Of a stretch of DNA of 53,781 bases, positions 1-53,781 are shown one piece after another; positions within the stretch are counted from its first letter, which is position 1, and each line of letters begins with the position of its first letter. The stretch comes from Paludibacteraceae bacterium. Lineage in GTDB: Bacteria > Bacteroidota > Bacteroidia > Bacteroidales > Paludibacteraceae. A program made the translations under genes and the position numbers. The DNA lies in the NCBI GenBank assembly GCA_024401535.1, contig JAKSKX010000017.1, forward strand, positions 1 through 53,781, written 5' to 3'. The notes below the pieces were generated by a model. That model saw only the letters and a list, made by a program, of their open reading frames with translations. It made no database searches and was not told the DNA's origin.

Positions 1-54
1 CCAGTGACCCACGGGTTATGAGTCCGTTGCTCTAACCAACTGAGCTATAGGCCC
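1..54 (-). tRNA. tRNA with CAU anticodon, 3' end outside window
   Basis: Read on the minus strand, the sequence begins GGGCCTATAGCTCAG, followed by a D-arm (GCTC/GAGC) and an anticodon loop CTCATAA with anticodon CAT. About 54 of roughly 75 nt are present; the T-arm and acceptor 3' strand lie beyond position 1. The GGGCCTA acceptor resembles tRNA-Ile2 (CAU read as lysidine-AU) more than initiator tRNA, but elongator Met cannot be excluded without the 3' half. The base pair closing the anticodon loop is an A/C mismatch (A31-C39), which is unusual and could be a sequence error. Confidence 0.9.
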
Positions 55-92
55 TAGAACAACCAAAGAATAAATCTTTCGTCAATCCGACT

Positions 93-124
93 GCAAAATT
101 ATAATTATTTTTCTTACTAACAAA
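93..124 (-). promoter_or_regulatory. Promoter of the CAU tRNA
   Basis: On the minus strand TTTG (121-124) is followed after exactly 19 bp by TAATTTTGC (93-101). This matches the Bacteroidetes primary sigma factor consensus TTTG-N19-TAnnTTTGc. Transcription would start near position 85, about 30 nt before the tRNA. Confidence 0.75.
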
Positions 125-135
125 TCTTTTTGTCG

Positions 136-144
136 TATTTTTGC
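136..144 (+). promoter_or_regulatory. -7 box ahead of the HAD gene
   Basis: TATTTTTGC matches TAnnTTTGc. No good -33 TTTG is visible at the right distance. Its position implies a start site near 150, which favours the ATG at 167 over an upstream TTG at 152 as translation start. Confidence 0.5.
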
Positions 145-166
145 ATGAATTTTGAAAATAAATGGA

Positions 167-805
167 ATGCTTGCAAAATTTGATACTTTTATATTTGATT
201 TAGGCTCCGTTCTTGTCTATCTGGACAGAAGGGGTTGTATCGATGCGTTTCTCAGTCTTGGCATTAGGGACGCGGAATCTTTGATTGGTCAGTCTGGACA
301 GAATGGCGTATTCGGCGATTTGGAGTTAGGTTTGATTTCCGAGCAGGATTTCTATGAAAAGGTTAGGGAGATTACAGGTGCGTCAATTACTGATGAGCAG
401 ATAGCCTATGCTTGGAACAAGATGATTCTTGATACTCCTTTACGTTTGCTGGAGTTAATACTTAAACTGCGTTCCAGGGGTAAGCAAGTGTTTATGCTAA
501 GCAACGTGAATCCAATTCATATTCGTACTGTTATAGAGTCTCATTTCAGACAAATTCCTGGTAAAGACATAGATTCGTATTTTGACAGGACTTTCCTTAG
601 CCATGAGATGCATTTGAAAAAGCCGGATGCAGCTATTTTTGAGAGAGTGAAGACTGAATCTGGAATAAATCCGCAAACAGCTGTTTTCTTTGATGACAAC
701 GCTGATAATGTAGCGTCTGCCAAAGAGTGCGGTTTCAATGCTGTGCAAATCCTTTCTCCCGATGAAATGGCGGATTTGCTAGAAAAGGAATTAGGTAAAC
801 ATTAG
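167..805 (+). CDS. HAD-superfamily phosphatase, YihX-like (subfamily IA)
   Basis: A cytoplasmic haloacid-dehalogenase-type hydrolase of about 212 residues, probably acting on a small phosphorylated metabolite. All four HAD motifs are visible: FDLGSV near the N-terminus (motif I, with Gly where the second Asp is common, as in the YihX branch), FMLSNVN (motif II Ser), a Lys in HLKKPDA (motif III) and FFDDNADN (motif IV Asp pair). Substrate cannot be told from sequence; YihX acts on glucose-1-phosphate, but many relatives are generalists. An in-frame TTG at 152 would add five residues; the ATG at 167 is preferred because of the promoter position. The next gene starts 4 bp after the stop, so the two are probably co-transcribed. 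Confidence 0.85.
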   Translation: MLAKFDTFIFDLGSVLVYLDRRGCIDAFLSLGIRDAESLIGQSGQNGVFGDLELGLISEQDFYEKVREITGASITDEQIAYAWNKMILDTPLRLLELILKLRSRGKQVFMLSNVNPIHIRTVIESHFRQIPGKDIDSYFDRTFLSHEMHLKKPDAAIFERVKTESGINPQTAVFFDDNADNVASAKECGFNAVQILSPDEMADLLEKELGKH

Positions 806-809
806 TTCT

Positions 810-2945
810 ATGAAAGTAAGGTACATCAATATATTGGCGGTTATTATTGTGAGCCTGGCATTTGCTCTCAATTCGTTCTCTCAGATCTCTTTCGGAGGAA
901 TACCTAAGAGTTCTCCGCTAACAAGGTCTGGTGCAGAAATGTCTGTTCCCTGTATCAGTGTCTCTATAGATTCGACTGCATCAGAGACGAGAGTAGATGA
1001 CAACGTGCCGTGTGCCATGACTTTTGCTACAGCAATCCCCGTTGATATAGACTTGAAAAAAGAAGCGGTTTCTTCGGGAATTTCAGATGGCTTTGTCCAG
1101 TATAAACTTATGGTTGCCTCGAAAGGAGCTGTATCTCTAAATCTTATCTTTTCTGAGTTTGTATTGCCAGATAATGCTAGGCTGTTCCTTTCCACTCCCA
1201 ATATGGGCGAGATGCTCGGAGCCTATACAAACAAGTCCCTTGTCGCACCTTTCCAGTTTGCTACTACGCCGATAGAGAGCGATACGCTTCTGCTTACTTA
1301 CGAAGAGCCAGCAAATGCAAATGGAAAGCTCAAAATTTCCCGTGTTAATCGAGGTTTTTATTCCTTGAGAAAGCTCCCTCAGTTTTCTCGTTCCGAGGAA
1401 TGTGAGGTTGATGCGGAATGCGAGCCTGACTCTTTCGAGACTATGCGCAGGTCAACTTGTCTCTATATTGTCAACGGAACTTCGTATTGTACCGGAACTT
1501 TGGTTGCCAATACCAAGGGGACGGCGACTCCCTATATTTTGACTTCCGCGCATTGCTTGTTTGACGTCAACAACATGGTGGATACGGCACTTGCAAAGAC
1601 TTGCGTGTTCTTCTTTGACTACAAGTCTCCGCTTTGTGGTTCACAAATTGAGGGAACAAGAGAGAAGTCCATTGTCGGTGCAAAGGCTATGTCGTGCTAT
1701 AATCGAAGGGATGCCCTTTTGTTGAGACTGTCTCAAGTGCCTCCGGTTGACTATATGCCATACTATGCGCCTTGGGACGCTACGGGAGATTTGGAAGGCC
1801 CGTCCATCTGCTTCCACCACCCAAGCGGAGATGTCATGAAGGCAAGCTATGAGGCTGATGACCTCAGGGATACCTCGTTTTCATCGCTGATTTTTGACAG
1901 AGACTGTCATTTGAAGGTCAACGATTGGGAGAGAGGAATTTCCGAGGGAGGCTCGTCCGGAGCGGCTCTCTATAACCATGGTATGGTTGTCGGTGCATTG
2001 TCTGGAGGTGCCAAAGAGATTTCCTGCGATAATACCGGTTTTGACTGTTTCTGGAGTCTTGAGCGAACTTGGGATGCGTTCTTCCCATATCTTTCACCAT
2101 TGGATACATCGGTCAGGATTTGCGAGGGTTACCAGCCCTATAACTATCCTTGCGACATAGTGGCAAACTATGCTAAGAGTAGCACTCTTTCCGAAGGCTA
2201 TGTTGAAGACTACGGCTACATTGCAGGAACAAACGCTGACAATGTAACCAAGCTGGCAGAGAAGTTTGTTCTTCCCGGCAAGACAAATATTTTCGGTGTT
2301 TCGTTCTTTCCGGTTATAGCGACATATAGTGCTGACGCTCCGATTGTTATGTTTTTGCTCGACGGAGAAATGAATACACTTTGGACCGATGAAATAAAAG
2401 TGACCAATGTCGAATATGTCAAGAAGTCGCAGACTATGAGCGACAGAACAGTTAACTCGATGTCTTATAAGGAGAACTATATTCGTTTTGAAAGCCCTAT
2501 TTCTGTAGATAGTGTGGTGTATGTGACTTTTGACTTTTCAAATACTACACAAAAGTTTGCATTGTTCAATATTGTGGATGATGCGGAGGTGTCAACAGCT
2601 TACTACAGCAAGGATGGAGAGTGGAGAAATTTCGACAGCAAGCAGGTCTCGTCACTGATGGTGAACCTTACTGCGCAGAACACTGAGACCAATGGTATTA
2701 AAACGAAAATCCGTGATGAAATCGTGGTTTTCCCTAACCCTTCATCGGGTAATTTCTCAGTTTGTTGGGGTAAGCCTTGCGATGTAATGCTATCTATAGT
2801 CAACATGCTCGGACAAGTGGTTTTTATTGAGTCGTTCGAGAATAAAAGCAGTGTCGAGATAAACGCCCAACTTCCTGCGGGAGTCTATACTCTAGAGGTG
2901 GCTGACGAGTTTGGAGTCCGAACAAAGAGGATTGCGGTCAGGTAG
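810..2945 (+). CDS. Secreted trypsin-like serine protease (lysyl-endopeptidase type) with T9SS C-terminal domain
   Basis: A 711-residue exported protease. The N-terminus is a Sec signal peptide (residues 1-24, ending NSFSQ). The protease domain spans about 205-440, with the triad visible as His248 in TSAHC, Asp301 in NRRDALLLRL and Ser383 in GGSSGAA; the layout resembles Achromobacter lysyl endopeptidase. Paired cysteines such as CLYIVNG-TSYC suggest disulfides. A region of about 180 residues without assignment follows. The last ~85 residues (FPNPSSGNF ... GQVV ... LPAGVYTLEV) are a typical type A sorting domain of the type IX secretion system, so the protein is expected outside the cell or on its surface. 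It starts 4 bp after the HAD gene. No T9SS structural genes occur in the window. Confidence 0.88.
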   Translation: MKVRYINILAVIIVSLAFALNSFSQISFGGIPKSSPLTRSGAEMSVPCISVSIDSTASETRVDDNVPCAMTFATAIPVDIDLKKEAVSSGISDGFVQYKLMVASKGAVSLNLIFSEFVLPDNARLFLSTPNMGEMLGAYTNKSLVAPFQFATTPIESDTLLLTYEEPANANGKLKISRVNRGFYSLRKLPQFSRSEECEVDAECEPDSFETMRRSTCLYIVNGTSYCTGTLVANTKGTATPYILTSAHCLFDVNNMVDTALAKTCVFFFDYKSPLCGSQIEGTREKSIVGAKAMSCYNRRDALLLRLSQVPPVDYMPYYAPWDATGDLEGPSICFHHPSGDVMKASYEADDLRDTSFSSLIFDRDCHLKVNDWERGISEGGSSGAALYNHGMVVGALSGGAKEISCDNTGFDCFWSLERTWDAFFPYLSPLDTSVRICEGYQPYNYPCDIVANYAKSSTLSEGYVEDYGYIAGTNADNVTKLAEKFVLPGKTNIFGVSFFPVIATYSADAPIVMFLLDGEMNTLWTDEIKVTNVEYVKKSQTMSDRTVNSMSYKENYIRFESPISVDSVVYVTFDFSNTTQKFALFNIVDDAEVSTAYYSKDGEWRNFDSKQVSSLMVNLTAQNTETNGIKTKIRDEIVVFPNPSSGNFSVCWGKPCDVMLSIVNMLGQVVFIESFENKSSVEINAQLPAGVYTLEVADEFGVRTKRIAVR

Positions 2946-3403
2946 AGTGTCTCGGTTCAGCTCTATCGACTATTTTCTCCATTTTCAATAAAAAGTTTCT
3001 GCTTATTCTGTTTGTATTTGTAGAACCCCTTGTTAAGGGCTTCGCCATCAATATAAGGTTTGTTTATTGTTTTCCAATAATATATAACATCTGTCACACA
3101 AATCTCAAATGAATGAAGATTTTGATTTGGGTGCTGACATGATTATATTTTTTGTGTTGCGATAATACTACACATCAAAAGAAATATTGTGAGAAACACA
3201 ATGACAAGACTTGCAAACAAAATTAGTTTGTTGTTTCCCCGAAAAAGTGTCTATGATTGGAATTGTGCCTTACAGCACACTTAGTATTAAAAAACTTGTC
3301 ATCCTCAGTTTTTTACCTAAAAAAACTTGGAGATTTATGTCTTCTTTTTTAAGTTTGTTCCCCTTAATAGATACTTTGTCAGTAAAATTCAAAATAAGGG
3401 ACT
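2946..3403. other. 458-bp intergenic region
   Basis: AT-rich non-coding stretch between the protease and the next surface-protein gene. I see no convincing terminator or consensus promoter; ACTTTG near 3373 is at best a degenerate -7 box. The minus strand contains an open stretch at 2963-3142, listed separately as a possible gene remnant. Confidence 0.4.
2963..3142 (-). pseudogene. Possible remnant of an unidentified coding sequence
   Basis: On the minus strand 59 codons are open and give a protein-like composition ending near NKPYIDGEALNKGF and a lysine-rich tail before TAG. There is no ATG, only a GTG that would give 44 residues, and no good ribosome site. I do not recognise the family. 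It may be the 3' end of a degraded gene or chance; confidence is low. Confidence 0.2.
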
Positions 3404-4300
3404 ATGAAGAAAATTTTTCTATTCATTGCAGCAATTATTGCAGCTATTTCAGCCACTGCGTCGGATCAGTTTTATGTTATCCTGAAGGATGGCACGGTTG
3501 TGAGTTATCCAACAGATAAGGTTGATAGCATTTCGTTTGACGATTCCCAGATTGCCAAGATCATGGGATTCAATGATATGGCAGAGGAGATTGTTAAGTT
3601 GAAAAAGGAGGTAGAGGCGTTGAAGTCAAATGGTGGAGGATTGCCATCATCTGCAGATAGTAGTGTATTTTCAACGCTATGGTTTCAAACTATTCGAGCC
3701 AAGGATTTGCCTGCTATTGGAATCACTACTGATTCAGTTGTAGATTTAGGATTGAGTGTGAAGTGGGCAAATTTCAATGTAGGTGCTTCTGCTTGTTATG
3801 AGTACGGAGATCACTTTGCATGGGGTGAGGTAAAAACAAAAGATAGTTATGATAAGAATAATTCCAACACTTATGGGAAAAAATCATCAGAATTAGAGTC
3901 GGCTTCAATTATAGGCAAAGAAGGCAATTTAACTGCACAATATGATGCCGCTACACAGAATTTTGGAGGTAAGTGGAGAATGCCAACAGAAAATGAGTGT
4001 GAAGAGTTGGTGAAAAATTGTGTTTGGACTTGGATGAAGATAGTTGTTTCTCCTAAAGATATAGTTTCAGGATATTACATTAAAAGTTTTATAAATGGTA
4101 AGGCAATTTTCCTTCCTGCCACTGGCTACCGCATTGGTACTTCTAGCAGCGATGTGGGCTCTAGCGGCAGCTACTGGAGTTCTACTGTGAACGAGAGCGA
4201 TAGTTACTACGCTTACTACCTTTGCTTCTATTCGAGCAGTAAGCGCACGAACTACTACTACCGCAACACCGGGCACGCTGTCCGTCCAGTCACAGAATAA
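3404..4300 (+). CDS. Secreted FISUMP/DUF1566-like protein with a DGR-type variable C-terminus
   Basis: A 298-residue exported protein. Residues 1-20 are a signal peptide. The segment FYVILKDGTVVSYPTDKVDSI is a short N-terminal module that I recall from other Bacteroidales surface proteins. A short coiled-coil-like stretch (about 60-75) follows, then a C-type-lectin/FGE-like domain beginning VDLGLSVKWANFNVGA and containing GGKWRMPTENE. The last ~60 residues contain GSYWSSTV and end GHAVRPV, as in FISUMP/DUF1566 domains and in Bacteroidetes DGR target proteins. Codon use changes sharply inside the gene: upstream Tyr is mostly TAT, whereas the C-terminal 58 codons have nine TAC to one TAT and about half are NNC. 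Function is probably ligand binding at the cell surface; the ligand is unknown. Confidence 0.7.
   Translation: MKKIFLFIAAIIAAISATASDQFYVILKDGTVVSYPTDKVDSISFDDSQIAKIMGFNDMAEEIVKLKKEVEALKSNGGGLPSSADSSVFSTLWFQTIRAKDLPAIGITTDSVVDLGLSVKWANFNVGASACYEYGDHFAWGEVKTKDSYDKNNSNTYGKKSSELESASIIGKEGNLTAQYDAATQNFGGKWRMPTENECEELVKNCVWTWMKIVVSPKDIVSGYYIKSFINGKAIFLPATGYRIGTSSSDVGSSGSYWSSTVNESDSYYAYYLCFYSSSKRTNYYYRNTGHAVRPVTE
4124..4297 (+). other. Candidate variable region (VR) of a diversity-generating retroelement
   Basis: These 58 codons at the extreme 3' end of the surface-protein gene contain about 30 NNC codons, rich in TAC, AGC, AAC, CGC and GGC. That is the signature expected when AAC codons of a template repeat are mutated at adenines. 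The framework residues YWSST and GHAVRPV match those I recall from Bacteroidetes DGR targets. A 5-bp GC hairpin follows 4 nt after the stop codon. No reverse transcriptase, Avd gene or template repeat was seen in the window, so the assignment rests on composition and architecture. Confidence 0.5.
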
Positions 4301-4304
4301 GTGC

Positions 4305-4317
4305 CGGGCAAAGCCCG
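4305..4317 (+). other. Small GC hairpin just downstream of the candidate VR
   Basis: CGGGC-AAA-GCCCG forms a 5-bp stem. DGR variable regions are commonly followed by a short hairpin or cruciform needed for efficient retrohoming; this could be that element. It could also be a weak terminator, but no T-run follows. Confidence 0.45.
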
Positions 4318-4551
4318 CGTTGGATTATTAGATTCATTTGATTATTAGACTCATTAAAATTTCGTCGATATAAACATTGAAAATTTTATTATTTTGAATC
4401 AAAATCAAAGGCGAGTAAAGAATGCGGGTGAAAGTCCCGCGGAGCGGGTCGATTATATTAGTTTTTGATGCTATATTTTGGTTTGTTATGGAGCCGGGGG
4501 CGACTCCATGATGGATCAAATAAGAACGAGATTTATATATTATCTTTATTT
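4318..4551 (+). other. Hairpin-rich non-coding stretch
   Basis: No plausible gene. Within an AT-rich background there are GC-rich hairpins: GCGGG (4424-4428) with CCCGC (4436-4440), and ATGGAG (4488-4493) with CTCCAT (4504-4509). A 17-nt motif at 4363-4379 recurs twice ahead of recO. With the terminator at 4552-4575 this could be a structured RNA, but I cannot assign a family or strand with confidence. Confidence 0.35.
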
Positions 4552-4575
4552 AAAAGCGGCAACAATGCCGCTTTT
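4552..4575. terminator. Bidirectional intrinsic terminator
   Basis: AAAAGCGGCA (4552-4561) pairs perfectly with TGCCGCTTTT (4566-4575) around the loop ACAA. The A/T tails on both sides make it usable on either strand, for the small minus-strand gene ending at 4652 or for any transcript coming from the left. Confidence 0.75.
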
Positions 4576-4651
4576 GTTGCTGATATAGATATATGGGTTG
4601 ATTAGAGCGTAGCTAAAATCTACCGTGGGTTTTATTATAATAAATACAGGT

Positions 4652-5059
4652 TTATTCCTTTGCCTTGCCTTTAGTTTTGTATTTGATTCTTATCTCTGGA
4701 AGTATTCGTTTTATGCCATCTGGTCTAATCAATGCTACGATATTGTAAAAAAGGATTTCGTCACCAGCCTTCAAATTTTTGAACAATTTTCTTTCTTTTG
4801 GCCCGAACTCTGTACCATTTTGAAATAAAGTGTTTGTGTAACATTCGTTTACCATTAGTGCGGTTTGATAGGATAATATTCTGCCTGTAGGTTTTGGTGT
4901 AAATCCTTTTGCATTCACAAGCAGAGTCTTGTCATTTAACTCTCCTCCTCTAATTTCCAATGAGTCGTTGATTATTATACATGCATAAGGTTCTTCTCCT
5001 TGAGCGTAAGAACAAAGAGAAAGGAATAGAAGTATTATTGTTGTAAGTTTCTTGGCCAT
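4652..5059 (-). CDS. Small secreted protein, possibly GldM-C-like domain
   Basis: A 135-residue protein with a clear signal peptide (MAKKLTTIILLFLSLCSYAQG). The mature part is about 115 residues. Its C-terminal half reads LKAGDEILFYNIVALIRPDG and then a basic strand, which resembles in pattern the Ig-like C-terminal domain of the gliding/T9SS protein GldM (LKxGDxVxFxxIxAxxPDG). This similarity is from memory and not proven. It is transcribed opposite to its neighbours and ends 77 bp from the terminator at 4552-4575. Function is unknown. Confidence 0.55.
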   Translation of the reverse strand: MAKKLTTIILLFLSLCSYAQGEEPYACIIINDSLEIRGGELNDKTLLVNAKGFTPKPTGRILSYQTALMVNECYTNTLFQNGTEFGPKERKLFKNLKAGDEILFYNIVALIRPDGIKRILPEIRIKYKTKGKAKE

Positions 5060-5116
5060 ATTCGATTATAATGTTATAAAACTGAGCAAAGATAACTTTT
5101 TTTGATTTATTCTGCA

Positions 5117-5125
5117 TAACTTTGC
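5117..5125 (+). promoter_or_regulatory. Promoter -7 box for recO
   Basis: TAACTTTGC is a perfect TAnnTTTGc box, 69 bp before the recO start codon. No TTTG is present at the ideal -33 position. The 33/32-bp repeat pair begins at its last base, so the repeats would form the 5' leader. Confidence 0.6.
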
Positions 5126-5189
5126 CTCAGATAAAACCATCGGCGATATAAACATTGCCTCGGTTAAAACCTCGGCGATATAAATATTG
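5125..5189 (+). repeat. Tandem repeat (33 + 32 bp) in the recO leader
   Basis: Two adjacent units, 5125-5157 and 5158-5189, share CGGCGATATAAA and ATTG and the pattern CCTC-G-TAAAACC. They differ at four positions and a one-base indel. A third copy of the core (CGTCGATATAAACATTG) lies at 4363-4379. The second unit ends 4 nt before the recO start codon. Confidence 0.7.
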
Positions 5190-5193
5190 CATC

Positions 5194-5919
5194 ATGATTC
5201 AGACAACACAAGCAATTATCCTTTCCTCATTGAAGACTAACGGAGAGAAGCTCGTAGTTAGAGCCTTGACCCGTGAGTTCGGAAAGGTGAACTTCCTTGT
5301 CTATGGAGCATGGAGCAAGAGAGGAGGACACAAAGCGTCTCTAGTTTTCCCGTTGTCACTGGTTTCTCTGTCTTTGGACTTCAAGCCCAACGCTGATTTG
5401 CAGGTGGCTAAAGATATTTCACTTGATGCGCCGATGATGGATCTCATGCGCAATCCGTATAAATCTACCATTGCTCTATTTGTAGGCGAGATGCTCGACA
5501 GCTGCATACATCAGGGTGAAGAGAGCGAGCATCTGTTCGAGTTCTGCTATAACTCAGCACTAGTGCTTGAGCATGCGGACAGAGGAGTCGAGAACTTTCA
5601 TATTGCCATGCTGGTTGGGTTGTCCTCTCATCTGGGAATAGCCCCTAATGTAGATAGGAACGAGAAAGGTTTTTTCGATATGATGCAAAGTGCGTATGTC
5701 GGTGTGCGTCCTCCTCATCCGCATTATCTTGATATCAAGGCGACAGCATACCTGTATGTTCTTTCCCATATAACTTACCGCAACATGTCATACTATAAAT
5801 ACAACAGGGGTGACAAGCGAACTGTTCTGGAGAAGATAATAGAGTACTACAGACTGCACGTAGCGGGAGTCGGAGAAATACGTTCGCTGCAGACATTGGT
5901 CGAGTATTACGATTTTTGA
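5194..5919 (+). CDS. recO: DNA repair protein RecO
   Basis: A 241-residue RecO: an N-terminal OB-fold (MIQTTQAIILSSLKTNGEKL, about 1-80) and a helical C-terminal region with the Bacteroidetes features CIHQGEES and ILSHITYRNMSYYKYN-like blocks. RecO loads RecA onto SSB-coated single-stranded DNA with RecR in the RecFOR recombination pathway. The start at 5194 is chosen because homology begins there; an in-frame upstream start at 5155 would translate the repeat units. The gene stands alone, with its own promoter. The Zn-binding cysteines found in some RecO proteins are absent, as is common in this phylum. Confidence 0.92.
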   Translation: MIQTTQAIILSSLKTNGEKLVVRALTREFGKVNFLVYGAWSKRGGHKASLVFPLSLVSLSLDFKPNADLQVAKDISLDAPMMDLMRNPYKSTIALFVGEMLDSCIHQGEESEHLFEFCYNSALVLEHADRGVENFHIAMLVGLSSHLGIAPNVDRNEKGFFDMMQSAYVGVRPPHPHYLDIKATAYLYVLSHITYRNMSYYKYNRGDKRTVLEKIIEYYRLHVAGVGEIRSLQTLVEYYDF

Positions 5920-6170
5920 CTCATTTTGCGAGATAAAATAGTTATTTGTTAGCAAAAAGAAATCAATTTGGTTACTTTGCCTCGATTTTGTTACCGGTGG
6001 AACAAGTATTGCTTTCAAAATGATTATTTCGTATATGTAAGTGTGTGTTCAACTAGTTTTAATCTGTAAGCATAATCCGAGAATTTGCTTACAATTTGAA
6101 ATTTTGGGTACCTTATTTGAGCGCACTTGAATTGAGAAATAAAAAATAGTGTAATAATGCATACAAAAAA
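5920..6170 (+). other. Intergenic region upstream of glnN
   Basis: Together with the promoter and leader, 354 bp separate recO and glnN. A near-consensus -7 box, TTACTTTGC (5972-5980), could give a second, longer glnN leader. Nothing else stands out. Confidence 0.3.
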
Positions 6171-6203
6171 GTTGTGTAGGTGGTGCGTTTGCTCTAACTT
6201 TGC
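6171..6203 (+). promoter_or_regulatory. Promoter of glnN
   Basis: TAACTTTGC (6195-6203) is a perfect -7 box; GTTG (6171-6174) sits 20 bp upstream as a partial -33. Predicted transcript start is near 6210, giving a leader of about 65 nt. I see no sigma-54 site directly ahead of glnN. Confidence 0.7.
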
Positions 6204-6273
6204 ATTGTCAAACGAAGATGATGACATTTTAATATCGAAAGAAAAGAAAAAATAACTATAAATCGAATCGAAC

Positions 6274-8469
6274 ATGGCAAATTTAAGATTCAAAGTTGTA
6301 GGCGAGGCTTTTAGAAAGAAAGCGTTGGCTGTACAGGCTCCAGAGGGAATGACTTCGGAGTATTACGGAAAGTATGTCTTCAATAGAGAGACAATGGTTA
6401 AGTACCTATCTAAGGAGACTTACAAGATTTTAACAAAGGCAATTGACAATGGCGAGACTCTTGACCGTACAGTAGCAAACGGTGTAGCAGCAGGAATGAA
6501 ATCTTGGGCTATGGAGATGGGAGCTACTCACTATACTCACTGGTTCCAGCCTCTAACAGAGGGAACTGCAGAGAAGCATGACTCTTTCATCGAGTATGCA
6601 GGTGCTCCTGGTGGTTCAGTCCTAGAGGAGTTCTCTGGTAAGCTACTTGCTCAGGCAGAGCCAGATGCTTCTTCTTTCCCTTCAGGTGGTATCCGCTCAA
6701 CTTTCGAGGCACGTGGTTATACAGCTTGGGATCCATCTTCTCCAGCATTCATCGTTGATGATACTCTATGTATTCCAACAGTGTTCATCTCTTACACAGG
6801 AGAGGCACTTGACTATAAGACTCCACTTCTAAAGGCTGTTAATGCTGTAACAAAGGCAGCTACAGAGGTATGTCACTATTTCGACTCTTCAGTAAAGAAG
6901 ACTTACTCTTACCTAGGTTGGGAGCAGGAGTACTTCTTGGTAGATGAGGGTCTTTACTCAGCTCGTCCAGACCTACTTCTTACAGGTCGTACATTGATCG
7001 GCCACGAGTCGGCAAAGAACCAGCAGCTTGACGACCACTACTTCGGTGCAATTCCTGAGAGAGTTCAGGCATTCATGAAGGATCTTGAGTTCGAGGGCTA
7101 CAAGTACAACATTCCTTTGAAGACTCGCCACAACGAGGTAGCTCCAAACCAGTTCGAGCTTGCTCCAATCTTTAACGAGGTTAACTTCGCAATCGACCAG
7201 AACCTTTTGATCATGAACTTGATGGACAAGGTTGCTCGTAAGCACGGATTCCGTGTTCTACTTCACGAGAAGCCATTCGCAGGTATAAACGGTTCAGGTA
7301 AGCACTGTAACTGGTCAATCGGTACTGATACAGGTGTTGGTTTGTTCACTCCTGGAAAGACTCCAGAGGAGAACCTACAGTTCATCACATTCGTTGTAAA
7401 TGCTTTGATGGCTGTTTACAAGAACAACGCATTGCTAAAGGCTTCTGTAATGACAGCTCAGAACGCTCACCGTCTTGGAGCTAACGAGGCACCTCCTGCA
7501 ATCATCTCTGCATTCCTTGGTACTCAGATTTCTGCAGTTCTTGATCAGCTTGAGAACGCAAAGGCAGAAGAGGCTATCGTAATGGCAGGCAAGAACAAGT
7601 TGAAGCTTGGTGTTTCTACAATTCCTGAGGTTCTAGTAGATAATACAGATAGAAACCGTACTTCTCCATTCGCATTCACAGGTAACCGTTTCGAGTTCCG
7701 TGCTGTTGGTTCTTCTGCAAACTGTGCTTGTGCAATGATCGCCCTAAACTCTGCTATGGCTGCACAGCTTAAGGAGTTCAAGGCTGAGGTAGATGCTAAG
7801 ATTGCTGCTGGCGATAGCAAGAGCAAGGCTCTATTCGAGGTTATCAAGAAGTACATCAAGGAGAGCAAGTCTATCCGCTTCGACGGTAACGGTTACTCAG
7901 ACGAGTGGAAGGCAGAGGCTGCTAAGCGTGGTTTGAACTGCGAGACTTCAGTTCCAGTAATCTATGACGCTTACACAACTCCTGAGTCTGTAAAGATGTT
8001 CCAGAGTGTGAACGTATTTACAGAGCGCGAGCTTGAGGCAAGAAACGAGATTAAGTGGGAGATCTACACTAAGAAGATCCAGATCGAGGCTCGTGTACTT
8101 GGTGACCTTGCAATCAACAATGTCATTCCAATGGCTACTCACTACCAGTCGCTTCTTCTTGACAACCTATACAAGATGTCTCAGATCTATGGTAAGGACG
8201 AGGCTTTGAAGCTTTCTAAGACTAACTCTGACCTAGTTAAGGAGATTTCTGAGAGAGTTGCTAAGATTAAGTCTTACACAGAGGAGATGATCGAGGCTCG
8301 TAAGGTTGCTAACAAGATTGACTCAGAGAGATCTAAGGCAGTTGCTTATCACGATACAGTTATCCCATTCTTTGACAAGATCCGTTACGAGATTGACAAG
8401 CTTGAGATGATCGTTGACGATGAGTTGTGGACACTTCCTAAGTACCGCGAGATGTTGTTCATCGGATAA
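6274..8469 (+). CDS. glnN: Glutamine synthetase type III (GSIII)
   Basis: A 731-residue enzyme that makes glutamine from glutamate, ammonium and ATP in the cytoplasm. Length and sequence fit the GSIII family typical of Bacteroidetes, much longer than GSI. Visible signatures include the N-terminal GSIII block with WFQPLTEGTAEKHDSF, the metal/glutamate site GWEQEYFLVD, the stretch HNEVAPNQFELAP, and NGSGKHCNWS near the active site. Codon choice is strongly biased toward a small codon set, as in highly expressed genes. It has its own promoter and terminator. Two sigma-54-driven small RNA units follow it, and gltBD and asnB lie 35 kb downstream; together these are the nitrogen assimilation core of the window. 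Confidence 0.97.
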   Translation: MANLRFKVVGEAFRKKALAVQAPEGMTSEYYGKYVFNRETMVKYLSKETYKILTKAIDNGETLDRTVANGVAAGMKSWAMEMGATHYTHWFQPLTEGTAEKHDSFIEYAGAPGGSVLEEFSGKLLAQAEPDASSFPSGGIRSTFEARGYTAWDPSSPAFIVDDTLCIPTVFISYTGEALDYKTPLLKAVNAVTKAATEVCHYFDSSVKKTYSYLGWEQEYFLVDEGLYSARPDLLLTGRTLIGHESAKNQQLDDHYFGAIPERVQAFMKDLEFEGYKYNIPLKTRHNEVAPNQFELAPIFNEVNFAIDQNLLIMNLMDKVARKHGFRVLLHEKPFAGINGSGKHCNWSIGTDTGVGLFTPGKTPEENLQFITFVVNALMAVYKNNALLKASVMTAQNAHRLGANEAPPAIISAFLGTQISAVLDQLENAKAEEAIVMAGKNKLKLGVSTIPEVLVDNTDRNRTSPFAFTGNRFEFRAVGSSANCACAMIALNSAMAAQLKEFKAEVDAKIAAGDSKSKALFEVIKKYIKESKSIRFDGNGYSDEWKAEAAKRGLNCETSVPVIYDAYTTPESVKMFQSVNVFTERELEARNEIKWEIYTKKIQIEARVLGDLAINNVIPMATHYQSLLLDNLYKMSQIYGKDEALKLSKTNSDLVKEISERVAKIKSYTEEMIEARKVANKIDSERSKAVAYHDTVIPFFDKIRYEIDKLEMIVDDELWTLPKYREMLFIG

Positions 8470-8493
8470 TTCGGGGAATAACCCAACAATAAT

Positions 8494-8527
8494 AAAGAGA
8501 GCTGACCGTAAGGTTGGCTCTCTTTTT
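8494..8527 (+). terminator. glnN terminator
   Basis: A 14-bp stem (AAAGAGAGCTGACC with GGTTGGCTCTCTTT, two G-U pairs) closes on GTAA and is followed by T residues. Confidence 0.9.
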
Positions 8528-8573
8528 GCTTCTGGAATAAAAATTTTGATTATTTCTGTGGATTATGAAAGTT

Positions 8574-8589
8574 TGGCACGCTTTTTGCA
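8574..8589 (+). promoter_or_regulatory. Sigma-54 (RpoN) promoter of small RNA unit 1
   Basis: TGGCACGCTTTTTGCA matches the consensus TGGCACRNNNNTTGCW at every defined position except R (G fits). The -24 GG and -12 GC have the required spacing. Expected start is near 8600 (GG). Confidence 0.85.
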
Positions 8590-8599
8590 TAATATAAAG

Positions 8600-8730
8600 G
8601 TGAAAGATATTTCGTTGAGAAACGAGGTCTTTCTTGTAGTTTAGTCCTAATATTAAATCCTTTTGTACTGCAATGAAAGTTGCAGTAAAAATAGGGTAAA
8701 GCAAAAAGCTTTATCCTGTTTTTATTTTTA
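8600..8730 (+). ncRNA. Predicted small RNA 1, sigma-54-driven
   Basis: Runs from the predicted start to an intrinsic terminator. Structures seen: a TCGTT-GAGA-AACGA hairpin near the 5' end; ACTGCAA-TGAAAG-TTGCAGT (7 bp); and a terminator stem AGGGTAAAGC/GCTTTATCCT (8693-8717) followed by a T-rich tail. The unit is repeated almost identically at 8924-9060. A one-base indel between the copies destroys any shared reading frame, so conservation is not for protein. Size about 125-130 nt. Target unknown; position behind glnN suggests nitrogen control. Confidence 0.7.
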
Positions 8731-8897
8731 ATGGATTCCTTGTTCTTTATTATATTAGTTTCCCCTTTGTGAACTAATCTCTAATAGTCTTTGCCCAAAA
8801 ACAATAATCGCCCAAAATCAATGTATTTTTGATTTTTTAGTAGAATTCCCATGAATACAGAACAAATTTTTAAAATTATCCCCCTTTTGTAAAAGTT
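8731..8897 (+). other. Spacer between the two small RNA units
   Basis: About 165 bp, AT-rich, no gene or terminator seen. It could hold activator-binding sites for the second sigma-54 promoter, but I recognise no dyad. Confidence 0.3.
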
Positions 8898-8913
8898 TGG
8901 CACGCTTTTTGCA
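8898..8913 (+). promoter_or_regulatory. Sigma-54 (RpoN) promoter of small RNA unit 2
   Basis: Identical 16-mer TGGCACGCTTTTTGCA to the first unit, 324 bp downstream. Identity between the units begins a few bases before this element (AAAGTTTGG) and continues through the transcript. Confidence 0.85.
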
Positions 8914-8923
8914 TAATATAAAA

Positions 8924-9060
8924 GTGAAAGATATTTCGTTGAGAAACGAGGTCTTTTCTTGTAGTTTAGTCCTAATATTAAATCCTTTTGTACTGCAATG
9001 AAAGTTGTAGTTAAAAATGAGGTAGGGAAGTTCGACTTCTTTATCTCATTTTTATTTTTA
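8924..9060 (+). ncRNA. Predicted small RNA 2, sigma-54-driven
   Basis: Near-identical to unit 1 through about 115 nt; differences are an A/G near the start, one inserted T, and a C-to-T in the ACTGCAA/TTGTAGT stem that leaves a G-U pair. The terminator differs in sequence but not in design: a 19-bp stem with three G-U pairs (9013-9031 with 9035-9053) around TCG, ending in a T-rich tail. Conserved fold with changed bases in the terminator supports a real RNA. It ends about 130 bp before mnmG, which has its own promoter. Confidence 0.7.
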
Positions 9061-9137
9061 CTCTATGCTAATCCTGTGTCAAGTGCATTATGACTGACTT
9101 ATTATCTTATTTTTCTCCCTATATAAAATATCTGTTC

Positions 9138-9169
9138 TTGTCTTAATTCCTATTTTTTACTAATTTTGC
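9138..9169 (+). promoter_or_regulatory. Promoter of mnmG
   Basis: TTGT (9138-9141), 19 bp, then TAATTTTGC (9161-9169). Start of transcription expected about 10-15 nt before the ATG at 9191. Confidence 0.7.
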
Positions 9170-9190
9170 AAGCAAATTGAGACAAGAGCA

Positions 9191-11065
9191 ATGACAGAGA
9201 ATTATGACGTTATAGTTATCGGAGCTGGACATGCGGGCTGTGAGGCCGCCGCCGCTTCGGCACATTTGGGCAGCAAGACACTGCTCATAACAATCGATAT
9301 GCATACAATAGCTCAGATGAGCTGTAATCCCGCTGTGGGAGGTATCGCCAAAGGTCAGATCGTTAGAGAGATAGACGCACTTGGTGGCATGATGGGTATC
9401 GTTACAGACTTGACGGCTATTCAATATCGTATGCTCAACCGTTCAAAGGGGCCTGCGATGTGGTCGCCAAGAAGTCAGGCTGACCGTCAGAGATTCAGCG
9501 AGAAATGGAGAGAAATCCTTGAAAATACAGAGAATCTGAACATCTGGCAGGATATGGCAAACGACATAATCCTAGAGAATGGCGTTGCTGTAGGTGTCAA
9601 GACGCAGATGGGTGCCGAGTTCCGTGCCAAATCCATTGTCATTACTGCAGGTACATTCCTTTCCGGTCTTATGCATTGCGGAGAGAAACAGATCAAGGGA
9701 GGTAGAATCAGCGAACCTGCTGCCTACGGACTTACAGAAAGACTCAAGGAGGCAGGAATCAATGTCGGAAGAATGAAAACCGGAACGCCATGCCGTATTG
9801 ACGGACGTTCCATAGATTTTGACAGACTCTCTATTCAGGATGGAGAGGATGATTTCCATAAGTTCTCTTTCTTGGACTTCAAACCCCGTCCTTTAAGACA
9901 GCGCCCTTGTTTCATTACATACACAAACGAGCGTACTCACGAGATTTTGCGTGAGGGATTGCCTTTTTCTCCATTATATAATGGCCAGATCAAGAGCATC
10001 GGCCCTCGTTATTGTCCTTCTATAGAGACCAAGATTGTAACTTTCGCAGATAAAACTCAGCACCAGCTGTTTATCGAGCCGGAGGGCGAGACAACACAGG
10101 AGTATTATTTGAACGGCTTCTCATCTTCGCTTCCTCTTGATATTCAGGTCAATGCTATTCATACTATTGCAGGACTCGAGAATGCAAAGCTTTATCGTGC
10201 AGGCTATGCCATAGAGTATGACTACTTTGATCCTACTCAGCTAAGACATACGCTTGAAAGCAAAGTTGTACCAGGCCTGTTCCTTGCAGGTCAGGTGAAC
10301 GGAACTACAGGTTACGAGGAGGCTGCCGGTCAGGGACTTATGGCAGGTATAAACGCTCACCTTCGTGCCCATGATGCAGGTGAATTTACCCTTGCACGTG
10401 ACGAGGCTTACATCGGCGTGTTGATTGACGACCTTGTCTGCAAGGGAGTTGACGAGCCTTACCGTATGTTCACTTCCCGAGCCGAGTACCGTATTCTTCT
10501 TAGACAGGATGATGCAGACATGCGTCTTACAAAGAGAAGCTATGAGCTAGGTCTTGCAACGCGCGAAAGAATGGATTTGCTAAATCAAAAAATCGAGCAG
10601 ATGGAGAAGCTTGGCGAGTTCTGCCGCAACTTCTCTATTAAGCCGGCATTGATTAACTCTTTCCTTGAAAGTCAGGGTACGACACCGCTCCGTGAGGGTT
10701 GTAAATTGGTTGATTTGGTTAATCGTCCTCAGCTTACTATAAACCAGTTGAGTGAGGCTATAGCTCCGTTAAAAGAGATGGTGGATTCCATGCCAAACAG
10801 AAACGAGGAGATTGTTGAGGCTGCAGAGATTCAAATCAAATATGACGGTTACATCAAGCGAGAGACTCAGATTGCCGAGAAGCTTCGCAGACTTGAAAAC
10901 ATTAAGATAAAGGGCAAGTTCGACTATATGTCAATTCATCAAATAAGTACTGAGGGAAGGCAAAAGCTGACACGCATTGACCCAGAAACTATTGGTGAAG
11001 CGAGCAGAATTTCGGGTATCAGCCCTAGCGATGTGAATATACTTCTTGTTCTACTTGGAAGATGA
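9191..11065 (+). CDS. mnmG: tRNA uridine 5-carboxymethylaminomethyl modification enzyme MnmG (GidA)
   Basis: A 624-residue FAD protein that, with MnmE, modifies uridine 34 of tRNAs reading NNA/NNG codons. Evidence: the dinucleotide-binding motif VIGAGHAGCEAA at the N-terminus; SCNPAVGGIAKGQ and the MLNRSKGPAMWSPR block; the FLAGQVNGTTGYEEAAGQG motif near residue 365; and the C-terminal helical domain ending SRISGISPSDVNILLVLL, which contacts MnmE and tRNA. Length is normal for the family (about 620-630). Monocistronic with its own promoter and a probable terminator. Confidence 0.97.
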   Translation: MTENYDVIVIGAGHAGCEAAAASAHLGSKTLLITIDMHTIAQMSCNPAVGGIAKGQIVREIDALGGMMGIVTDLTAIQYRMLNRSKGPAMWSPRSQADRQRFSEKWREILENTENLNIWQDMANDIILENGVAVGVKTQMGAEFRAKSIVITAGTFLSGLMHCGEKQIKGGRISEPAAYGLTERLKEAGINVGRMKTGTPCRIDGRSIDFDRLSIQDGEDDFHKFSFLDFKPRPLRQRPCFITYTNERTHEILREGLPFSPLYNGQIKSIGPRYCPSIETKIVTFADKTQHQLFIEPEGETTQEYYLNGFSSSLPLDIQVNAIHTIAGLENAKLYRAGYAIEYDYFDPTQLRHTLESKVVPGLFLAGQVNGTTGYEEAAGQGLMAGINAHLRAHDAGEFTLARDEAYIGVLIDDLVCKGVDEPYRMFTSRAEYRILLRQDDADMRLTKRSYELGLATRERMDLLNQKIEQMEKLGEFCRNFSIKPALINSFLESQGTTPLREGCKLVDLVNRPQLTINQLSEAIAPLKEMVDSMPNRNEEIVEAAEIQIKYDGYIKRETQIAEKLRRLENIKIKGKFDYMSIHQISTEGRQKLTRIDPETIGEASRISGISPSDVNILLVLLGR

Positions 11066-11117
11066 AAAACAATAACAAAAGGTCGTTAAAACTCGCCTTT
11101 AATCATATTGTTTTTTT
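11066..11117 (+). terminator. Probable mnmG terminator
   Basis: Interrupted hairpin: AAAACAAT (11066-11073) with ATTGTTTT (11107-11114), inner AAAGG with CCTTT, followed by T residues. Weaker than the other terminators here. Confidence 0.5.
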
Positions 11118-11186
11118 GTCGTAAATTATATGTCGGTTAAATTTATAGTTGTATCGGAGTTCTTAAATAATAAAAGTTTAGTGGAA

Positions 11187-11648
11187 ATGAAATCTTTTAC
11201 ATTGATTAAAATTAAAAACGGTTTGTTGGTTTTGCTTTTTGGAGTGTTTGCGTTTATTGGTTTGTGTGGATGCCCAGAATCAATACAAGGTGACCAAGGT
11301 CCTGTTACCATTGTAAAAATGTATCGCGATTATTCGGAGTATGCTTATTATTATAGTTCAGATTCTAAAGGAACTTTATATCGTATTCATGAAGGTACTA
11401 TTAAGCATATTGAAGATTTTTATTATATTATAGAATTGTCACCGATAGATTGTGAAAAAATAGTATTTATATCAAGATTGGGGAAAGATATAGAATCAGG
11501 GAAAACTTATATGCAATCCACAGATTCAGTTATAGATAGCAATCCTTTTATAGAAATATATGAATATGATGAAGGAAATCATGACATAAAAAAAATAAGA
11601 AATATTATTAAAAGTAGTGATTTGGGTAAATTTAAGCGAATCAAATAA
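11187..11648 (+). CDS. Lipoprotein of unknown function
   Basis: About 153 residues from the ATG at 11187 (an upstream alternative start at 11130 would put a long non-signal extension before the signal peptide). The N-terminus KIKNGLLVLLFGVFAFIGLCGC is a lipoprotein signal with lipobox cysteine; PES follows it. The mature part is acidic and tyrosine-rich, with no motif I recognise. It is followed after 15 bp by a secreted C10 protease, so it may be an inhibitor, immunity factor or companion of that enzyme; small lipoproteins beside C10 proteases sometimes are inhibitors, but this is only a guess. The sequence is markedly AT-rich compared with mnmG. Confidence 0.6.
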   Translation: MKSFTLIKIKNGLLVLLFGVFAFIGLCGCPESIQGDQGPVTIVKMYRDYSEYAYYYSSDSKGTLYRIHEGTIKHIEDFYYIIELSPIDCEKIVFISRLGKDIESGKTYMQSTDSVIDSNPFIEIYEYDEGNHDIKKIRNIIKSSDLGKFKRIK

Positions 11649-11663
11649 TTCAAGGTTAAAATC

Positions 11664-13310
11664 ATGAAATATATTTTGTTATTATTGTTTGGGGGAATGT
11701 CAACGAATGTTATGTCATATTCACCTGGTGATATTCTTCTTAAGAAAAGTGACAAAGATGGTGTTTTGAATGAAATTCGATGGGGACAAAGTAAAAATAA
11801 TACTAATGGTTGTTCTCCATCGTATAATGCTCAATGTCCCTCAAATATTGGAGAAATAGAACAATGTCAAAATAAATTGGCTGGTTGTGGCGCTATCGCT
11901 ATAGGGCAAATTATGGCAATGTGGCAATATCCTGCAAAATCAAAGTATCGTACTTATAATTGGAATAATATTCCTCCTGTATTAAGGGATGGGGATCCAG
12001 AAGATTGTCCTTTGTTGATAAAGGATATTGGAAATGCTTGTAATATGCATTATGAAGTTTTTGGTATTGTAGAAATAACAGGTTCATGGTGTACTTCTAA
12101 TAATATTGAAGATGCACTTGAAACTTTTTCATACAATGTGAAGTCGTGTTCTCAAAAAGATTGGCTAAGATATAATACGCTTGAAAATTGGTATTCTTTT
12201 ATTCGAAATGAAATCGATTGTGGCCGTCCAGTTATAATGTTCGGTGAAAATGGTTCAATTTTTAAATCTCATTATTTTGTGATAGATGGTTATTCTGAAT
12301 CAGATTCTAATAAGTTTCATTTAAATTTTGGCTGGAGAGGAAATAAAAATAAATTTTGTTATTTGAATGATTGTGGATATAAGGAAAATCAAAAAATTTT
12401 CTTTGGTATTTATCCCAAGCAAAGTGATGCACCTAAGATAACATATCAGAAAGTGCATAATTATATAATCCCTAATTGTTCAGCTGATTTTAACGGGTAT
12501 GTGCAGTATAAGGTAGAGAATGCGGATACATGGATATGTAATGTTTATGATCGCAATGGTAAAAAGTTAAATATGTCTGGCGGTGCTGTCAAAGATGGAA
12601 TAGCAAAGGTCTGGGATGGGTCTTCCGTTTCAAAGTTAGAACAAACAGATTATTGGTATGATGTGATATTTATGAATAGCAAAGGTTCTCAAGTTTCATT
12701 GAGTAGTCATGTTACGTACATGCCTTCATGGTATAAAAAAGAGATAAAATGTTCATTGAACAATGATATTTATACTCCAAATTGTGAAGTTGATGGGAAC
12801 AATTTTATTGAAATAATTACTAATAATGTGCTAGATTATACGGCTTCTATTTATGATTCTTATAAATCATTGTTGTGGTCAGGTCAAGGTAAAGTGGTAA
12901 ATGGAGTTATTAGAATAAATCCTCAATTAGAAAATTTTTCAAATGGTAGCATTACATTAAAGTTGAATCTGAATGGAGGTTGTAATTGCAAAGCTTCTGA
13001 AGAATTTTCTTATGATATTTATTACGATGATTTTTCGTGCAGAGAGTTTACTAATGAATATAAAGTTTTTTCTGACAAAGTATCTCCGATAAGAGTTGTT
13101 TGTCGAAATAGTCAATTGGAAATTAAAAGTGAAGAAGAAATAGACGTATTGTCTATATACTCTATTTCTGGAATACTTTTGAAGCAAGAGAATAGTGTAG
13201 GTAGGTTTCAAACTTTAGAGTTAGATGATTTTCAAAATGGGTTGCTAGTTGTTGTAATAAAGACTGAAAGTGGTATATATTCTGAAAGAATCTCTGTTAA
13301 TAAAGATTAA
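11664..13310 (+). CDS. Secreted C10-family (streptopain-like) cysteine protease
   Basis: A 548-residue exported peptidase. A short signal peptide (1-18) is followed almost at once by the mature-type catalytic domain (about 35-255): nucleophile Cys75 in AGCGAIAIGQIMAMW, His203 in KSHYFVIDGY, and the NFGWRG element at about 221-226. The usual ~100-residue pro-domain of SpeB-type enzymes is missing, so latency must be achieved otherwise. Residues 260-460 look like Ig-like repeats. The last ~80 residues (IYSISGILLKQE ... FQNGLLVVVI) resemble a type IX secretion sorting domain. The gene and the lipoprotein before it are AT-rich relative to neighbours, consistent with acquisition or relaxed codon selection. 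Confidence 0.82.
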   Translation: MKYILLLLFGGMSTNVMSYSPGDILLKKSDKDGVLNEIRWGQSKNNTNGCSPSYNAQCPSNIGEIEQCQNKLAGCGAIAIGQIMAMWQYPAKSKYRTYNWNNIPPVLRDGDPEDCPLLIKDIGNACNMHYEVFGIVEITGSWCTSNNIEDALETFSYNVKSCSQKDWLRYNTLENWYSFIRNEIDCGRPVIMFGENGSIFKSHYFVIDGYSESDSNKFHLNFGWRGNKNKFCYLNDCGYKENQKIFFGIYPKQSDAPKITYQKVHNYIIPNCSADFNGYVQYKVENADTWICNVYDRNGKKLNMSGGAVKDGIAKVWDGSSVSKLEQTDYWYDVIFMNSKGSQVSLSSHVTYMPSWYKKEIKCSLNNDIYTPNCEVDGNNFIEIITNNVLDYTASIYDSYKSLLWSGQGKVVNGVIRINPQLENFSNGSITLKLNLNGGCNCKASEEFSYDIYYDDFSCREFTNEYKVFSDKVSPIRVVCRNSQLEIKSEEEIDVLSIYSISGILLKQENSVGRFQTLELDDFQNGLLVVVIKTESGIYSERISVNKD

Positions 13311-13374
13311 GGTTGACTTTAAATTTTAATTAATCACCATTATTCTGCAATTTGAATAATGGTGATTCCCACTT

Positions 13375-13851
13375 TTACTCGTCAAAATATTGTTTCTTGC
13401 CCACCAAAGTGAACTCAAAGCCTGTTTTGCTTGGCATTCCAACCGGCAAGATGTTGAACTTGAATGTTCCGTCAGTCTTGACGACGTAACCGTTACCCTC
13501 AAGAATCACGAACTTTATGCCATCTTTTTCAATGGTGTCATTCTTGCTTGTAAGTTCAATGTTCCAACCGTTTTTTGTCTTGGAAGACTTTAAGTTCTTG
13601 ATTTCAAAATCCTTGACACAGAATCTGCCGTACTTGATAGAATCTATAACTGCAACTGTTCCCTCCTTTACTATGTTTACAGAGTTTTCGTAATTTACAG
13701 TATCACCCATAGCTATAAGGGTGCTTTTACCAAGATATTTGTTGTCTGGTACTTTTGAATAGTAACCTTCCTCCTCATCGTCGCAAGAAGTTGCGAAGAT
13801 GCTGGCCAAAGCCATGAATCCCAATGCTGTTAATCTAAAAAACTTGTTCAT
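13375..13851 (-). CDS. Calycin-like lipoprotein
   Basis: A 158-residue lipoprotein from the ATG at 13851 (an in-frame TTG lies 9 bp upstream). Signal peptide ends ATSC, and the cysteine is followed by DDEEEG, an acidic stretch like the Bacteroidetes lipoprotein export signal that sends proteins to the cell surface. The mature part alternates short beta strands (KYLGKSTLIAMGDTV ... GYVVKTDGTFKFNI ... GFEFTLVGKK), as in calycin-like lipoproteins of Bacteroidales. Ligand unknown. It is convergent with the C10 protease gene. Confidence 0.65.
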   Translation of the reverse strand: MNKFFRLTALGFMALASIFATSCDDEEEGYYSKVPDNKYLGKSTLIAMGDTVNYENSVNIVKEGTVAVIDSIKYGRFCVKDFEIKNLKSSKTKNGWNIELTSKNDTIEKDGIKFVILEGNGYVVKTDGTFKFNILPVGMPSKTGFEFTLVGKKQYFDE

Positions 13852-13877
13852 ATTTCGCAATAATTTTTATTTTCGTT

Positions 13878-13886
13878 GCAAAATTA
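13878..13886 (-). promoter_or_regulatory. -7 box for the calycin-like lipoprotein
   Basis: Minus-strand TAATTTTGC, 26 bp before the start codon. The region at the -33 distance is TTTT rather than TTTG. Confidence 0.6.
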
Positions 13887-14030
13887 GAAAATTGAACCGA
13901 AACCGAAAAGTAAATAAAAATAAAACTTTCGCAAAGTTTTAGGTGTGTTTTGGTGCTTCCAAAAAATCCTTACAAAGCTGCATGTTTTTATAGAAAAACA
14001 AACTCCACCATAAAAAAAATGTAAAATGTG

Positions 14031-14062
14031 TTTGCTAACTTGAATATATTATATATTTTTGC
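14031..14062 (+). promoter_or_regulatory. Promoter of the aromatic amino acid operon
   Basis: TTTG (14031-14034), exactly 19 bp, TATTTTTGC (14054-14062): a full consensus promoter. It lies 42 bp before a 22-codon leader peptide and 185 bp before pheA, leaving room for an attenuator. Confidence 0.85.
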
Positions 14063-14103
14063 ATCATAATTCATAAACAAATAGTTCGTGGAGCACATTT
14101 TTT

Positions 14104-14172
14104 ATGCATATTACTTTTTCTTTTACTTTTACTATCGACAGTAAAGGCGGGGTTTTGTATGTGTTCTATTAG
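14104..14172 (+). CDS. Phe/Tyr-rich leader peptide of the aromatic operon
   Basis: A 22-codon open frame, ATG to TAG. It begins MHITFSFTFT and ends VLYVFY, so 6 of 22 residues are Phe or Tyr (four Phe, two Tyr). The first three Phe codons, all TTT, lie inside the 5' arm of a predicted pause hairpin. Placed between a consensus promoter and an intrinsic terminator, ahead of prephenate dehydratase, it fits the role of a sensor peptide: ribosomes stalling for charged tRNA-Phe would change leader RNA folding. Too short for routine gene finding. Confidence 0.7.
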   Translation: MHITFSFTFTIDSKGGVLYVFY

Positions 14173-14229
14173 AATGAAGCAAGAAATTAAAACAATATAA
14201 AGTCCCGCACTTAATAAAGTGTGGGACTT
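14126..14229 (+). promoter_or_regulatory. Transcription attenuator (segments 1-4)
   Basis: Segment 1 CTTTTACT (14126-14133) pairs with segment 2 AGTAAAGG (14140-14147). Segment 2 can instead pair with segment 3: GCGGG (14147-14151) with CCCGC (14204-14208) and, across a four-base bulge, AGT (14140-14142) with ACT (14209-14211). Segment 3 AAGTCCCGCACTT (14200-14212) also pairs with segment 4 AAGTGTGGGACTT (14217-14229) to make the terminator. Stalling on the early Phe codons would free segment 2 and prevent termination. Pairing is seen by eye; free energies were not computed. Confidence 0.65.
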
Positions 14230-14237
14230 GTTTATTT
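14200..14237 (+). terminator. Attenuator terminator before pheA
   Basis: 13-bp stem with one G-U pair, loop AATA, followed by GTTTATTT. It ends about 10 bp before the pheA start codon, so it must be read through for pheA expression. Confidence 0.8.
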
Positions 14238-14246
14238 AGTTTAAAG

Positions 14247-15089
14247 ATGAGAAGAGTAGCTATACAAGGAGTCGCAGGAGCATTTCACGACATCGCTGCA
14301 AGAGAATTCTTCAAGGGTGAAGAAGTCGAGGTGGTAGAGTGTGAGACTTTCCCTGATTTGTTCGAGACAGTGAAGCGTGATGGCATCATTGCTACTTTGG
14401 CTATTGAGAACACCATCGCAGGAAGCCTTCTTCAAAACCATATCATGTTGAAGGAAAGCTGTTTGAAGATTGCAGGCGAGCATAAGGTTCGTATTCGACA
14501 GAACCTTGTTGCAATGCCTGGACAGGAAATTGACCAGATCAACGAGGTGTATTCTCATCCTATTGCCCTTGCCCAGTGTTCGGCTTTCTTTAGCGAGAAC
14601 AAGCACTTGAAGGCTGTCGAGTGGGACGATACAGCTTCGGCAGCAAAGATGATTGCCCGTGAAAAGTGCATGGGAAAAGCCGGAATCTGTAGCGAGAGAG
14701 CCGCTGAAATTTACGGACTTGATATCATTGCAAAGGGTATCGAGACTAACAAGAAGAATTTTACTCGTTTCCTTGTGATTTCAGATCCTTGGACAGTAGA
14801 AGAGATAAAGGGTGCGAATGCTGTAGTGAACAAGTCATCTATAGTGTTCAGACTTCCTCACGAGGAGGGTAGCCTTGCAAAAGTATTGTCAATAATGTCG
14901 TACTATGGCATGAACCTTACTAAAATCCAGTCGTTGCCTATTATCGGTAGGGAGTGGGAGTATGAATTCTATGTTGACTTGAAGTTCGACAACTTCTTGA
15001 GGTACAAGCAGAGCCTTGACGCAATGGAGCCATTGACTCGAGATCTTATGATTCTTGGCGAATATCAGGAGGGAAGACAGACAATCTAA
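14247..15089 (+). CDS. pheA: Prephenate dehydratase
   Basis: A 280-residue enzyme converting prephenate to phenylpyruvate, the committed step to phenylalanine. The periplasmic-binding-like catalytic domain starts at VAIQGVAGAFHDIAA and contains the family patterns IENTIAGSLLQN, VYSHPIALAQC and the NFTRFLVI signature (TRF, catalytic Thr). A C-terminal ACT domain (about 195-275: SIVFRLPHEEGSLAKVLSIM) is expected to bind phenylalanine for feedback inhibition. No chorismate mutase is fused here; that activity is fused to the DAHP synthase two genes downstream. First gene of the operon behind the Phe/Tyr attenuator. Confidence 0.95.
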   Translation: MRRVAIQGVAGAFHDIAAREFFKGEEVEVVECETFPDLFETVKRDGIIATLAIENTIAGSLLQNHIMLKESCLKIAGEHKVRIRQNLVAMPGQEIDQINEVYSHPIALAQCSAFFSENKHLKAVEWDDTASAAKMIAREKCMGKAGICSERAAEIYGLDIIAKGIETNKKNFTRFLVISDPWTVEEIKGANAVVNKSSIVFRLPHEEGSLAKVLSIMSYYGMNLTKIQSLPIIGREWEYEFYVDLKFDNFLRYKQSLDAMEPLTRDLMILGEYQEGRQTI

Positions 15090-15131
15090 TCATTTTAGAG
15101 AAAGTAAATCACATCATAAAAAGAAACAACA

Positions 15132-16298
15132 ATGAACGTAAGTCCAGCAGATAGGATACTCAACATTCAGGAGTACTACTTTTCTAAGAAGCTTAGAGAG
15201 GTGGCACAGCTAAATGCTGAAGGAAGGGACATCATCAGCCTTGGTATAGGTAGTCCAGACAGAATGCCATCAAATACAGCAATCGAGGCGCTATGCAACA
15301 CAGCTAAGGAGCCGAACGCTCACGGTTATCAGTCTTATCAGGGTATTCCCGAACTTCGCAAGGGTTTTGCTGACTTCTATTCTCGCTGGTATGGAGTGGA
15401 GTTGAATCCAAACAAGGAGATTCTTCCTTTGATTGGTTCCAAGGAGGGTGTATTCTTCCTTACATTGACTTTCATTAACCCAGATGATGGTGTTCTGGTA
15501 CCAAATCCAGGTTACCCTACATACACTTCCGCCTCAAAGATTTTGGGTGCAAGAATCGTCAACTATGACCTTCTTGAGGAGAACGGCTGGCAGCCTGACT
15601 TCGACAAGTTGGAGAAGATGGACTTGTCCGGTGTCAAATTGATGTGGACAAACTATCCTAACATGCCTACCGGAGGTAATGCTCGCAGAGAGACATACGA
15701 GAGACTGGTAGAGTTCGGAAAGAAGCACAATATCATCATCTGCAACGATAACCCATACTCGTTCATCCTTAACGACAATCCTATGAGCATCCTTTCTGTC
15801 CCAGGTGCGAAGGACTGCTGCATAGAGCTTAACTCCATGAGTAAGGCTCACAATATGCCGGGCTGGCGTCTTGGTATGCTTGCAGGAAACGAGACTTTCG
15901 TGGGTTGGATTCTAAAGGCAAAGAGCAATGTCGATTCGGGAATGTTCAAGCCTATGCAGGTTGCTGCAGCTAAGGCTCTATACGCAGACAAGGACTGGTA
16001 CGAGTCAAACAACAAGGTATATCGTGCAAGAAGAAAGTATGCAGAGGAGATTATGCAGTACCTTGGCTGTACTTTCGATCCTACACAGGTCGGTATGTTC
16101 CTATGGGGCAAAATTTCTGCCCAATACAAGAGCAGCGAGGAGCTTGCAGACAAGATACTTTATGATTGCAGAGTGTTCTTGACTCCAGGATTTATCTTTG
16201 GAAGCAACGGTGAGCGCTACATCCGTATCTCGCTTTGTGCTACAGAAGAGAAACTAAAGGAAGCTTTGGAGAGAATCAAGGCAGGTTTGAAGAAATAA
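15132..16298 (+). CDS. PLP-dependent aminotransferase class I, likely aromatic/aspartate type
   Basis: A 388-residue fold-type I aminotransferase. Visible features: SLGIGSPD near the N-terminus, NPGYPTY for cofactor stacking, NYPNMPTGG, the DNPYSF block, and SMSKAHNMPGWRLG containing the Schiff-base lysine. From its place between prephenate dehydratase and DAHP synthase-chorismate mutase it probably transaminates phenylpyruvate or hydroxyphenylpyruvate (or prephenate) to complete Phe/Tyr synthesis. It could also act on aspartate or in lysine synthesis, as relatives in this superfamily overlap. It follows pheA by 42 bp with no terminator between. Confidence 0.87.
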   Translation: MNVSPADRILNIQEYYFSKKLREVAQLNAEGRDIISLGIGSPDRMPSNTAIEALCNTAKEPNAHGYQSYQGIPELRKGFADFYSRWYGVELNPNKEILPLIGSKEGVFFLTLTFINPDDGVLVPNPGYPTYTSASKILGARIVNYDLLEENGWQPDFDKLEKMDLSGVKLMWTNYPNMPTGGNARRETYERLVEFGKKHNIIICNDNPYSFILNDNPMSILSVPGAKDCCIELNSMSKAHNMPGWRLGMLAGNETFVGWILKAKSNVDSGMFKPMQVAAAKALYADKDWYESNNKVYRARRKYAEEIMQYLGCTFDPTQVGMFLWGKISAQYKSSEELADKILYDCRVFLTPGFIFGSNGERYIRISLCATEEKLKEALERIKAGLKK

Positions 16299-16324
16299 TC
16301 AGTAAATAAGAAAAGAATTAATAT

Positions 16325-17389
16325 ATGGAAATTAAGAAGATTAGTCTTGCAGGAGCTTGTGATAGCAGACCGATGGTCATCGCAGGTCCTTGTAGTGCAG
16401 AGACACAGGAGCAGACATTGAATACAGCGCGCCAGCTACACGCTCAGGGTATAAAGATATTCCGTGCAGGAGTTTGGAAACCACGTACTAAGCCAGGTGG
16501 TTTCGAGGGCGTTGGAGAAGAGGCTCTAGGATGGTTGAAGGAAGTTAAGAAGGAGACAGGTATGTACGTCTCTACAGAGGTAGCAACTGCAAAGCACGTA
16601 GAGTTGGCTTTGAAGTATGGTATCGATATGCTTTGGATTGGTGCTCGTACAACTGCAGACCCATTTGCAGTTCAGGAGATTGCTGACACTCTAAAGGGTG
16701 TAGATATTCCAGTCCTAGTCAAGAACCCCGTTAACCCTGATCTTGAGTTGTGGATCGGAGCGCTTCAGCGTATCAACAATGCCGGTATTACTCAGATCGG
16801 AGCTATCCACCGTGGATTCAGTTCATACGACAAGAAGCTTTACCGTAACCTTCCACAGTGGCATATTCCTATCGAGCTTCACCGCCGTTTGCCAGAGTTG
16901 CCTATAGTTTGCGACCCTAGCCACATCAGTGGTCGTCGTGACCTTATTGCTCCTCTTTGCCAGCAGGCTATGGACCTTCAGTTCGATGGCCTTATCGTAG
17001 AGAGCCACTGCGATCCAGATAACGCTTGGAGTGATGCTTCACAGCAGATTACTCCAGATGTTCTTTCTTTGGTATTGAACAGCCTTGTTGTTCGTAACAC
17101 TAACGAGACAACAGAGAACATCACTCTTCTTCGTAAGCAGATTGACGAGATAGACATGAACCTACTTGAGACTCTTGCAAAGAGAATGCGTATCTCTCGC
17201 GAGATCGGTCAGTACAAGAAGGAGCATGACATGCCAATTCTTCAGAGTCAGCGTTACGACGAGATCATCTCTAAGCGTGTGTCAGACGGTAAGTCTATGG
17301 CAATGGGCGAGGATTTCTTGAACACTATCTTCGAGGCAATTCACTCAGAGAGTGTACGCCAGCAGATGGAAGTGATGAACAAGGAGTAA
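16325..17389 (+). CDS. Bifunctional DAHP synthase / chorismate mutase
   Basis: A 354-residue two-domain enzyme. Residues 1-265 are a type I-beta DAHP synthase (VIAGPCSAET, FRAGVWKPRT, the GIDMLWIGARTT and IVCDPSHISGRRD blocks) that condenses PEP and erythrose-4-phosphate, the first step of the shikimate pathway. Residues 270-354 are an AroQ-type chorismate mutase (LLRKQIDEIDMNLLETLAKRM) that makes prephenate, the substrate of both pheA and tyrA. The fusion order synthase-mutase is common in Bacteroidetes; the mutase domain often also serves for allosteric control. It follows the aminotransferase by 26 bp. Confidence 0.95.
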   Translation: MEIKKISLAGACDSRPMVIAGPCSAETQEQTLNTARQLHAQGIKIFRAGVWKPRTKPGGFEGVGEEALGWLKEVKKETGMYVSTEVATAKHVELALKYGIDMLWIGARTTADPFAVQEIADTLKGVDIPVLVKNPVNPDLELWIGALQRINNAGITQIGAIHRGFSSYDKKLYRNLPQWHIPIELHRRLPELPIVCDPSHISGRRDLIAPLCQQAMDLQFDGLIVESHCDPDNAWSDASQQITPDVLSLVLNSLVVRNTNETTENITLLRKQIDEIDMNLLETLAKRMRISREIGQYKKEHDMPILQSQRYDEIISKRVSDGKSMAMGEDFLNTIFEAIHSESVRQQMEVMNKE

Positions 17390-17403
17390 GAAATATATTT
17401 TGA

Positions 17404-17446
17404 AAAATTAAGAGTTAGGAAATCCTTAACTCTTAATTTTTTATCT
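17404..17446 (+). terminator. Terminator or attenuating hairpin between the DAHP synthase gene and tyrA
   Basis: A long stem: AAAATTAAGAGTTA-GGA with TCC-TTAACTCTTAATTTT, one bulged base, then T residues. Strong enough to reduce or stop transcription into tyrA. No promoter of full consensus is visible before tyrA, so partial read-through is likely. Confidence 0.8.
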
Positions 17447-17468
17447 TTTAATGCCTAATTAAAAAGAA

Positions 17469-18242
17469 ATGCGTATTTTGATTCTTGGTGCTGGCAAGAT
17501 GGGTACATTCCTTACAGATGTACTATGTATGAAGCACGAGGTTGCTCTTTACGATAAAGACCAGCAGCGTCTTCGCTTTGTGTTCAATACACAGCGCCTA
17601 ACAACTTTGGAGGAGATTAGCGAGTTCAAACCTGAGTTATTGATCAATGCGGTTACTGTAAAATATACCATTCCGGCTTTCGAGATGGTGTTGCCTTACC
17701 TTCCTAAGGATTGTATTATCTCTGATATATCTTCTGTAAAGACAGCACTGCCAAAGTTCTACGCTAATTGTGGATTCAGATATGTCTCTACTCACCCTAT
17801 GTTCGGACCTACTTTCGCAAGTTTGTCCGATTTGCGCACTCAAAATGCAATCATCATTGCAGAGAGTGACTGTTTGGGCAAGGCGTTCTTCAAGGACTTG
17901 TATAGTTCGCTTCACTTGAATTTGTTTGAATATACATTCAAGGAGCATGATGAGACTATGGCATATTGCCTTTCCATTCCTTTCGCTTCTACTCTTGCCT
18001 TTGCATCAGTTATGAAGCACCAGGATGCTCCGGGTACTACTTTCAAGCGCCACATGGCAATCGCAGAGGGTGTTCTTTCCGAGGATGATTTCTTGATTTC
18101 AGAGATTCTGTTCAATCCGAACACTACAAAGCAGTTGGCATTGATACAGGAACAGCTTGCAGATCTTCAGGAGATTGTAAAGAGTAAGGACTATGAGCGC
18201 ATGCTTACATATCTTACTCAGGCAAGACAGAATATAAAGTAG
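17469..18242 (+). CDS. tyrA: Prephenate dehydrogenase
   Basis: A 257-residue NAD(P)-dependent enzyme that oxidises prephenate to 4-hydroxyphenylpyruvate, the tyrosine branch. The N-terminal Rossmann motif is ILGAGKMGTFL; SDISSVK and STHPMFGPTF are family blocks, the latter with the His that acts on prephenate. The C-terminal part is the helical dimerisation domain. No ACT domain is fused, so tyrosine feedback, if any, must act differently. Last gene of the aromatic group, separated from the third gene by a terminator-like hairpin. Confidence 0.93.
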   Translation: MRILILGAGKMGTFLTDVLCMKHEVALYDKDQQRLRFVFNTQRLTTLEEISEFKPELLINAVTVKYTIPAFEMVLPYLPKDCIISDISSVKTALPKFYANCGFRYVSTHPMFGPTFASLSDLRTQNAIIIAESDCLGKAFFKDLYSSLHLNLFEYTFKEHDETMAYCLSIPFASTLAFASVMKHQDAPGTTFKRHMAIAEGVLSEDDFLISEILFNPNTTKQLALIQEQLADLQEIVKSKDYERMLTYLTQARQNIK

Positions 18243-18263
18243 CAATAGACCAGATTCCTTTAA

Positions 18264-18290
18264 GGCGGGGTGTTTATCCCCGCTTTTTTT
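18264..18290 (+). terminator. tyrA terminator
   Basis: GCGGGG, loop TGTTTAT, CCCCGC, then a run of T residues. Confidence 0.9.
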
Positions 18291-18319
18291 GTCTATATTG
18301 ACGTATTCCGTATTTTTTC

Positions 18320-18351
18320 TTTGCAGTTTTGAAATAAACATTTATCTTTGC
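18320..18351 (+). promoter_or_regulatory. Promoter of the AddB-like gene
   Basis: TTTG (18320-18323), 19 bp, TATCTTTGC (18343-18351): full consensus match. The ATG at 18402 follows 50 bp later. Confidence 0.85.
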
Positions 18352-18401
18352 CTCTATAAAATACCCTTATTTATGAACGTTAATCTACATAAGATTTCAC
18401 G

Positions 18402-21362
18402 ATGAAGGATTCATTTATCAATTTGGTTTGCTCGGAGTTGGACAAACTTACTGAAAGCTGCGGGGAAGAGCTTCGTGGTCATACTCTTGTTTTCCCTGGA
18501 CGCAGAGCAATTCTGTTCTTCCAGAAGGCGTGGCTTGAGCGCAAAGGCAAGGCGACGTGGGTTCCAGAGTGCATCACTATTCAGGAACTGTTCACTTCCC
18601 TTGACAGGAACAAGTATGTTCTGGCGGACGACTTGGCTTTGTGCGTAGAGCTGTTCAACCTAATCAGTAAAGAGTATTCAGGCCTTATGGGTACTGCGTT
18701 AAAGTCGGAATTCGATTTGTTTTATCCCTGGGGAAATACGATAATTTCGGACTTCGATGACCTTGACAAGAACTGCGTCGATGCCAAGGTTGTATTCGGA
18801 AACATGCAGAACCTGGCAGAGATAGAAATCGACTACCTTGAGGAGGAGCAGAAGAAAATGCTCGAAGAGTACTTCAATTTCTCGTTCGAGAGCAAACAGG
18901 ATATGCTTGAGCATTTCGTTATGCTTTGCAGTCAGCTCTATAACATATACCTTGACTTCAAGGCTTCCTTAAAGAAGAAAGGCTGGGCATACGAGGGAAT
19001 GAGAAGCCGTGAAATCGTTGAGGCTGGCGAGTTGAACCTTGACCCAGAGATGCATTATTCCTTTATCGGATTCAATGTATTGAACGAAGTTGACCGCATA
19101 CTGTTCAAGAAAATAGGTAAGCAAAGAACACATTTCTATTGGGACTATGACTACCTCTATTCAATGTCGGACGAAGAGAGGGAAAGGTTGATGAAGAAGA
19201 CAGGAAACCTGCTTGTCGCTTTCGAGGCAGGCAAGCATATTCGCCAGAATATGTTTGTCTATGAGTATGAAAGTGCAATCGAAGACAAGGACAAGACTCT
19301 TTTCAATAATTTCAAGAACATAAAGAAGAAGGTCAAGTTTATCTCGACTTCGACCAATACAGCTCAGGCAAAATACCTTACCCAATACATCAAGGATTTG
19401 TACAGCAGTGATTTGAGTGACGAGGAAAAGCATGATACTGCTGTTGTGCTTTGTGACGAGAATCTGCTTCTCCCTGTGCTTCATTCACTGCCACTGAAAG
19501 TTGGTGAGGACGATTTTGCGGTGAATGTGACTATGGGCTATCCCTTGTCAATCACTCCGGCAGGCTCACTGCTCAAGGCTATGGTGCAGTACCAGAACTA
19601 TCTGACAACCTACGGCAGTGATACTGTGCCGCTAAAGATGATTCTTCCCTTGCTTCGCCATCCCTACATTTCGGCAGGGCACAAGGAGGCTTTGAATCAG
19701 GCTCTGGTATGGCAGAGGGAGAAGAAGTTTTATTTGAGGATGTCTGAAATCATGGCGTTCAAGCACGAGGACAAGGCGCTGTTTAATCCTTTGCTGTCAC
19801 CTGTTGGAAAAGACTTTTCAGCTTACCTTGACTGGATTGTTTCGGAGCTGAAGTACCTTTCTTCGGTAAAGTCATTGACATACGGCGCTTTGTTGAAAGA
19901 GTCTCTGTACAGGGCATATACTTTGGTCGTAAGGTTGAGGACGACGCTGTCCTCTCTGAAGGGTGTCAGCATCTCTGCCGAGATGATTGGCAGGCTTTTG
20001 ACACAGCTGGTTTCCTCTACGACAATACCTTTCCACGGCGAGGTTGACAAGGGCTTGCAGGTTATGGGCTTCCTCGAGACTCGTGGGCTTGACTTCACCA
20101 ACGTAGTGCTTATGTCGGCTGGCGAAGGTGTGCTTCCTCCCAAGGCAAACATCACTTCCTTCATTCCGCAAAGCATCAGAGAGGCTAACGAACTTACAAC
20201 TCTAGAGAATCAGTCATCAATCTATGCCTATTATTTCTACAGGCTTATACAAAGGGCGAAGAATGTTACTATTCTTTATAACGGTACCCCTTCTTTATCC
20301 TCGACAGGTCAGATGAGCCGTTTCATGATGCAGCTGATGATAGACACCGACCTTGAGATAGAGGAGCAGAACGTAGAGACTTCAATTCCGTCCATAGAGT
20401 CATCTCTGATTGAGGTTGAGAAGGACGAGATGGTTATGAAGGAGCTTGCCAGATACAGTGACACAAGCGAGGAGAAGTTCCTTTCGCCTTCCGCCCTCAA
20501 CTCTTACCTTGACTGCCAGCTGAAGTTCTATTTCCAGCAGATTATGAAGATAAGGCCGAAGCAGGAACAGGAGGATTTCCAGAACACGGACATCGGCACG
20601 ATTTTCCACGGAAGCATGGAGGACATATACAGCGGACAGAAGAACTGCGAGATTACCGAGGATTTTATCAAGAGTCTGATAAGGGACGACGGGAAGCTCT
20701 CCGAAATCGTGAACAACAGAATCAACGAGGAGTTTTTCAAGAACAAGCACGTCCCCGAGAGCGACTATTCCGGAAGGATGCAGATTCACAAGGAAATGAT
20801 TGTCATCTATGTCAAGAAGCAGTTGGCAAGAGACCTCCGCCACTGCCCCTTCCACTACATCGAGTCCGAGGGCAGACACATAATGCAGCTTGAACTGTCA
20901 GACGGAACAAGGATTCGCTTGGGCGGACTTATCGACCGTGTCGATACAAAGGACGGCTGTCTGAGGGTTGTTGACTACAAGACCGGAGGCTCGCCAGAGA
21001 AAGTCAGCGATTTCAGTAGTATGCTGGATTCATCTTTGCCTCACGAAAAACGCGCACACTATGCACTGCAGACTGCGATTTATTCGTTGATTCTGCACAA
21101 GGAGAAGGCTTGCGCCGTAATCCCGTCGCTGAGTTATGTGGCGAAGCTAAAGATGAACATGGACGACGACGATCAGGGCACCATCCCGTTCGGAAATGAT
21201 AAGAGACAGCTTGAAATCAGTTCGCTGAATGCAAATGAGTTTCAGGACGAGTTGGCGTCGGCTATAGATTCCATCTTTGACACCTCCATCCCCTTCCGCC
21301 AGACTCCGTGCGTTGAAAATTGCAGTTTCTGTGACTTCAAGAACATTTGCCGAAGAGCTTAA
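18402..21362 (+). CDS. PD-(D/E)XK nuclease, AddB/RexB-like
   Basis: A 986-residue protein with an inactive-helicase-like N-terminal part (VFPGRRAILFFQKAWL near 30) and a C-terminal RecB-type nuclease domain from about residue 690. Nuclease signatures: LSPSALNSYLDCQLKFYF, GTIFHGSMED (His), GGLIDRVD (Asp), VVDYKTGG (DxK) and the QTAIYSL box. One cysteine (YLDCQ) before and three after the nuclease (CVENCSFCDFKNIC) form the expected iron-sulphur cluster of AddB. It should act with an AddA-type helicase-nuclease in double-strand-break resection or foreign-DNA degradation; addA is not next to it, as is often true in this phylum. Own promoter. Confidence 0.85.
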   Translation: MKDSFINLVCSELDKLTESCGEELRGHTLVFPGRRAILFFQKAWLERKGKATWVPECITIQELFTSLDRNKYVLADDLALCVELFNLISKEYSGLMGTALKSEFDLFYPWGNTIISDFDDLDKNCVDAKVVFGNMQNLAEIEIDYLEEEQKKMLEEYFNFSFESKQDMLEHFVMLCSQLYNIYLDFKASLKKKGWAYEGMRSREIVEAGELNLDPEMHYSFIGFNVLNEVDRILFKKIGKQRTHFYWDYDYLYSMSDEERERLMKKTGNLLVAFEAGKHIRQNMFVYEYESAIEDKDKTLFNNFKNIKKKVKFISTSTNTAQAKYLTQYIKDLYSSDLSDEEKHDTAVVLCDENLLLPVLHSLPLKVGEDDFAVNVTMGYPLSITPAGSLLKAMVQYQNYLTTYGSDTVPLKMILPLLRHPYISAGHKEALNQALVWQREKKFYLRMSEIMAFKHEDKALFNPLLSPVGKDFSAYLDWIVSELKYLSSVKSLTYGALLKESLYRAYTLVVRLRTTLSSLKGVSISAEMIGRLLTQLVSSTTIPFHGEVDKGLQVMGFLETRGLDFTNVVLMSAGEGVLPPKANITSFIPQSIREANELTTLENQSSIYAYYFYRLIQRAKNVTILYNGTPSLSSTGQMSRFMMQLMIDTDLEIEEQNVETSIPSIESSLIEVEKDEMVMKELARYSDTSEEKFLSPSALNSYLDCQLKFYFQQIMKIRPKQEQEDFQNTDIGTIFHGSMEDIYSGQKNCEITEDFIKSLIRDDGKLSEIVNNRINEEFFKNKHVPESDYSGRMQIHKEMIVIYVKKQLARDLRHCPFHYIESEGRHIMQLELSDGTRIRLGGLIDRVDTKDGCLRVVDYKTGGSPEKVSDFSSMLDSSLPHEKRAHYALQTAIYSLILHKEKACAVIPSLSYVAKLKMNMDDDDQGTIPFGNDKRQLEISSLNANEFQDELASAIDSIFDTSIPFRQTPCVENCSFCDFKNICRRA

Positions 21363-21563
21363 TCTGTTCCGAGTATTATGGCATCGCTTTTGCAAGGTTG
21401 TTTTTGTGGCAAGAAGATAATGTGAGGGGAAAATACATATTTTTTATGGCTGTCCTTTGTGATTTTGAAGGAATCTTCATAAATTGCGGTCAAATAATAA
21501 TGGAATAGGCTAATTTCCTTATATATTTTGTTGATATAAAACGATTTAGCTTATATTTAAAAA
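21363..21563. other. Intergenic region
   Basis: AT-rich, about 200 bp, no gene, no clear terminator for the AddB-like gene. Confidence 0.3.
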
Positions 21564-21624
21564 TAAAAAGCGTAGAAACTAAGTAAACTAAAAATATTAA
21601 CATATTCGCATTGACTATTATTTG
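21564..21624 (+). repeat. 61-bp direct repeat, left copy
   Basis: Identical over 61 bp to 22641-22701 (begins TAAAAAGCGTAG, ends GACTATTATTTG). It lies 24 bp before the DUF3791 start codon. The end TATTATTTG is one base longer than a -7 box, so the repeat may carry a weak promoter. Confidence 0.9.
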
Positions 21625-21647
21625 ATTAGTTCGAATAGCAAAAAATA

Positions 21648-21878
21648 ATGTGTATGTCAAGCAAAGATAAAAATATATTAGAATTTTTGGTGGCTCTAGT
21701 AGCGGAATTAGCTGCCCGTCTTGACATCTCTCAAGATGTGGCTTACAATTATATTCGTAAGTATTATGGCTTAGAATATTATTTAAAGCACTATAACATC
21801 TTGCATACGCTATCTTTTGAAGAGAATGTAGAAGACTTAATACAAGTTTGTGCTAATAATGGAGGACAGTTACGATGA
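21648..21878 (+). CDS. DUF3791 family protein
   Basis: A 76-residue (or 74 from the second ATG) helical protein: KDKNILEFLVALVAELAARL followed by a YNYIRKYYGLEYYLKHY block, matching DUF3791, a family nearly always found beside DUF3990 genes in Bacteroidetes and Firmicutes. It probably works as antitoxin or partner of the next gene. Its stop overlaps the start of the DUF3990 gene by 4 bp (ATGA), so translation is coupled. Confidence 0.8.
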   Translation: MCMSSKDKNILEFLVALVAELAARLDISQDVAYNYIRKYYGLEYYLKHYNILHTLSFEENVEDLIQVCANNGGQLR

Positions 21879-22360
21879 AACTTTATCATGGGTCTAATGT
21901 GGTTGTTTCTTGTCCCGATTTATCCCGAGGAAAGCCCTTCAAGGATTTCGGACAGGGTTTTTATTTGTCCGATACATTTGAGCAAGCTATGGAAATGGCT
22001 AAGCGAGTCGTTGAACGTGGCGGAGCAAATCAGACACCTATAGTCAGTACATTTGAATTTGATGATTCGGTAATGATAGACAATTCGTTCAATGTGAAAT
22101 GTTTTAATACTTACACCGAAGAATGGGCAGAGTTTGTATTACGCAATCGAGATAGAAGGACTCCACAGCCTTATCACAATTATGATATTGTCTATGGTCC
22201 TATAGCTGACGATGGTGTCGTTCGTCAGATGCGTAGGTTTGAAATGGGTGCCATTTCTATGAAAGAGTTGATGCAAGAATTACAATATCCACCCAAGATT
22301 ACCTTTCAATACTTTTTCGGAAGCGAGAGGGGGCTTGAAAAACTGAAATTTTTATGTTAA
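21875..22360 (+). CDS. DUF3990 family protein, ADP-ribosyltransferase-like toxin candidate
   Basis: A 161-residue protein with LYHGSNVVV at the start, DFGQGFYLSDTFEQA about residue 28, and YDIVYGPIADDGV about 100. This pattern (His in YHGS, GFYLS, later acidic residue) resembles ADP-ribosyltransferase-fold proteins and is the DUF3990 family. Enzymatic activity has not been shown here; the role as a toxin is inferred from the coupled small genes on both sides, overlapping it by 4 bp upstream and 7 bp downstream. The whole three-gene unit lies between exact direct repeats. Confidence 0.75.
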   Translation: MKLYHGSNVVVSCPDLSRGKPFKDFGQGFYLSDTFEQAMEMAKRVVERGGANQTPIVSTFEFDDSVMIDNSFNVKCFNTYTEEWAEFVLRNRDRRTPQPYHNYDIVYGPIADDGVVRQMRRFEMGAISMKELMQELQYPPKITFQYFFGSERGLEKLKFLC

Positions 22361-22596
22361 CAGAAGGGCAGATACAATGTATGAAAGAGGATATGACTGT
22401 TGCTTTGGCACAGATTCTCATAGATGAGCAACATTATTCTATTGAGGATGCTTTGAGTGCAGTCTATAACTCTGTTACATTCCGTAACTTGCAAAATACT
22501 GCTACTGGTTACTACTATCAGAGTGTTGGTTATCTATACGATGACTTGCAAGCGGAGCTCTCGTTAGGTAACGATAAAAAGAACAAAGTAAAATAA
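22354..22596 (+). CDS. Small helical protein, third gene of the DUF3791/DUF3990 cassette
   Basis: An 80-residue acidic helical protein starting 7 bp inside the DUF3990 gene. It has the look of the other DUF3990 partner family (EDMTVALAQILIDEQHYSIEDAL ... YLYDDLQAEL). I take it as a second antitoxin or accessory protein; function unknown. A short GGGG-CAA-CCCC hairpin (22628-22638) follows it, too short to be a sure terminator. Confidence 0.65.
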   Translation: MLTEGQIQCMKEDMTVALAQILIDEQHYSIEDALSAVYNSVTFRNLQNTATGYYYQSVGYLYDDLQAELSLGNDKKNKVK

Positions 22597-22640
22597 TAAA
22601 TATAAATTAATTGCTCTTGCTTTGGTAGGGGCAACCCCAT

Positions 22641-22701
22641 TAAAAAGCGTAGAAACTAAGTAAACTAAAAATATTAACATATTCGCATTGACTATTATTT
22701 G
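22641..22701 (+). repeat. 61-bp direct repeat, right copy
   Basis: Exact copy of 21564-21624. Its last two bases are the first two of the large inverted repeat (22700), so the repeat boundary and the inverted-repeat boundary coincide. Confidence 0.9.
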
Positions 22702-22883
22702 CGTTCGTCTGAATTCGTCTGGAAAACTATATTGAGATAAGAACACAAAGATAGTGGTTAGGCAACTTCTATGGAAGAGGTGTGCCTTATCGCCATTTGT
22801 AAGAAATCAATGTTCATGTTTAGGCATGGACATCTTATATGGCGATAAGGTCTCATTTTCCAGACGAAGCCTTGACGAACGCA
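22700..22883. repeat. Nested inverted repeats before the restriction-modification genes
   Basis: Outer arms: TGCGTTCGTC (22700-22709) with GACGAACGCA (22874-22883), then TTCGTCTGGAAAA (22714-22726) with TTTTCCAGACGAA (22856-22868), separated by a 4/5-nt internal loop. Middle arms: CCTTATCGCCAT (22785-22796) with ATGGCGATAAGG (22839-22850), perfect. Inner arms: ATGTTCATG (22810-22818) with CATGGACAT (22825-22833), one G-U. All are coaxial, so the segment can fold into one long hairpin. Confidence 0.85.
22746..22753 (-). promoter_or_regulatory. Possible -7 box inside the inverted repeat, pointing left
   Basis: Minus-strand TATCTTTG matches TAnnTTTG. The -33 at 19 bp is only TTCC. If the segment were inverted, it would point toward the restriction-modification genes. 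Weak evidence. Confidence 0.3.
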
Positions 22884-22912
22884 TAAGAAGGTTCATGCTT
22901 TTTTTATGCGTT
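22878..22912 (+). other. Alternative hairpin competing with the outer inverted repeat
   Basis: AACGCATAA (22878-22886) pairs perfectly with TTATGCGTT (22904-22912). The left arm overlaps the right outer arm of the large inverted repeat, so the two structures exclude each other. It lies 42 bp before the restriction-modification start codon. Confidence 0.6.
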
Positions 22913-22953
22913 ATCGTGAGTGGTAGGTCGATGTGGTGATTCATTGATTTGCC

Positions 22954-25014
22954 ATGGCTAAAAGTATTGAGGAAAGAATTGAGGATATTGCAAAAAAACA
23001 GCTCGACAATTTTGGTGTGAAGTACCACATTAAAACGGACAACATAAACAGCGAGATTGACAATGCTCTGCAAAGTGCAAAGTCAAAGTCGGGAAATGAC
23101 GGAGGTAACTATCCCGACATCAAGTGTCTGATTCAGTTACCACAAAGTCAGAAGTTTGTTCCTGTAATGATAGAGGTTAAAGGAACAAAGGGAGATTTCG
23201 CAAAAATCGAAGATGGAGAGGTCGCCAATTATGACGATAACGGTAAGCCGCAGTACAATCATATCAAGAAGTATGCTGTAAATGGAGCTGTGCATTATTC
23301 CGAAGCTGTAGCAAAAATCACCAAGTCATATAGCGATGTTATAGCCATTGGATTCAACGGCTATGATGTATCTGGCAGTGATGAGCCTGTAACCGAAATG
23401 GGCGTGTATTATGTGAGTAAGACGAATATGTATTGTCCCAAAAAGGTTGGAGATTACAGTGATTTCTCTTTTTTGAAGGCAGAAAATGTTTCGATTTTAG
23501 AAGATAGACTTAACACAATACTACTTTCCGATGACGAGAAGGAACGCCAAACACGTGAGTTGGAGGACAGAATTGAAAATACACTTGTGGAACTAAACCA
23601 GGCTATGCGTGACCAAATGAGTGTGTCAGAACCAAAAGAACGCTTGAAACTTGTCTGTGCCCTGATTATGGCGGCTCTTGGTGTTGAGGGTAAAGTTCCA
23701 CCTCTTGAAATTGCGGACTTGAAGGGTTTGCAGACAGAGTCAAGCCATGATGGTGCTATTATATTGGGAAGGATTAAGGACTTTTTAAATGAAAAACACA
23801 TTCCACAGGAGAAACTCGCCAATATATACTCGCTTTATAAGATGATACTGAACAATTCGTTTTATTATAAAGTTAAAGACGGAGAAAGCACTATAAAGAA
23901 AGTATTTTTTTATGTAAAGGAGGAGATTATGCCTATCTTTACCATGGGAGAGGAGGTGCATATCGATTTTACAGGCAAGCTGCTTAATGTGTTGACAAGT
24001 TGGATTACGGAGCGTGCTAGCGATGATGAAAAGAACGATGTTGTGCTTACTCCACGTTATGTTACCGAACTTATGGCAAAGCTGTGCAAGGTGAACAAGG
24101 ACAGTTATGTTTGGGATTGGGCGACAGGTAGTGCAGGTTTTCTTGTATCTTCCATGAAACTGATGATTGACGATGCCAATAAAACAATACAAAGCGAAGA
24201 TGAGCGAAGGACGAAGATTGCAAGTATCAAGGTAAACCAGTTGCTTGGTATTGAGCTTAGACAAGATATATATGTTCTTGCTGTGCTTAACATGATTCTT
24301 ATGAAAGACGGTTCAAGCCATATCCTTAACAAGGACTCTTTGAAGGAATATGATGGTAGATATGAACAGGGGGCAAATAAAGACGAAGAGTTTCCTGCTG
24401 ATGTGTTCCTTCTAAACCCTCCATATTCGGCGGAAGGTAAAGGCTTTGTCTTTGTAGAAAAGGCTTTGAAAAGAATGAACAAAGGTCGTGCGGCTGTGAT
24501 TATTCAGGAAAATGCAGGTGGTGGTAAAGGCGATGGCTTTACGAAAAAGATTCTGGAACACAGCACATTGTTGGCTTCCATCCGTATGCCAATAGACTTG
24601 TTCATAGGCAAATCGAGTGTACAGACTGCAATCTATTTGTTCGAGGTAGGAACTCCGCACGATGAGGAAAATCTTGTTACATTTGTTGATTTTAGTAACG
24701 ATGGCTACGCCCGACAGAATCGCAAAAAGTCAAACTCAAAAGTGAATTTGAAAGATGTGGATCATGTGAAGGAACGCTATACTGAGTTGGTTGACATAGT
24801 GCTTAGTCGTAAAGCAAAGACAAGTTATTACACAGAAGCTAACGGACTTGTGGTGAAAGACTCAATTTCGCTCGAAGGCAACGATTGGACATTTAACCAG
24901 CATCGTAAGATTGACACTATGCCAACTGAGGCAGACTTCCGCAAGACTGTAGCTGACTATTTGAGTTGGAAACTTTCGACTATCATCAAGGAGGACTCTG
25001 AAAATTTTCAGTAA
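22954..25014 (+). CDS. BcgI-like fused restriction endonuclease / N6-adenine methyltransferase subunit
   Basis: A 686-residue protein. The N-terminal ~130 residues hold a PD-(D/E)XK-type core (YPDIK ... VMIEVKG). From about residue 340 it is an adenine-N6 methyltransferase like HsdM: motif I VWDWATGSAGFLV and catalytic motif NPPYS, preceded by DVVLTPRYVTELM. Cleavage and methylation in one chain plus a separate specificity protein directly downstream, with no hsdR gene, is the layout of BcgI-type (type IIB) systems, which cut on both sides of their site. Size fits BcgIA (about 640). It lies behind a structured inverted repeat and next to a toxin-like cassette. Confidence 0.82.
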   Translation: MAKSIEERIEDIAKKQLDNFGVKYHIKTDNINSEIDNALQSAKSKSGNDGGNYPDIKCLIQLPQSQKFVPVMIEVKGTKGDFAKIEDGEVANYDDNGKPQYNHIKKYAVNGAVHYSEAVAKITKSYSDVIAIGFNGYDVSGSDEPVTEMGVYYVSKTNMYCPKKVGDYSDFSFLKAENVSILEDRLNTILLSDDEKERQTRELEDRIENTLVELNQAMRDQMSVSEPKERLKLVCALIMAALGVEGKVPPLEIADLKGLQTESSHDGAIILGRIKDFLNEKHIPQEKLANIYSLYKMILNNSFYYKVKDGESTIKKVFFYVKEEIMPIFTMGEEVHIDFTGKLLNVLTSWITERASDDEKNDVVLTPRYVTELMAKLCKVNKDSYVWDWATGSAGFLVSSMKLMIDDANKTIQSEDERRTKIASIKVNQLLGIELRQDIYVLAVLNMILMKDGSSHILNKDSLKEYDGRYEQGANKDEEFPADVFLLNPPYSAEGKGFVFVEKALKRMNKGRAAVIIQENAGGGKGDGFTKKILEHSTLLASIRMPIDLFIGKSSVQTAIYLFEVGTPHDEENLVTFVDFSNDGYARQNRKKSNSKVNLKDVDHVKERYTELVDIVLSRKAKTSYYTEANGLVVKDSISLEGNDWTFNQHRKIDTMPTEADFRKTVADYLSWKLSTIIKEDSENFQ

Positions 25015-25022
25015 GCCCTCGT

Positions 25023-26129
25023 TTGTCAAAACTCAAAGAAGATTTTGAGGCAAGCGGGGGTGTTTGGAAAGAGTGGAAGATGGGTGATTTGTTTGTGTCT
25101 TCAAATGGGAATTTTGATATACAGCAAACACACATAAATGGTAAAGGCGATTATGTTGTTAGTTCTGGAGAACAGAATAATGGAATAATAGGGAAAACAG
25201 ATGTCGTAGCGTCAGTTTTTGATAAAAATACCATTACTGTGGATATGTTTGGTAATGTATTCTTCCGTGATTTTAGGTACAAAATGGTGACGCATGCTCG
25301 TGTGTTTAGTTTGAAATTCATAAGCGAAAAGTTTACAGAAAAATCAGCCAAATATGTAACATCTAATTTGTACTTTCTAAAAGAGAGTTTCAGTTATTCT
25401 AATATGGCAAGTTGGAATAAGATTGCAGACAAGATGGTTAAACTTCCAACATTCAAAGGCGAGCCATCCTATTCCTTTATGGAACAATACATCTCCTTAT
25501 TAGAAGAAGAAAAGATGCTTCAAGTAGATAAATTCCTTAAAGATTCAGGCTTGAATGATACCACACTTACCGCAGAAGAAACTGCAGCATTAGAAAAGTT
25601 TAGAAATGGAGAGGTGAAGTTTGAAGAGAGGAAGATTGGTGAGTTGTTTACATTAAAAGCAATCAAACAAGCAAAATCTCAATCTTTGATACCAGAAGAT
25701 TCTAATGGCGTACCCTATATCGTTCAGTCAACAAAAAATAATATGTATAAAATGCATGTTAATGAAAAATGGTTGATTGATAACGATGAATCACCTGTTG
25801 AAGGAAATGCGATAGTCCTAGGTGTTACATTGCCTGCAGTTTCGTATCAGCCTTATAAATTCGGTGCTAGTCAAGTAATTGTAGCTAGGGCAGATTTCCT
25901 CCAAGAACAAATAGGATTGTTTATAGTACCAATGTTAGAGAAACTTATGATACAATTTTCTTACTCGAAGAAACCAGGTATGCAGATATATAAAAATATG
26001 TTTCTATCATTTCCCATAAATGCATCCAACGAAATCGACTACACCTTCATGCAACATTTTATATCAGCACAGGAGAAGCTAATAATAAAAGGTGTGGTTA
26101 AGTATAAGGATGAGGTACTGAATTCATAA
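25023..26129 (+). CDS. Specificity (S) subunit of the BcgI-like system
   Basis: A 368-residue protein with two half-repeats, each an HsdS-type target recognition domain: one from WKEWKMGDLFVSSNGNFDI and one from EERKIGELFTLKAIKQA. Each is followed by a helical spacer (EQYISLLEEEKMLQ, MQHFISAQEKLI). It should direct the fused enzyme to a bipartite DNA site. The start is uncertain: the only good candidate is a TTG 8 bp after the previous stop; no ATG occurs until residue 20. The gene is more AT-rich than its neighbours, as is usual for recognition domains exchanged between strains. Confidence 0.82.
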   Translation: MSKLKEDFEASGGVWKEWKMGDLFVSSNGNFDIQQTHINGKGDYVVSSGEQNNGIIGKTDVVASVFDKNTITVDMFGNVFFRDFRYKMVTHARVFSLKFISEKFTEKSAKYVTSNLYFLKESFSYSNMASWNKIADKMVKLPTFKGEPSYSFMEQYISLLEEEKMLQVDKFLKDSGLNDTTLTAEETAALEKFRNGEVKFEERKIGELFTLKAIKQAKSQSLIPEDSNGVPYIVQSTKNNMYKMHVNEKWLIDNDESPVEGNAIVLGVTLPAVSYQPYKFGASQVIVARADFLQEQIGLFIVPMLEKLMIQFSYSKKPGMQIYKNMFLSFPINASNEIDYTFMQHFISAQEKLIIKGVVKYKDEVLNS

Positions 26130-26192
26130 TTGTGTTTGTATTTCATTTTTAAGTACAAATTCAGTACATCTCTAAAAAAATCCCATAAAACT

Positions 26193-26224
26193 TTTGCAGG
26201 TTGTAAAAAAAGTATTACTTTTGC
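26193..26224 (+). promoter_or_regulatory. Promoter of rimP-nusA
   Basis: TTTG (26193-26196), 19 bp, TACTTTTGC (26216-26224): full consensus match, about 59 bp before the rimP start. Confidence 0.85.
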
Positions 26225-26282
26225 ATCGATGGTGTTGAGGAGGGCGTTAAGTTCTCCTCTTACTTTTATAAAAAGTTTGCTG

Positions 26283-26750
26283 ATGATAGACAAAATTGAA
26301 CTTACAAAAGTAGTTGAGGAGTATATCTCTGACAAGGAAATGTTCCTGGTAGATATTACAGTCAGTCCGGATAATGAAATAGTTGTGTCAGTGGATAGCG
26401 ACAATGCTATTGACATTGATTCATGCATCGCCTTGACACGACATATCGAGAGCATTTTCGACAGAGATGTTGAGGATTATGAACTTGAAGTAGGTTCTGC
26501 CGGATTAAGTTCTCCGTTCAAGGTTCTTCGCCAGTACAAGAAGTACGAAGGACAGGAGGTCGAGGTGCTTTCCAAGGCAGGCGAAAAGCTTACAGGAGTC
26601 TTGGCAGATGTGAACGATGCCAACTTTACTGTGGTTACAGTTCAGAAAATCAAGCCCGAGGGCAGCAAACGAAAGGTGGAAGTTGAGGTTAAGAAGACTT
26701 TTGCCTATGATGAAGTGAAATATACAAAGTACGCAATAAATTTTAAGTAA
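26283..26750 (+). CDS. rimP: Ribosome maturation factor RimP
   Basis: A 155-residue RimP needed for 30S subunit maturation. Homology begins MIDKIELTKVVEEYISDKEMFLVDI; an open frame extends 51 codons upstream but crosses the promoter, so the ATG at 26283 is chosen. The features ELEVGSAGLSSPFKVLRQYKKYEG and the C-terminal Sm-like domain (GVLADVNDANFTV) are typical. First gene of the conserved rimP-nusA-infB cluster. Confidence 0.93.
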   Translation: MIDKIELTKVVEEYISDKEMFLVDITVSPDNEIVVSVDSDNAIDIDSCIALTRHIESIFDRDVEDYELEVGSAGLSSPFKVLRQYKKYEGQEVEVLSKAGEKLTGVLADVNDANFTVVTVQKIKPEGSKRKVEVEVKKTFAYDEVKYTKYAINFK

Positions 26751-26763
26751 TTATAGAGTTGCT

Positions 26764-28056
26764 ATGGCAAAGAAAGAGGAGATAAGCTTGATAGATTCTT
26801 TTGCTGAGTTCAAGGAGTCAAAGAGCATTGACCGTGACACTATGGTAAGTGTGATCGAGGAGTCGCTAAGAAAGGCGATTGCAAGCACTTACGGTTCAGA
26901 TGAGAACTACAATGTAACTATCAATCCAGAGAAGGGTGACTTCGAGATTACACACAAGCGTGTAATTGTTGACGACGGTATGGTTGACAACGAGGATTCA
27001 CAGGTTTCTTTGGCTGACGCTCGCAAGATTGACCCTACTTATGTTGTAGGCGAAGAGCTGTACGAGAAGGTGGATTTCACTAAGTTCGGCCGCCGCGCTG
27101 TGTTGAACTTGCGCCAGACTCTAGCATCCAAGATTCTTGAGCTTCAGAAGGATGCACTTTATAACAAGTATAAGGATAAGATCGGTAAGATAGTTTCGGG
27201 TGAGGTCTATAAGAGCTGGAAGCGTGAGCTTATGCTAGCTGATGAGGAGGACAACGAAATGATTCTTCCAAAGAACGAGCAGATACCATCAGAGAACTTC
27301 CGCGAGGGTGACCATATTCGCGCTGTCGTTGCTAAGGTAGATAACGAGAACGGTAAGCCTAAGATTATTCTTTCACGTACAGCCGACTTGTTCCTTAAGA
27401 GATTGTTCGAGGAGGATATTCCGGAAATCGCTGACGGTCTAATCACTATCAAGGCAATCGCTCGTATCCCTGGCGAAAGAGCAAAGGTTGCAGTAGAGAG
27501 CTATGACGACAAGATTGACCCAGTAGGTGCTTGTGTAGGTATGGGCGGTTCTCGTATTCGTGGAATTGTCAAGGAGTTGAAGAACGAGAACATCGACGTA
27601 ATCTCTTACACTCAGAACACAGCGTTGTTCATTCAGCGTGCTCTTGCCCCTGCTCGTATCAATTCCATCCAGCTATATGATGATGTAGATAGAGACGGAA
27701 ACAAGAAGATCAAGGCTTCTGTTTACTTGAATCCTGAGGAGGTTTCTTTGGCTATCGGTAAGAATGGTATGAACATCAAGCTTGCAGGTATGATTACAGG
27801 CTGCGAAATCGAGGTTTACAGAGATGTCGATAACGGTGACGCAGACTACGCTGACGGAGACATCTACCTTGACGAGTTCAACGACGAAATCGACCAGTGG
27901 GTTATCGACGAGTTCAAGAAGGCAGGCTACGATACTGCGCTTAGCGTCTTGAACGACCCTCGCGAGCAGTTGATAGAGCGTACAGATCTTGAGGAAGAGA
28001 CAATCGACCATGTCATCAGCGTATTGAAGACAGAGTTCGAGGACACTGAGGCATAA
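26764..28056 (+). CDS. nusA: Transcription elongation/termination factor NusA
   Basis: A 430-residue NusA that binds RNA polymerase and RNA during pausing, termination and antitermination. Domains in order: N-terminal polymerase-binding domain (1-130), S1 domain (about 135-205), KH1 with GACVGMGGSRIRGIVKEL and KH2 with LAIGKNGMNIKLA (to about 350). The C-terminal tail is acidic (DEFNDEIDQWVIDEFKKAG), a short helical extension rather than the two full acidic repeats of E. coli. It follows rimP by 13 bp. Confidence 0.96.
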   Translation: MAKKEEISLIDSFAEFKESKSIDRDTMVSVIEESLRKAIASTYGSDENYNVTINPEKGDFEITHKRVIVDDGMVDNEDSQVSLADARKIDPTYVVGEELYEKVDFTKFGRRAVLNLRQTLASKILELQKDALYNKYKDKIGKIVSGEVYKSWKRELMLADEEDNEMILPKNEQIPSENFREGDHIRAVVAKVDNENGKPKIILSRTADLFLKRLFEEDIPEIADGLITIKAIARIPGERAKVAVESYDDKIDPVGACVGMGGSRIRGIVKELKNENIDVISYTQNTALFIQRALAPARINSIQLYDDVDRDGNKKIKASVYLNPEEVSLAIGKNGMNIKLAGMITGCEIEVYRDVDNGDADYADGDIYLDEFNDEIDQWVIDEFKKAGYDTALSVLNDPREQLIERTDLEEETIDHVISVLKTEFEDTEA

Positions 28057-28065
28057 TACCTATAG

Positions 28066-28105
28066 AGACGGTGTGCTTTGCACCGTCTTTATCTAGTTTT
28101 TTTGT
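28066..28105 (+). terminator. Terminator after nusA
   Basis: AGACGGTG (28066-28073) pairs with CACCGTCT (28081-28088); T residues follow, with a second T-run at 28098-28103. It suggests infB is partly uncoupled from rimP-nusA. Confidence 0.8.
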
Positions 28106-28129
28106 CTTATGAAATCTTTTATAGTTTAG

Positions 28130-28170
28130 CTTAGTGCTGTTTCTACCTTTTTATACAGCATACGGCTAAG
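28130..28170 (+). other. Hairpin in the infB leader
   Basis: CTTAG-TGCTGT (28130-28140) with ACAGCA-tacgg-CTAAG (28155-28170): 6 + 5 bp with a 5-nt bulge, loop of 14 nt. It lies about 50 bp before infB; role unknown. Confidence 0.5.
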
Positions 28171-28221
28171 GTAAGTGTAGTGTGCTATTTATTTAAAGAG
28201 TAGAATTTTTTATATTATTAT

Positions 28222-30873
28222 ATGTCGAGATTAGGAAGTTTAAGTGAAGAATTAAATATTAGCGCCCAGACAGCAGCCGATTTCTTGAGAAAGAAAGGGT
28301 TTCAGGATGTCGCCGGCGATATGAATTTTAGAATTTCTGACGAGCAGGAGAAGCTTCTTCGCCAAGAGTTCGAGAAGGACAAGCAGAAGAAGGCCGGTGT
28401 CGAGGAAATGGCTAAAAACAACAAAAAAAAGGAGAAGAAGCCTACATTGGTAGCTGATGAGATCAAGACAACTGCACCTCAGTTGAATGGCCCTAAGATT
28501 GTCGGTAACATTAACGACACTAAGCCGTCTCAGTCCCAGCAGCCTGTGGCTACATCAGCAACTCAGCCAGTTGCCGATTCTACTGATGTGTTCCGTCTTG
28601 GCCAGACTCAGCAGGTGTCAGGCCCTAAGGTGGTTGGTACTATCGACCTTGCTTCTATTAACTCGCAGACTCGTCCTAAGAAGAAGAGTAAGGAGGAGAT
28701 AAGAAAAGAGCAGCAGGCTAAGCGTAACAATAACAACAATCATTCTGGCAACGGTGGAAATCGTCAGGCCGGTGACAACCTTGAAGGTGGTCAGAAGAAG
28801 CAGCGTAACCGTATTCAGAATCGTGAGAGGGTTGATGTCGAGGACTTCAACAGAAAAAACAATGACGGCGGAAACGGAAAGAACAACCGCAACAACAATA
28901 ACAACAGCGAAGGTGGTGGAAAGAAGAAGAACAAGGACTTCAAGAAATCACCAAAGCAGGAAATCTCTGACGAAGACGTACAGAAGCAGATCAAGGATAC
29001 TCTTGCTCGCTTGACTTCGAACAAGAACCAGAACAAGAGCGGTGCCAAGCATCGTCATGACAAGCGTGAGGCTATTCGCCAGCGTAATGAGGAACAGGAG
29101 GCTCTTGAGGCACAGGACAAGAACAAGCTCAAGATTACAGAGTTTGTGACTGTCAGCGAGCTTGCCACAATGATGAACGTAAGCATTACTGAGGTCATCA
29201 CTACTTGTATGAATTTCGGCCTTATGGTGTCTATCAACCAGAGACTTGATGCCGAGACTATCAATATCGTTGCCGAGGAGTTCGGTTTCGAGACAGAGTA
29301 CGTGTCAGCTGAAGTTAGCGAAGCCATTCAGGAAGAGGTTGACAAAGAGGAGGATTTGGTTTCTCGTCCGCCTATCGTAACTGTGATGGGACACGTTGAC
29401 CACGGTAAGACTTCATTGCTTGACTACATCCGCCAGACTAACGTAATCGCCGGTGAGGCAGGAGGTATCACTCAGCATATCGGTGCATACAACGTAACGC
29501 TAAAGAGCGGTCAGCAGATTACATTCCTTGATACTCCAGGTCACGAGGCATTTACTGCCATGCGTGCTCGTGGTGCCAAGGTTACAGATATCGCTATCAT
29601 CATCGTAGCAGCCGATGATGACGTCATGCCACAGACAAAGGAGGCTATCAACCACGCAAGTATTGCCGGTGTGCCTATTGTCTTTGCAATTAACAAGATT
29701 GATAAGCCAACTGCAAATCCAGACAAGATTAAGGAGGCTCTTTCTAACATGAACTACTTGGTTGAGGAATGGGGCGGTAAGTACCAGTCACAGGACATCG
29801 CAGCCAAGAAGGGTATCGGTGTAGAGGAATTGATGGAGAAGGTGCTTCTTGAGGCCGAGATGCTTCAGTTGAAGGCAAATCCAAACCGTAAGGCTACAGG
29901 TTCAATCATCGAGAGCCAGTTGGACAAAGGTCGTGGTTATGTCGCAACAGTGTTGGTAAGCAACGGAACACTTCGTGTAGGTGATGTGGTTCTTGCTGGT
30001 ACTCACTTTGGTAGAATCAAGGCTATGTTCAACGAGCGTAACCAGAGAATCAAGGAGGCTAAGCCTTCTGAACCAGCTCTAATTCTTGGTTTGGACGGAG
30101 CTCCTCAGGCTGGAGACAGCTTCAATGTAATGTCCTCTGAGCAGGAGGCTCGTGAGGTTGCCAACAAGCGTGAGCAGCTACAGCGTGAGCAGGGTCTTCG
30201 TACAGGTAACGGTATCATTACTCTTGACGAGATTGCCCGTCGTCGTGCTTTGGGTAACTTCCAGGAGATGAACATCATCGTTAAGGGTGATGTGGACGGA
30301 TCTGTTGAGGCTTTGTCAGACTCATTGCAGAATCTTTCTACTGAGCAGTTCCAGATCAATGTTATCCATAAGGCTGTCGGTCAGATTTCCGAGACAGATA
30401 TCATGCTAGCGTCTGCATCAAATGCCATCATCATTGGATTCCAGGTACGTCCTTCGCAGTCAGCCCGAAAGCTTGCTGAGAAAGAGGGTGTCGATATCAG
30501 ACTTCACTCTATTATTTATGACGCAATCGAGCAGTTGAAGGATGCCATGGCCGGTATGTTGGCTCCGGAGTTGAAGGAGCAGGTTACTGGTACAGCCGAG
30601 GTTTTGGAGGTGTTCAAGATCGGAAAGGTTGGTACAATTGCTGGTTGTATGGTGCGTGACGGTAAGATCAAGAGAAGCAACAAGGTACGTTTGATTCGCG
30701 ACGGTATTGTTGTGTTCACAGGTGACCTTGCTTCACTAAAGAGATACAAGGACGATGTTAAGGAGGTTTCAAACGGATTCGATTGTGGTATCGGTCTTGC
30801 CGGATACAATGAAATCCAGGTTGGCGATATGATTGAAGGATTTGAAACTATTGAGGTTGCCCGCAAACTTTAA
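28222..30873 (+). CDS. infB: Translation initiation factor IF-2
   Basis: An 883-residue IF-2 that places fMet-tRNA on the 30S subunit and drives subunit joining with GTP. N-terminal helix-turn domain ([16 protein letters not shown]), a long lysine/asparagine/glutamine-rich linker with low-complexity stretches (about 60-270), then an IF2_N domain and the G domain: [11 protein letters not shown] at about 390, [12 protein letters not shown]. Domains II-IV follow, ending [23 protein letters not shown]. Length is usual for Bacteroidetes, whose linker is long. Confidence 0.97.
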
Positions 30874-30896
30874 TAATCGTAGAGTACTATAAAAAA

Positions 30897-30936
30897 TTAA
30901 GAATTGGGTACTATTGCCCGATTCTTAGTTTTTTTA
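30897..30936 (+). terminator. infB terminator
   Basis: TTAAGAATTGGG (30897-30908) pairs with CCCGATTCTTAG (30917-30928), two G-U pairs, then eight T residues. Confidence 0.88.
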
Positions 30937-30987
30937 TATATGCAATTTATTTTCTTCCGGACTTATAACTTTTAATTTCACAATAAA

Positions 30988-31515
30988 GTGAATTGGGTAG
31001 ATTTTCTGATTCTTTTGCTTGTGGTTGCAGGAATGGTCAGAGGTTTCTCGAAAGGTGTCATTTTTGAGCTTTCAGGCCTTGTGGGCCTTGTCTTTGCAGT
31101 TTATATTTCAAGGTACCACAGCACTCCATTTGCAGAGTTCATTCACGAATTTTTTAATGTAGGCAACGAGTATTGCCCGGCACTTGGTATGGTGATGGCA
31201 TTCATTGTATCGCTGATTGTTGTCAAAGGGCTGGCTATGCTTATGGTTAAACTGATTAAAGCTGTAAGTTTAGGATGGCTGAACAGCCTTTTGGGTGCGT
31301 TGATTTCGGCATTAAAGTATGCTTTGGTGATAAGTATTGTGATGAATGTCTTGGGACCGATAAACGCGAGGTTGAATGTCTTGGACAAGCATCATTCCGA
31401 GGATTCTGTGCTTTGTAGCCCTGTAATGAGCCTTGCACCGTCTATTCTTCCATTGCTTAACCTCAACGAACTTTTCAATCTTCCAAAGAATATTGAGGAT
31501 TCAATGAACGAGTGA
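30988..31515 (+). CDS. CvpA family membrane protein
   Basis: A 175-residue inner-membrane protein with four hydrophobic segments, starting at GTG (no suitable ATG nearby). MNWVDFLILLLVVAGMVRGFSKG and the glycine-rich first helices are the CvpA pattern. CvpA is linked to colicin V production in E. coli and to envelope stress tolerance elsewhere; its molecular role is not known. Its position after infB is conserved in many Bacteroidetes genomes, from memory. Confidence 0.85.
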   Translation: MNWVDFLILLLVVAGMVRGFSKGVIFELSGLVGLVFAVYISRYHSTPFAEFIHEFFNVGNEYCPALGMVMAFIVSLIVVKGLAMLMVKLIKAVSLGWLNSLLGALISALKYALVISIVMNVLGPINARLNVLDKHHSEDSVLCSPVMSLAPSILPLLNLNELFNLPKNIEDSMNE

Positions 31516-31535
31516 AAACATTTATAAAAGTAGAT

Positions 31536-31578
31536 AACAAGAAAAGAGAGCAGTTTGCAACTGCTCTCTTTTCTTGTT
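31536..31578. terminator. Bidirectional terminator between cvpA and the glycoside hydrolase gene
   Basis: A perfect 20-bp stem (31536-31555 with 31559-31578) around TGC. It serves both convergent genes. Confidence 0.93.
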
Positions 31579-31591
31579 TAGTGGGGTAAAC

Positions 31592-33505
31592 TTATTTTAT
31601 TATTTTTGTAGTCTTGTCAGGGGTTACCTTGATATAGATTTTGCCCTTCTGCAAATTGCTTTGTTTGGCTGGCTGGCCGGATATGTCAAAATACTGAGCG
31701 TTCACCTCATCGGAATTGTTGCTTTCGACAGTCTCTATTCCAGTTGGAACGTAAGGAGTGAACTTAATCCAGTCAATATTGGCGTAGCTTCCCACGATCT
31801 CCAGCTTCAAAAGGTGCTCTCCCTTAGTCATAGTGACTCTGCCAACTTTGACTTCTTCGTATATGTCCCAGCCGTCTCCGGTTTGAGGAATAGAGAATCC
31901 GTTGCCAACAGCTTTGTCATCCACGTAAAGAATGAAACCGTCTTTCTCTGCATCGGAAGAAACGCTTGTAGTGACATCGTATTCAGCAGTTTCTTCTACG
32001 TTTACAGTGTATTTCATCCATTCTCCCTTTTCAGTGTAGCCAATAGCATAGCCTGAACCGCCAGTTACAATGTCAACTCCCTCATCCTTGCGGTACTCTT
32101 TGCCTCTGTTTTCTTCGTCATTGTCATAGTAGGAAAAGCCCTGACCGGCAAAGTCGAAGTCTTCCGCCTCAATTTTTCCCGGTATTGAGCCTGCAATCTT
32201 GTTGAACGGAATCAACGGAACGTCAAGAGGTGTAAGGTAAACTCTGTATCCATAAAGGTTGCTTTCAAGTTTTACCGGTATTGTTAGGGTAGTGCCATTG
32301 ATTGTCACGTCGCTCTCCGAAATCAAGTTAGTGCCTGAAACCGGAGTGTCCTTGTCAACCCAAGTAACCCTTTCGATTTTAGCTCTAACCTTGCCGCCAA
32401 GAAAGTCTGGAACTCTGTCGAATACTACGTTCACGTCTCCTGTTGTATTACCTCCCAACACAAGGCTGACGTACTTTTTCTTTCTATCTACAGCCACAAA
32501 TCCATCTACGCCGTCGCTCTTGTCTTTTGGAGGAGTTACTCTAGCCATGTATCCAGTCATGTCGCCATACCATTTGTATAGCCACCATCCGCCGCCTTTC
32601 TCGTTGTTTTTAGTGAGCAAACTGCCAAGTCTTCCAGGCAATCCTGTAAACCACCATGAAATCATAGCGCTCTGCACCTTGTTTCTCTCGAATTTGGCAA
32701 TGAATGGAACAGAGTAGCCAGGGCAGCCTTCATATTTCTGGTTAGCTGCGTCAGAACCTGCACAATACTCGTTGATAGAGATAGGAAGGTCAGGGATACC
32801 ATATTTTTTCTCTAGTGAATGAAGATTGTCAAGTGCGTCAATAAAGCCACCGCTTCCCCACTGGTGCCAGCAGATTACGTCTGGTAGGCAGTTGTTCTCC
32901 TTGCAGTATTTAAGGAAAGCTTCCATGCGAGATGAACTGTAGAAAGCCAGCGAAGGGCCGATAATCTTAGCTCCCGGATCTTGTTGGCGAATCAGGTCGT
33001 AAGTGTTCTTCCATAGGAAAGAGTGGAAGTCACCGTTGCTATCTTTCCATGTTCCATAAGGCTCGTTCCAAATCTCGTATCCGTCGAAGTTGTTAAGCCC
33101 CGAATTCTTTTTCTTGGTGATGATTTCGCTTACCTGCTTCTTCCAAGAATCCATTCCAGGCCAGTTGTACGGCCATCCCGGAAGGATGTCGGCAAGACGA
33201 ATTTGCACCTTTCCGGTTGTTCCCTGCAAGCGCTTGGCAACGTCAAATGCGTCACCTATTGGCTGCTGGTGCCCTTTGCCGCTTATAGCTGGCTGGACAT
33301 AGACGTTGCCCTTGAGTGGGGCAATCATATTAGTTACGTCTGTGGGCAAATCGCTAGTTATACCATATAAAGCTCCTGACGCGCAATGTGTCACAGAGCG
33401 AATGCTGTCGGACAAATCAACCTTTAGAGTAGTTTGTCCAAACAAGCCAGAACATGTAGCCAGACATGTAGTCAACAATGCTACCTTAATTCCATTTGTT
33501 TTCAT
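31592..33505 (-). CDS. Secreted clan GH-A-like glycoside hydrolase with CBM6
   Basis: A 637-residue exported carbohydrate-active enzyme. Signal peptide 1-23 (ending GLFGQ). Catalytic barrel about 30-330 with probable acid/base Glu148 in YEIWNEPYGTW and nucleophile Glu246 in PISINEYC, the arrangement of clan GH-A (GH39-like xylosidase families among others). A beta domain follows, then a CBM6-type module (IPGKIEAEDFDFAG ... GYAIGYTEKGEWMKYTVNV, about 430-565). The last ~50 residues (AQYFDISGQPAKQSNLQKGKIYI) look like a short cell-export tail of the type common in Prevotella and relatives. Substrate not determinable; a plant xylan-type polymer is plausible. Confidence 0.8.
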   Translation of the reverse strand: MKTNGIKVALLTTCLATCSGLFGQTTLKVDLSDSIRSVTHCASGALYGITSDLPTDVTNMIAPLKGNVYVQPAISGKGHQQPIGDAFDVAKRLQGTTGKVQIRLADILPGWPYNWPGMDSWKKQVSEIITKKKNSGLNNFDGYEIWNEPYGTWKDSNGDFHSFLWKNTYDLIRQQDPGAKIIGPSLAFYSSSRMEAFLKYCKENNCLPDVICWHQWGSGGFIDALDNLHSLEKKYGIPDLPISINEYCAGSDAANQKYEGCPGYSVPFIAKFERNKVQSAMISWWFTGLPGRLGSLLTKNNEKGGGWWLYKWYGDMTGYMARVTPPKDKSDGVDGFVAVDRKKKYVSLVLGGNTTGDVNVVFDRVPDFLGGKVRAKIERVTWVDKDTPVSGTNLISESDVTINGTTLTIPVKLESNLYGYRVYLTPLDVPLIPFNKIAGSIPGKIEAEDFDFAGQGFSYYDNDEENRGKEYRKDEGVDIVTGGSGYAIGYTEKGEWMKYTVNVEETAEYDVTTSVSSDAEKDGFILYVDDKAVGNGFSIPQTGDGWDIYEEVKVGRVTMTKGEHLLKLEIVGSYANIDWIKFTPYVPTGIETVESNNSDEVNAQYFDISGQPAKQSNLQKGKIYIKVTPDKTTKIIK

Positions 33506-33539
33506 TTGTATAGCTTATTAGTGTGGTATTAGAACAATT

Positions 33540-33571
33540 GCAAAAGTATATGTTACGTTTTTTTGTTCAAA
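33540..33571 (-). promoter_or_regulatory. Promoter of the glycoside hydrolase gene
   Basis: Minus-strand TTTG (33568-33571), exactly 19 bp, TACTTTTGC (33540-33548). Full consensus match, 35 bp before the start codon. Confidence 0.85.
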
Positions 33572-33749
33572 ATGTTTGACGTGTAACTTTGGAGCATTTG
33601 AAATTTGTTATTGTATTATGGTATAAATTCCCACTGTACGATTGTGGCAGTGATTAGATATTACATGTCACAGATTGTTTTTTCCAGTATTAAATTCAAC
33701 ATCTCCGGCCTCTATGTTCCTTTTGTTGATTCATAAAAACCTGTCAGAC

Positions 33750-33781
33750 GTTGTTTTTTAATCAAAAACACTTAAATTTGC
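33750..33781 (+). promoter_or_regulatory. Promoter of the outer-membrane-type protein gene
   Basis: GTTG (33750-33753), 19 bp, TAAATTTGC (33773-33781); start codon at 33805. Confidence 0.7.
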
Positions 33782-33804
33782 ACACTGAACAAAACTCTCG
33801 AGAT

Positions 33805-34584
33805 ATGAGTATTTTTAGAAGGTTATTGACATTAAGCCTTGGAATAATATATTCACTTTGCTTGGTTTCTGCGCATCCCAGATCCGGATATTCAAAACAT
33901 TCCGCTCTGCCTAAGGAGAAGACAGGGTTCAGGTTGTATGCGGATCTTATGGTTACAGCAGATTTGGCAGACACTACTGGCAAAGTGAAGCCTGCTCTTG
34001 GATTGTCGTTGACTCCAGGCGCACAAATCACCAATTATTTCTTTTTAGGAGGTAAAGTAGGAGCCATGTATATGATTGATGACTTCTTTTCCTTTCCGGC
34101 CGCAGTAAATGTAAGGTGGACTTTCGGAAGAAAAAATATCCTTACCATATCGCAGAGTGGTGGTGTCAGCTACTATGACGACAAACTGTACCCATACGTG
34201 GACTTTTATTTCGGAGGACGAATTCCATTCCGCAATGGCAAATGTATGGTTTGTGCGTTGGGATATGTTATCTGCCCACAATATAACTTGATGAGAGTAA
34301 AGGATGAAGACAGCGAAGAGTCTGCCGCATCCCACTACGAGCGAAGTGTATCTTCGTGGGTTTCACCACAGCTAACACTCGCATATCCATTCAAATTCAC
34401 GAAAAAGAACAGAATACGATACAAGGTGCATCACACTGCGCCAAAGTCTGGCCCTCAAAGCGATTGTAATGAGAACTATTACCGAAAGTCTAAATCCAAA
34501 GAGCCGGAAAGTAACAAACGAGAGCGCATAGAGGGTCATAACCAAGGTCCGGAAAAAGCTGACGTGCAGCATTGGAAGCCATAG
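33805..34584 (+). CDS. Predicted outer-membrane beta-barrel-like protein, function unknown
   Basis: A 259-residue protein from the ATG at 33805 (the frame is open further upstream, but the promoter lies there). Signal peptide about 1-23 (ending LVSAHP). The central part alternates hydrophobic and polar residues (LYADLMVTADLAD ... GQISQSGGVSYYDD-type strands, YVDFYFGGRIPF), as in small outer-membrane barrels of Bacteroidetes. The last ~45 residues are highly charged (SKSKEPESNKRERIEG) and probably disordered. I do not recognise a family. Confidence 0.6.
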   Translation: MSIFRRLLTLSLGIIYSLCLVSAHPRSGYSKHSALPKEKTGFRLYADLMVTADLADTTGKVKPALGLSLTPGAQITNYFFLGGKVGAMYMIDDFFSFPAAVNVRWTFGRKNILTISQSGGVSYYDDKLYPYVDFYFGGRIPFRNGKCMVCALGYVICPQYNLMRVKDEDSEESAASHYERSVSSWVSPQLTLAYPFKFTKKNRIRYKVHHTAPKSGPQSDCNENYYRKSKSKEPESNKRERIEGHNQGPEKADVQHWKP

Positions 34585-34593
34585 CAACACAAT

Positions 34594-34609
34594 TGGCACG
34601 GAATTTGCT
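34594..34609 (+). promoter_or_regulatory. Sigma-54 (RpoN) promoter
   Basis: TGGCACGGAATTTGCT matches TGGCACRNNNNTTGCW fully. Expected start near 34620, 54 bp before the lipoprotein start codon. Third sigma-54 site of the window; the other two drive the small RNAs behind glnN. Confidence 0.8.
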
Positions 34610-34673
34610 ATAAACGATAATAAGCAGTGCTTTTTGCACTTGATAACCACTATTTAACGTTTTAGGTTTGTTA

Positions 34674-35165
34674 ATGGATAGTTTATTAAATCGTTCAGGC
34701 ATTGTTTTGTTGTCATTCATGTCTTTGCTGCTTTCTTCCTGTGAAGAAGAAAGTGAAGATACGAATCTGTACATTCACGAAGTTTCTGTTCAGGAATTGG
34801 TATCGACAACCTCGTTCTATTACCTTGCAGACACAAGAGAGAAGAATGACTATATATACATTTGGTTTCGTAACGGTTCGATGTTCGTTTGGGATCATAC
34901 CGCTCCGAGCTATAAACCATTCAATAACTCAAGCAGATACGAATATACAATCAAATGTTTTGAACTTACGATGACTCTTTACGTTGGGGAAACACCCAAG
35001 GCATTCTATAGGGGATATATATGGAAGGAGACTGTAGGTGTAATGTCCCAGATACATTTGTCAAATGAGAAGCCCAACTCTAATGCTAAGTATATCGGGG
35101 ATCTTCCTGCCAGTTACATCCATGCGTATAATTATGATGAGTTTGATCCTGATGTTTTGAATTAG
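34674..35165 (+). CDS. Lipoprotein of unknown function under a sigma-54 promoter
   Basis: A 163-residue lipoprotein (an in-frame TTG 6 bp upstream is possible). Signal peptide ends SLLLSSC, followed by EEESED, an acidic stretch favouring surface export. The mature part is rich in aromatic residues (FYYLADTREKNDYIYIWF) with alternating strands; no family recognised. A perfect sigma-54 promoter precedes it and an intrinsic terminator follows, so it is a single-gene transcript probably under nutrient or stress control by an RpoN activator not present in this window. Confidence 0.65.
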   Translation: MDSLLNRSGIVLLSFMSLLLSSCEEESEDTNLYIHEVSVQELVSTTSFYYLADTREKNDYIYIWFRNGSMFVWDHTAPSYKPFNNSSRYEYTIKCFELTMTLYVGETPKAFYRGYIWKETVGVMSQIHLSNEKPNSNAKYIGDLPASYIHAYNYDEFDPDVLN

Positions 35166-35192
35166 GGTATTGGTTAATGAATATGAACTTTT

Positions 35193-35226
35193 GCGTGCAG
35201 ACCTTGTGGAACTGCACGCTTTTTTG
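35193..35226 (+). terminator. Terminator of the sigma-54 lipoprotein gene
   Basis: GCGTGCAG (35193-35200) with CTGCACGC (35212-35219), then a T-run. Confidence 0.88.
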
Positions 35227-35257
35227 TTGTTTCGGGCAAGATATTGCCAAGTTATTG

Positions 35258-35266
35258 TAATTTTGC
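35258..35266 (+). promoter_or_regulatory. -7 box for the ABC exporter gene
   Basis: TAATTTTGC, 35 bp before the start codon. No TTTG at the -33 position. Confidence 0.6.
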
Positions 35267-35301
35267 GTCGTCAAAATGATAAGTAACAAAAAATTGTCAG
35301 T

Positions 35302-37086
35302 ATGTCGGTAATAGATATTTTCAAGAGAATATCCCTTTTTGTCAAGCCTTACAAGTGGTTAGTTGTTGCTACACTTACCTTGACACTCATAGGTTCATTG
35401 ATGGCTCAGGTCAATGCCATTGTCCTTAATTTCACAGTGGACAGCATCAATGACCTTGTCAATGCCGACAAGGGTTTGAAAGATGGAATAAATATTCTTA
35501 TTATCATATCTTCAATTTTATTAGGTAAGGAGGTAATGATTATCCTTGTCCAGTTTGGTCAAAAATTCTTTGGACAGAAACTAAAGATATGTATTTCCCA
35601 GGACTTGGCGCAGTGTGTGATAGAGAAGGTGCTAACCTATAGACTCGCATTCTTTACAAAGACAGGCAATGAACCGGGCAAGCTGCAGACTCGTATTGAT
35701 AGAGGAGTCGAAAGCTTGACACGTATTGTGCAGAACTTCTTTATTGACATACTTCCGTTGCTGTTCAGTGCTGTTCTTGCCCTTATTCTGATGTTCAAAC
35801 AGAATGTCTATGTAGGTACAGTTGCCCTTGTCATTGTTCCGATATACTTCTATATAACTTACCTTCAAGCGGCAAAATTGAAAGGGTGGAGAACTCAGCA
35901 CAAGGATTTCCGTGAAGCTAAAAGCCACGGCATAATGACTATACTTGAGTCTATCACTGTCATCAAGTCCTTTAATCGTGAGCAGATTGAAGGAGCGAAA
36001 CAACTAAACCTCCAAAAGAACATTACCGAGAACCAGTTGAGAACAAGACAGACTTCCTTTGCTTTCGAGGGCTTGAAAACCTTTGTGGAGCAGATAGGCG
36101 TAGTCTTGATTATAATTCTCACTGCTTTTCTTGTCTTGTCGGGAGTGATGACAATAGGTGCTATCATGTTTCACATCATGCTATTCAATAACGTGACTGC
36201 ACCTACGCGTCAGCTTCACAGAATATACGATGATTTCAATGATGCTCTAATCTACGCCAATGGTTTCTTTGAAATTCTTGACTCGGACAACGAGAAGGAG
36301 CAGTCCGGAAAATACAAACCGGAGACTATCAAGGGTGAACTTGAGTTGAGAAACGTAAACTTCACTTACCCTAACGGCACAAAAGCTCTGCACAACATTA
36401 ACATGAAGATAGAAAGCGGAAAGATTACCGCCCTTGTTGGATTGTCAGGCGCAGGAAAGAGTACAATCATCAATCTGCTTGACAAGTTCTATGAGCCAAC
36501 TGAAGGAGAAGTGCTGTTGGATGGTGTGAGCTTGAAAGATTGGGACACACAATATTTAAGAGACAACATTGGACTTGTCCTTCAAAAGAATCACATCTTT
36601 GATGGAACAATAGAGGAGAACATCCGCTATGGAAACACAGAGGCAACTGACGAAGAGGTTGTAGAGGCTGCAAAGAAGGCATTTTTGTATGAACAGGTAA
36701 TGGCACTACCTAACGGATTTCAGAGCAAGGCAACGGAACTTTCCGGAGGTCAGCAGCAGAGAGTGGCAATAGCAAGAATGTTCATCAAGAACCCTCCGAT
36801 TATTTTCCTTGACGAGCCTACGGCTTCGCTCGACGCCATCGCTACCGAGCAGATTAAGAACAGTATTGACGCAATCAAGGAGAACCGAACGGTGATTATA
36901 ATCTCGCACTCGCTTTCACAAATCATTGATTCCGAAATGATTTATTCGCTTGAAAAGGGTGAGGTCAGGGAACATGGAACTCATGAGGAGTGCTATGCGA
37001 TGAATGGTGTGTATCGCAGAATATTTGATGCTTCCGCCCGCAGTTTGAACATTGAAAAGATTGCAAAAACTCAAATGGGCGTATAG
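35302..37086 (+). CDS. ABC exporter (fused permease and ATPase, MsbA-like)
   Basis: A 594-residue half-transporter that should act as a homodimer in the inner membrane. Six membrane segments in residues 15-320, then the ATPase domain: Walker A GLSGAGKST, Q-loop VLQKNHIF, signature LSGGQQQR, Walker B IIFLDEPT and the switch His in IISHSL. Substrate could be lipid, peptide or drug; sequence alone does not tell. The next gene, encoding a secreted protein, begins 2 bp after the stop, suggesting one transcript. Confidence 0.9.
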   Translation: MSVIDIFKRISLFVKPYKWLVVATLTLTLIGSLMAQVNAIVLNFTVDSINDLVNADKGLKDGINILIIISSILLGKEVMIILVQFGQKFFGQKLKICISQDLAQCVIEKVLTYRLAFFTKTGNEPGKLQTRIDRGVESLTRIVQNFFIDILPLLFSAVLALILMFKQNVYVGTVALVIVPIYFYITYLQAAKLKGWRTQHKDFREAKSHGIMTILESITVIKSFNREQIEGAKQLNLQKNITENQLRTRQTSFAFEGLKTFVEQIGVVLIIILTAFLVLSGVMTIGAIMFHIMLFNNVTAPTRQLHRIYDDFNDALIYANGFFEILDSDNEKEQSGKYKPETIKGELELRNVNFTYPNGTKALHNINMKIESGKITALVGLSGAGKSTIINLLDKFYEPTEGEVLLDGVSLKDWDTQYLRDNIGLVLQKNHIFDGTIEENIRYGNTEATDEEVVEAAKKAFLYEQVMALPNGFQSKATELSGGQQQRVAIARMFIKNPPIIFLDEPTASLDAIATEQIKNSIDAIKENRTVIIISHSLSQIIDSEMIYSLEKGEVREHGTHEECYAMNGVYRRIFDASARSLNIEKIAKTQMGV

Positions 37087-37088
37087 GT

Positions 37089-37865
37089 ATGAAAAAGTTA
37101 GTTACATTATTCTTTCTTCTTTTGTCTTTCCTTTGCATTGAAGCAAAGACTGATTTAGAAATAGATGGTTATAAAGGCAGTGTCAAAACTGTGAATATAG
37201 TACGTTTGTATGGTGATGATCGTGCGTTGTTGTCTGGTAAAACGTATGATAAATATGGAAATAAGATTCTTCATATTGATTATTCCGGAAGCAATCATTA
37301 TACAAAACTCAACAAAAAGGAACTTAGACATTCGAAGAAAAAAATTACTCATATTGGTAACGTGTGTGATAGGGTTGAGGAACTAAGGAAACGTGATTCC
37401 CTTGGCAATGTGACAGAGATGAAATATTGCAGGAACAACACACTTCAATACACTATGAAGTATTCGTATGAAAACAACCTCAAGACCGAAGAGTTTAAGA
37501 TTAAGAACGATACCATTCAAAGTAGAGATACTTTCATGTATGATGCAGACGGCAAATTGATTAGAAGTCTAAGGTTTAATAGCAGAGGTGTGCAGATTTC
37601 AGATGCCACTTTTAAATATGATGAATCAGGAACTATTTCGGAGTCTGTACGATATGGAGATGTCATGGGTTCCTATTGCATTACAAAGTATAATAAAGGA
37701 GAAGCAACAGAATCTCATTATTTCGATAATAAAGAGAACGAAGTTATTTCGTATTATATATCGACGAAGTATGACAAGGAGGGCAATGTGATTTCATTAG
37801 AGGAAAGAAGTTCTGTTATGGAAGTTTCGCCTAACAAGTTTGAGTATTTTTATGAGTATTACTAA
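37089..37865 (+). CDS. Secreted YD-repeat-like protein
   Basis: A 258-residue exported protein: signal peptide MKKLVTLFFLLLSFLCIEA, then short repeats of the form YDxxGxx (TYDKYGNKIL, MYDADGKLIRS, KYDESGTISES, KYDKEGNVISL), about 20-25 residues apart, as in RHS/YD-repeat or MORN-like wall proteins. No toxin or enzyme domain is seen. Directly behind the ABC exporter; may be surface-associated. Function unknown. Confidence 0.6.
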   Translation: MKKLVTLFFLLLSFLCIEAKTDLEIDGYKGSVKTVNIVRLYGDDRALLSGKTYDKYGNKILHIDYSGSNHYTKLNKKELRHSKKKITHIGNVCDRVEELRKRDSLGNVTEMKYCRNNTLQYTMKYSYENNLKTEEFKIKNDTIQSRDTFMYDADGKLIRSLRFNSRGVQISDATFKYDESGTISESVRYGDVMGSYCITKYNKGEATESHYFDNKENEVISYYISTKYDKEGNVISLEERSSVMEVSPNKFEYFYEYY

Positions 37866-37944
37866 AGATAGAATAAAGTTAAATGTCTATCAAATGCTTT
37901 TTGATAATATGAACATAAAGTCAAAATAAATTTTGACAAAAGAC

Positions 37945-37979
37945 AAAAAGACATCCGGTCATCCGGTTGTCTTTTTTAA
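37945..37979 (+). terminator. Terminator of the ABC exporter transcript
   Basis: AAAAAGACA and CCGG pair with CCGG and TGTCTTTTTT across one mismatch; T-run at the end. Confidence 0.82.
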
Positions 37980-38042
37980 TTCTATTCAGTTTGGACTCGA
38001 ATATCTATTTGAAAATTTTATGTTTGGAAGCTTTTGAAAGAA

Positions 38043-38075
38043 AAAGATCTTTGACAAAAGTTATCAAAGATCTTT
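38043..38075. other. 11-bp perfect inverted repeat
   Basis: AAAGATCTTTG (38043-38053) and CAAAGATCTTT (38065-38075) flank 11 bp. Each arm is itself nearly palindromic (AAAGATCTTT). It lies in the 400-bp non-coding gap before the polyferredoxin gene and could be an operator or part of a terminator. The rest of the gap holds nothing I can name. Confidence 0.55.
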
Positions 38076-38235
38076 ATGTATGGAAATGTCTTTTGAGGAA
38101 GGCATTATAAAGTGTCTATTATTGAAAAGGAATGAAATTGTCAGAGTCGGATTGAAACACTGCACCCCATATTCTAACTGTTTATAAATAAATATTTTTT
38201 TAAAGAATTATAGCTAGTTATTCGTTCTCTTTTCA

Positions 38236-38244
38236 TAATTTTGC
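38236..38244 (+). promoter_or_regulatory. -7 box for the polyferredoxin operon
   Basis: TAATTTTGC, 21 bp before the start codon; no clear -33. Confidence 0.6.
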
Positions 38245-38265
38245 GACATTAACAATAACTTATTT

Positions 38266-39819
38266 ATGGCAAACAAACTAAAATTAGCACGCAGAGTATT
38301 GGCTGCTGTGATGATGACGGGCATTTGTGCACTGTTTCTTGACCCAACAGGTGGCACGGTGAAGCGCTATCTGGGCTGGATGGTGGATGTTCAGTTCTTT
38401 CCAAGTGTTACAGCCGGATTTTTAAGCGCAGTGGTAAGCTCTATTATCATAGCTTTGGCTACGATACTGTTAACATTCGTATTTGGCAGGTATTATTGCA
38501 GTGTTATCTGCCCGTTGGGTATCGTGCAGGACTTCTTCGCATGGATTGGCAGATTAGGTGGCAAGAAAAGAAAGTTCAAGTATTCCTTCAGTGAGGAGAA
38601 GAAAGTACTTCGCTACGGAGTTCTTGCCTTGTTCGTGGTTGCGTTCGCGCTGACTATCGTTCCGGTTTTCCATCTTGTTGCGGCAATCCTTGAACCTTAC
38701 AGCATTTTCGGCAGAATAATGACTACAATCTTTGCTCCGATAAGCAGAGGCGTTGCAACTTCGCTTGCAGAGAGCAGTGAGGCAGCAGGAAACTTTGACT
38801 ATGCCATGCCGGCGACAATGAACACAAACGGAGCAATGCTAGGTATAGCTATTGCTTCCCTGTTGATTATAGCTGTGCTTGCTTTCATGAACGGAAGAAC
38901 TTGGTGCAACACTGTTTGCCCGGTTGGTACAATACTTTCTTTTCTTTCTAGAAAGAGCGTATTTCAGATACAGATAGATTCAGACAAGTGCAAGCATTGC
39001 GGACTTTGCGCCCGTCAGTGCAAGGCTTCTTGTATTGACTTCAAGAATATGAAGGTTGACACTTCTCGTTGTGTCGGCTGTATGGACTGCTTGGATTCGT
39101 GCAACAGTAACGCGATATCTTTTGGAAGGTCTGTAAAGATGCAGTGCGAAACTTCTTCTGCAGAGTCGAAAGCCGAGAGCGTTGACCAGTCTAAGCGTAC
39201 ATTCCTTACAGTAGGTGCAATGCTTGGCGGTGCAGCCCTAACTGATGCCAAGGCAAAGATAAACGATGGAGGACTTGCTTCGATTATTGACAAAACTAAG
39301 GTTGAGAGAGAGGAATACATTACGCCTCCGGGAAGTGAAAGCCACAGTCATTTGGAGACAATATGTACAGCATGTGGCCTTTGCCTTACAGCTTGCCCTA
39401 ACGATGTGCTTCGCCCATCCACTGATTTGGGTAATCTGCTGAAGCCATACATGAGCTTCGAGAACGGCTACTGCCGACCAGAGTGTACACGTTGCGGAGA
39501 CGTATGCCCTACAGGAGCAATCAAGCTGGTTGACAAGGCTAAGAAAAGTTCAATCCATATCGGTCATGCGGAAGTGAATACAAACTTGTGCTTTGCCGCT
39601 CAGGGCAAGGAAACTTGTGGTAATTGCGAGAAGCATTGCCCGGTTGGAGCAATCTCTATGGTAGCCTTGGCAAGCGACAGTTCCAAGCAGATTCCTAACG
39701 TCGATCAGACTAGATGTATCGGCTGTGGCGCGTGCGAATACTTGTGTCCAAGCAGACCAATAAGTGCAATCCACGTGGAGGGCCACAGAGTACACAGATG
39801 TGACACAGGCGAACTATAA
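38266..39819 (+). CDS. NapH-like membrane polyferredoxin
   Basis: A 517-residue electron-transfer protein. The N-terminal 230 residues have about four membrane helices and two NapH/CcoG-type cysteine motifs (YYCSVICPLG, TWCNTVCPVG). From residue 240 on there are several 4Fe-4S ferredoxin motifs (CKHCGLCARQC, CVGCMDCLDSC, CTACGLCLTAC, CTRCGDVC, CGNCEKHC, CIGCGACEYLC), giving at least five clusters. It looks like a fusion of a NapH-type quinol-linked membrane module with a NapG-like polyferredoxin. Partner is probably the Fe-S aldo/keto reductase 92 bp downstream. Electron donor and acceptor are not known. Confidence 0.85.
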   Translation: MANKLKLARRVLAAVMMTGICALFLDPTGGTVKRYLGWMVDVQFFPSVTAGFLSAVVSSIIIALATILLTFVFGRYYCSVICPLGIVQDFFAWIGRLGGKKRKFKYSFSEEKKVLRYGVLALFVVAFALTIVPVFHLVAAILEPYSIFGRIMTTIFAPISRGVATSLAESSEAAGNFDYAMPATMNTNGAMLGIAIASLLIIAVLAFMNGRTWCNTVCPVGTILSFLSRKSVFQIQIDSDKCKHCGLCARQCKASCIDFKNMKVDTSRCVGCMDCLDSCNSNAISFGRSVKMQCETSSAESKAESVDQSKRTFLTVGAMLGGAALTDAKAKINDGGLASIIDKTKVEREEYITPPGSESHSHLETICTACGLCLTACPNDVLRPSTDLGNLLKPYMSFENGYCRPECTRCGDVCPTGAIKLVDKAKKSSIHIGHAEVNTNLCFAAQGKETCGNCEKHCPVGAISMVALASDSSKQIPNVDQTRCIGCGACEYLCPSRPISAIHVEGHRVHRCDTGEL

Positions 39820-39911
39820 TCAATGAATAATGAATAGTTAGTAATGAATAGCGAAGGCGAAACACAGCGTAATTATTAACTATAAATCATTAACTATTAA
39901 CTATTACGGTT
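39820..39911 (+). repeat. AT-rich degenerate repeat spacer
   Basis: Contains repeated AATGAATA and TTAACTATT units (CAATGAATAATGAATAG; ATTAACTATTAACTATTA), partly complementary to each other. It separates the two redox genes; no terminator or promoter is clear. Confidence 0.5.
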
Positions 39912-41339
39912 TTGGATAGAAGAAATTTCATAAAAACGTCTTTGGGTGCAGCGGCAGCAGCTACTCTCGCTTCGTGTGGAGTGGATTCAAAGAACGATAA
40001 AACAAACGCATCTCAAGGTGGTGCGAATAAAGTAGGAAGTGGGGAAATGACAATGCGAACAACTCCTACCACAGGAGATAAAGTGTCTCTTCTTGGGTAT
40101 GGTTGTATGCGTCTCCCAACCAAAAGCAAAACAAGTGCGAGAGAGGACAAACAAGCCGAGATTGATCAAGACGAACTTAACGCACATGTCGATTTCGCCA
40201 TTGCTCACGGAATAAACTATTTCGACACATCACCAGTATATTGTCAGGGTAGAAGTGAGCACCACATGGGTATTGCATTAAGCAGACATCCTCGTGACAA
40301 ATACTTTGTTTCGACGAAGCTTTCGAACTTCTCTCCTTCATTATGGAGCAGAGAGGAGTCTATCAAGATGTACGAGAACTCATTCAAGGAGCTTCAGGTT
40401 GATGTCATTGACTATCTGCTGCTTCATTCAGTCGGAGGAACTGCAAGTGACGATTCCGGCAGAAAGTGGGACAGCATGGAGACCTTGAAAGGCAGATATT
40501 TCGACAACGGTATTCTTGATTTCCTTGTTGAGGAGAAAAAGAAGGGCAAGATTAGGAACTTGGGCTTCTCCTATCACGGCGATGTCAAGATATTCGACTA
40601 TATGCTTCAGCTTCACGACGAAGAAAAGTACAAGTGGGACTTCGTGCTTATCCAGATGAACTATGTTGACTGGAAGCATGCAAAGGAGGTTAATCCTAAC
40701 AATACTAATGCGAGCTATCTTTACGAGGAATTGGCCAAGAGAAACATTCCTGTCGAGGTTATGGAGCCGTTGCTTGGAGGACGTCTTGCTTCACTGCCTT
40801 CATTCTTGAGCAACAAGCTAAAGGCAGAGAGACCGGAAGATTCTATTGCGGCTTGGTCTTTCAGGCATATTGGAACTCACCCGAATGTGCTTACTGTATT
40901 GAGTGGAATGACTTATATGGAGAATGTCAAGGAGAATATACGCACTTACTCTCCGCTTGAGCCATGTCCAGAGAGCGAGATAAGGCTGTTGGAGGATACT
41001 ATTGCCGACATGCTTTTGAATTTCCCTTCTGTTCCATGTACAGCTTGCCAGTATTGTATGCCTTGCCCTTATGGCATTGATATACCATCTATATTCACGC
41101 ATTATAACAACTGCTTGAACGAAGGCAATGTGTCAGTAAACACTATGGATCCTAAGTTTGCCGAGGCTAGACGCGTATTCCTTATGGGGTATGACCGCAA
41201 GATATCCAAGCTTCGTCAGGCTGACCATTGCATAGGATGTAACAAGTGCAAGCATCATTGTCCTCAAGGAATTGATATTCCTGCTCAGTTGACGCGCATT
41301 GACAGCATTGTCGAAGAATTGAAAAGAACACTTGACTAA
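39912..41339 (+). CDS. Tat-exported aldo/keto reductase with 4Fe-4S domain
   Basis: A 475-residue protein. It begins at TTG with MDRRNFIKTSLGAAAAATLASC: a twin-arginine signal with a lipobox-like cysteine. The aldo/keto reductase barrel covers about 45-360 (GYGCMRLP, NYFDTSPVYCQGRSE, the IDYLLLHSVGG block, GFSYHGD). The C-terminal ~90 residues carry two cluster motifs (CTACQYCMPCPYGIDIP and CIGCNKCKHHCPQGIDIP). Tat export and Fe-S clusters fit maturation in the cytoplasm before export, and tatA and tatC are 1-2 kb downstream in the same direction. Substrate unknown. No ATG start fits, so TTG is used. Confidence 0.85.
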   Translation: MDRRNFIKTSLGAAAAATLASCGVDSKNDKTNASQGGANKVGSGEMTMRTTPTTGDKVSLLGYGCMRLPTKSKTSAREDKQAEIDQDELNAHVDFAIAHGINYFDTSPVYCQGRSEHHMGIALSRHPRDKYFVSTKLSNFSPSLWSREESIKMYENSFKELQVDVIDYLLLHSVGGTASDDSGRKWDSMETLKGRYFDNGILDFLVEEKKKGKIRNLGFSYHGDVKIFDYMLQLHDEEKYKWDFVLIQMNYVDWKHAKEVNPNNTNASYLYEELAKRNIPVEVMEPLLGGRLASLPSFLSNKLKAERPEDSIAAWSFRHIGTHPNVLTVLSGMTYMENVKENIRTYSPLEPCPESEIRLLEDTIADMLLNFPSVPCTACQYCMPCPYGIDIPSIFTHYNNCLNEGNVSVNTMDPKFAEARRVFLMGYDRKISKLRQADHCIGCNKCKHHCPQGIDIPAQLTRIDSIVEELKRTLD

Positions 41340-41342
41340 CTT

Positions 41343-41732
41343 ATGACTGATAAGCTTATCATAACATCTGCAGACGGGACAAAGCATGCCTTTAATGAAA
41401 TGGGAATCAAGTCCCTCAGACGTATCTGTAAAGAGTCTCCCGAACTACTAAAAGGAGCAAGCGTTGAAGATATAGTTGTAGGTAAGGGGGCTGCCGCCTT
41501 CATGATTTACGGAGGTGTTGTGAAAGTATATGCCGGTGTTCTGAGTAAGGGCGCAAAGGAGATGTTTGCTGCCGCTAATGTCGAAGTGTCTTGCGGAAGC
41601 GAGGTGGAAAAAATCATTAACAGGGAAGGATGCAAGCAGTGTGGTATAGAGAGCCTGCTTGTTGATACAATGTCTGTGAGTGAGTGTGTGAGGAGAATAA
41701 GCGAGCATTTCAACGACCAGTGGAGTTTATAA
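41343..41732 (+). CDS. DUF1893 family protein
   Basis: A 129-residue cytoplasmic protein matching DUF1893, a small family with a cytidine-deaminase-like fold (GKGAAAFMIYGGVVKVYAGVLSKGAKE). Catalytic activity is not established. Four bp after the aldo/keto reductase gene and just ahead of a membrane protein, so in the same transcript. Confidence 0.8.
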   Translation: MTDKLIITSADGTKHAFNEMGIKSLRRICKESPELLKGASVEDIVVGKGAAAFMIYGGVVKVYAGVLSKGAKEMFAAANVEVSCGSEVEKIINREGCKQCGIESLLVDTMSVSECVRRISEHFNDQWSL

Positions 41733-41764
41733 TAACTAAGTATATAACTAAAATACAATTTCTT

Positions 41765-42283
41765 ATGACTAGTATTCTGGCATTTGATGCCAATTTATAC
41801 AACTTGAAGCTACAGGACAAGAGTACATATCTTGCAGCTTCGGCTTTCATAGCGGGCAATATAGTTTTGCCTCAGTTCTGCCATTTGTTTGGACTTGGAC
41901 ACATGCTGCTTCCTATCTATTTCTTTACATTGATAGGAGCTTACAAGTATGGAATGAGTGTGGGTTTGCTAACTGCGTTGGTATCTCCATTGGTTAACCA
42001 CTTTTTCTTTGGAATGCCACCTGCAGCGGCTCTTCCTTCAATAATCGTCAAGTCTTCACTGCTTGCTGTTGCTGCTTCCTATGCAGCTGCCTGGAGCAAA
42101 AATGTTTCAATGTTGGCTCTTGTGCTTGCTGTCTTGGCTTACCAGTTGGTTGGCTCAGTCATTGAGTGCGCTTTCATTGCTCCGACAATAGAGGCTGGAT
42201 TAAGTGACTTCCGCATGGGTGTCCCAGGAATGCTTTTGCAGGTAGTTGGAGGTTATTTCGTATTGAAAATGATAAAGAAATAA
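41765..42283 (+). CDS. Membrane protein resembling an ECF transporter S component
   Basis: A 172-residue protein from the ATG at 41765 (the upstream extension overlaps the DUF1893 gene and lacks membrane character). About five hydrophobic helices (YLAASAFIAGNIVLPQF, MLLPIYFFTLIGAYKYG, GLLTALVSPLVNHFFFG, ...). Size and the glycine/alanine-rich helices fit substrate-binding S components of energy-coupling-factor transporters, which bind vitamins or metals. Its ATPase and T subunits are not in the window. Ligand unknown; an iron-sulphur or flavin precursor would suit the neighbours, but this is only a guess. Confidence 0.55.
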   Translation: MTSILAFDANLYNLKLQDKSTYLAASAFIAGNIVLPQFCHLFGLGHMLLPIYFFTLIGAYKYGMSVGLLTALVSPLVNHFFFGMPPAAALPSIIVKSSLLAVAASYAAAWSKNVSMLALVLAVLAYQLVGSVIECAFIAPTIEAGLSDFRMGVPGMLLQVVGGYFVLKMIKK

Positions 42284-42286
42284 GAT

Positions 42287-42475
42287 ATGAGTTTGTTGTT
42301 TTTAGGTCTTGGAGGCGGTGAGATTGTCGTAATTGCCTTGGCTGTACTTCTGTTTTTTGGCGGCAAGAAGATACCTGAGTTGATGAACGGTCTTGGCAAG
42401 GGTGTCAAGAGCTTCAAGGATGGAATGGCTGGCAAGACAGTAGAGCCTGAAGAAGAAAAAGAGACCAAGGAGTAG
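42287..42475 (+). CDS. tatA: Sec-independent protein translocase subunit TatA/TatE
   Basis: A 62-residue single-span protein: hydrophobic helix GEIVVIALAVLLFFGG followed by the amphipathic helix KKIPELMNGLGKGVKSFKDG and a charged tail. It forms the pore of the Tat pathway for folded proteins. Three bp after the previous gene. No separate TatB is seen; a two-component TatAC system is typical of many Bacteroidetes. Confidence 0.92.
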   Translation: MSLLFLGLGGGEIVVIALAVLLFFGGKKIPELMNGLGKGVKSFKDGMAGKTVEPEEEKETKE

Positions 42476-42482
42476 ATATAAG

Positions 42483-42524
42483 ATGGCCGAAGAAGCTAAA
42501 TTGAAAATCGACGATACGAAGTGA
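42483..42524 (+). CDS. 13-codon open frame overlapping the tatC start
   Basis: ATG-GCC-GAA-GAA ... AAG-TGA encodes MAEEAKLKIDDTK. Its TGA overlaps the GTG start of tatC (GTGA). The peptide looks like the hydrophilic N-terminus seen on some TatC proteins, so the frame break may be an authentic coupling device, a frameshift (shift of -1 needed) or a sequence error. Confidence 0.4.
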   Translation: MAEEAKLKIDDTK

Positions 42525-43273
42525 GTCAAAGTTTTTGGGACCATCTTGATGAATTGCGCTCAGTATTGATACGAATAATAGTCGTGTCAGTATTGAGTGC
42601 TATTGTTGTGTTCGCTTTCAAGGAAGAAGTGTTCGGCTTCATCCTAGCTCCGGCTCATTCAGATTTCGTTACATACGGGCTGCTCGACAAAGTTTCAGGA
42701 GAGACAAGTAACTTCAATCTGCAGATGATAAATACGCAGCTTGCGGCTCAATTCTCTGTCCATGTAAAGATGAGTGTGGTCATAGGTATGATTGTCGTCA
42801 GTCCGTACATACTGTATATGCTGTTTGTGTTTGTTTCCCCTGCACTATATAGTAACGAGAGGAGGGCAACGAGAATTTATTCGATATTCGGATATGTTAT
42901 GTTCATGCTCGGAGTCGCATTGTCATACTACATGATTTTCCCTTTGACAATCCGTTTTCTTGGTGATTATCATGTAAGCGAAACAATAGAGAATGTCATC
43001 ACTCTGGAGTCTTATATTGACGTCCTTGTTTTGTTGACTCTTGCCATGGGGATTGTATTTGAACTGCCTTTGTTGTGTTTGCTCTTTGCAAAAATAGGTT
43101 TGCTTACATCTGCCTTTATGAAGGAACATCGCAGACATGCTTTTGTCCTGCTTTTGGTTGTTTCTGCCGTAATTACTCCGACAGGAGACGCCTTTACGCT
43201 GCTTGTTGTCAGTTTGCCGATTTACTTGTTGTATGAAATGAGTGTTTGGCTGGTCAAATTAGTCAATAAATAG
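42521..43273 (+). CDS. tatC: Sec-independent protein translocase subunit TatC
   Basis: A 250-residue polytopic membrane protein that binds twin-arginine signals. The N-terminus SQSFWDHLDELRSVLIR is the TatC signature, and six membrane helices follow, with ELPLLCLLFAKIGLLT and VVSAVITPTGDAFT blocks. It starts at GTG, overlapping the stop of a 13-codon frame. In the same transcript as tatA and a probable Tat substrate. Confidence 0.93.
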   Translation: MSQSFWDHLDELRSVLIRIIVVSVLSAIVVFAFKEEVFGFILAPAHSDFVTYGLLDKVSGETSNFNLQMINTQLAAQFSVHVKMSVVIGMIVVSPYILYMLFVFVSPALYSNERRATRIYSIFGYVMFMLGVALSYYMIFPLTIRFLGDYHVSETIENVITLESYIDVLVLLTLAMGIVFELPLLCLLFAKIGLLTSAFMKEHRRHAFVLLLVVSAVITPTGDAFTLLVVSLPIYLLYEMSVWLVKLVNK

Positions 43274-43561
43274 TTGTCATCATGTTAACTAAAGCCTTGA
43301 TTTGATATTTTTGTATCAAAATGTTACAGTACATATTTCTAAACTCTTAAATGTTTGTTTGTTTTGCTTGCTTTTATGACTATTTTCTACTATTTTTTGT
43401 CTTTTTCTGTCAAAATGTTATTTGTGGTTGAGGGTAGTGATTTGCTGAACTTTTAATCTATAACAAAAACTACTTATATTGCTTTTAAACTGAAAGTAAT
43501 TGTACTTGCTTTGGGGTTTAATTATAAGCAGACACTTAAAAGTGCTTTATTAGTGTAAGTA
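43274..43561 (+). other. Intergenic region upstream of gltB
   Basis: AT-rich; no gene and no clear tatC terminator. A repeated word CAAAATGTTA occurs at 43317 and 43412. The gltB promoter follows. Confidence 0.3.
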
Positions 43562-43597
43562 TTTGTACGATTGCACCATAATACAAAGTAACTTTGC
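43562..43597 (+). promoter_or_regulatory. Promoter of gltB
   Basis: TAACTTTGC (43589-43597), perfect -7 box; TTTG (43562-43565) lies 23 bp upstream, a longer spacing than usual. Confidence 0.65.
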
Positions 43598-43630
43598 ATC
43601 AATAATTGGAATTATAAACGGAAACAAATT

Positions 43631-46600
43631 ATGCAAAACAATTTCACTAAAGGACTTTACACTCCAGCGAATGAGCATGATGCTTGTGGTGTCGGTATGG
43701 TGGTAAACATACATGGCAACAAGAGTCATGAACTTGTGGATTCCGCTCTAAAGGTCTTGGAGAACATGATGCACCGTGGTGCAGAAGGTGCTGACGGAAA
43801 GAGTGGTGATGGTGCCGGTATTATGGTACAGATACCTCACGAGTTTATTTTGTTGAAGGGTATTCCAGTGCCTGAGAAGGGTAAGTACGGTACAGGTCTT
43901 GTTTTCTTGCCAAAGGATAAAGTTGAGCAGGACAAGATTTTGAAGGTTATGATCGAGGTCATCGAGGGTGAGGGCTTGAACCTAATGAAGCTTCGCGATG
44001 TTCCTACAAATCCTACATGCCTTGGTAAGGTTGCGCTTGAGAGCGAGCCAGATATCAAGCAGGTGTTCATTACTGGCGTTTCTAACGAGGACGCCCCTAA
44101 CCTTGAGAGAAAGCTTTACGTAATTCGTAAGAAGATTGAGAATCAGGTAAATCACAAGGATTTCTACATCGTATCATTGTCAAGCAAGAATATCATCTAC
44201 AAGGGTATGCTTTCTTCTATGCAGGTTCGCGACTATTTCGACGACCTTCGTGATGCATACTTTACTTCAGGTCTTGCATTGGTACACTCTCGTTTCTCTA
44301 CAAATACATTCCCAACTTGGTCTCTTGCTCAGCCTTTCCGTTTGCTTTGCCACAACGGTGAGATCAACACAGTAAGAGGAAACAGAAACTGGATGAAGGC
44401 TCGTGAGTCGGTTTTGAACTCAGGTCTTCTTGGTGATATTTCAGGCATTCGTCCAATTGTGCAGCCTAACATGAGTGACTCTGCATCTTTGGATAACGTG
44501 TTTGAGTTTTTCGTAATGAGCGGTCTTTCTTTGCCACACGCAATGGCTTTGCTTGTGCCAGAGAGCTTTAATGATAAGAACCCTATCAGCGACGACCTAA
44601 AGGCATTCTATGAGTATCACTCAATCTTGATGGAGCCTTGGGACGGTCCTGCAGCCTTGATGTTCTCTGATGGACGCTACGCTGGAGGTATGCTTGATAG
44701 AAATGGTCTTCGTCCTTCACGTTATTTGATCACTAACAACGACATGATGGTTGTTGCTTCAGAGGTCGGTGTTCTTGACTTCGATCCAAGTGAGATCAAG
44801 CAGAAGGGAAGACTACAGCCTGGTAAGATCTTGATGATCGATACAGAGGAAGGAAAGATCTACTACGATGGTGATTTGAAGGCACAGCTTGCTGCTGAGC
44901 ATCCATATAGAAACTGGTTGCATACAAACAGAATTCAGCTAGAGAAGTTGAAGAGCGGTCGTAAGGTTGCTAATTCTGTTTCAAACTACAAGAGCAAGCT
45001 TCTAAACTTCGGTTTCGCTAAGGAGGATATTGTAAAGACTATCATTCCTATGGCAGTGAACGGAGCTGAGCCAGTTGCAGCTATGGGTAACGATACTCCG
45101 CTTGCAGTTATCTCGGATCGTCCACAAATTTTCTTTAACTATTTCCGTCAGCAGTTTGCTCAGGTTACTAACCCAGCTATCGACCCTATCCGTGAGGAGC
45201 TTGTAATGAGCTTGACTGAGTACATCGGTAAGGTTGGTCCTGGTATTTTGAATCCAGATGAGAGCAACTGTAAGATGGTTCGTCTTCCTCATCCAATCCT
45301 TTCAAACGCTGAGCTAGACATTCTTTGCAACATCCGTTACAAGGGATTCGTCACTACTAAGCTTCCAATGTTGTTCGAGGCTAGCAAGGGCGAGGAAGGT
45401 CTAAAGGAGGCAATCGACAACCTATGCAAGAGTGCAGAGGAGAGTGTTGACAAGGGCATCAACTACATCATCCTTTCAGATAGAGATGTTGATGACAAGC
45501 ACGCAGTTATCCCATGTTTGCTTGCAGTTTCAGCAGTACACCACTACTTGATCAGCGTTGGTAAGCGTGTTCAGACAGCTTTGATCGTTGAGTCTGGTGA
45601 GATCCGTGAGGTTATGCACGCTGCATTGCTTCTTGGATACGGTGCTTCTGCATTGAACCCATACATGACATTCGCAGTTCTTGATGACCTTGTAAAGAAC
45701 AAGGAGATTCAGGAGGACTACGCTACAGCCGAGCACAACTACATCAAGGCTGTTTGCAAGGGTCTATACAAGATCATGTCTAAGATGGGTATCTCAACTA
45801 TCCGTTCTTACCGTGGTGCTAAGATCTTCGAGAGCATCGGTTTGAGCGAGAGTTTGTTGAAGACATACTTCGGAACAGAGATTTCTACTATCGGTGGTAT
45901 CGGTCTAAAGCAGATTGCTAACGACGCAATTAAGCTTCACGATGAGGCTATTGTAGCCACTGAGGATGATATCGTTCCAGATTCTGGTTTGTTCGCATAC
46001 AGAAAGGACGGTATCGCACACGCATGGAATCCAGAGACAATCTCTACTTTGCAGATTGCTACTCGCATGGGTTCATACAAGAAATATAAGGAATACACTA
46101 ACTACGTTGATAATAAGGAGAAGCAGATCTTCATCCGTGACTTCTTTGACTTCAAGAAGGCTGCAAAACCAATCCCAGTTGATCAGGTAGAGCCAGTAGA
46201 GAGCATTGTTAAGCACTTTGTTTCAGGTGCCATGTCATTCGGAGCCCTTTCTATCGAAGCTCACGAGGCTATTGCTCTAGCAATGAACAAGCTTGGTTCT
46301 CGTTCAAACACTGGTGAAGGTGGTGAGGACAATGCACGTTACCACTCAAGTGTTGACGGTGTGAGCCTATCATCTAAGACAAAGCAGATTGCTTCTGGAC
46401 GTTTCGGTGTAACAGCAGAGTACCTTGTAAATGCTGAAGAAATTCAGATTAAGGTTGCTCAGGGTGCTAAGCCAGGTGAAGGTGGTCAGTTGCCAGGATT
46501 CAAGGTTAACGAGGTCATCGCTAAGACTCGTAACGCAATCCCTGGAATCTCACTTATCTCGCCTCCACCTCATCACGATATTTACTCTATCGAGGACCTT

Positions 46601-48112
46601 GCACAGTTGATCTTCGACCTTAAGAATATCAACCCAACAGCCGCAGTTTCAGTTAAGTTGGTAGCTGAGAGCGGTGTAGGTACAATCGCTGCCGGTGTTG
46701 CTAAGGCAAACGCAGATTTGATTGTCATCTCAGGTGCAGAAGGTGGTACAGGAGCTTCTCCAGCATCTTCAATGAGATTTGCTGGTATCTCTCCTGAAAT
46801 CGGTCTTGCAGAGACACAGCAGACATTGGTATTGAACGGTCTTCGTGGACGTGTTCGTTTGCAGACTGATGGTCAGTTGAAGACTGGACGTGACGTCATT
46901 TTGACAGCACTTCTTGGTGCAGACGAGTTCAGCTTCGGTACACTTCCTTTGATTGTTCTTGGATGTGTAATGATGAGAAAATGTAACACTAATACATGTC
47001 CAGTAGGTGTTGCAACTCAGGATCCTAAGCTTCGCGAGAGATTCATGGGTCGTGCTGAGTATCTAGTAAATTACTTCACTTTCTTGGCTCAGGAGGTTCG
47101 CGAGTACCTTGCAGAGATGGGTTACAAGAAGTTCGAGGATATCATCGGTCACACAGAGTTGATCGAAATCAAGCCTATGGATAGTGACAAGCATAAGACT
47201 TTGGACTTCTCTCGTCTTCTTGCACGTGTTGACAGCAAAGAGTCTTTGTGCTGGGATCACAGAGCATTCACTAAGGTTGAGGGCGTTAAGGATTTCGATA
47301 TTCTTGCTCAGGCTAAGGATGCAATCGAGAAGAAGCAGGAGGTTAATCTTGACTTCGCAATCAAGAATACAGACCGTGCAGTTGGAACAATGCTTTCAGG
47401 TGCAATCGCTGCCAAGTATGGCGACGAGGGTCTTCCTGACTCAACAGTTAATATCAAGTTCAAGGGTTCTGCAGGTCAGTCATTCGGTGCATTCCTTGCT
47501 AAGGGTGTAAACTTCAAGCTAGAGGGTGAAACTAACGACTACTTCGGTAAGGGACTTTCAGGAGGACGCATTTCTATCCTTCCTCCAGTACGTTCAAGCT
47601 TCGAGGCAGATAAGAACATCATCGCAGGTAACACTGGTTTGTATGGTGCAACAACAGGTGAGCTTTACGTTAACGGTCGCGTAGGAGAGCGTTTCGGAGT
47701 TCGTAACTCAGGAGCTATTGCAGTTATCGAGGGTGCTGGTGACCACTGCTGCGAGTATATGACTGGCGGTCGTGTGGTAGTACTTGGAGAGACTGGACGT
47801 AACTTCGCAGCCGGTATGTCTGGTGGTGTAGCTTATGTTTGGGACAAGAACCACAACTTCGACTACTTCTGTAACATGGATATGGTTGAGCTTAGCCTTA
47901 TCGAGGAGGCAAGCTACCGCAAGGAGCTTCACGAGTTGATCCGCAAGCACTGGTTGTACACAGGTTCAAGCCTTGCACGTACTATGCTTGACGATTGGAA
48001 TCACTACGTTGAGGAGTTCATCCAGGTTGTTCCTATCGAGTACAAGAGAGTACTTCAGGAGGAGCAGTTGAAGAAGCTTCAGAACAAGATCGCTGACATC
48101 AAAGCTGAGTAA
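43631..48112 (+). CDS. gltB: Glutamate synthase, large subunit
   Basis: A 1493-residue enzyme that with GltD makes two glutamates from glutamine and 2-oxoglutarate (GOGAT). The nucleophile of the amidotransferase domain is the Cys of NEHDACGVGMV (residue 19), so an 18-residue propeptide must be removed. Then the central domain, the FMN-binding synthase barrel (SGAMSFGALSIEAHEA, SPPPHHDIYSIEDLAQL, SGAEGGTGASPASSM), the cluster cysteines CVMMRKCNTNTC (about 1113-1124) and the C-terminal beta-helix. Codon choice is strongly biased, as in glnN, pointing to high expression. Confidence 0.97.
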   Translation: MQNNFTKGLYTPANEHDACGVGMVVNIHGNKSHELVDSALKVLENMMHRGAEGADGKSGDGAGIMVQIPHEFILLKGIPVPEKGKYGTGLVFLPKDKVEQDKILKVMIEVIEGEGLNLMKLRDVPTNPTCLGKVALESEPDIKQVFITGVSNEDAPNLERKLYVIRKKIENQVNHKDFYIVSLSSKNIIYKGMLSSMQVRDYFDDLRDAYFTSGLALVHSRFSTNTFPTWSLAQPFRLLCHNGEINTVRGNRNWMKARESVLNSGLLGDISGIRPIVQPNMSDSASLDNVFEFFVMSGLSLPHAMALLVPESFNDKNPISDDLKAFYEYHSILMEPWDGPAALMFSDGRYAGGMLDRNGLRPSRYLITNNDMMVVASEVGVLDFDPSEIKQKGRLQPGKILMIDTEEGKIYYDGDLKAQLAAEHPYRNWLHTNRIQLEKLKSGRKVANSVSNYKSKLLNFGFAKEDIVKTIIPMAVNGAEPVAAMGNDTPLAVISDRPQIFFNYFRQQFAQVTNPAIDPIREELVMSLTEYIGKVGPGILNPDESNCKMVRLPHPILSNAELDILCNIRYKGFVTTKLPMLFEASKGEEGLKEAIDNLCKSAEESVDKGINYIILSDRDVDDKHAVIPCLLAVSAVHHYLISVGKRVQTALIVESGEIREVMHAALLLGYGASALNPYMTFAVLDDLVKNKEIQEDYATAEHNYIKAVCKGLYKIMSKMGISTIRSYRGAKIFESIGLSESLLKTYFGTEISTIGGIGLKQIANDAIKLHDEAIVATEDDIVPDSGLFAYRKDGIAHAWNPETISTLQIATRMGSYKKYKEYTNYVDNKEKQIFIRDFFDFKKAAKPIPVDQVEPVESIVKHFVSGAMSFGALSIEAHEAIALAMNKLGSRSNTGEGGEDNARYHSSVDGVSLSSKTKQIASGRFGVTAEYLVNAEEIQIKVAQGAKPGEGGQLPGFKVNEVIAKTRNAIPGISLISPPPHHDIYSIEDLAQLIFDLKNINPTAAVSVKLVAESGVGTIAAGVAKANADLIVISGAEGGTGASPASSMRFAGISPEIGLAETQQTLVLNGLRGRVRLQTDGQLKTGRDVILTALLGADEFSFGTLPLIVLGCVMMRKCNTNTCPVGVATQDPKLRERFMGRAEYLVNYFTFLAQEVREYLAEMGYKKFEDIIGHTELIEIKPMDSDKHKTLDFSRLLARVDSKESLCWDHRAFTKVEGVKDFDILAQAKDAIEKKQEVNLDFAIKNTDRAVGTMLSGAIAAKYGDEGLPDSTVNIKFKGSAGQSFGAFLAKGVNFKLEGETNDYFGKGLSGGRISILPPVRSSFEADKNIIAGNTGLYGATTGELYVNGRVGERFGVRNSGAIAVIEGAGDHCCEYMTGGRVVVLGETGRNFAAGMSGGVAYVWDKNHNFDYFCNMDMVELSLIEEASYRKELHELIRKHWLYTGSSLARTMLDDWNHYVEEFIQVVPIEYKRVLQEEQLKKLQNKIADIKAE

Positions 48113-48134
48113 AAATTATTTATTTATGAATCCA

Positions 48135-48176
48135 AAAGTAAGAATTGAGAGTCATTCTTGATTCTTACTTTCTAAG
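48135..48176 (+). terminator. Hairpin between gltB and gltD
   Basis: AAAGTAAGAAT (48135-48145) with ATTCTTACTTT (48161-48171), perfect. Only a short T stretch follows, so it may lower gltD transcription or protect the gltB mRNA end rather than stop transcription. Confidence 0.6.
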
Positions 48177-48188
48177 AGATAAATTATT

Positions 48189-49538
48189 ATGGGAAATCCT
48201 AAAGCATTCCTAACAGTTCCTCGTAAAGAGGCTGGATACCGCCCTGTTCAAGACCGTATTCGTGATTTCGGTGAGGTAGAGCAGACTTTGAACACTAAGG
48301 ACAGACAAGAGCAGGCATCACGCTGCATGGATTGTGGTGTACCTTTCTGCCACTGGGCTTGTCCGCTTGGTAACAAACAGCCAGAGTGGCAAGATGCCCT
48401 ATACAAAGGCAAATGGGAGGAGGCCTATAAGCTTCTTTCTGCAACTAACGACTTCCCTGAGTTTACAGGTCGTATCTGTCCTGCACTTTGTGAGAAGAGC
48501 TGTGTGCTTAACCTAACTATTGGTGAGCCTACAACATGTCGTGAGAATGAGTGCGCAATCATCGAGCGTGCTTTCCTTGAGGGATATGTTCCAGTTAATT
48601 CATACGCACGTAACGGCAAGAAGGTTGCGGTTATCGGTGCTGGTCCTGCCGGTCTTTCTGTAGCTGCACAGCTAAACAAGAAGGGTTACGAGGTTACAGT
48701 ATTCGAGAAGAACGAGGCAGCCGGTGGACTTCTTCGCTACGGTATTCCTAACTTCAAACTAAATAAGTCTGTGATCGACCGCAGAATTGAGATCATGGAG
48801 AAAGAGGGAATCACATTCCTTTACAACCAGAATATAGACTGTACAAAGCTTCCTGCAGGTTTCGACGCTTACGCAGTTTGTACAGGTACTCCTACAGCTC
48901 GTGACCTTAAGATTGAGGGTAGAGAGTTGAAGGGAATCTACCTAGCTCTTGAGATGCTTTCTCAGCAGAACAGAGTTTTGGCAGGTATGAAGTTCAAGGA
49001 TTCAGAGCTTGTAAACGCAAAGGGTAAGAAGGTGCTTGTAATCGGTGGTGGTGATACTGGTTCTGACTGTATCGGTACTGCTAACCGTCAGGGTGCTGTA
49101 AGCGTAACTCAGATCGAGATTATGCCAGAGCCACCTGTAGGCTACAACCCAGCTACACCTTGGCCTAACTGGCCAAATATCAAGAAGACTACTTCTTCGC
49201 ACAAGGAAGGTTGCGAGAGAAGATGGCTTCTAAACTCTAACAAGTTTATCGGTAAGGATGGTAAGCTTACAGGAGTTGAGGTTGAAGGCGTTATTTGGGA
49301 GCCAAACCCAGAGGGTGGCCGCCCAATCATGAAGCTTGACGGTAAGAAGGAGATTATCGAGTGCGATATGGTTCTTCTTGCTATGGGATTCATCAAGCCT
49401 GAGCACCCTAAGTATGCCGACAACGTATTCCTTGTTGGTGACGCTGCATCTGGTGCCAGCCTTGTTGTGCGTGCTATCGCTTCGGGCCGCAAGGTCGCTG
49501 AGCAGATTGACGCATACGTTAATGGAGTTAAGAAGTAA
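48189..49538 (+). CDS. gltD: Glutamate synthase, small subunit
   Basis: A 449-residue iron-sulphur flavoprotein that passes electrons from NADPH to GltB. N-terminal cluster cysteines (ASRCMDCGVPFCHWACPLGN; RICPALCEKSC), FAD site VAVIGAGPAGLSVA, NADPH site VLVIGGGDTGSDC and the C-terminal FLVGDAASGASLVVRAIASG. Length is usual for the family. It follows gltB by 76 bp. Confidence 0.96.
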   Translation: MGNPKAFLTVPRKEAGYRPVQDRIRDFGEVEQTLNTKDRQEQASRCMDCGVPFCHWACPLGNKQPEWQDALYKGKWEEAYKLLSATNDFPEFTGRICPALCEKSCVLNLTIGEPTTCRENECAIIERAFLEGYVPVNSYARNGKKVAVIGAGPAGLSVAAQLNKKGYEVTVFEKNEAAGGLLRYGIPNFKLNKSVIDRRIEIMEKEGITFLYNQNIDCTKLPAGFDAYAVCTGTPTARDLKIEGRELKGIYLALEMLSQQNRVLAGMKFKDSELVNAKGKKVLVIGGGDTGSDCIGTANRQGAVSVTQIEIMPEPPVGYNPATPWPNWPNIKKTTSSHKEGCERRWLLNSNKFIGKDGKLTGVEVEGVIWEPNPEGGRPIMKLDGKKEIIECDMVLLAMGFIKPEHPKYADNVFLVGDAASGASLVVRAIASGRKVAEQIDAYVNGVKK

Positions 49539-49540
49539 AA

Positions 49541-49580
49541 GTTTTATGGCGGAGAGCTAGTCTCTCCGCTTTCATAAAAC
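49541..49580. terminator. Strong cruciform after gltD
   Basis: GTTTTATG (49541-49548) with CATAAAAC (49573-49580) and GCGGAGAG (49549-49556) with the CTCTCCGC block (49562-49569), three bulged T. It probably terminates gltBD transcription in part. Confidence 0.7.
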
Positions 49581-49630
49581 GAACTGAAATTTCTTGATTC
49601 TACATTCATAATCTAAATTCGAACTGATAT

Positions 49631-51301
49631 ATGTGTGGTATAGTTTGTGCGTTCGACCTTAAAAAGTCTTCGCAGGAGTTGCGTCCGCAGCTTCTTGAAA
49701 TGTCAAAGAGAATTCGCCACCGTGGTCCAGACTGGTCTGGTATCTATTGTGGTGACAAAGCAATACTTGCTCACGAAAGATTGGCTATCGTTGACCCTCA
49801 GAGCGGTCAGCAGCCTCTATATAGCAAAGACGGCAAGCTTGTTCTTGCTGTAAACGGAGAGATATACAACCACCAGAGCATTCGTGATCGCCAGGCTGGT
49901 TCGTATGAGTTCCTAACAAAGAGTGACTGTGAGGTTATACTTTCACTTTACAGAGAGAAGGGTATCAACTTCATCGAGGACCTAAACGGAATTTTCGCAT
50001 TTGCACTTTACGATATCGAGAACGATGTTTATTTGATTGCTCGTGACCACCAGGGAATTATTCCTCTTTACATGGGTTGGGATAAGTCGGGAGCTTTCTA
50101 TGTGGCTTCAGAGATGAAGGCTCTAGAGGGTTATTGCGAGACTATCAAGTCATTCCCTCCAGGACAGTACTTCTATTCAAAGGACGGAGAGCTAAAGACT
50201 TGGTACAAGCGTGACTGGATGGAGTATGATGCTGTCAAGGACAACACTTCAAGCATTGCAGAGCTTCGTGATGCACTTGAGAGCGCTGTTAAGCGCCAGT
50301 TGATGACTGACGTGCCTTACGGTGTGCTTCTTTCGGGCGGTCTTGACTCGTCTATCGTTTCTGCTGTTGCAAAGAAGTTCGCTTCACAGCGTGTAGAGAG
50401 CGGTGACAAGCAGGGTGCTTGGTGGCCTCAGCTACACTCATTTGCAGTAGGTTTGAAGGGTGCTCCAGATTTGGTTGCCGCAAAGAAGGTTGCAGACCAC
50501 ATCGGTACTGTTCACCACGAAATCAACTTTACTGTTCAGGAAGGTCTTGACGCAGTTCGTGACGTTATCTATCATATCGAGACATACGATGTAACTACTG
50601 TTCGTGCAAGTACTCCGATGTATTTGCTTGCCCGTGTTATCAAGAGCATGGGAATCAAGATGGTGCTTTCTGGTGAGGGCGCTGACGAGATTTTCGGTGG
50701 CTACCTATATTTCCACAAGGCTCCAAACGCAGAGGAGTTGCACAAGGAGACTGTTCGTAAGCTTTCCAAGCTTCATATGTACGACTGCTTGCGTGCAAAC
50801 AAGAGCCTTTCTGCATGGGGTGTTGAAGGCCGTGTGCCTTTCCTTGACAAAGAGTTCATGGATGTTGCAATGCGCTTGAATCCAAAAGACAAGCTAAGCG
50901 GTACAGTTGGAAAGATTGAGAAGTGGATTCTTCGCAAGGCGTTCGAGGACTACTTGCCACAGGAGGTTGCATGGAGACAGAAGGAGCAGTTCTCTGACGG
51001 TGTTGGTTACAGCTGGATTGACACTCTTAAGGAGTTGACTTCACAGAAGGTTACTGACGAGCAGATGTCTCATGCGGCAGAGAGATTCCCAATCAATCCG
51101 CCTATGACAAAGGAGGAGTACTACTACCGTTCAATCTTTGAGGAGCATTTCCCAAGCCAGACTGCGGCTCAGACTGTTCCAAGCGAGAAGAGTGTGGCTT
51201 GTTCTACTGCCATTGCGCTTGAGTGGGACGAGGCATTCAAGAACATGAACGACCCTTCGGGTAGAGCTGTAAAGAGCGTACATAATCAGGCTTATAAGTA
51301 A
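49631..51301 (+). CDS. asnB: Asparagine synthase B (glutamine-hydrolysing)
   Basis: A 556-residue enzyme that makes asparagine from aspartate, glutamine and ATP. Cys2 is the glutaminase nucleophile (MCGIVCAF). The N-terminal class II amidotransferase domain (1-210: RHRGPDWSGI, NGEIYNH) is followed by the synthetase domain with the pyrophosphate loop LSGGLDSSI and SGEGADEIFGGYLYFH. Codon bias is like gltB. It follows gltD by 92 bp and completes the nitrogen-assimilation group. Confidence 0.96.
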   Translation: MCGIVCAFDLKKSSQELRPQLLEMSKRIRHRGPDWSGIYCGDKAILAHERLAIVDPQSGQQPLYSKDGKLVLAVNGEIYNHQSIRDRQAGSYEFLTKSDCEVILSLYREKGINFIEDLNGIFAFALYDIENDVYLIARDHQGIIPLYMGWDKSGAFYVASEMKALEGYCETIKSFPPGQYFYSKDGELKTWYKRDWMEYDAVKDNTSSIAELRDALESAVKRQLMTDVPYGVLLSGGLDSSIVSAVAKKFASQRVESGDKQGAWWPQLHSFAVGLKGAPDLVAAKKVADHIGTVHHEINFTVQEGLDAVRDVIYHIETYDVTTVRASTPMYLLARVIKSMGIKMVLSGEGADEIFGGYLYFHKAPNAEELHKETVRKLSKLHMYDCLRANKSLSAWGVEGRVPFLDKEFMDVAMRLNPKDKLSGTVGKIEKWILRKAFEDYLPQEVAWRQKEQFSDGVGYSWIDTLKELTSQKVTDEQMSHAAERFPINPPMTKEEYYYRSIFEEHFPSQTAAQTVPSEKSVACSTAIALEWDEAFKNMNDPSGRAVKSVHNQAYK

Positions 51302-51330
51302 GATAGGCAGCATAATAATTTGTTTCTTTG

Positions 51331-51362
51331 GGGTGATGTAGTGATACGTCGCCCTTTTTTTG
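51331..51362 (+). terminator. asnB terminator
   Basis: GGGTGATGT (51331-51339) with ACGTCGCCC (51346-51354), two G-U pairs, then a run of T residues. Confidence 0.88.
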
Positions 51363-51682
51363 TGTTTTTCGTGTTATTTTGATTGTAGAATTCTCTTAAT
51401 TGCTAAGATTATTGTCAAATTTAGGTAGAGAACTTTCAAGGTCGAAATAAAATTTTCAAATTTATCCCAAAGCTATTCCTTTGTACAAATAAGGTCTCCT
51501 GAAAGGATAGTGAACTTACTCGCCATACAAATACAATTTTCAGATTTGTGCAACAGTAGGTTGTCAGTCAAATTTTAAAGTTGAATTTGCCTGGTTATTG
51601 TTCTAGGGAACGAATCTGAACATTATTTTTTCATCAAAAGGATTTTATGATTGAGTTTTCCTTTAGATTTGCATAAATTTTA
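51363..51682. other. Non-coding gap after asnB
   Basis: About 320 bp of AT-rich sequence. No gene, repeat or promoter that I can support. Confidence 0.3.
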
Positions 51683-51691
51683 TAATTTTGC
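51683..51691 (+). promoter_or_regulatory. -7 box upstream of the XRE leader
   Basis: TAATTTTGC, perfect match. Start expected near 51698, 226 nt before the XRE start codon, so the transcript has a long leader with hairpins at 51745-51758 and 51829-51910. Confidence 0.55.
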
Positions 51692-51744
51692 TACTATTAA
51701 ATTCAAAATCAAGAAACAGAAAAGAAACTTAAAAAAATATTAAT

Positions 51745-51765
51745 AGCGAACTATCGCTTTTCTTT
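51745..51765 (+). terminator. Short terminator-like hairpin in the XRE leader
   Basis: AGCGA-ACTA-TCGCT followed by TTTCTTTA. A 5-bp stem only. With the upstream -7 box it could end a ~65-nt RNA. Confidence 0.45.
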
Positions 51766-51818
51766 ATACCAACAAAATCGCCAATTTTGAACACTAAAGA
51801 AAAGCACCTATATGTTTG

Positions 51819-51832
51819 CGCTCCATGGAGCG
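51819..51832. promoter_or_regulatory. 14-bp perfect palindrome, possible operator
   Basis: CGCTCCATGGAGCG. It overlaps the 5' arm of the following long hairpin (AGCG at 51829-51832) and lies ahead of a DNA-binding protein gene, as an autoregulatory site might. Confidence 0.5.
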
Positions 51833-51916
51833 TGAACTATTCGTGTTTATGTGGTGTGAAGGTGTTTGGCGATACCTGTTGGTTGACATGAACGAGCGAA
51901 TAGTCACGCTTTTTTA
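51829..51916 (+). terminator. Long-loop hairpin with T-run before the XRE gene
   Basis: AGCGTGAACTATTCG (51829-51843) pairs with CGAATAGTCACGCT (51897-51910), one bulged A, loop of 53 nt containing a smaller AGGT/ACCT hairpin; TTTTTT follows. It ends 8 bp before the preferred XRE start, so it could act as a conditional terminator. Confidence 0.6.
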
Positions 51917-51923
51917 TGTTGCC

Positions 51924-52172
51924 ATGGAGAACGAAACTACAAAAGACATCACAGCAAAAGTCCACATAGGGCATGCAATACAGGAGGAGATGGCGAGACA
52001 GGGAAGAAATGTAACTTGGCTTGCCGTACAAATACACATGACCGACCGAGCAATATATAAAATCTACGAAAAGGAGTCGCTCAACACCGAACTTGTGCGA
52101 CTTATTTCCAATGCACTGGGCAAAAACTTCTTCGCATTGTACGATATTAGTGAACAAAATGGAGAGAAATAG
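51924..52172 (+). CDS. Small XRE-like helix-turn-helix protein
   Basis: An 82-residue DNA-binding protein from the ATG at 51924: HIGHAIQEEMARQGRNVTWLAVQIHMTDRAIYKIYE and a C-terminal helix with LVRLISNALGKNFF. This is a small XRE-type family common in Bacteroidales. The frame is open upstream to an ATG at 51825 and a TTG at 51816, which would add a hydrophobic segment encoded by the hairpin; I prefer the later start because the family begins there. It precedes a RES-domain gene by 91 bp and may be its antitoxin-like regulator, though it lacks the DUF2384 domain of classical Xre antitoxins. Confidence 0.7.
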   Translation: MENETTKDITAKVHIGHAIQEEMARQGRNVTWLAVQIHMTDRAIYKIYEKESLNTELVRLISNALGKNFFALYDISEQNGEK

Positions 52173-52220
52173 CGAACGGAATGGATACATGATTATTGGG
52201 TAGAGTTTGTGGGTATGTTG

Positions 52221-52229
52221 TAATTTTGC
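52221..52229 (+). promoter_or_regulatory. -7 box of the RES-domain gene
   Basis: TAATTTTGC, 35 bp before the RES start codon; TTG at 52196-52198 is a possible -33. It allows separate expression of the RES gene. Confidence 0.55.
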
Positions 52230-52263
52230 AATGAAGTAATATTAAGGATTAAAATTTCAAATT

Positions 52264-53217
52264 ATGAATTATGTTTTTTCAAAGTCTGGCAGTTTTGTAC
52301 CAAACAATATTTCTGACCTTCAGAAGTATGTTTGGAAAATGATTCATAAGCAAGAATATGATGATTTTTGTACTCACTTGAAAAACTTTGGAAAAGTTGT
52401 ATCAGATTGGATGGAGTGCAAGAGTTTTATTCCAGAATTAAAATCTGATGAAACAAAATTATTATTGAATAAACATTTTGAATATGTTGTTAAGCTTCAT
52501 AATGCCATGAATGAAGCAAACCTATATTCATCTATTTATTATGCAAATTTGTTATTGAAATCATTGGATGAAAGTGGATGTATAAATACAATCGATTTCG
52601 TTAATGATAGTTATTATAGAGTTAGAAATAGTCGTAGCCCATTATTTAAACCCCAAGAACTATTTCATGTTCCTTTTGAAAAGAGGTCTATAATATCTCC
52701 TAATAGATTTAGTATTGCAGGTTTTCCCTGTTTATACATTAGTAATAGTTTAGATTGTTGTATAGAAGAAGTAGATGTTAAAGAAGGTGAGGAGATGTAT
52801 GCATCTGTTTTTGTCCCCACAAAAGCACTAAAAGTGTTGGATTTAAGATTCTGGCGGAATGTAGAAATCGGTGAAATTAATAAATATTTTTTGCTTTTAC
52901 CACTTTTGATATCTTGTTCATACGAAGCAAAAATAAGTGGGTATTATGTACCAGAATATAATATACCTCAGTTGATGATGCGTTATATTCTCAAATCGAA
53001 GTATAAGGAAAATATAGACGGAATAGCATATAGTTCTACTAAAATTCAAAATACAGAAGTTGAGAATTATGTTTTCCCCGTAAAGAATATAAAATTGAAA
53101 GGTTTGTGTGATAGACTAATGTCTAATTTCAAAAATTCGATACCTCAAATGGTAGTATGCAAAAATGGAACAAGAATATTATCAGAACAAGAATTATTAA
53201 AAAACTTAATTTTTTAA
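52264..53217 (+). CDS. RES-domain protein (NAD-degrading toxin family)
   Basis: A 317-residue protein. The RES fold begins about residue 120 (YYRVRNSRSPLFKPQELFHVPFEKR) and shows the conserved Arg, a Glu in NSLDCCIEEVD and a later Ser (SCSYEAK), the residues that name the family; FSIAGFPCLYIS is also typical. RES toxins of RES-Xre pairs degrade NAD+ and stop growth. Here the protein has an N-terminal helical extension of about 115 residues, longer than the stand-alone toxins, so it may differ in function. AT-rich like other accessory genes. Confidence 0.7.
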   Translation: MNYVFSKSGSFVPNNISDLQKYVWKMIHKQEYDDFCTHLKNFGKVVSDWMECKSFIPELKSDETKLLLNKHFEYVVKLHNAMNEANLYSSIYYANLLLKSLDESGCINTIDFVNDSYYRVRNSRSPLFKPQELFHVPFEKRSIISPNRFSIAGFPCLYISNSLDCCIEEVDVKEGEEMYASVFVPTKALKVLDLRFWRNVEIGEINKYFLLLPLLISCSYEAKISGYYVPEYNIPQLMMRYILKSKYKENIDGIAYSSTKIQNTEVENYVFPVKNIKLKGLCDRLMSNFKNSIPQMVVCKNGTRILSEQELLKNLIF

Positions 53218-53221
53218 GCCT

Positions 53222-53781
53222 ATGAATAATAGATTTACTAAACATTTTGTATTGCTGATAGCAGTGCTACTGGCGTCAGTCCAATCGGGATTGGCTGCTA
53301 CCTCTTATGACTACGAGGAGGAGATTGATGGTGTTACTGCTTATTTTACTTTCAATACTAATGATAGAACGCTTACCCTTGTTGAACTATCAGATAAGAA
53401 TATAGAGTCCTTTAATGTGCCTGCCAAAGCATCAAATGGACTTAAGATAACTAGAGTTTATTTTGTGACATATAGTTCTTTATATAGTTCTTTAAAGTCT
53501 ATTTCTATTCCCAATAGTGTAACAGCACTTCGTTTGGATTATTGTACAAGCCTAAAAAGTATCAAAATTCCCAATAGTGTAACAGCACTTCGTTTGAGTC
53601 ATTGTACAAGCCTAACAAGTGTTGAAATCCCTAACTCGGTAACAGGAATCGGAGAGAAGGCATTCGAATATTGCACAAGCCTTACAAGCGTCGAAATCCC
53701 TGAGTCGGTAACTGAAATCGGAGAGAAGGCATTCTCTGGTTGCACAAGCCTAACAAGCATCGTAATCCCTGAGTCGGTAAC
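53222..53781 (+). CDS. BspA-like leucine-rich-repeat surface protein, truncated by window end
   Basis: An open frame from ATG at 53222 to the end of the window (186 codons present). Signal peptide MNNRFTKHFVLLIAVLLASV... ending QSGLA, an N-terminal strand-rich domain (DYEEEIDGVTAYFTFN), then leucine-rich repeats of the BspA type: two 20-residue units (IPNSVTALRL-YCTSLKS) and then 23-residue units (IPESVTEIGEKAFSGCTSL). Such proteins mediate adhesion. It starts 4 bp after the RES stop, probably by chance or read-through. Confidence 0.85.
   Translation, partial: MNNRFTKHFVLLIAVLLASVQSGLAATSYDYEEEIDGVTAYFTFNTNDRTLTLVELSDKNIESFNVPAKASNGLKITRVYFVTYSSLYSSLKSISIPNSVTALRLDYCTSLKSIKIPNSVTALRLSHCTSLTSVEIPNSVTGIGEKAFEYCTSLTSVEIPESVTEIGEKAFSGCTSLTSIVIPESV
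53508..53781 (+). repeat. Tandem repeats encoding LRR units
   Basis: Two 60-bp units (53508-53567, 53568-53627) are almost identical; 69-bp units follow from 53628 and run past the window end. High identity between units suggests recent duplication or ongoing slippage. Confidence 0.8.

Follow-up and report, generated by a model that had tools for sequence, protein, structure and literature searches.

Among described regulatory RNAs, the closest in apparent working to those considered here are Qrr1–5 of Vibrio, a set of several near-identical small RNAs made from sigma-54 promoters, which repress translation of luxO as a form of feedback according to the accessible part of one report (PMC8043402). 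Within the Bacteroidota, the nearest comparison is with the FopS/GibS RNAs of Bacteroides thetaiotaomicron. These are described in the accessible text of PMC11697453 as multi-copy small RNAs that act at translation starts and combine a conserved, exposed segment with a terminator, and FopS is described there as transcribed from sigma-ABfr promoters and as using RbpB, an RRM protein, and a seed sequence termed R1. Sigma-54 control itself is poorly mapped in this phylum. The sigma-54 regulon of Flavobacterium psychrophilum covers protein quality control, envelope stress and gliding in the accessible part of PMC9723704, and that of PMC12316311 describes grpE and groES of B. thetaiotaomicron as dependent on sigma-54.

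The locus analyzed here comes from a Paludibacteraceae genome of 2,957,147 bases (2.96 Mb; 69 contigs, 91.5% complete; G000), and the window is the whole 53,781-nt stretch of DNA that was examined. Like the Qrr set, the genome carries several near-identical units headed by sigma-54 promoters, and repression of the mRNA for an NtrC-type activator is predicted. Qrr RNAs need Hfq. A Qrr model exists in Rfam, and the units have no Rfam match at gathering score. They further differ from Qrr in belonging to another phylum, in the lack of any DNA-binding domain found in the activator, and in the lack of a common upstream site found at their promoters. Our best reading by analogy is that these RNAs would work most like Qrr with LuxO, yet are neither members nor homologs of that family, the arrangement having been reached independently in Bacteroidota. 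From FopS the units differ in their sigma-54 sites, in a GNRA-capped hairpin and in that no RRM_1 protein was found in the genome (91.5% complete).

An initial remark that the RNAs have no described counterpart in the phylum agrees with what we found, since the units score below the gathering threshold of every Rfam family and a literature search covering titles and abstract openings, with few subscription papers, returned no sigma-54-driven small RNA of Bacteroidota. Candidate Rfam memberships (BTnc231, HrrF, CrcZ, MicX and others) were rejected with scores far below gathering. The Bacteroides small RNA BTnc231 (RF04180) aligns with the unit 1 promoter and RNA at a sub-threshold 22.5 bits against a gathering score of 80.4, with many pairs broken and the middle of the core falling in an undisplayed gap, and it was not among the matches listed for the five loci. 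We judge this match to be due to chance.

The twin units and their genomic setting

Two tandem units lie between glnN and mnmG, with the following features.

6274–8469, + strand: glnN, type III glutamine synthetase (Pfam GSIII_N and C-terminal domains)
8494–8530, + strand: terminator-like hairpin between glnN and unit 1 (inverted repeat 8494–8507/8512–8525, then a T run)
8573–8588, + strand: unit 1 sigma-54 promoter, TTGGCACG-N4-TTGC (-24/-12), from sequence, pattern search and a genome-wide count of 8 sites versus 0 reversed controls
8600–8730, + strand: predicted unit 1 small RNA, about 130 nt, from its fold, with a probable start about 12 nt past the -12 GC
8602–8633, + strand: unit 1 5′ hairpin, GAGA (GNRA) loop at 8617–8620, from the fold and a GNRA-type loop in 19 of 20 units
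8634–8664, + strand: unit 1 conserved core UUGUAGUUUAGUCCUAAUAUUAAAUCCUUUU, from a 14-sequence alignment; 3′ half predicted to pair with a sigma-54 activator mRNA leader
8667–8686, + strand: unit 1 second hairpin (ACUGCAA/UUGCAGU), from the fold; relatives carry other stem sequences
8688–8730, + strand: unit 1 intrinsic terminator, fold of -15.6 kcal/mol, then a T-rich run
8897–8912, + strand: unit 2 sigma-54 promoter, from sequence, pattern search and the genome-wide count
8924–9060, + strand: predicted unit 2 small RNA, fold z of -5.21, with a probable start placed likewise
8926–8957, + strand: unit 2 5′ hairpin with GAGA loop, from the fold and the GNRA-loop survey
8959–8989, + strand: unit 2 conserved core, equal to that of unit 1 letter for letter, from repeat comparison and alignment
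8992–9011, + strand: unit 2 second hairpin (ACUGCAA/UUGUAGU, G-U compensated), from sequence and fold
9012–9060, + strand: unit 2 intrinsic terminator, unlike that of unit 1 in sequence, fold of -21.8 kcal/mol, inverted repeat 9012–9031/9035–9054
9191–11065, + strand: mnmG (gidA), the downstream neighbor (Pfam GIDA)
34593–34608, + strand: perfect sigma-54 site, the third in the window, located 81 nt upstream of the start codon (ATG) of a lipoprotein-like ORF, outside the RNA family

The first-pass annotation had described two tandem units of about 130 nt with perfect RpoN promoters, nearly identical for about 115 nt and with a one-base indel, and this description is borne out. Both promoters read TTGGCACGCTTTTTGC, a perfect sigma-54 match in the pattern search of the window. 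The units align as two repeat blocks, 8563–8632 with 8887–8956 (96% identity over 70 nt) and 8630–8691 with 8955–9016 (97% over 62 nt), with a one-base offset between the blocks. Each predicted RNA opens with a 5′ hairpin and continues through a mostly exposed stretch to a second hairpin and an intrinsic terminator, and its fold is matched by none of 200 dinucleotide shuffles (z of -7.27 for unit 1 and -5.21 for unit 2). A weak A-U stem appears within the core around the loop CCUAAU in the minimum-energy fold. The terminators, folded alone, differ in sequence and keep the stem-loop, and the partner of the stem half ACTGCAA is TTGCAGT in unit 1, altered in unit 2 to TTGTAGT, where pairing persists through a G-C to G-U change; both points had been noted at the outset. 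ORFs of at least 60 amino acids touch unit 1 (8414–8644, + strand, 76 amino acids, starting inside glnN; 8459–8704, - strand, 81 amino acids), and none that long is listed over unit 2. A conserved peptide, already ruled out in the first reading, was therefore rejected, since no ORF is kept between the two copies.

Together with the paralogs, conservation and rpoN gene described below, the sequence and structure give good support to the proposal that the twins are sibling small RNA genes with sigma-54 promoters. Their transcription and its dependence on RpoN are probable from these sequence features.

The position of the twins behind glnN had also suggested a nitrogen response, a proposal that finds no support here. 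The terminator-like hairpin at 8494–8525 argues that the units are more than a tail of the glnN transcript, and no sigma-54-like site with at most one mismatch is present ahead of glnN in the window. We compared 14 neighbor proteins from this genome with 48 locus records of 0.4 to 8 kb each, which represent 19 distinct RNA neighborhoods, two being the window's own (the records include L086, which is not counted as family). Neither glnN nor mnmG was found beside the RNAs in any of the 48 records except L034, which is the window itself. The sole other neighbor match was hypU4, the ORF after the fourth unit, at 29% identity in L078. Same-genus relatives have two loci, each with its own constant neighbors, and the three other paralogs of this genome adjoin genes other than glnN. 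Thus, a nitrogen-responsive RNA tied to glutamine synthetase has the placement of the twins in its favor and the other loci, as well as the promoter search, against it, and we find this reading barely credible.

The units could alternatively serve the downstream gene as leaders or attenuators and not act as free small RNAs. Indeed, all four loci of this genome, holding the five units, precede a gene on the same strand. However, the downstream genes are unrelated to one another, the terminators are strong, what comes after unit 1 is unit 2, and the next ORF lies on the opposite strand in four of 27 listed units (L081, L106, L107 and L108). On balance, we consider a leader function very unlikely. 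At the edge of the window, Rfam identifies a tRNA gene truncated by the contig end (positions 1–54, - strand).

Paralogs, sigma-54 sites and conservation

A DNA search of the genome extends the earlier two-copy observation to five copies, the twins and three more.

C6:45527–45692, - strand: third copy, with neighbors tex and dapF (names from reading of the ORFs)
C45:38973–39109, + strand: fourth copy (unit 4), with neighbor metK and its SAM-II riboswitch (metK from reading of the ORF, SAM-II from Rfam)
C6:24936–25038, + strand: fifth copy, with neighbors dnaG and dprA (names from reading of the ORFs)

The riboswitch upstream of metK (RF01726; L004:1137–1195, - strand, on C45) scores 56.7 bits against a gathering score of 44. 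Among the five copies, the hairpin and terminator sequences vary and the core GTTTAGTCCTAATATT(A)AATCC is constant, with a 3-nt insertion in the core of unit 5.

All five copies are headed by perfect sigma-54 sites. The pattern TTGGCACGNNNNTTGC occurs eight times in the whole genome and its reversed control not at all. Seven of the eight sites lie outside ORFs of at least 100 codons, and five of those seven head RNAs of the family. When one mismatch was allowed, 30 sites were found versus eight reversed controls, with one further site (L119) intergenic by the same criterion. The three intergenic sigma-54-like sites that lack an RNA lie 45 to 81 nt before ORFs with lipoprotein- or export-like N-termini. 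One of them, at 34593–34608 in the window, is probably part of the sigma-54 regulon.

The promoters have the -24 GG and -12 GC elements with the correct spacing, and the genome encodes both rpoN and AAA+ activators. PF00158 matches at six places, two of which are strong (L095 and L096). In a coarse test for an upstream activator site, no 8-mer was common to four of the five upstream regions. Activators that lack a DNA-binding domain, such as FlgR, need no such site, and the result therefore fits an activator that acts independently of one. One of the two strong candidates may be of this kind, as no DNA-binding domain was found in it with Pfam at an E value of 0.001:

L095 and L101:4767–6011 (C67:56766): receiver-AAA+ sigma-54 activator, flanked by a DUF3108 gene and a deaminase-like gene

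The second (L096) is an AAA+-Fis protein with a Fis-type HTH and no receiver found, and it adjoins an LptE-like gene (LptE from reading of the ORF). A probable sigma-54 regulator of F. psychrophilum is likewise listed alongside an LptE protein in the accessible part of PMC9723704. In the record of the first activator, two tandem 124-amino-acid ORFs with the same, lipoprotein-like translation are present (L101:491–865 and 1028–1402, on C67).

The RNAs recur outside this strain, as expected of a conserved family. A sequence-only model built from the five copies matched 16 of 200 genomes of the bacterial family, comprising this genome, eight of the same genus and seven from one other genus (g27), which carry a shorter form. 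Seven of the same-genus genomes hold two copies each and one (G125) holds a single copy. A pattern scan of 84,980 species genomes returned 25 stretches, 22 from Paludibacteraceae or other Bacteroidales, two from Candidatus Scybalocola fimicaballi and one from Bacteroidetes. The last (L086) was rejected as a family member, being by its sequence a chance match inside a gene.

The 5′ hairpin keeps its loop type on differing stems. We surveyed 20 units (five from this genome, nine from the genus, three from g27 and three further Paludibacteraceae records, with L024 and L025 omitted as near copies of L023), and in 19 of these a stem of at least four pairs with a GNRA-type loop lies between promoter and core. 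The loops read GAGA, GUGA or GGGA, in some cases lengthened by one base, in a search confined to such loops. The exception is unit 4, with three pairs. For the 19, the fraction of letter shuffles matching the hairpin ranges from 0 to 0.042 per unit. The four inner pairs all change on both sides among units, for example from U-A to C-G by the loop and from G-C to U-A at the third pair, although several surveyed rows are near copies, such that independent pair changes are fewer than counted.

The core of about 30 nt barely varies, and most of its columns are invariant in the 14-sequence alignment. Its 5′ half, UUUGUAGUUUAGU, is kept in g27 too. This half is not explained by the activator pairing described below, which points to a further role, such as binding other targets or a protein.

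Complementarity of the core to a sigma-54 activator mRNA

We scanned the unit 1 core by duplex energy against 657 translation starts, taken with simple ORF calls from about 0.89 of the 2.96 Mb. Taken over all 657 starts, pairing by the core does not exceed that of 40 shuffled cores, and generic anti-start-codon pairing was accordingly rejected for this genome. The mRNA of the receiver-AAA+ activator ranks second (predicted duplex of -19.5 kcal/mol), directly after an exported-protein gene (-19.6). We selected this activator among the top ranks for its meaning, and it alone among the top-ranked genes was carried into the test in relatives. With the core of unit 5, the activator ranks first of the 657 at -21.4 kcal/mol, where the 3-nt insertion creates an uninterrupted 13-bp helix with the leader of the same genome. 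A search of this genome for 11-mer complements gave matches, MltD- and AtpE-like genes among them, at a level judged close to chance.

An ortholog of the activator is present in all eight same-genus genomes at 65 to 66% identity. The letters directly before its ATG read AAGGATTTAATATATAGG in two genomes, AAGGATTTAATTTAGG in four and AAGGATTTAATATAGG in two, and each of these three variants is the reverse complement of the core segment CCUAAUAUUAAAUCCUU with one bulge. The main helix in the eight relatives has 18 to 19 pairs with one bulge and extends to the start codon. Its energy is -20.1 to -21.6 kcal/mol, and none of 81 background starts from the genus is as good (best -17.2). Thus, each of the nine genus members examined shows complementarity between the 3′ half of the core and the activator translation start (-19.5 to -21.6 kcal/mol); the eight relatives are close kin with three leader variants and are not independent of one another.

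Shuffling gives a similar picture. In seven relatives, 0 to 3 of 500 shuffled leaders and 0 to 3 of 500 shuffled cores pair as well as the natural sequences, versus 8 of 500 leaders and 17 of 500 cores in the window's genome, where the pairing taken by itself is weak evidence and not decisive. When the full RNA was cofolded with the leader, the energy was -18.7 kcal/mol in this genome (1 of 100 random starts from it as good) and -15.0 in G110 (0 of 86). Controls from the same genome, the other activator at -10.1 and rpoN at -9.0, do not pair.

As far as the tests reach, complementarity is restricted to the genus whose core has the pairing segment. Activator orthologs with open frames of 389 to 399 amino acids occur in all 16 outside genomes examined, all of which were chosen for carrying a related RNA. 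Against their leaders the core of the window's genus reaches a mean of -8.9 kcal/mol over 15, with a best of -14.6, and -4.5 for G514. The g27 core, identical in seven g27 units, gives -5.0 to -13.3 against seven g27 activator leaders, and this pairing was judged absent. Because g27 has the RNA in the absence of this pairing, the activator is not the founding target of the family. In other families, RNAs set against the activator leaders of their own genomes reach -7.0 to -19.3 (-19.3 in G576, -17.1 in G347 and -17.0 in G323), but such RNAs pair well with starts generally.

These findings are consistent with a negative feedback loop, which we favor with moderate confidence as the role of the five-copy family. 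Sigma-54 with an activator would transcribe the five RNAs from their sigma-54 promoters, and the GNRA-capped 5′ hairpin, the second hairpin and the strong terminator would enclose a core that stays exposed. Its 3′ half, UCCUAAUAUUAAAUCCUU, would then pair across the translation start of the receiver-AAA+ activator mRNA, and this pairing, made through the core segment UCCUAAUAUUAAAUCC, would block translation. In this manner, sigma-54 activity would raise the RNA and lower the activator. The promoters, structure, paralogy, conservation and complementarity across the genus members examined are computed results. Every step of the loop itself is a model prediction rather than an experimental result, and we infer both that this activator drives the promoters and that repression takes place in the cell. 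That the receiver-AAA+ protein drives them is an assumption, and the Fis-type activator is an equal candidate. If the loop is true, a multi-copy RNA directed against a sigma-54 activator would represent an independent origin of the Qrr/LuxO circuit and would give a direct handle on the role of sigma-54 in these gut bacteria. The predicted base pairing is precise enough for a compensatory-mutation test.

The same RNAs might instead act chiefly on other mRNAs, for example those for exported or outer-membrane proteins, as part of an envelope-stress response in which pairing with the activator is minor or accidental. The three other intergenic sigma-54-like sites, which head lipoprotein-like or exported ORFs, fit this proposal, as do the F. 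psychrophilum regulon and the sigma-54-dependent grpE and groES cited above. Among the 60 best-pairing starts, 21 belong to exported proteins versus a shuffled mean of 15.1 (2 of 100 shuffles as good), and among the best 30 there are 11 versus 7.5 (8 of 100). Over all 657 starts, however, the rank test for exported proteins was reached by 21 of 100 shuffled cores, in line with the lack of any overall excess of pairing with starts. We therefore regard main targets of this kind as unlikely, while giving the proposal some weight.

The core could also be a site for an RNA-binding protein that the RNAs titrate, on the CsrB model or with an RRM protein as for RbpB and FopS. UAGU repeats are numerous ahead of the terminator in relatives from other families, and RbpB is reported to bind GUAGGAUA in the accessible text of PMC12119571. 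Such a site would not be expected to form a helix of 18 to 19 pairs with one mRNA start, and a search for RRM_1 (PF00076) gave no match in this genome (91.5% complete) with a positive Bacteroides control, which led us to reject an RRM sponge here. A protein site as the main function of the core appears improbable to us, and we retain the feedback loop as the preferred explanation.

Related RNAs in other Bacteroidales families

RNAs of a similar plan occur in other families of the order, where a sigma-54-like site is followed by CAUAGUUUAG or a variant, UAGU repeats and a terminator. A core resembling UAGUUUAGU is common to these RNAs and to the form found in the window's genus. Most of these RNAs have CAUAGUUUAG or a variant together with UAGU repeats, and the form in the window's genus lacks the CAU. 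A loose pattern search with TAGTTTAGT in 393 genomes of the order gave 25 rows, in which sharing of the motif is partly by construction; many rows read as chance matches inside genes, and the reversed control also matches in many genomes. A second model (R2) gave 31 rows, comprising five training sequences, eight family members recognized by eye, 17 matches examined individually and one (G514:C79) that has no locus record. Across both searches, the RNAs of this plan recognized by eye are L046 to L048 (f38), L054 (f43), L176 (f112), L184 and L187 (f30), L199 (f74), and also L053 and L177 (f8), which have a core that lacks the CAU and a weaker promoter. L191 and L192 (f8) and L178 (f38) have the repeats and terminator with no clear promoter. 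Ten of the 17 individually examined R2 matches lie antisense to a translation start, with CAT facing ATG.

We then scored the RNAs of six genomes against the translation starts of the same genome. In G514, G341 and G490, none of 60 shuffles pairs as well as the natural RNA, and when the shuffles keep the CAU in place, the counts are 2, 1 and 0 of 60, respectively. G323 (39 of 60; an RNA that lacks the CAU), G375 (27 of 60) and G435 (6 of 60, from 51 starts only) do not stand out. The pairing is not species-specific, in that the G514 RNA scores a z of -3.1 on its own starts and -4.3 on those of G341, and only -0.3 to -1.2 on those of G323, G375 and G490. Generic start pairing is thus supported for the CAU form of other families, in three genomes, and for that form alone. 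The CAU-form RNAs look antisense to a general mRNA start and possibly act as a broad damper of translation.

Common descent of the CAU form and the form in the window's genus is likely but unproven. A larger picture can be drawn in which an old and widespread layer of sigma-54 small RNAs in Bacteroidales broadly damps translation in several families by antisense pairing of CAU with AUG, and in which the core of the window's genus has been rewritten to hit the sigma-54 activator, providing a Qrr-like brake on the whole regulon. We put this picture forward tentatively, as one that may be right but that we would not yet bet on.

In one further genome (G402), intergenic-looking repeats rich in TAGTTAGTAG are present at two places (L189 and L200) and are apparently unrelated to the RNA family.
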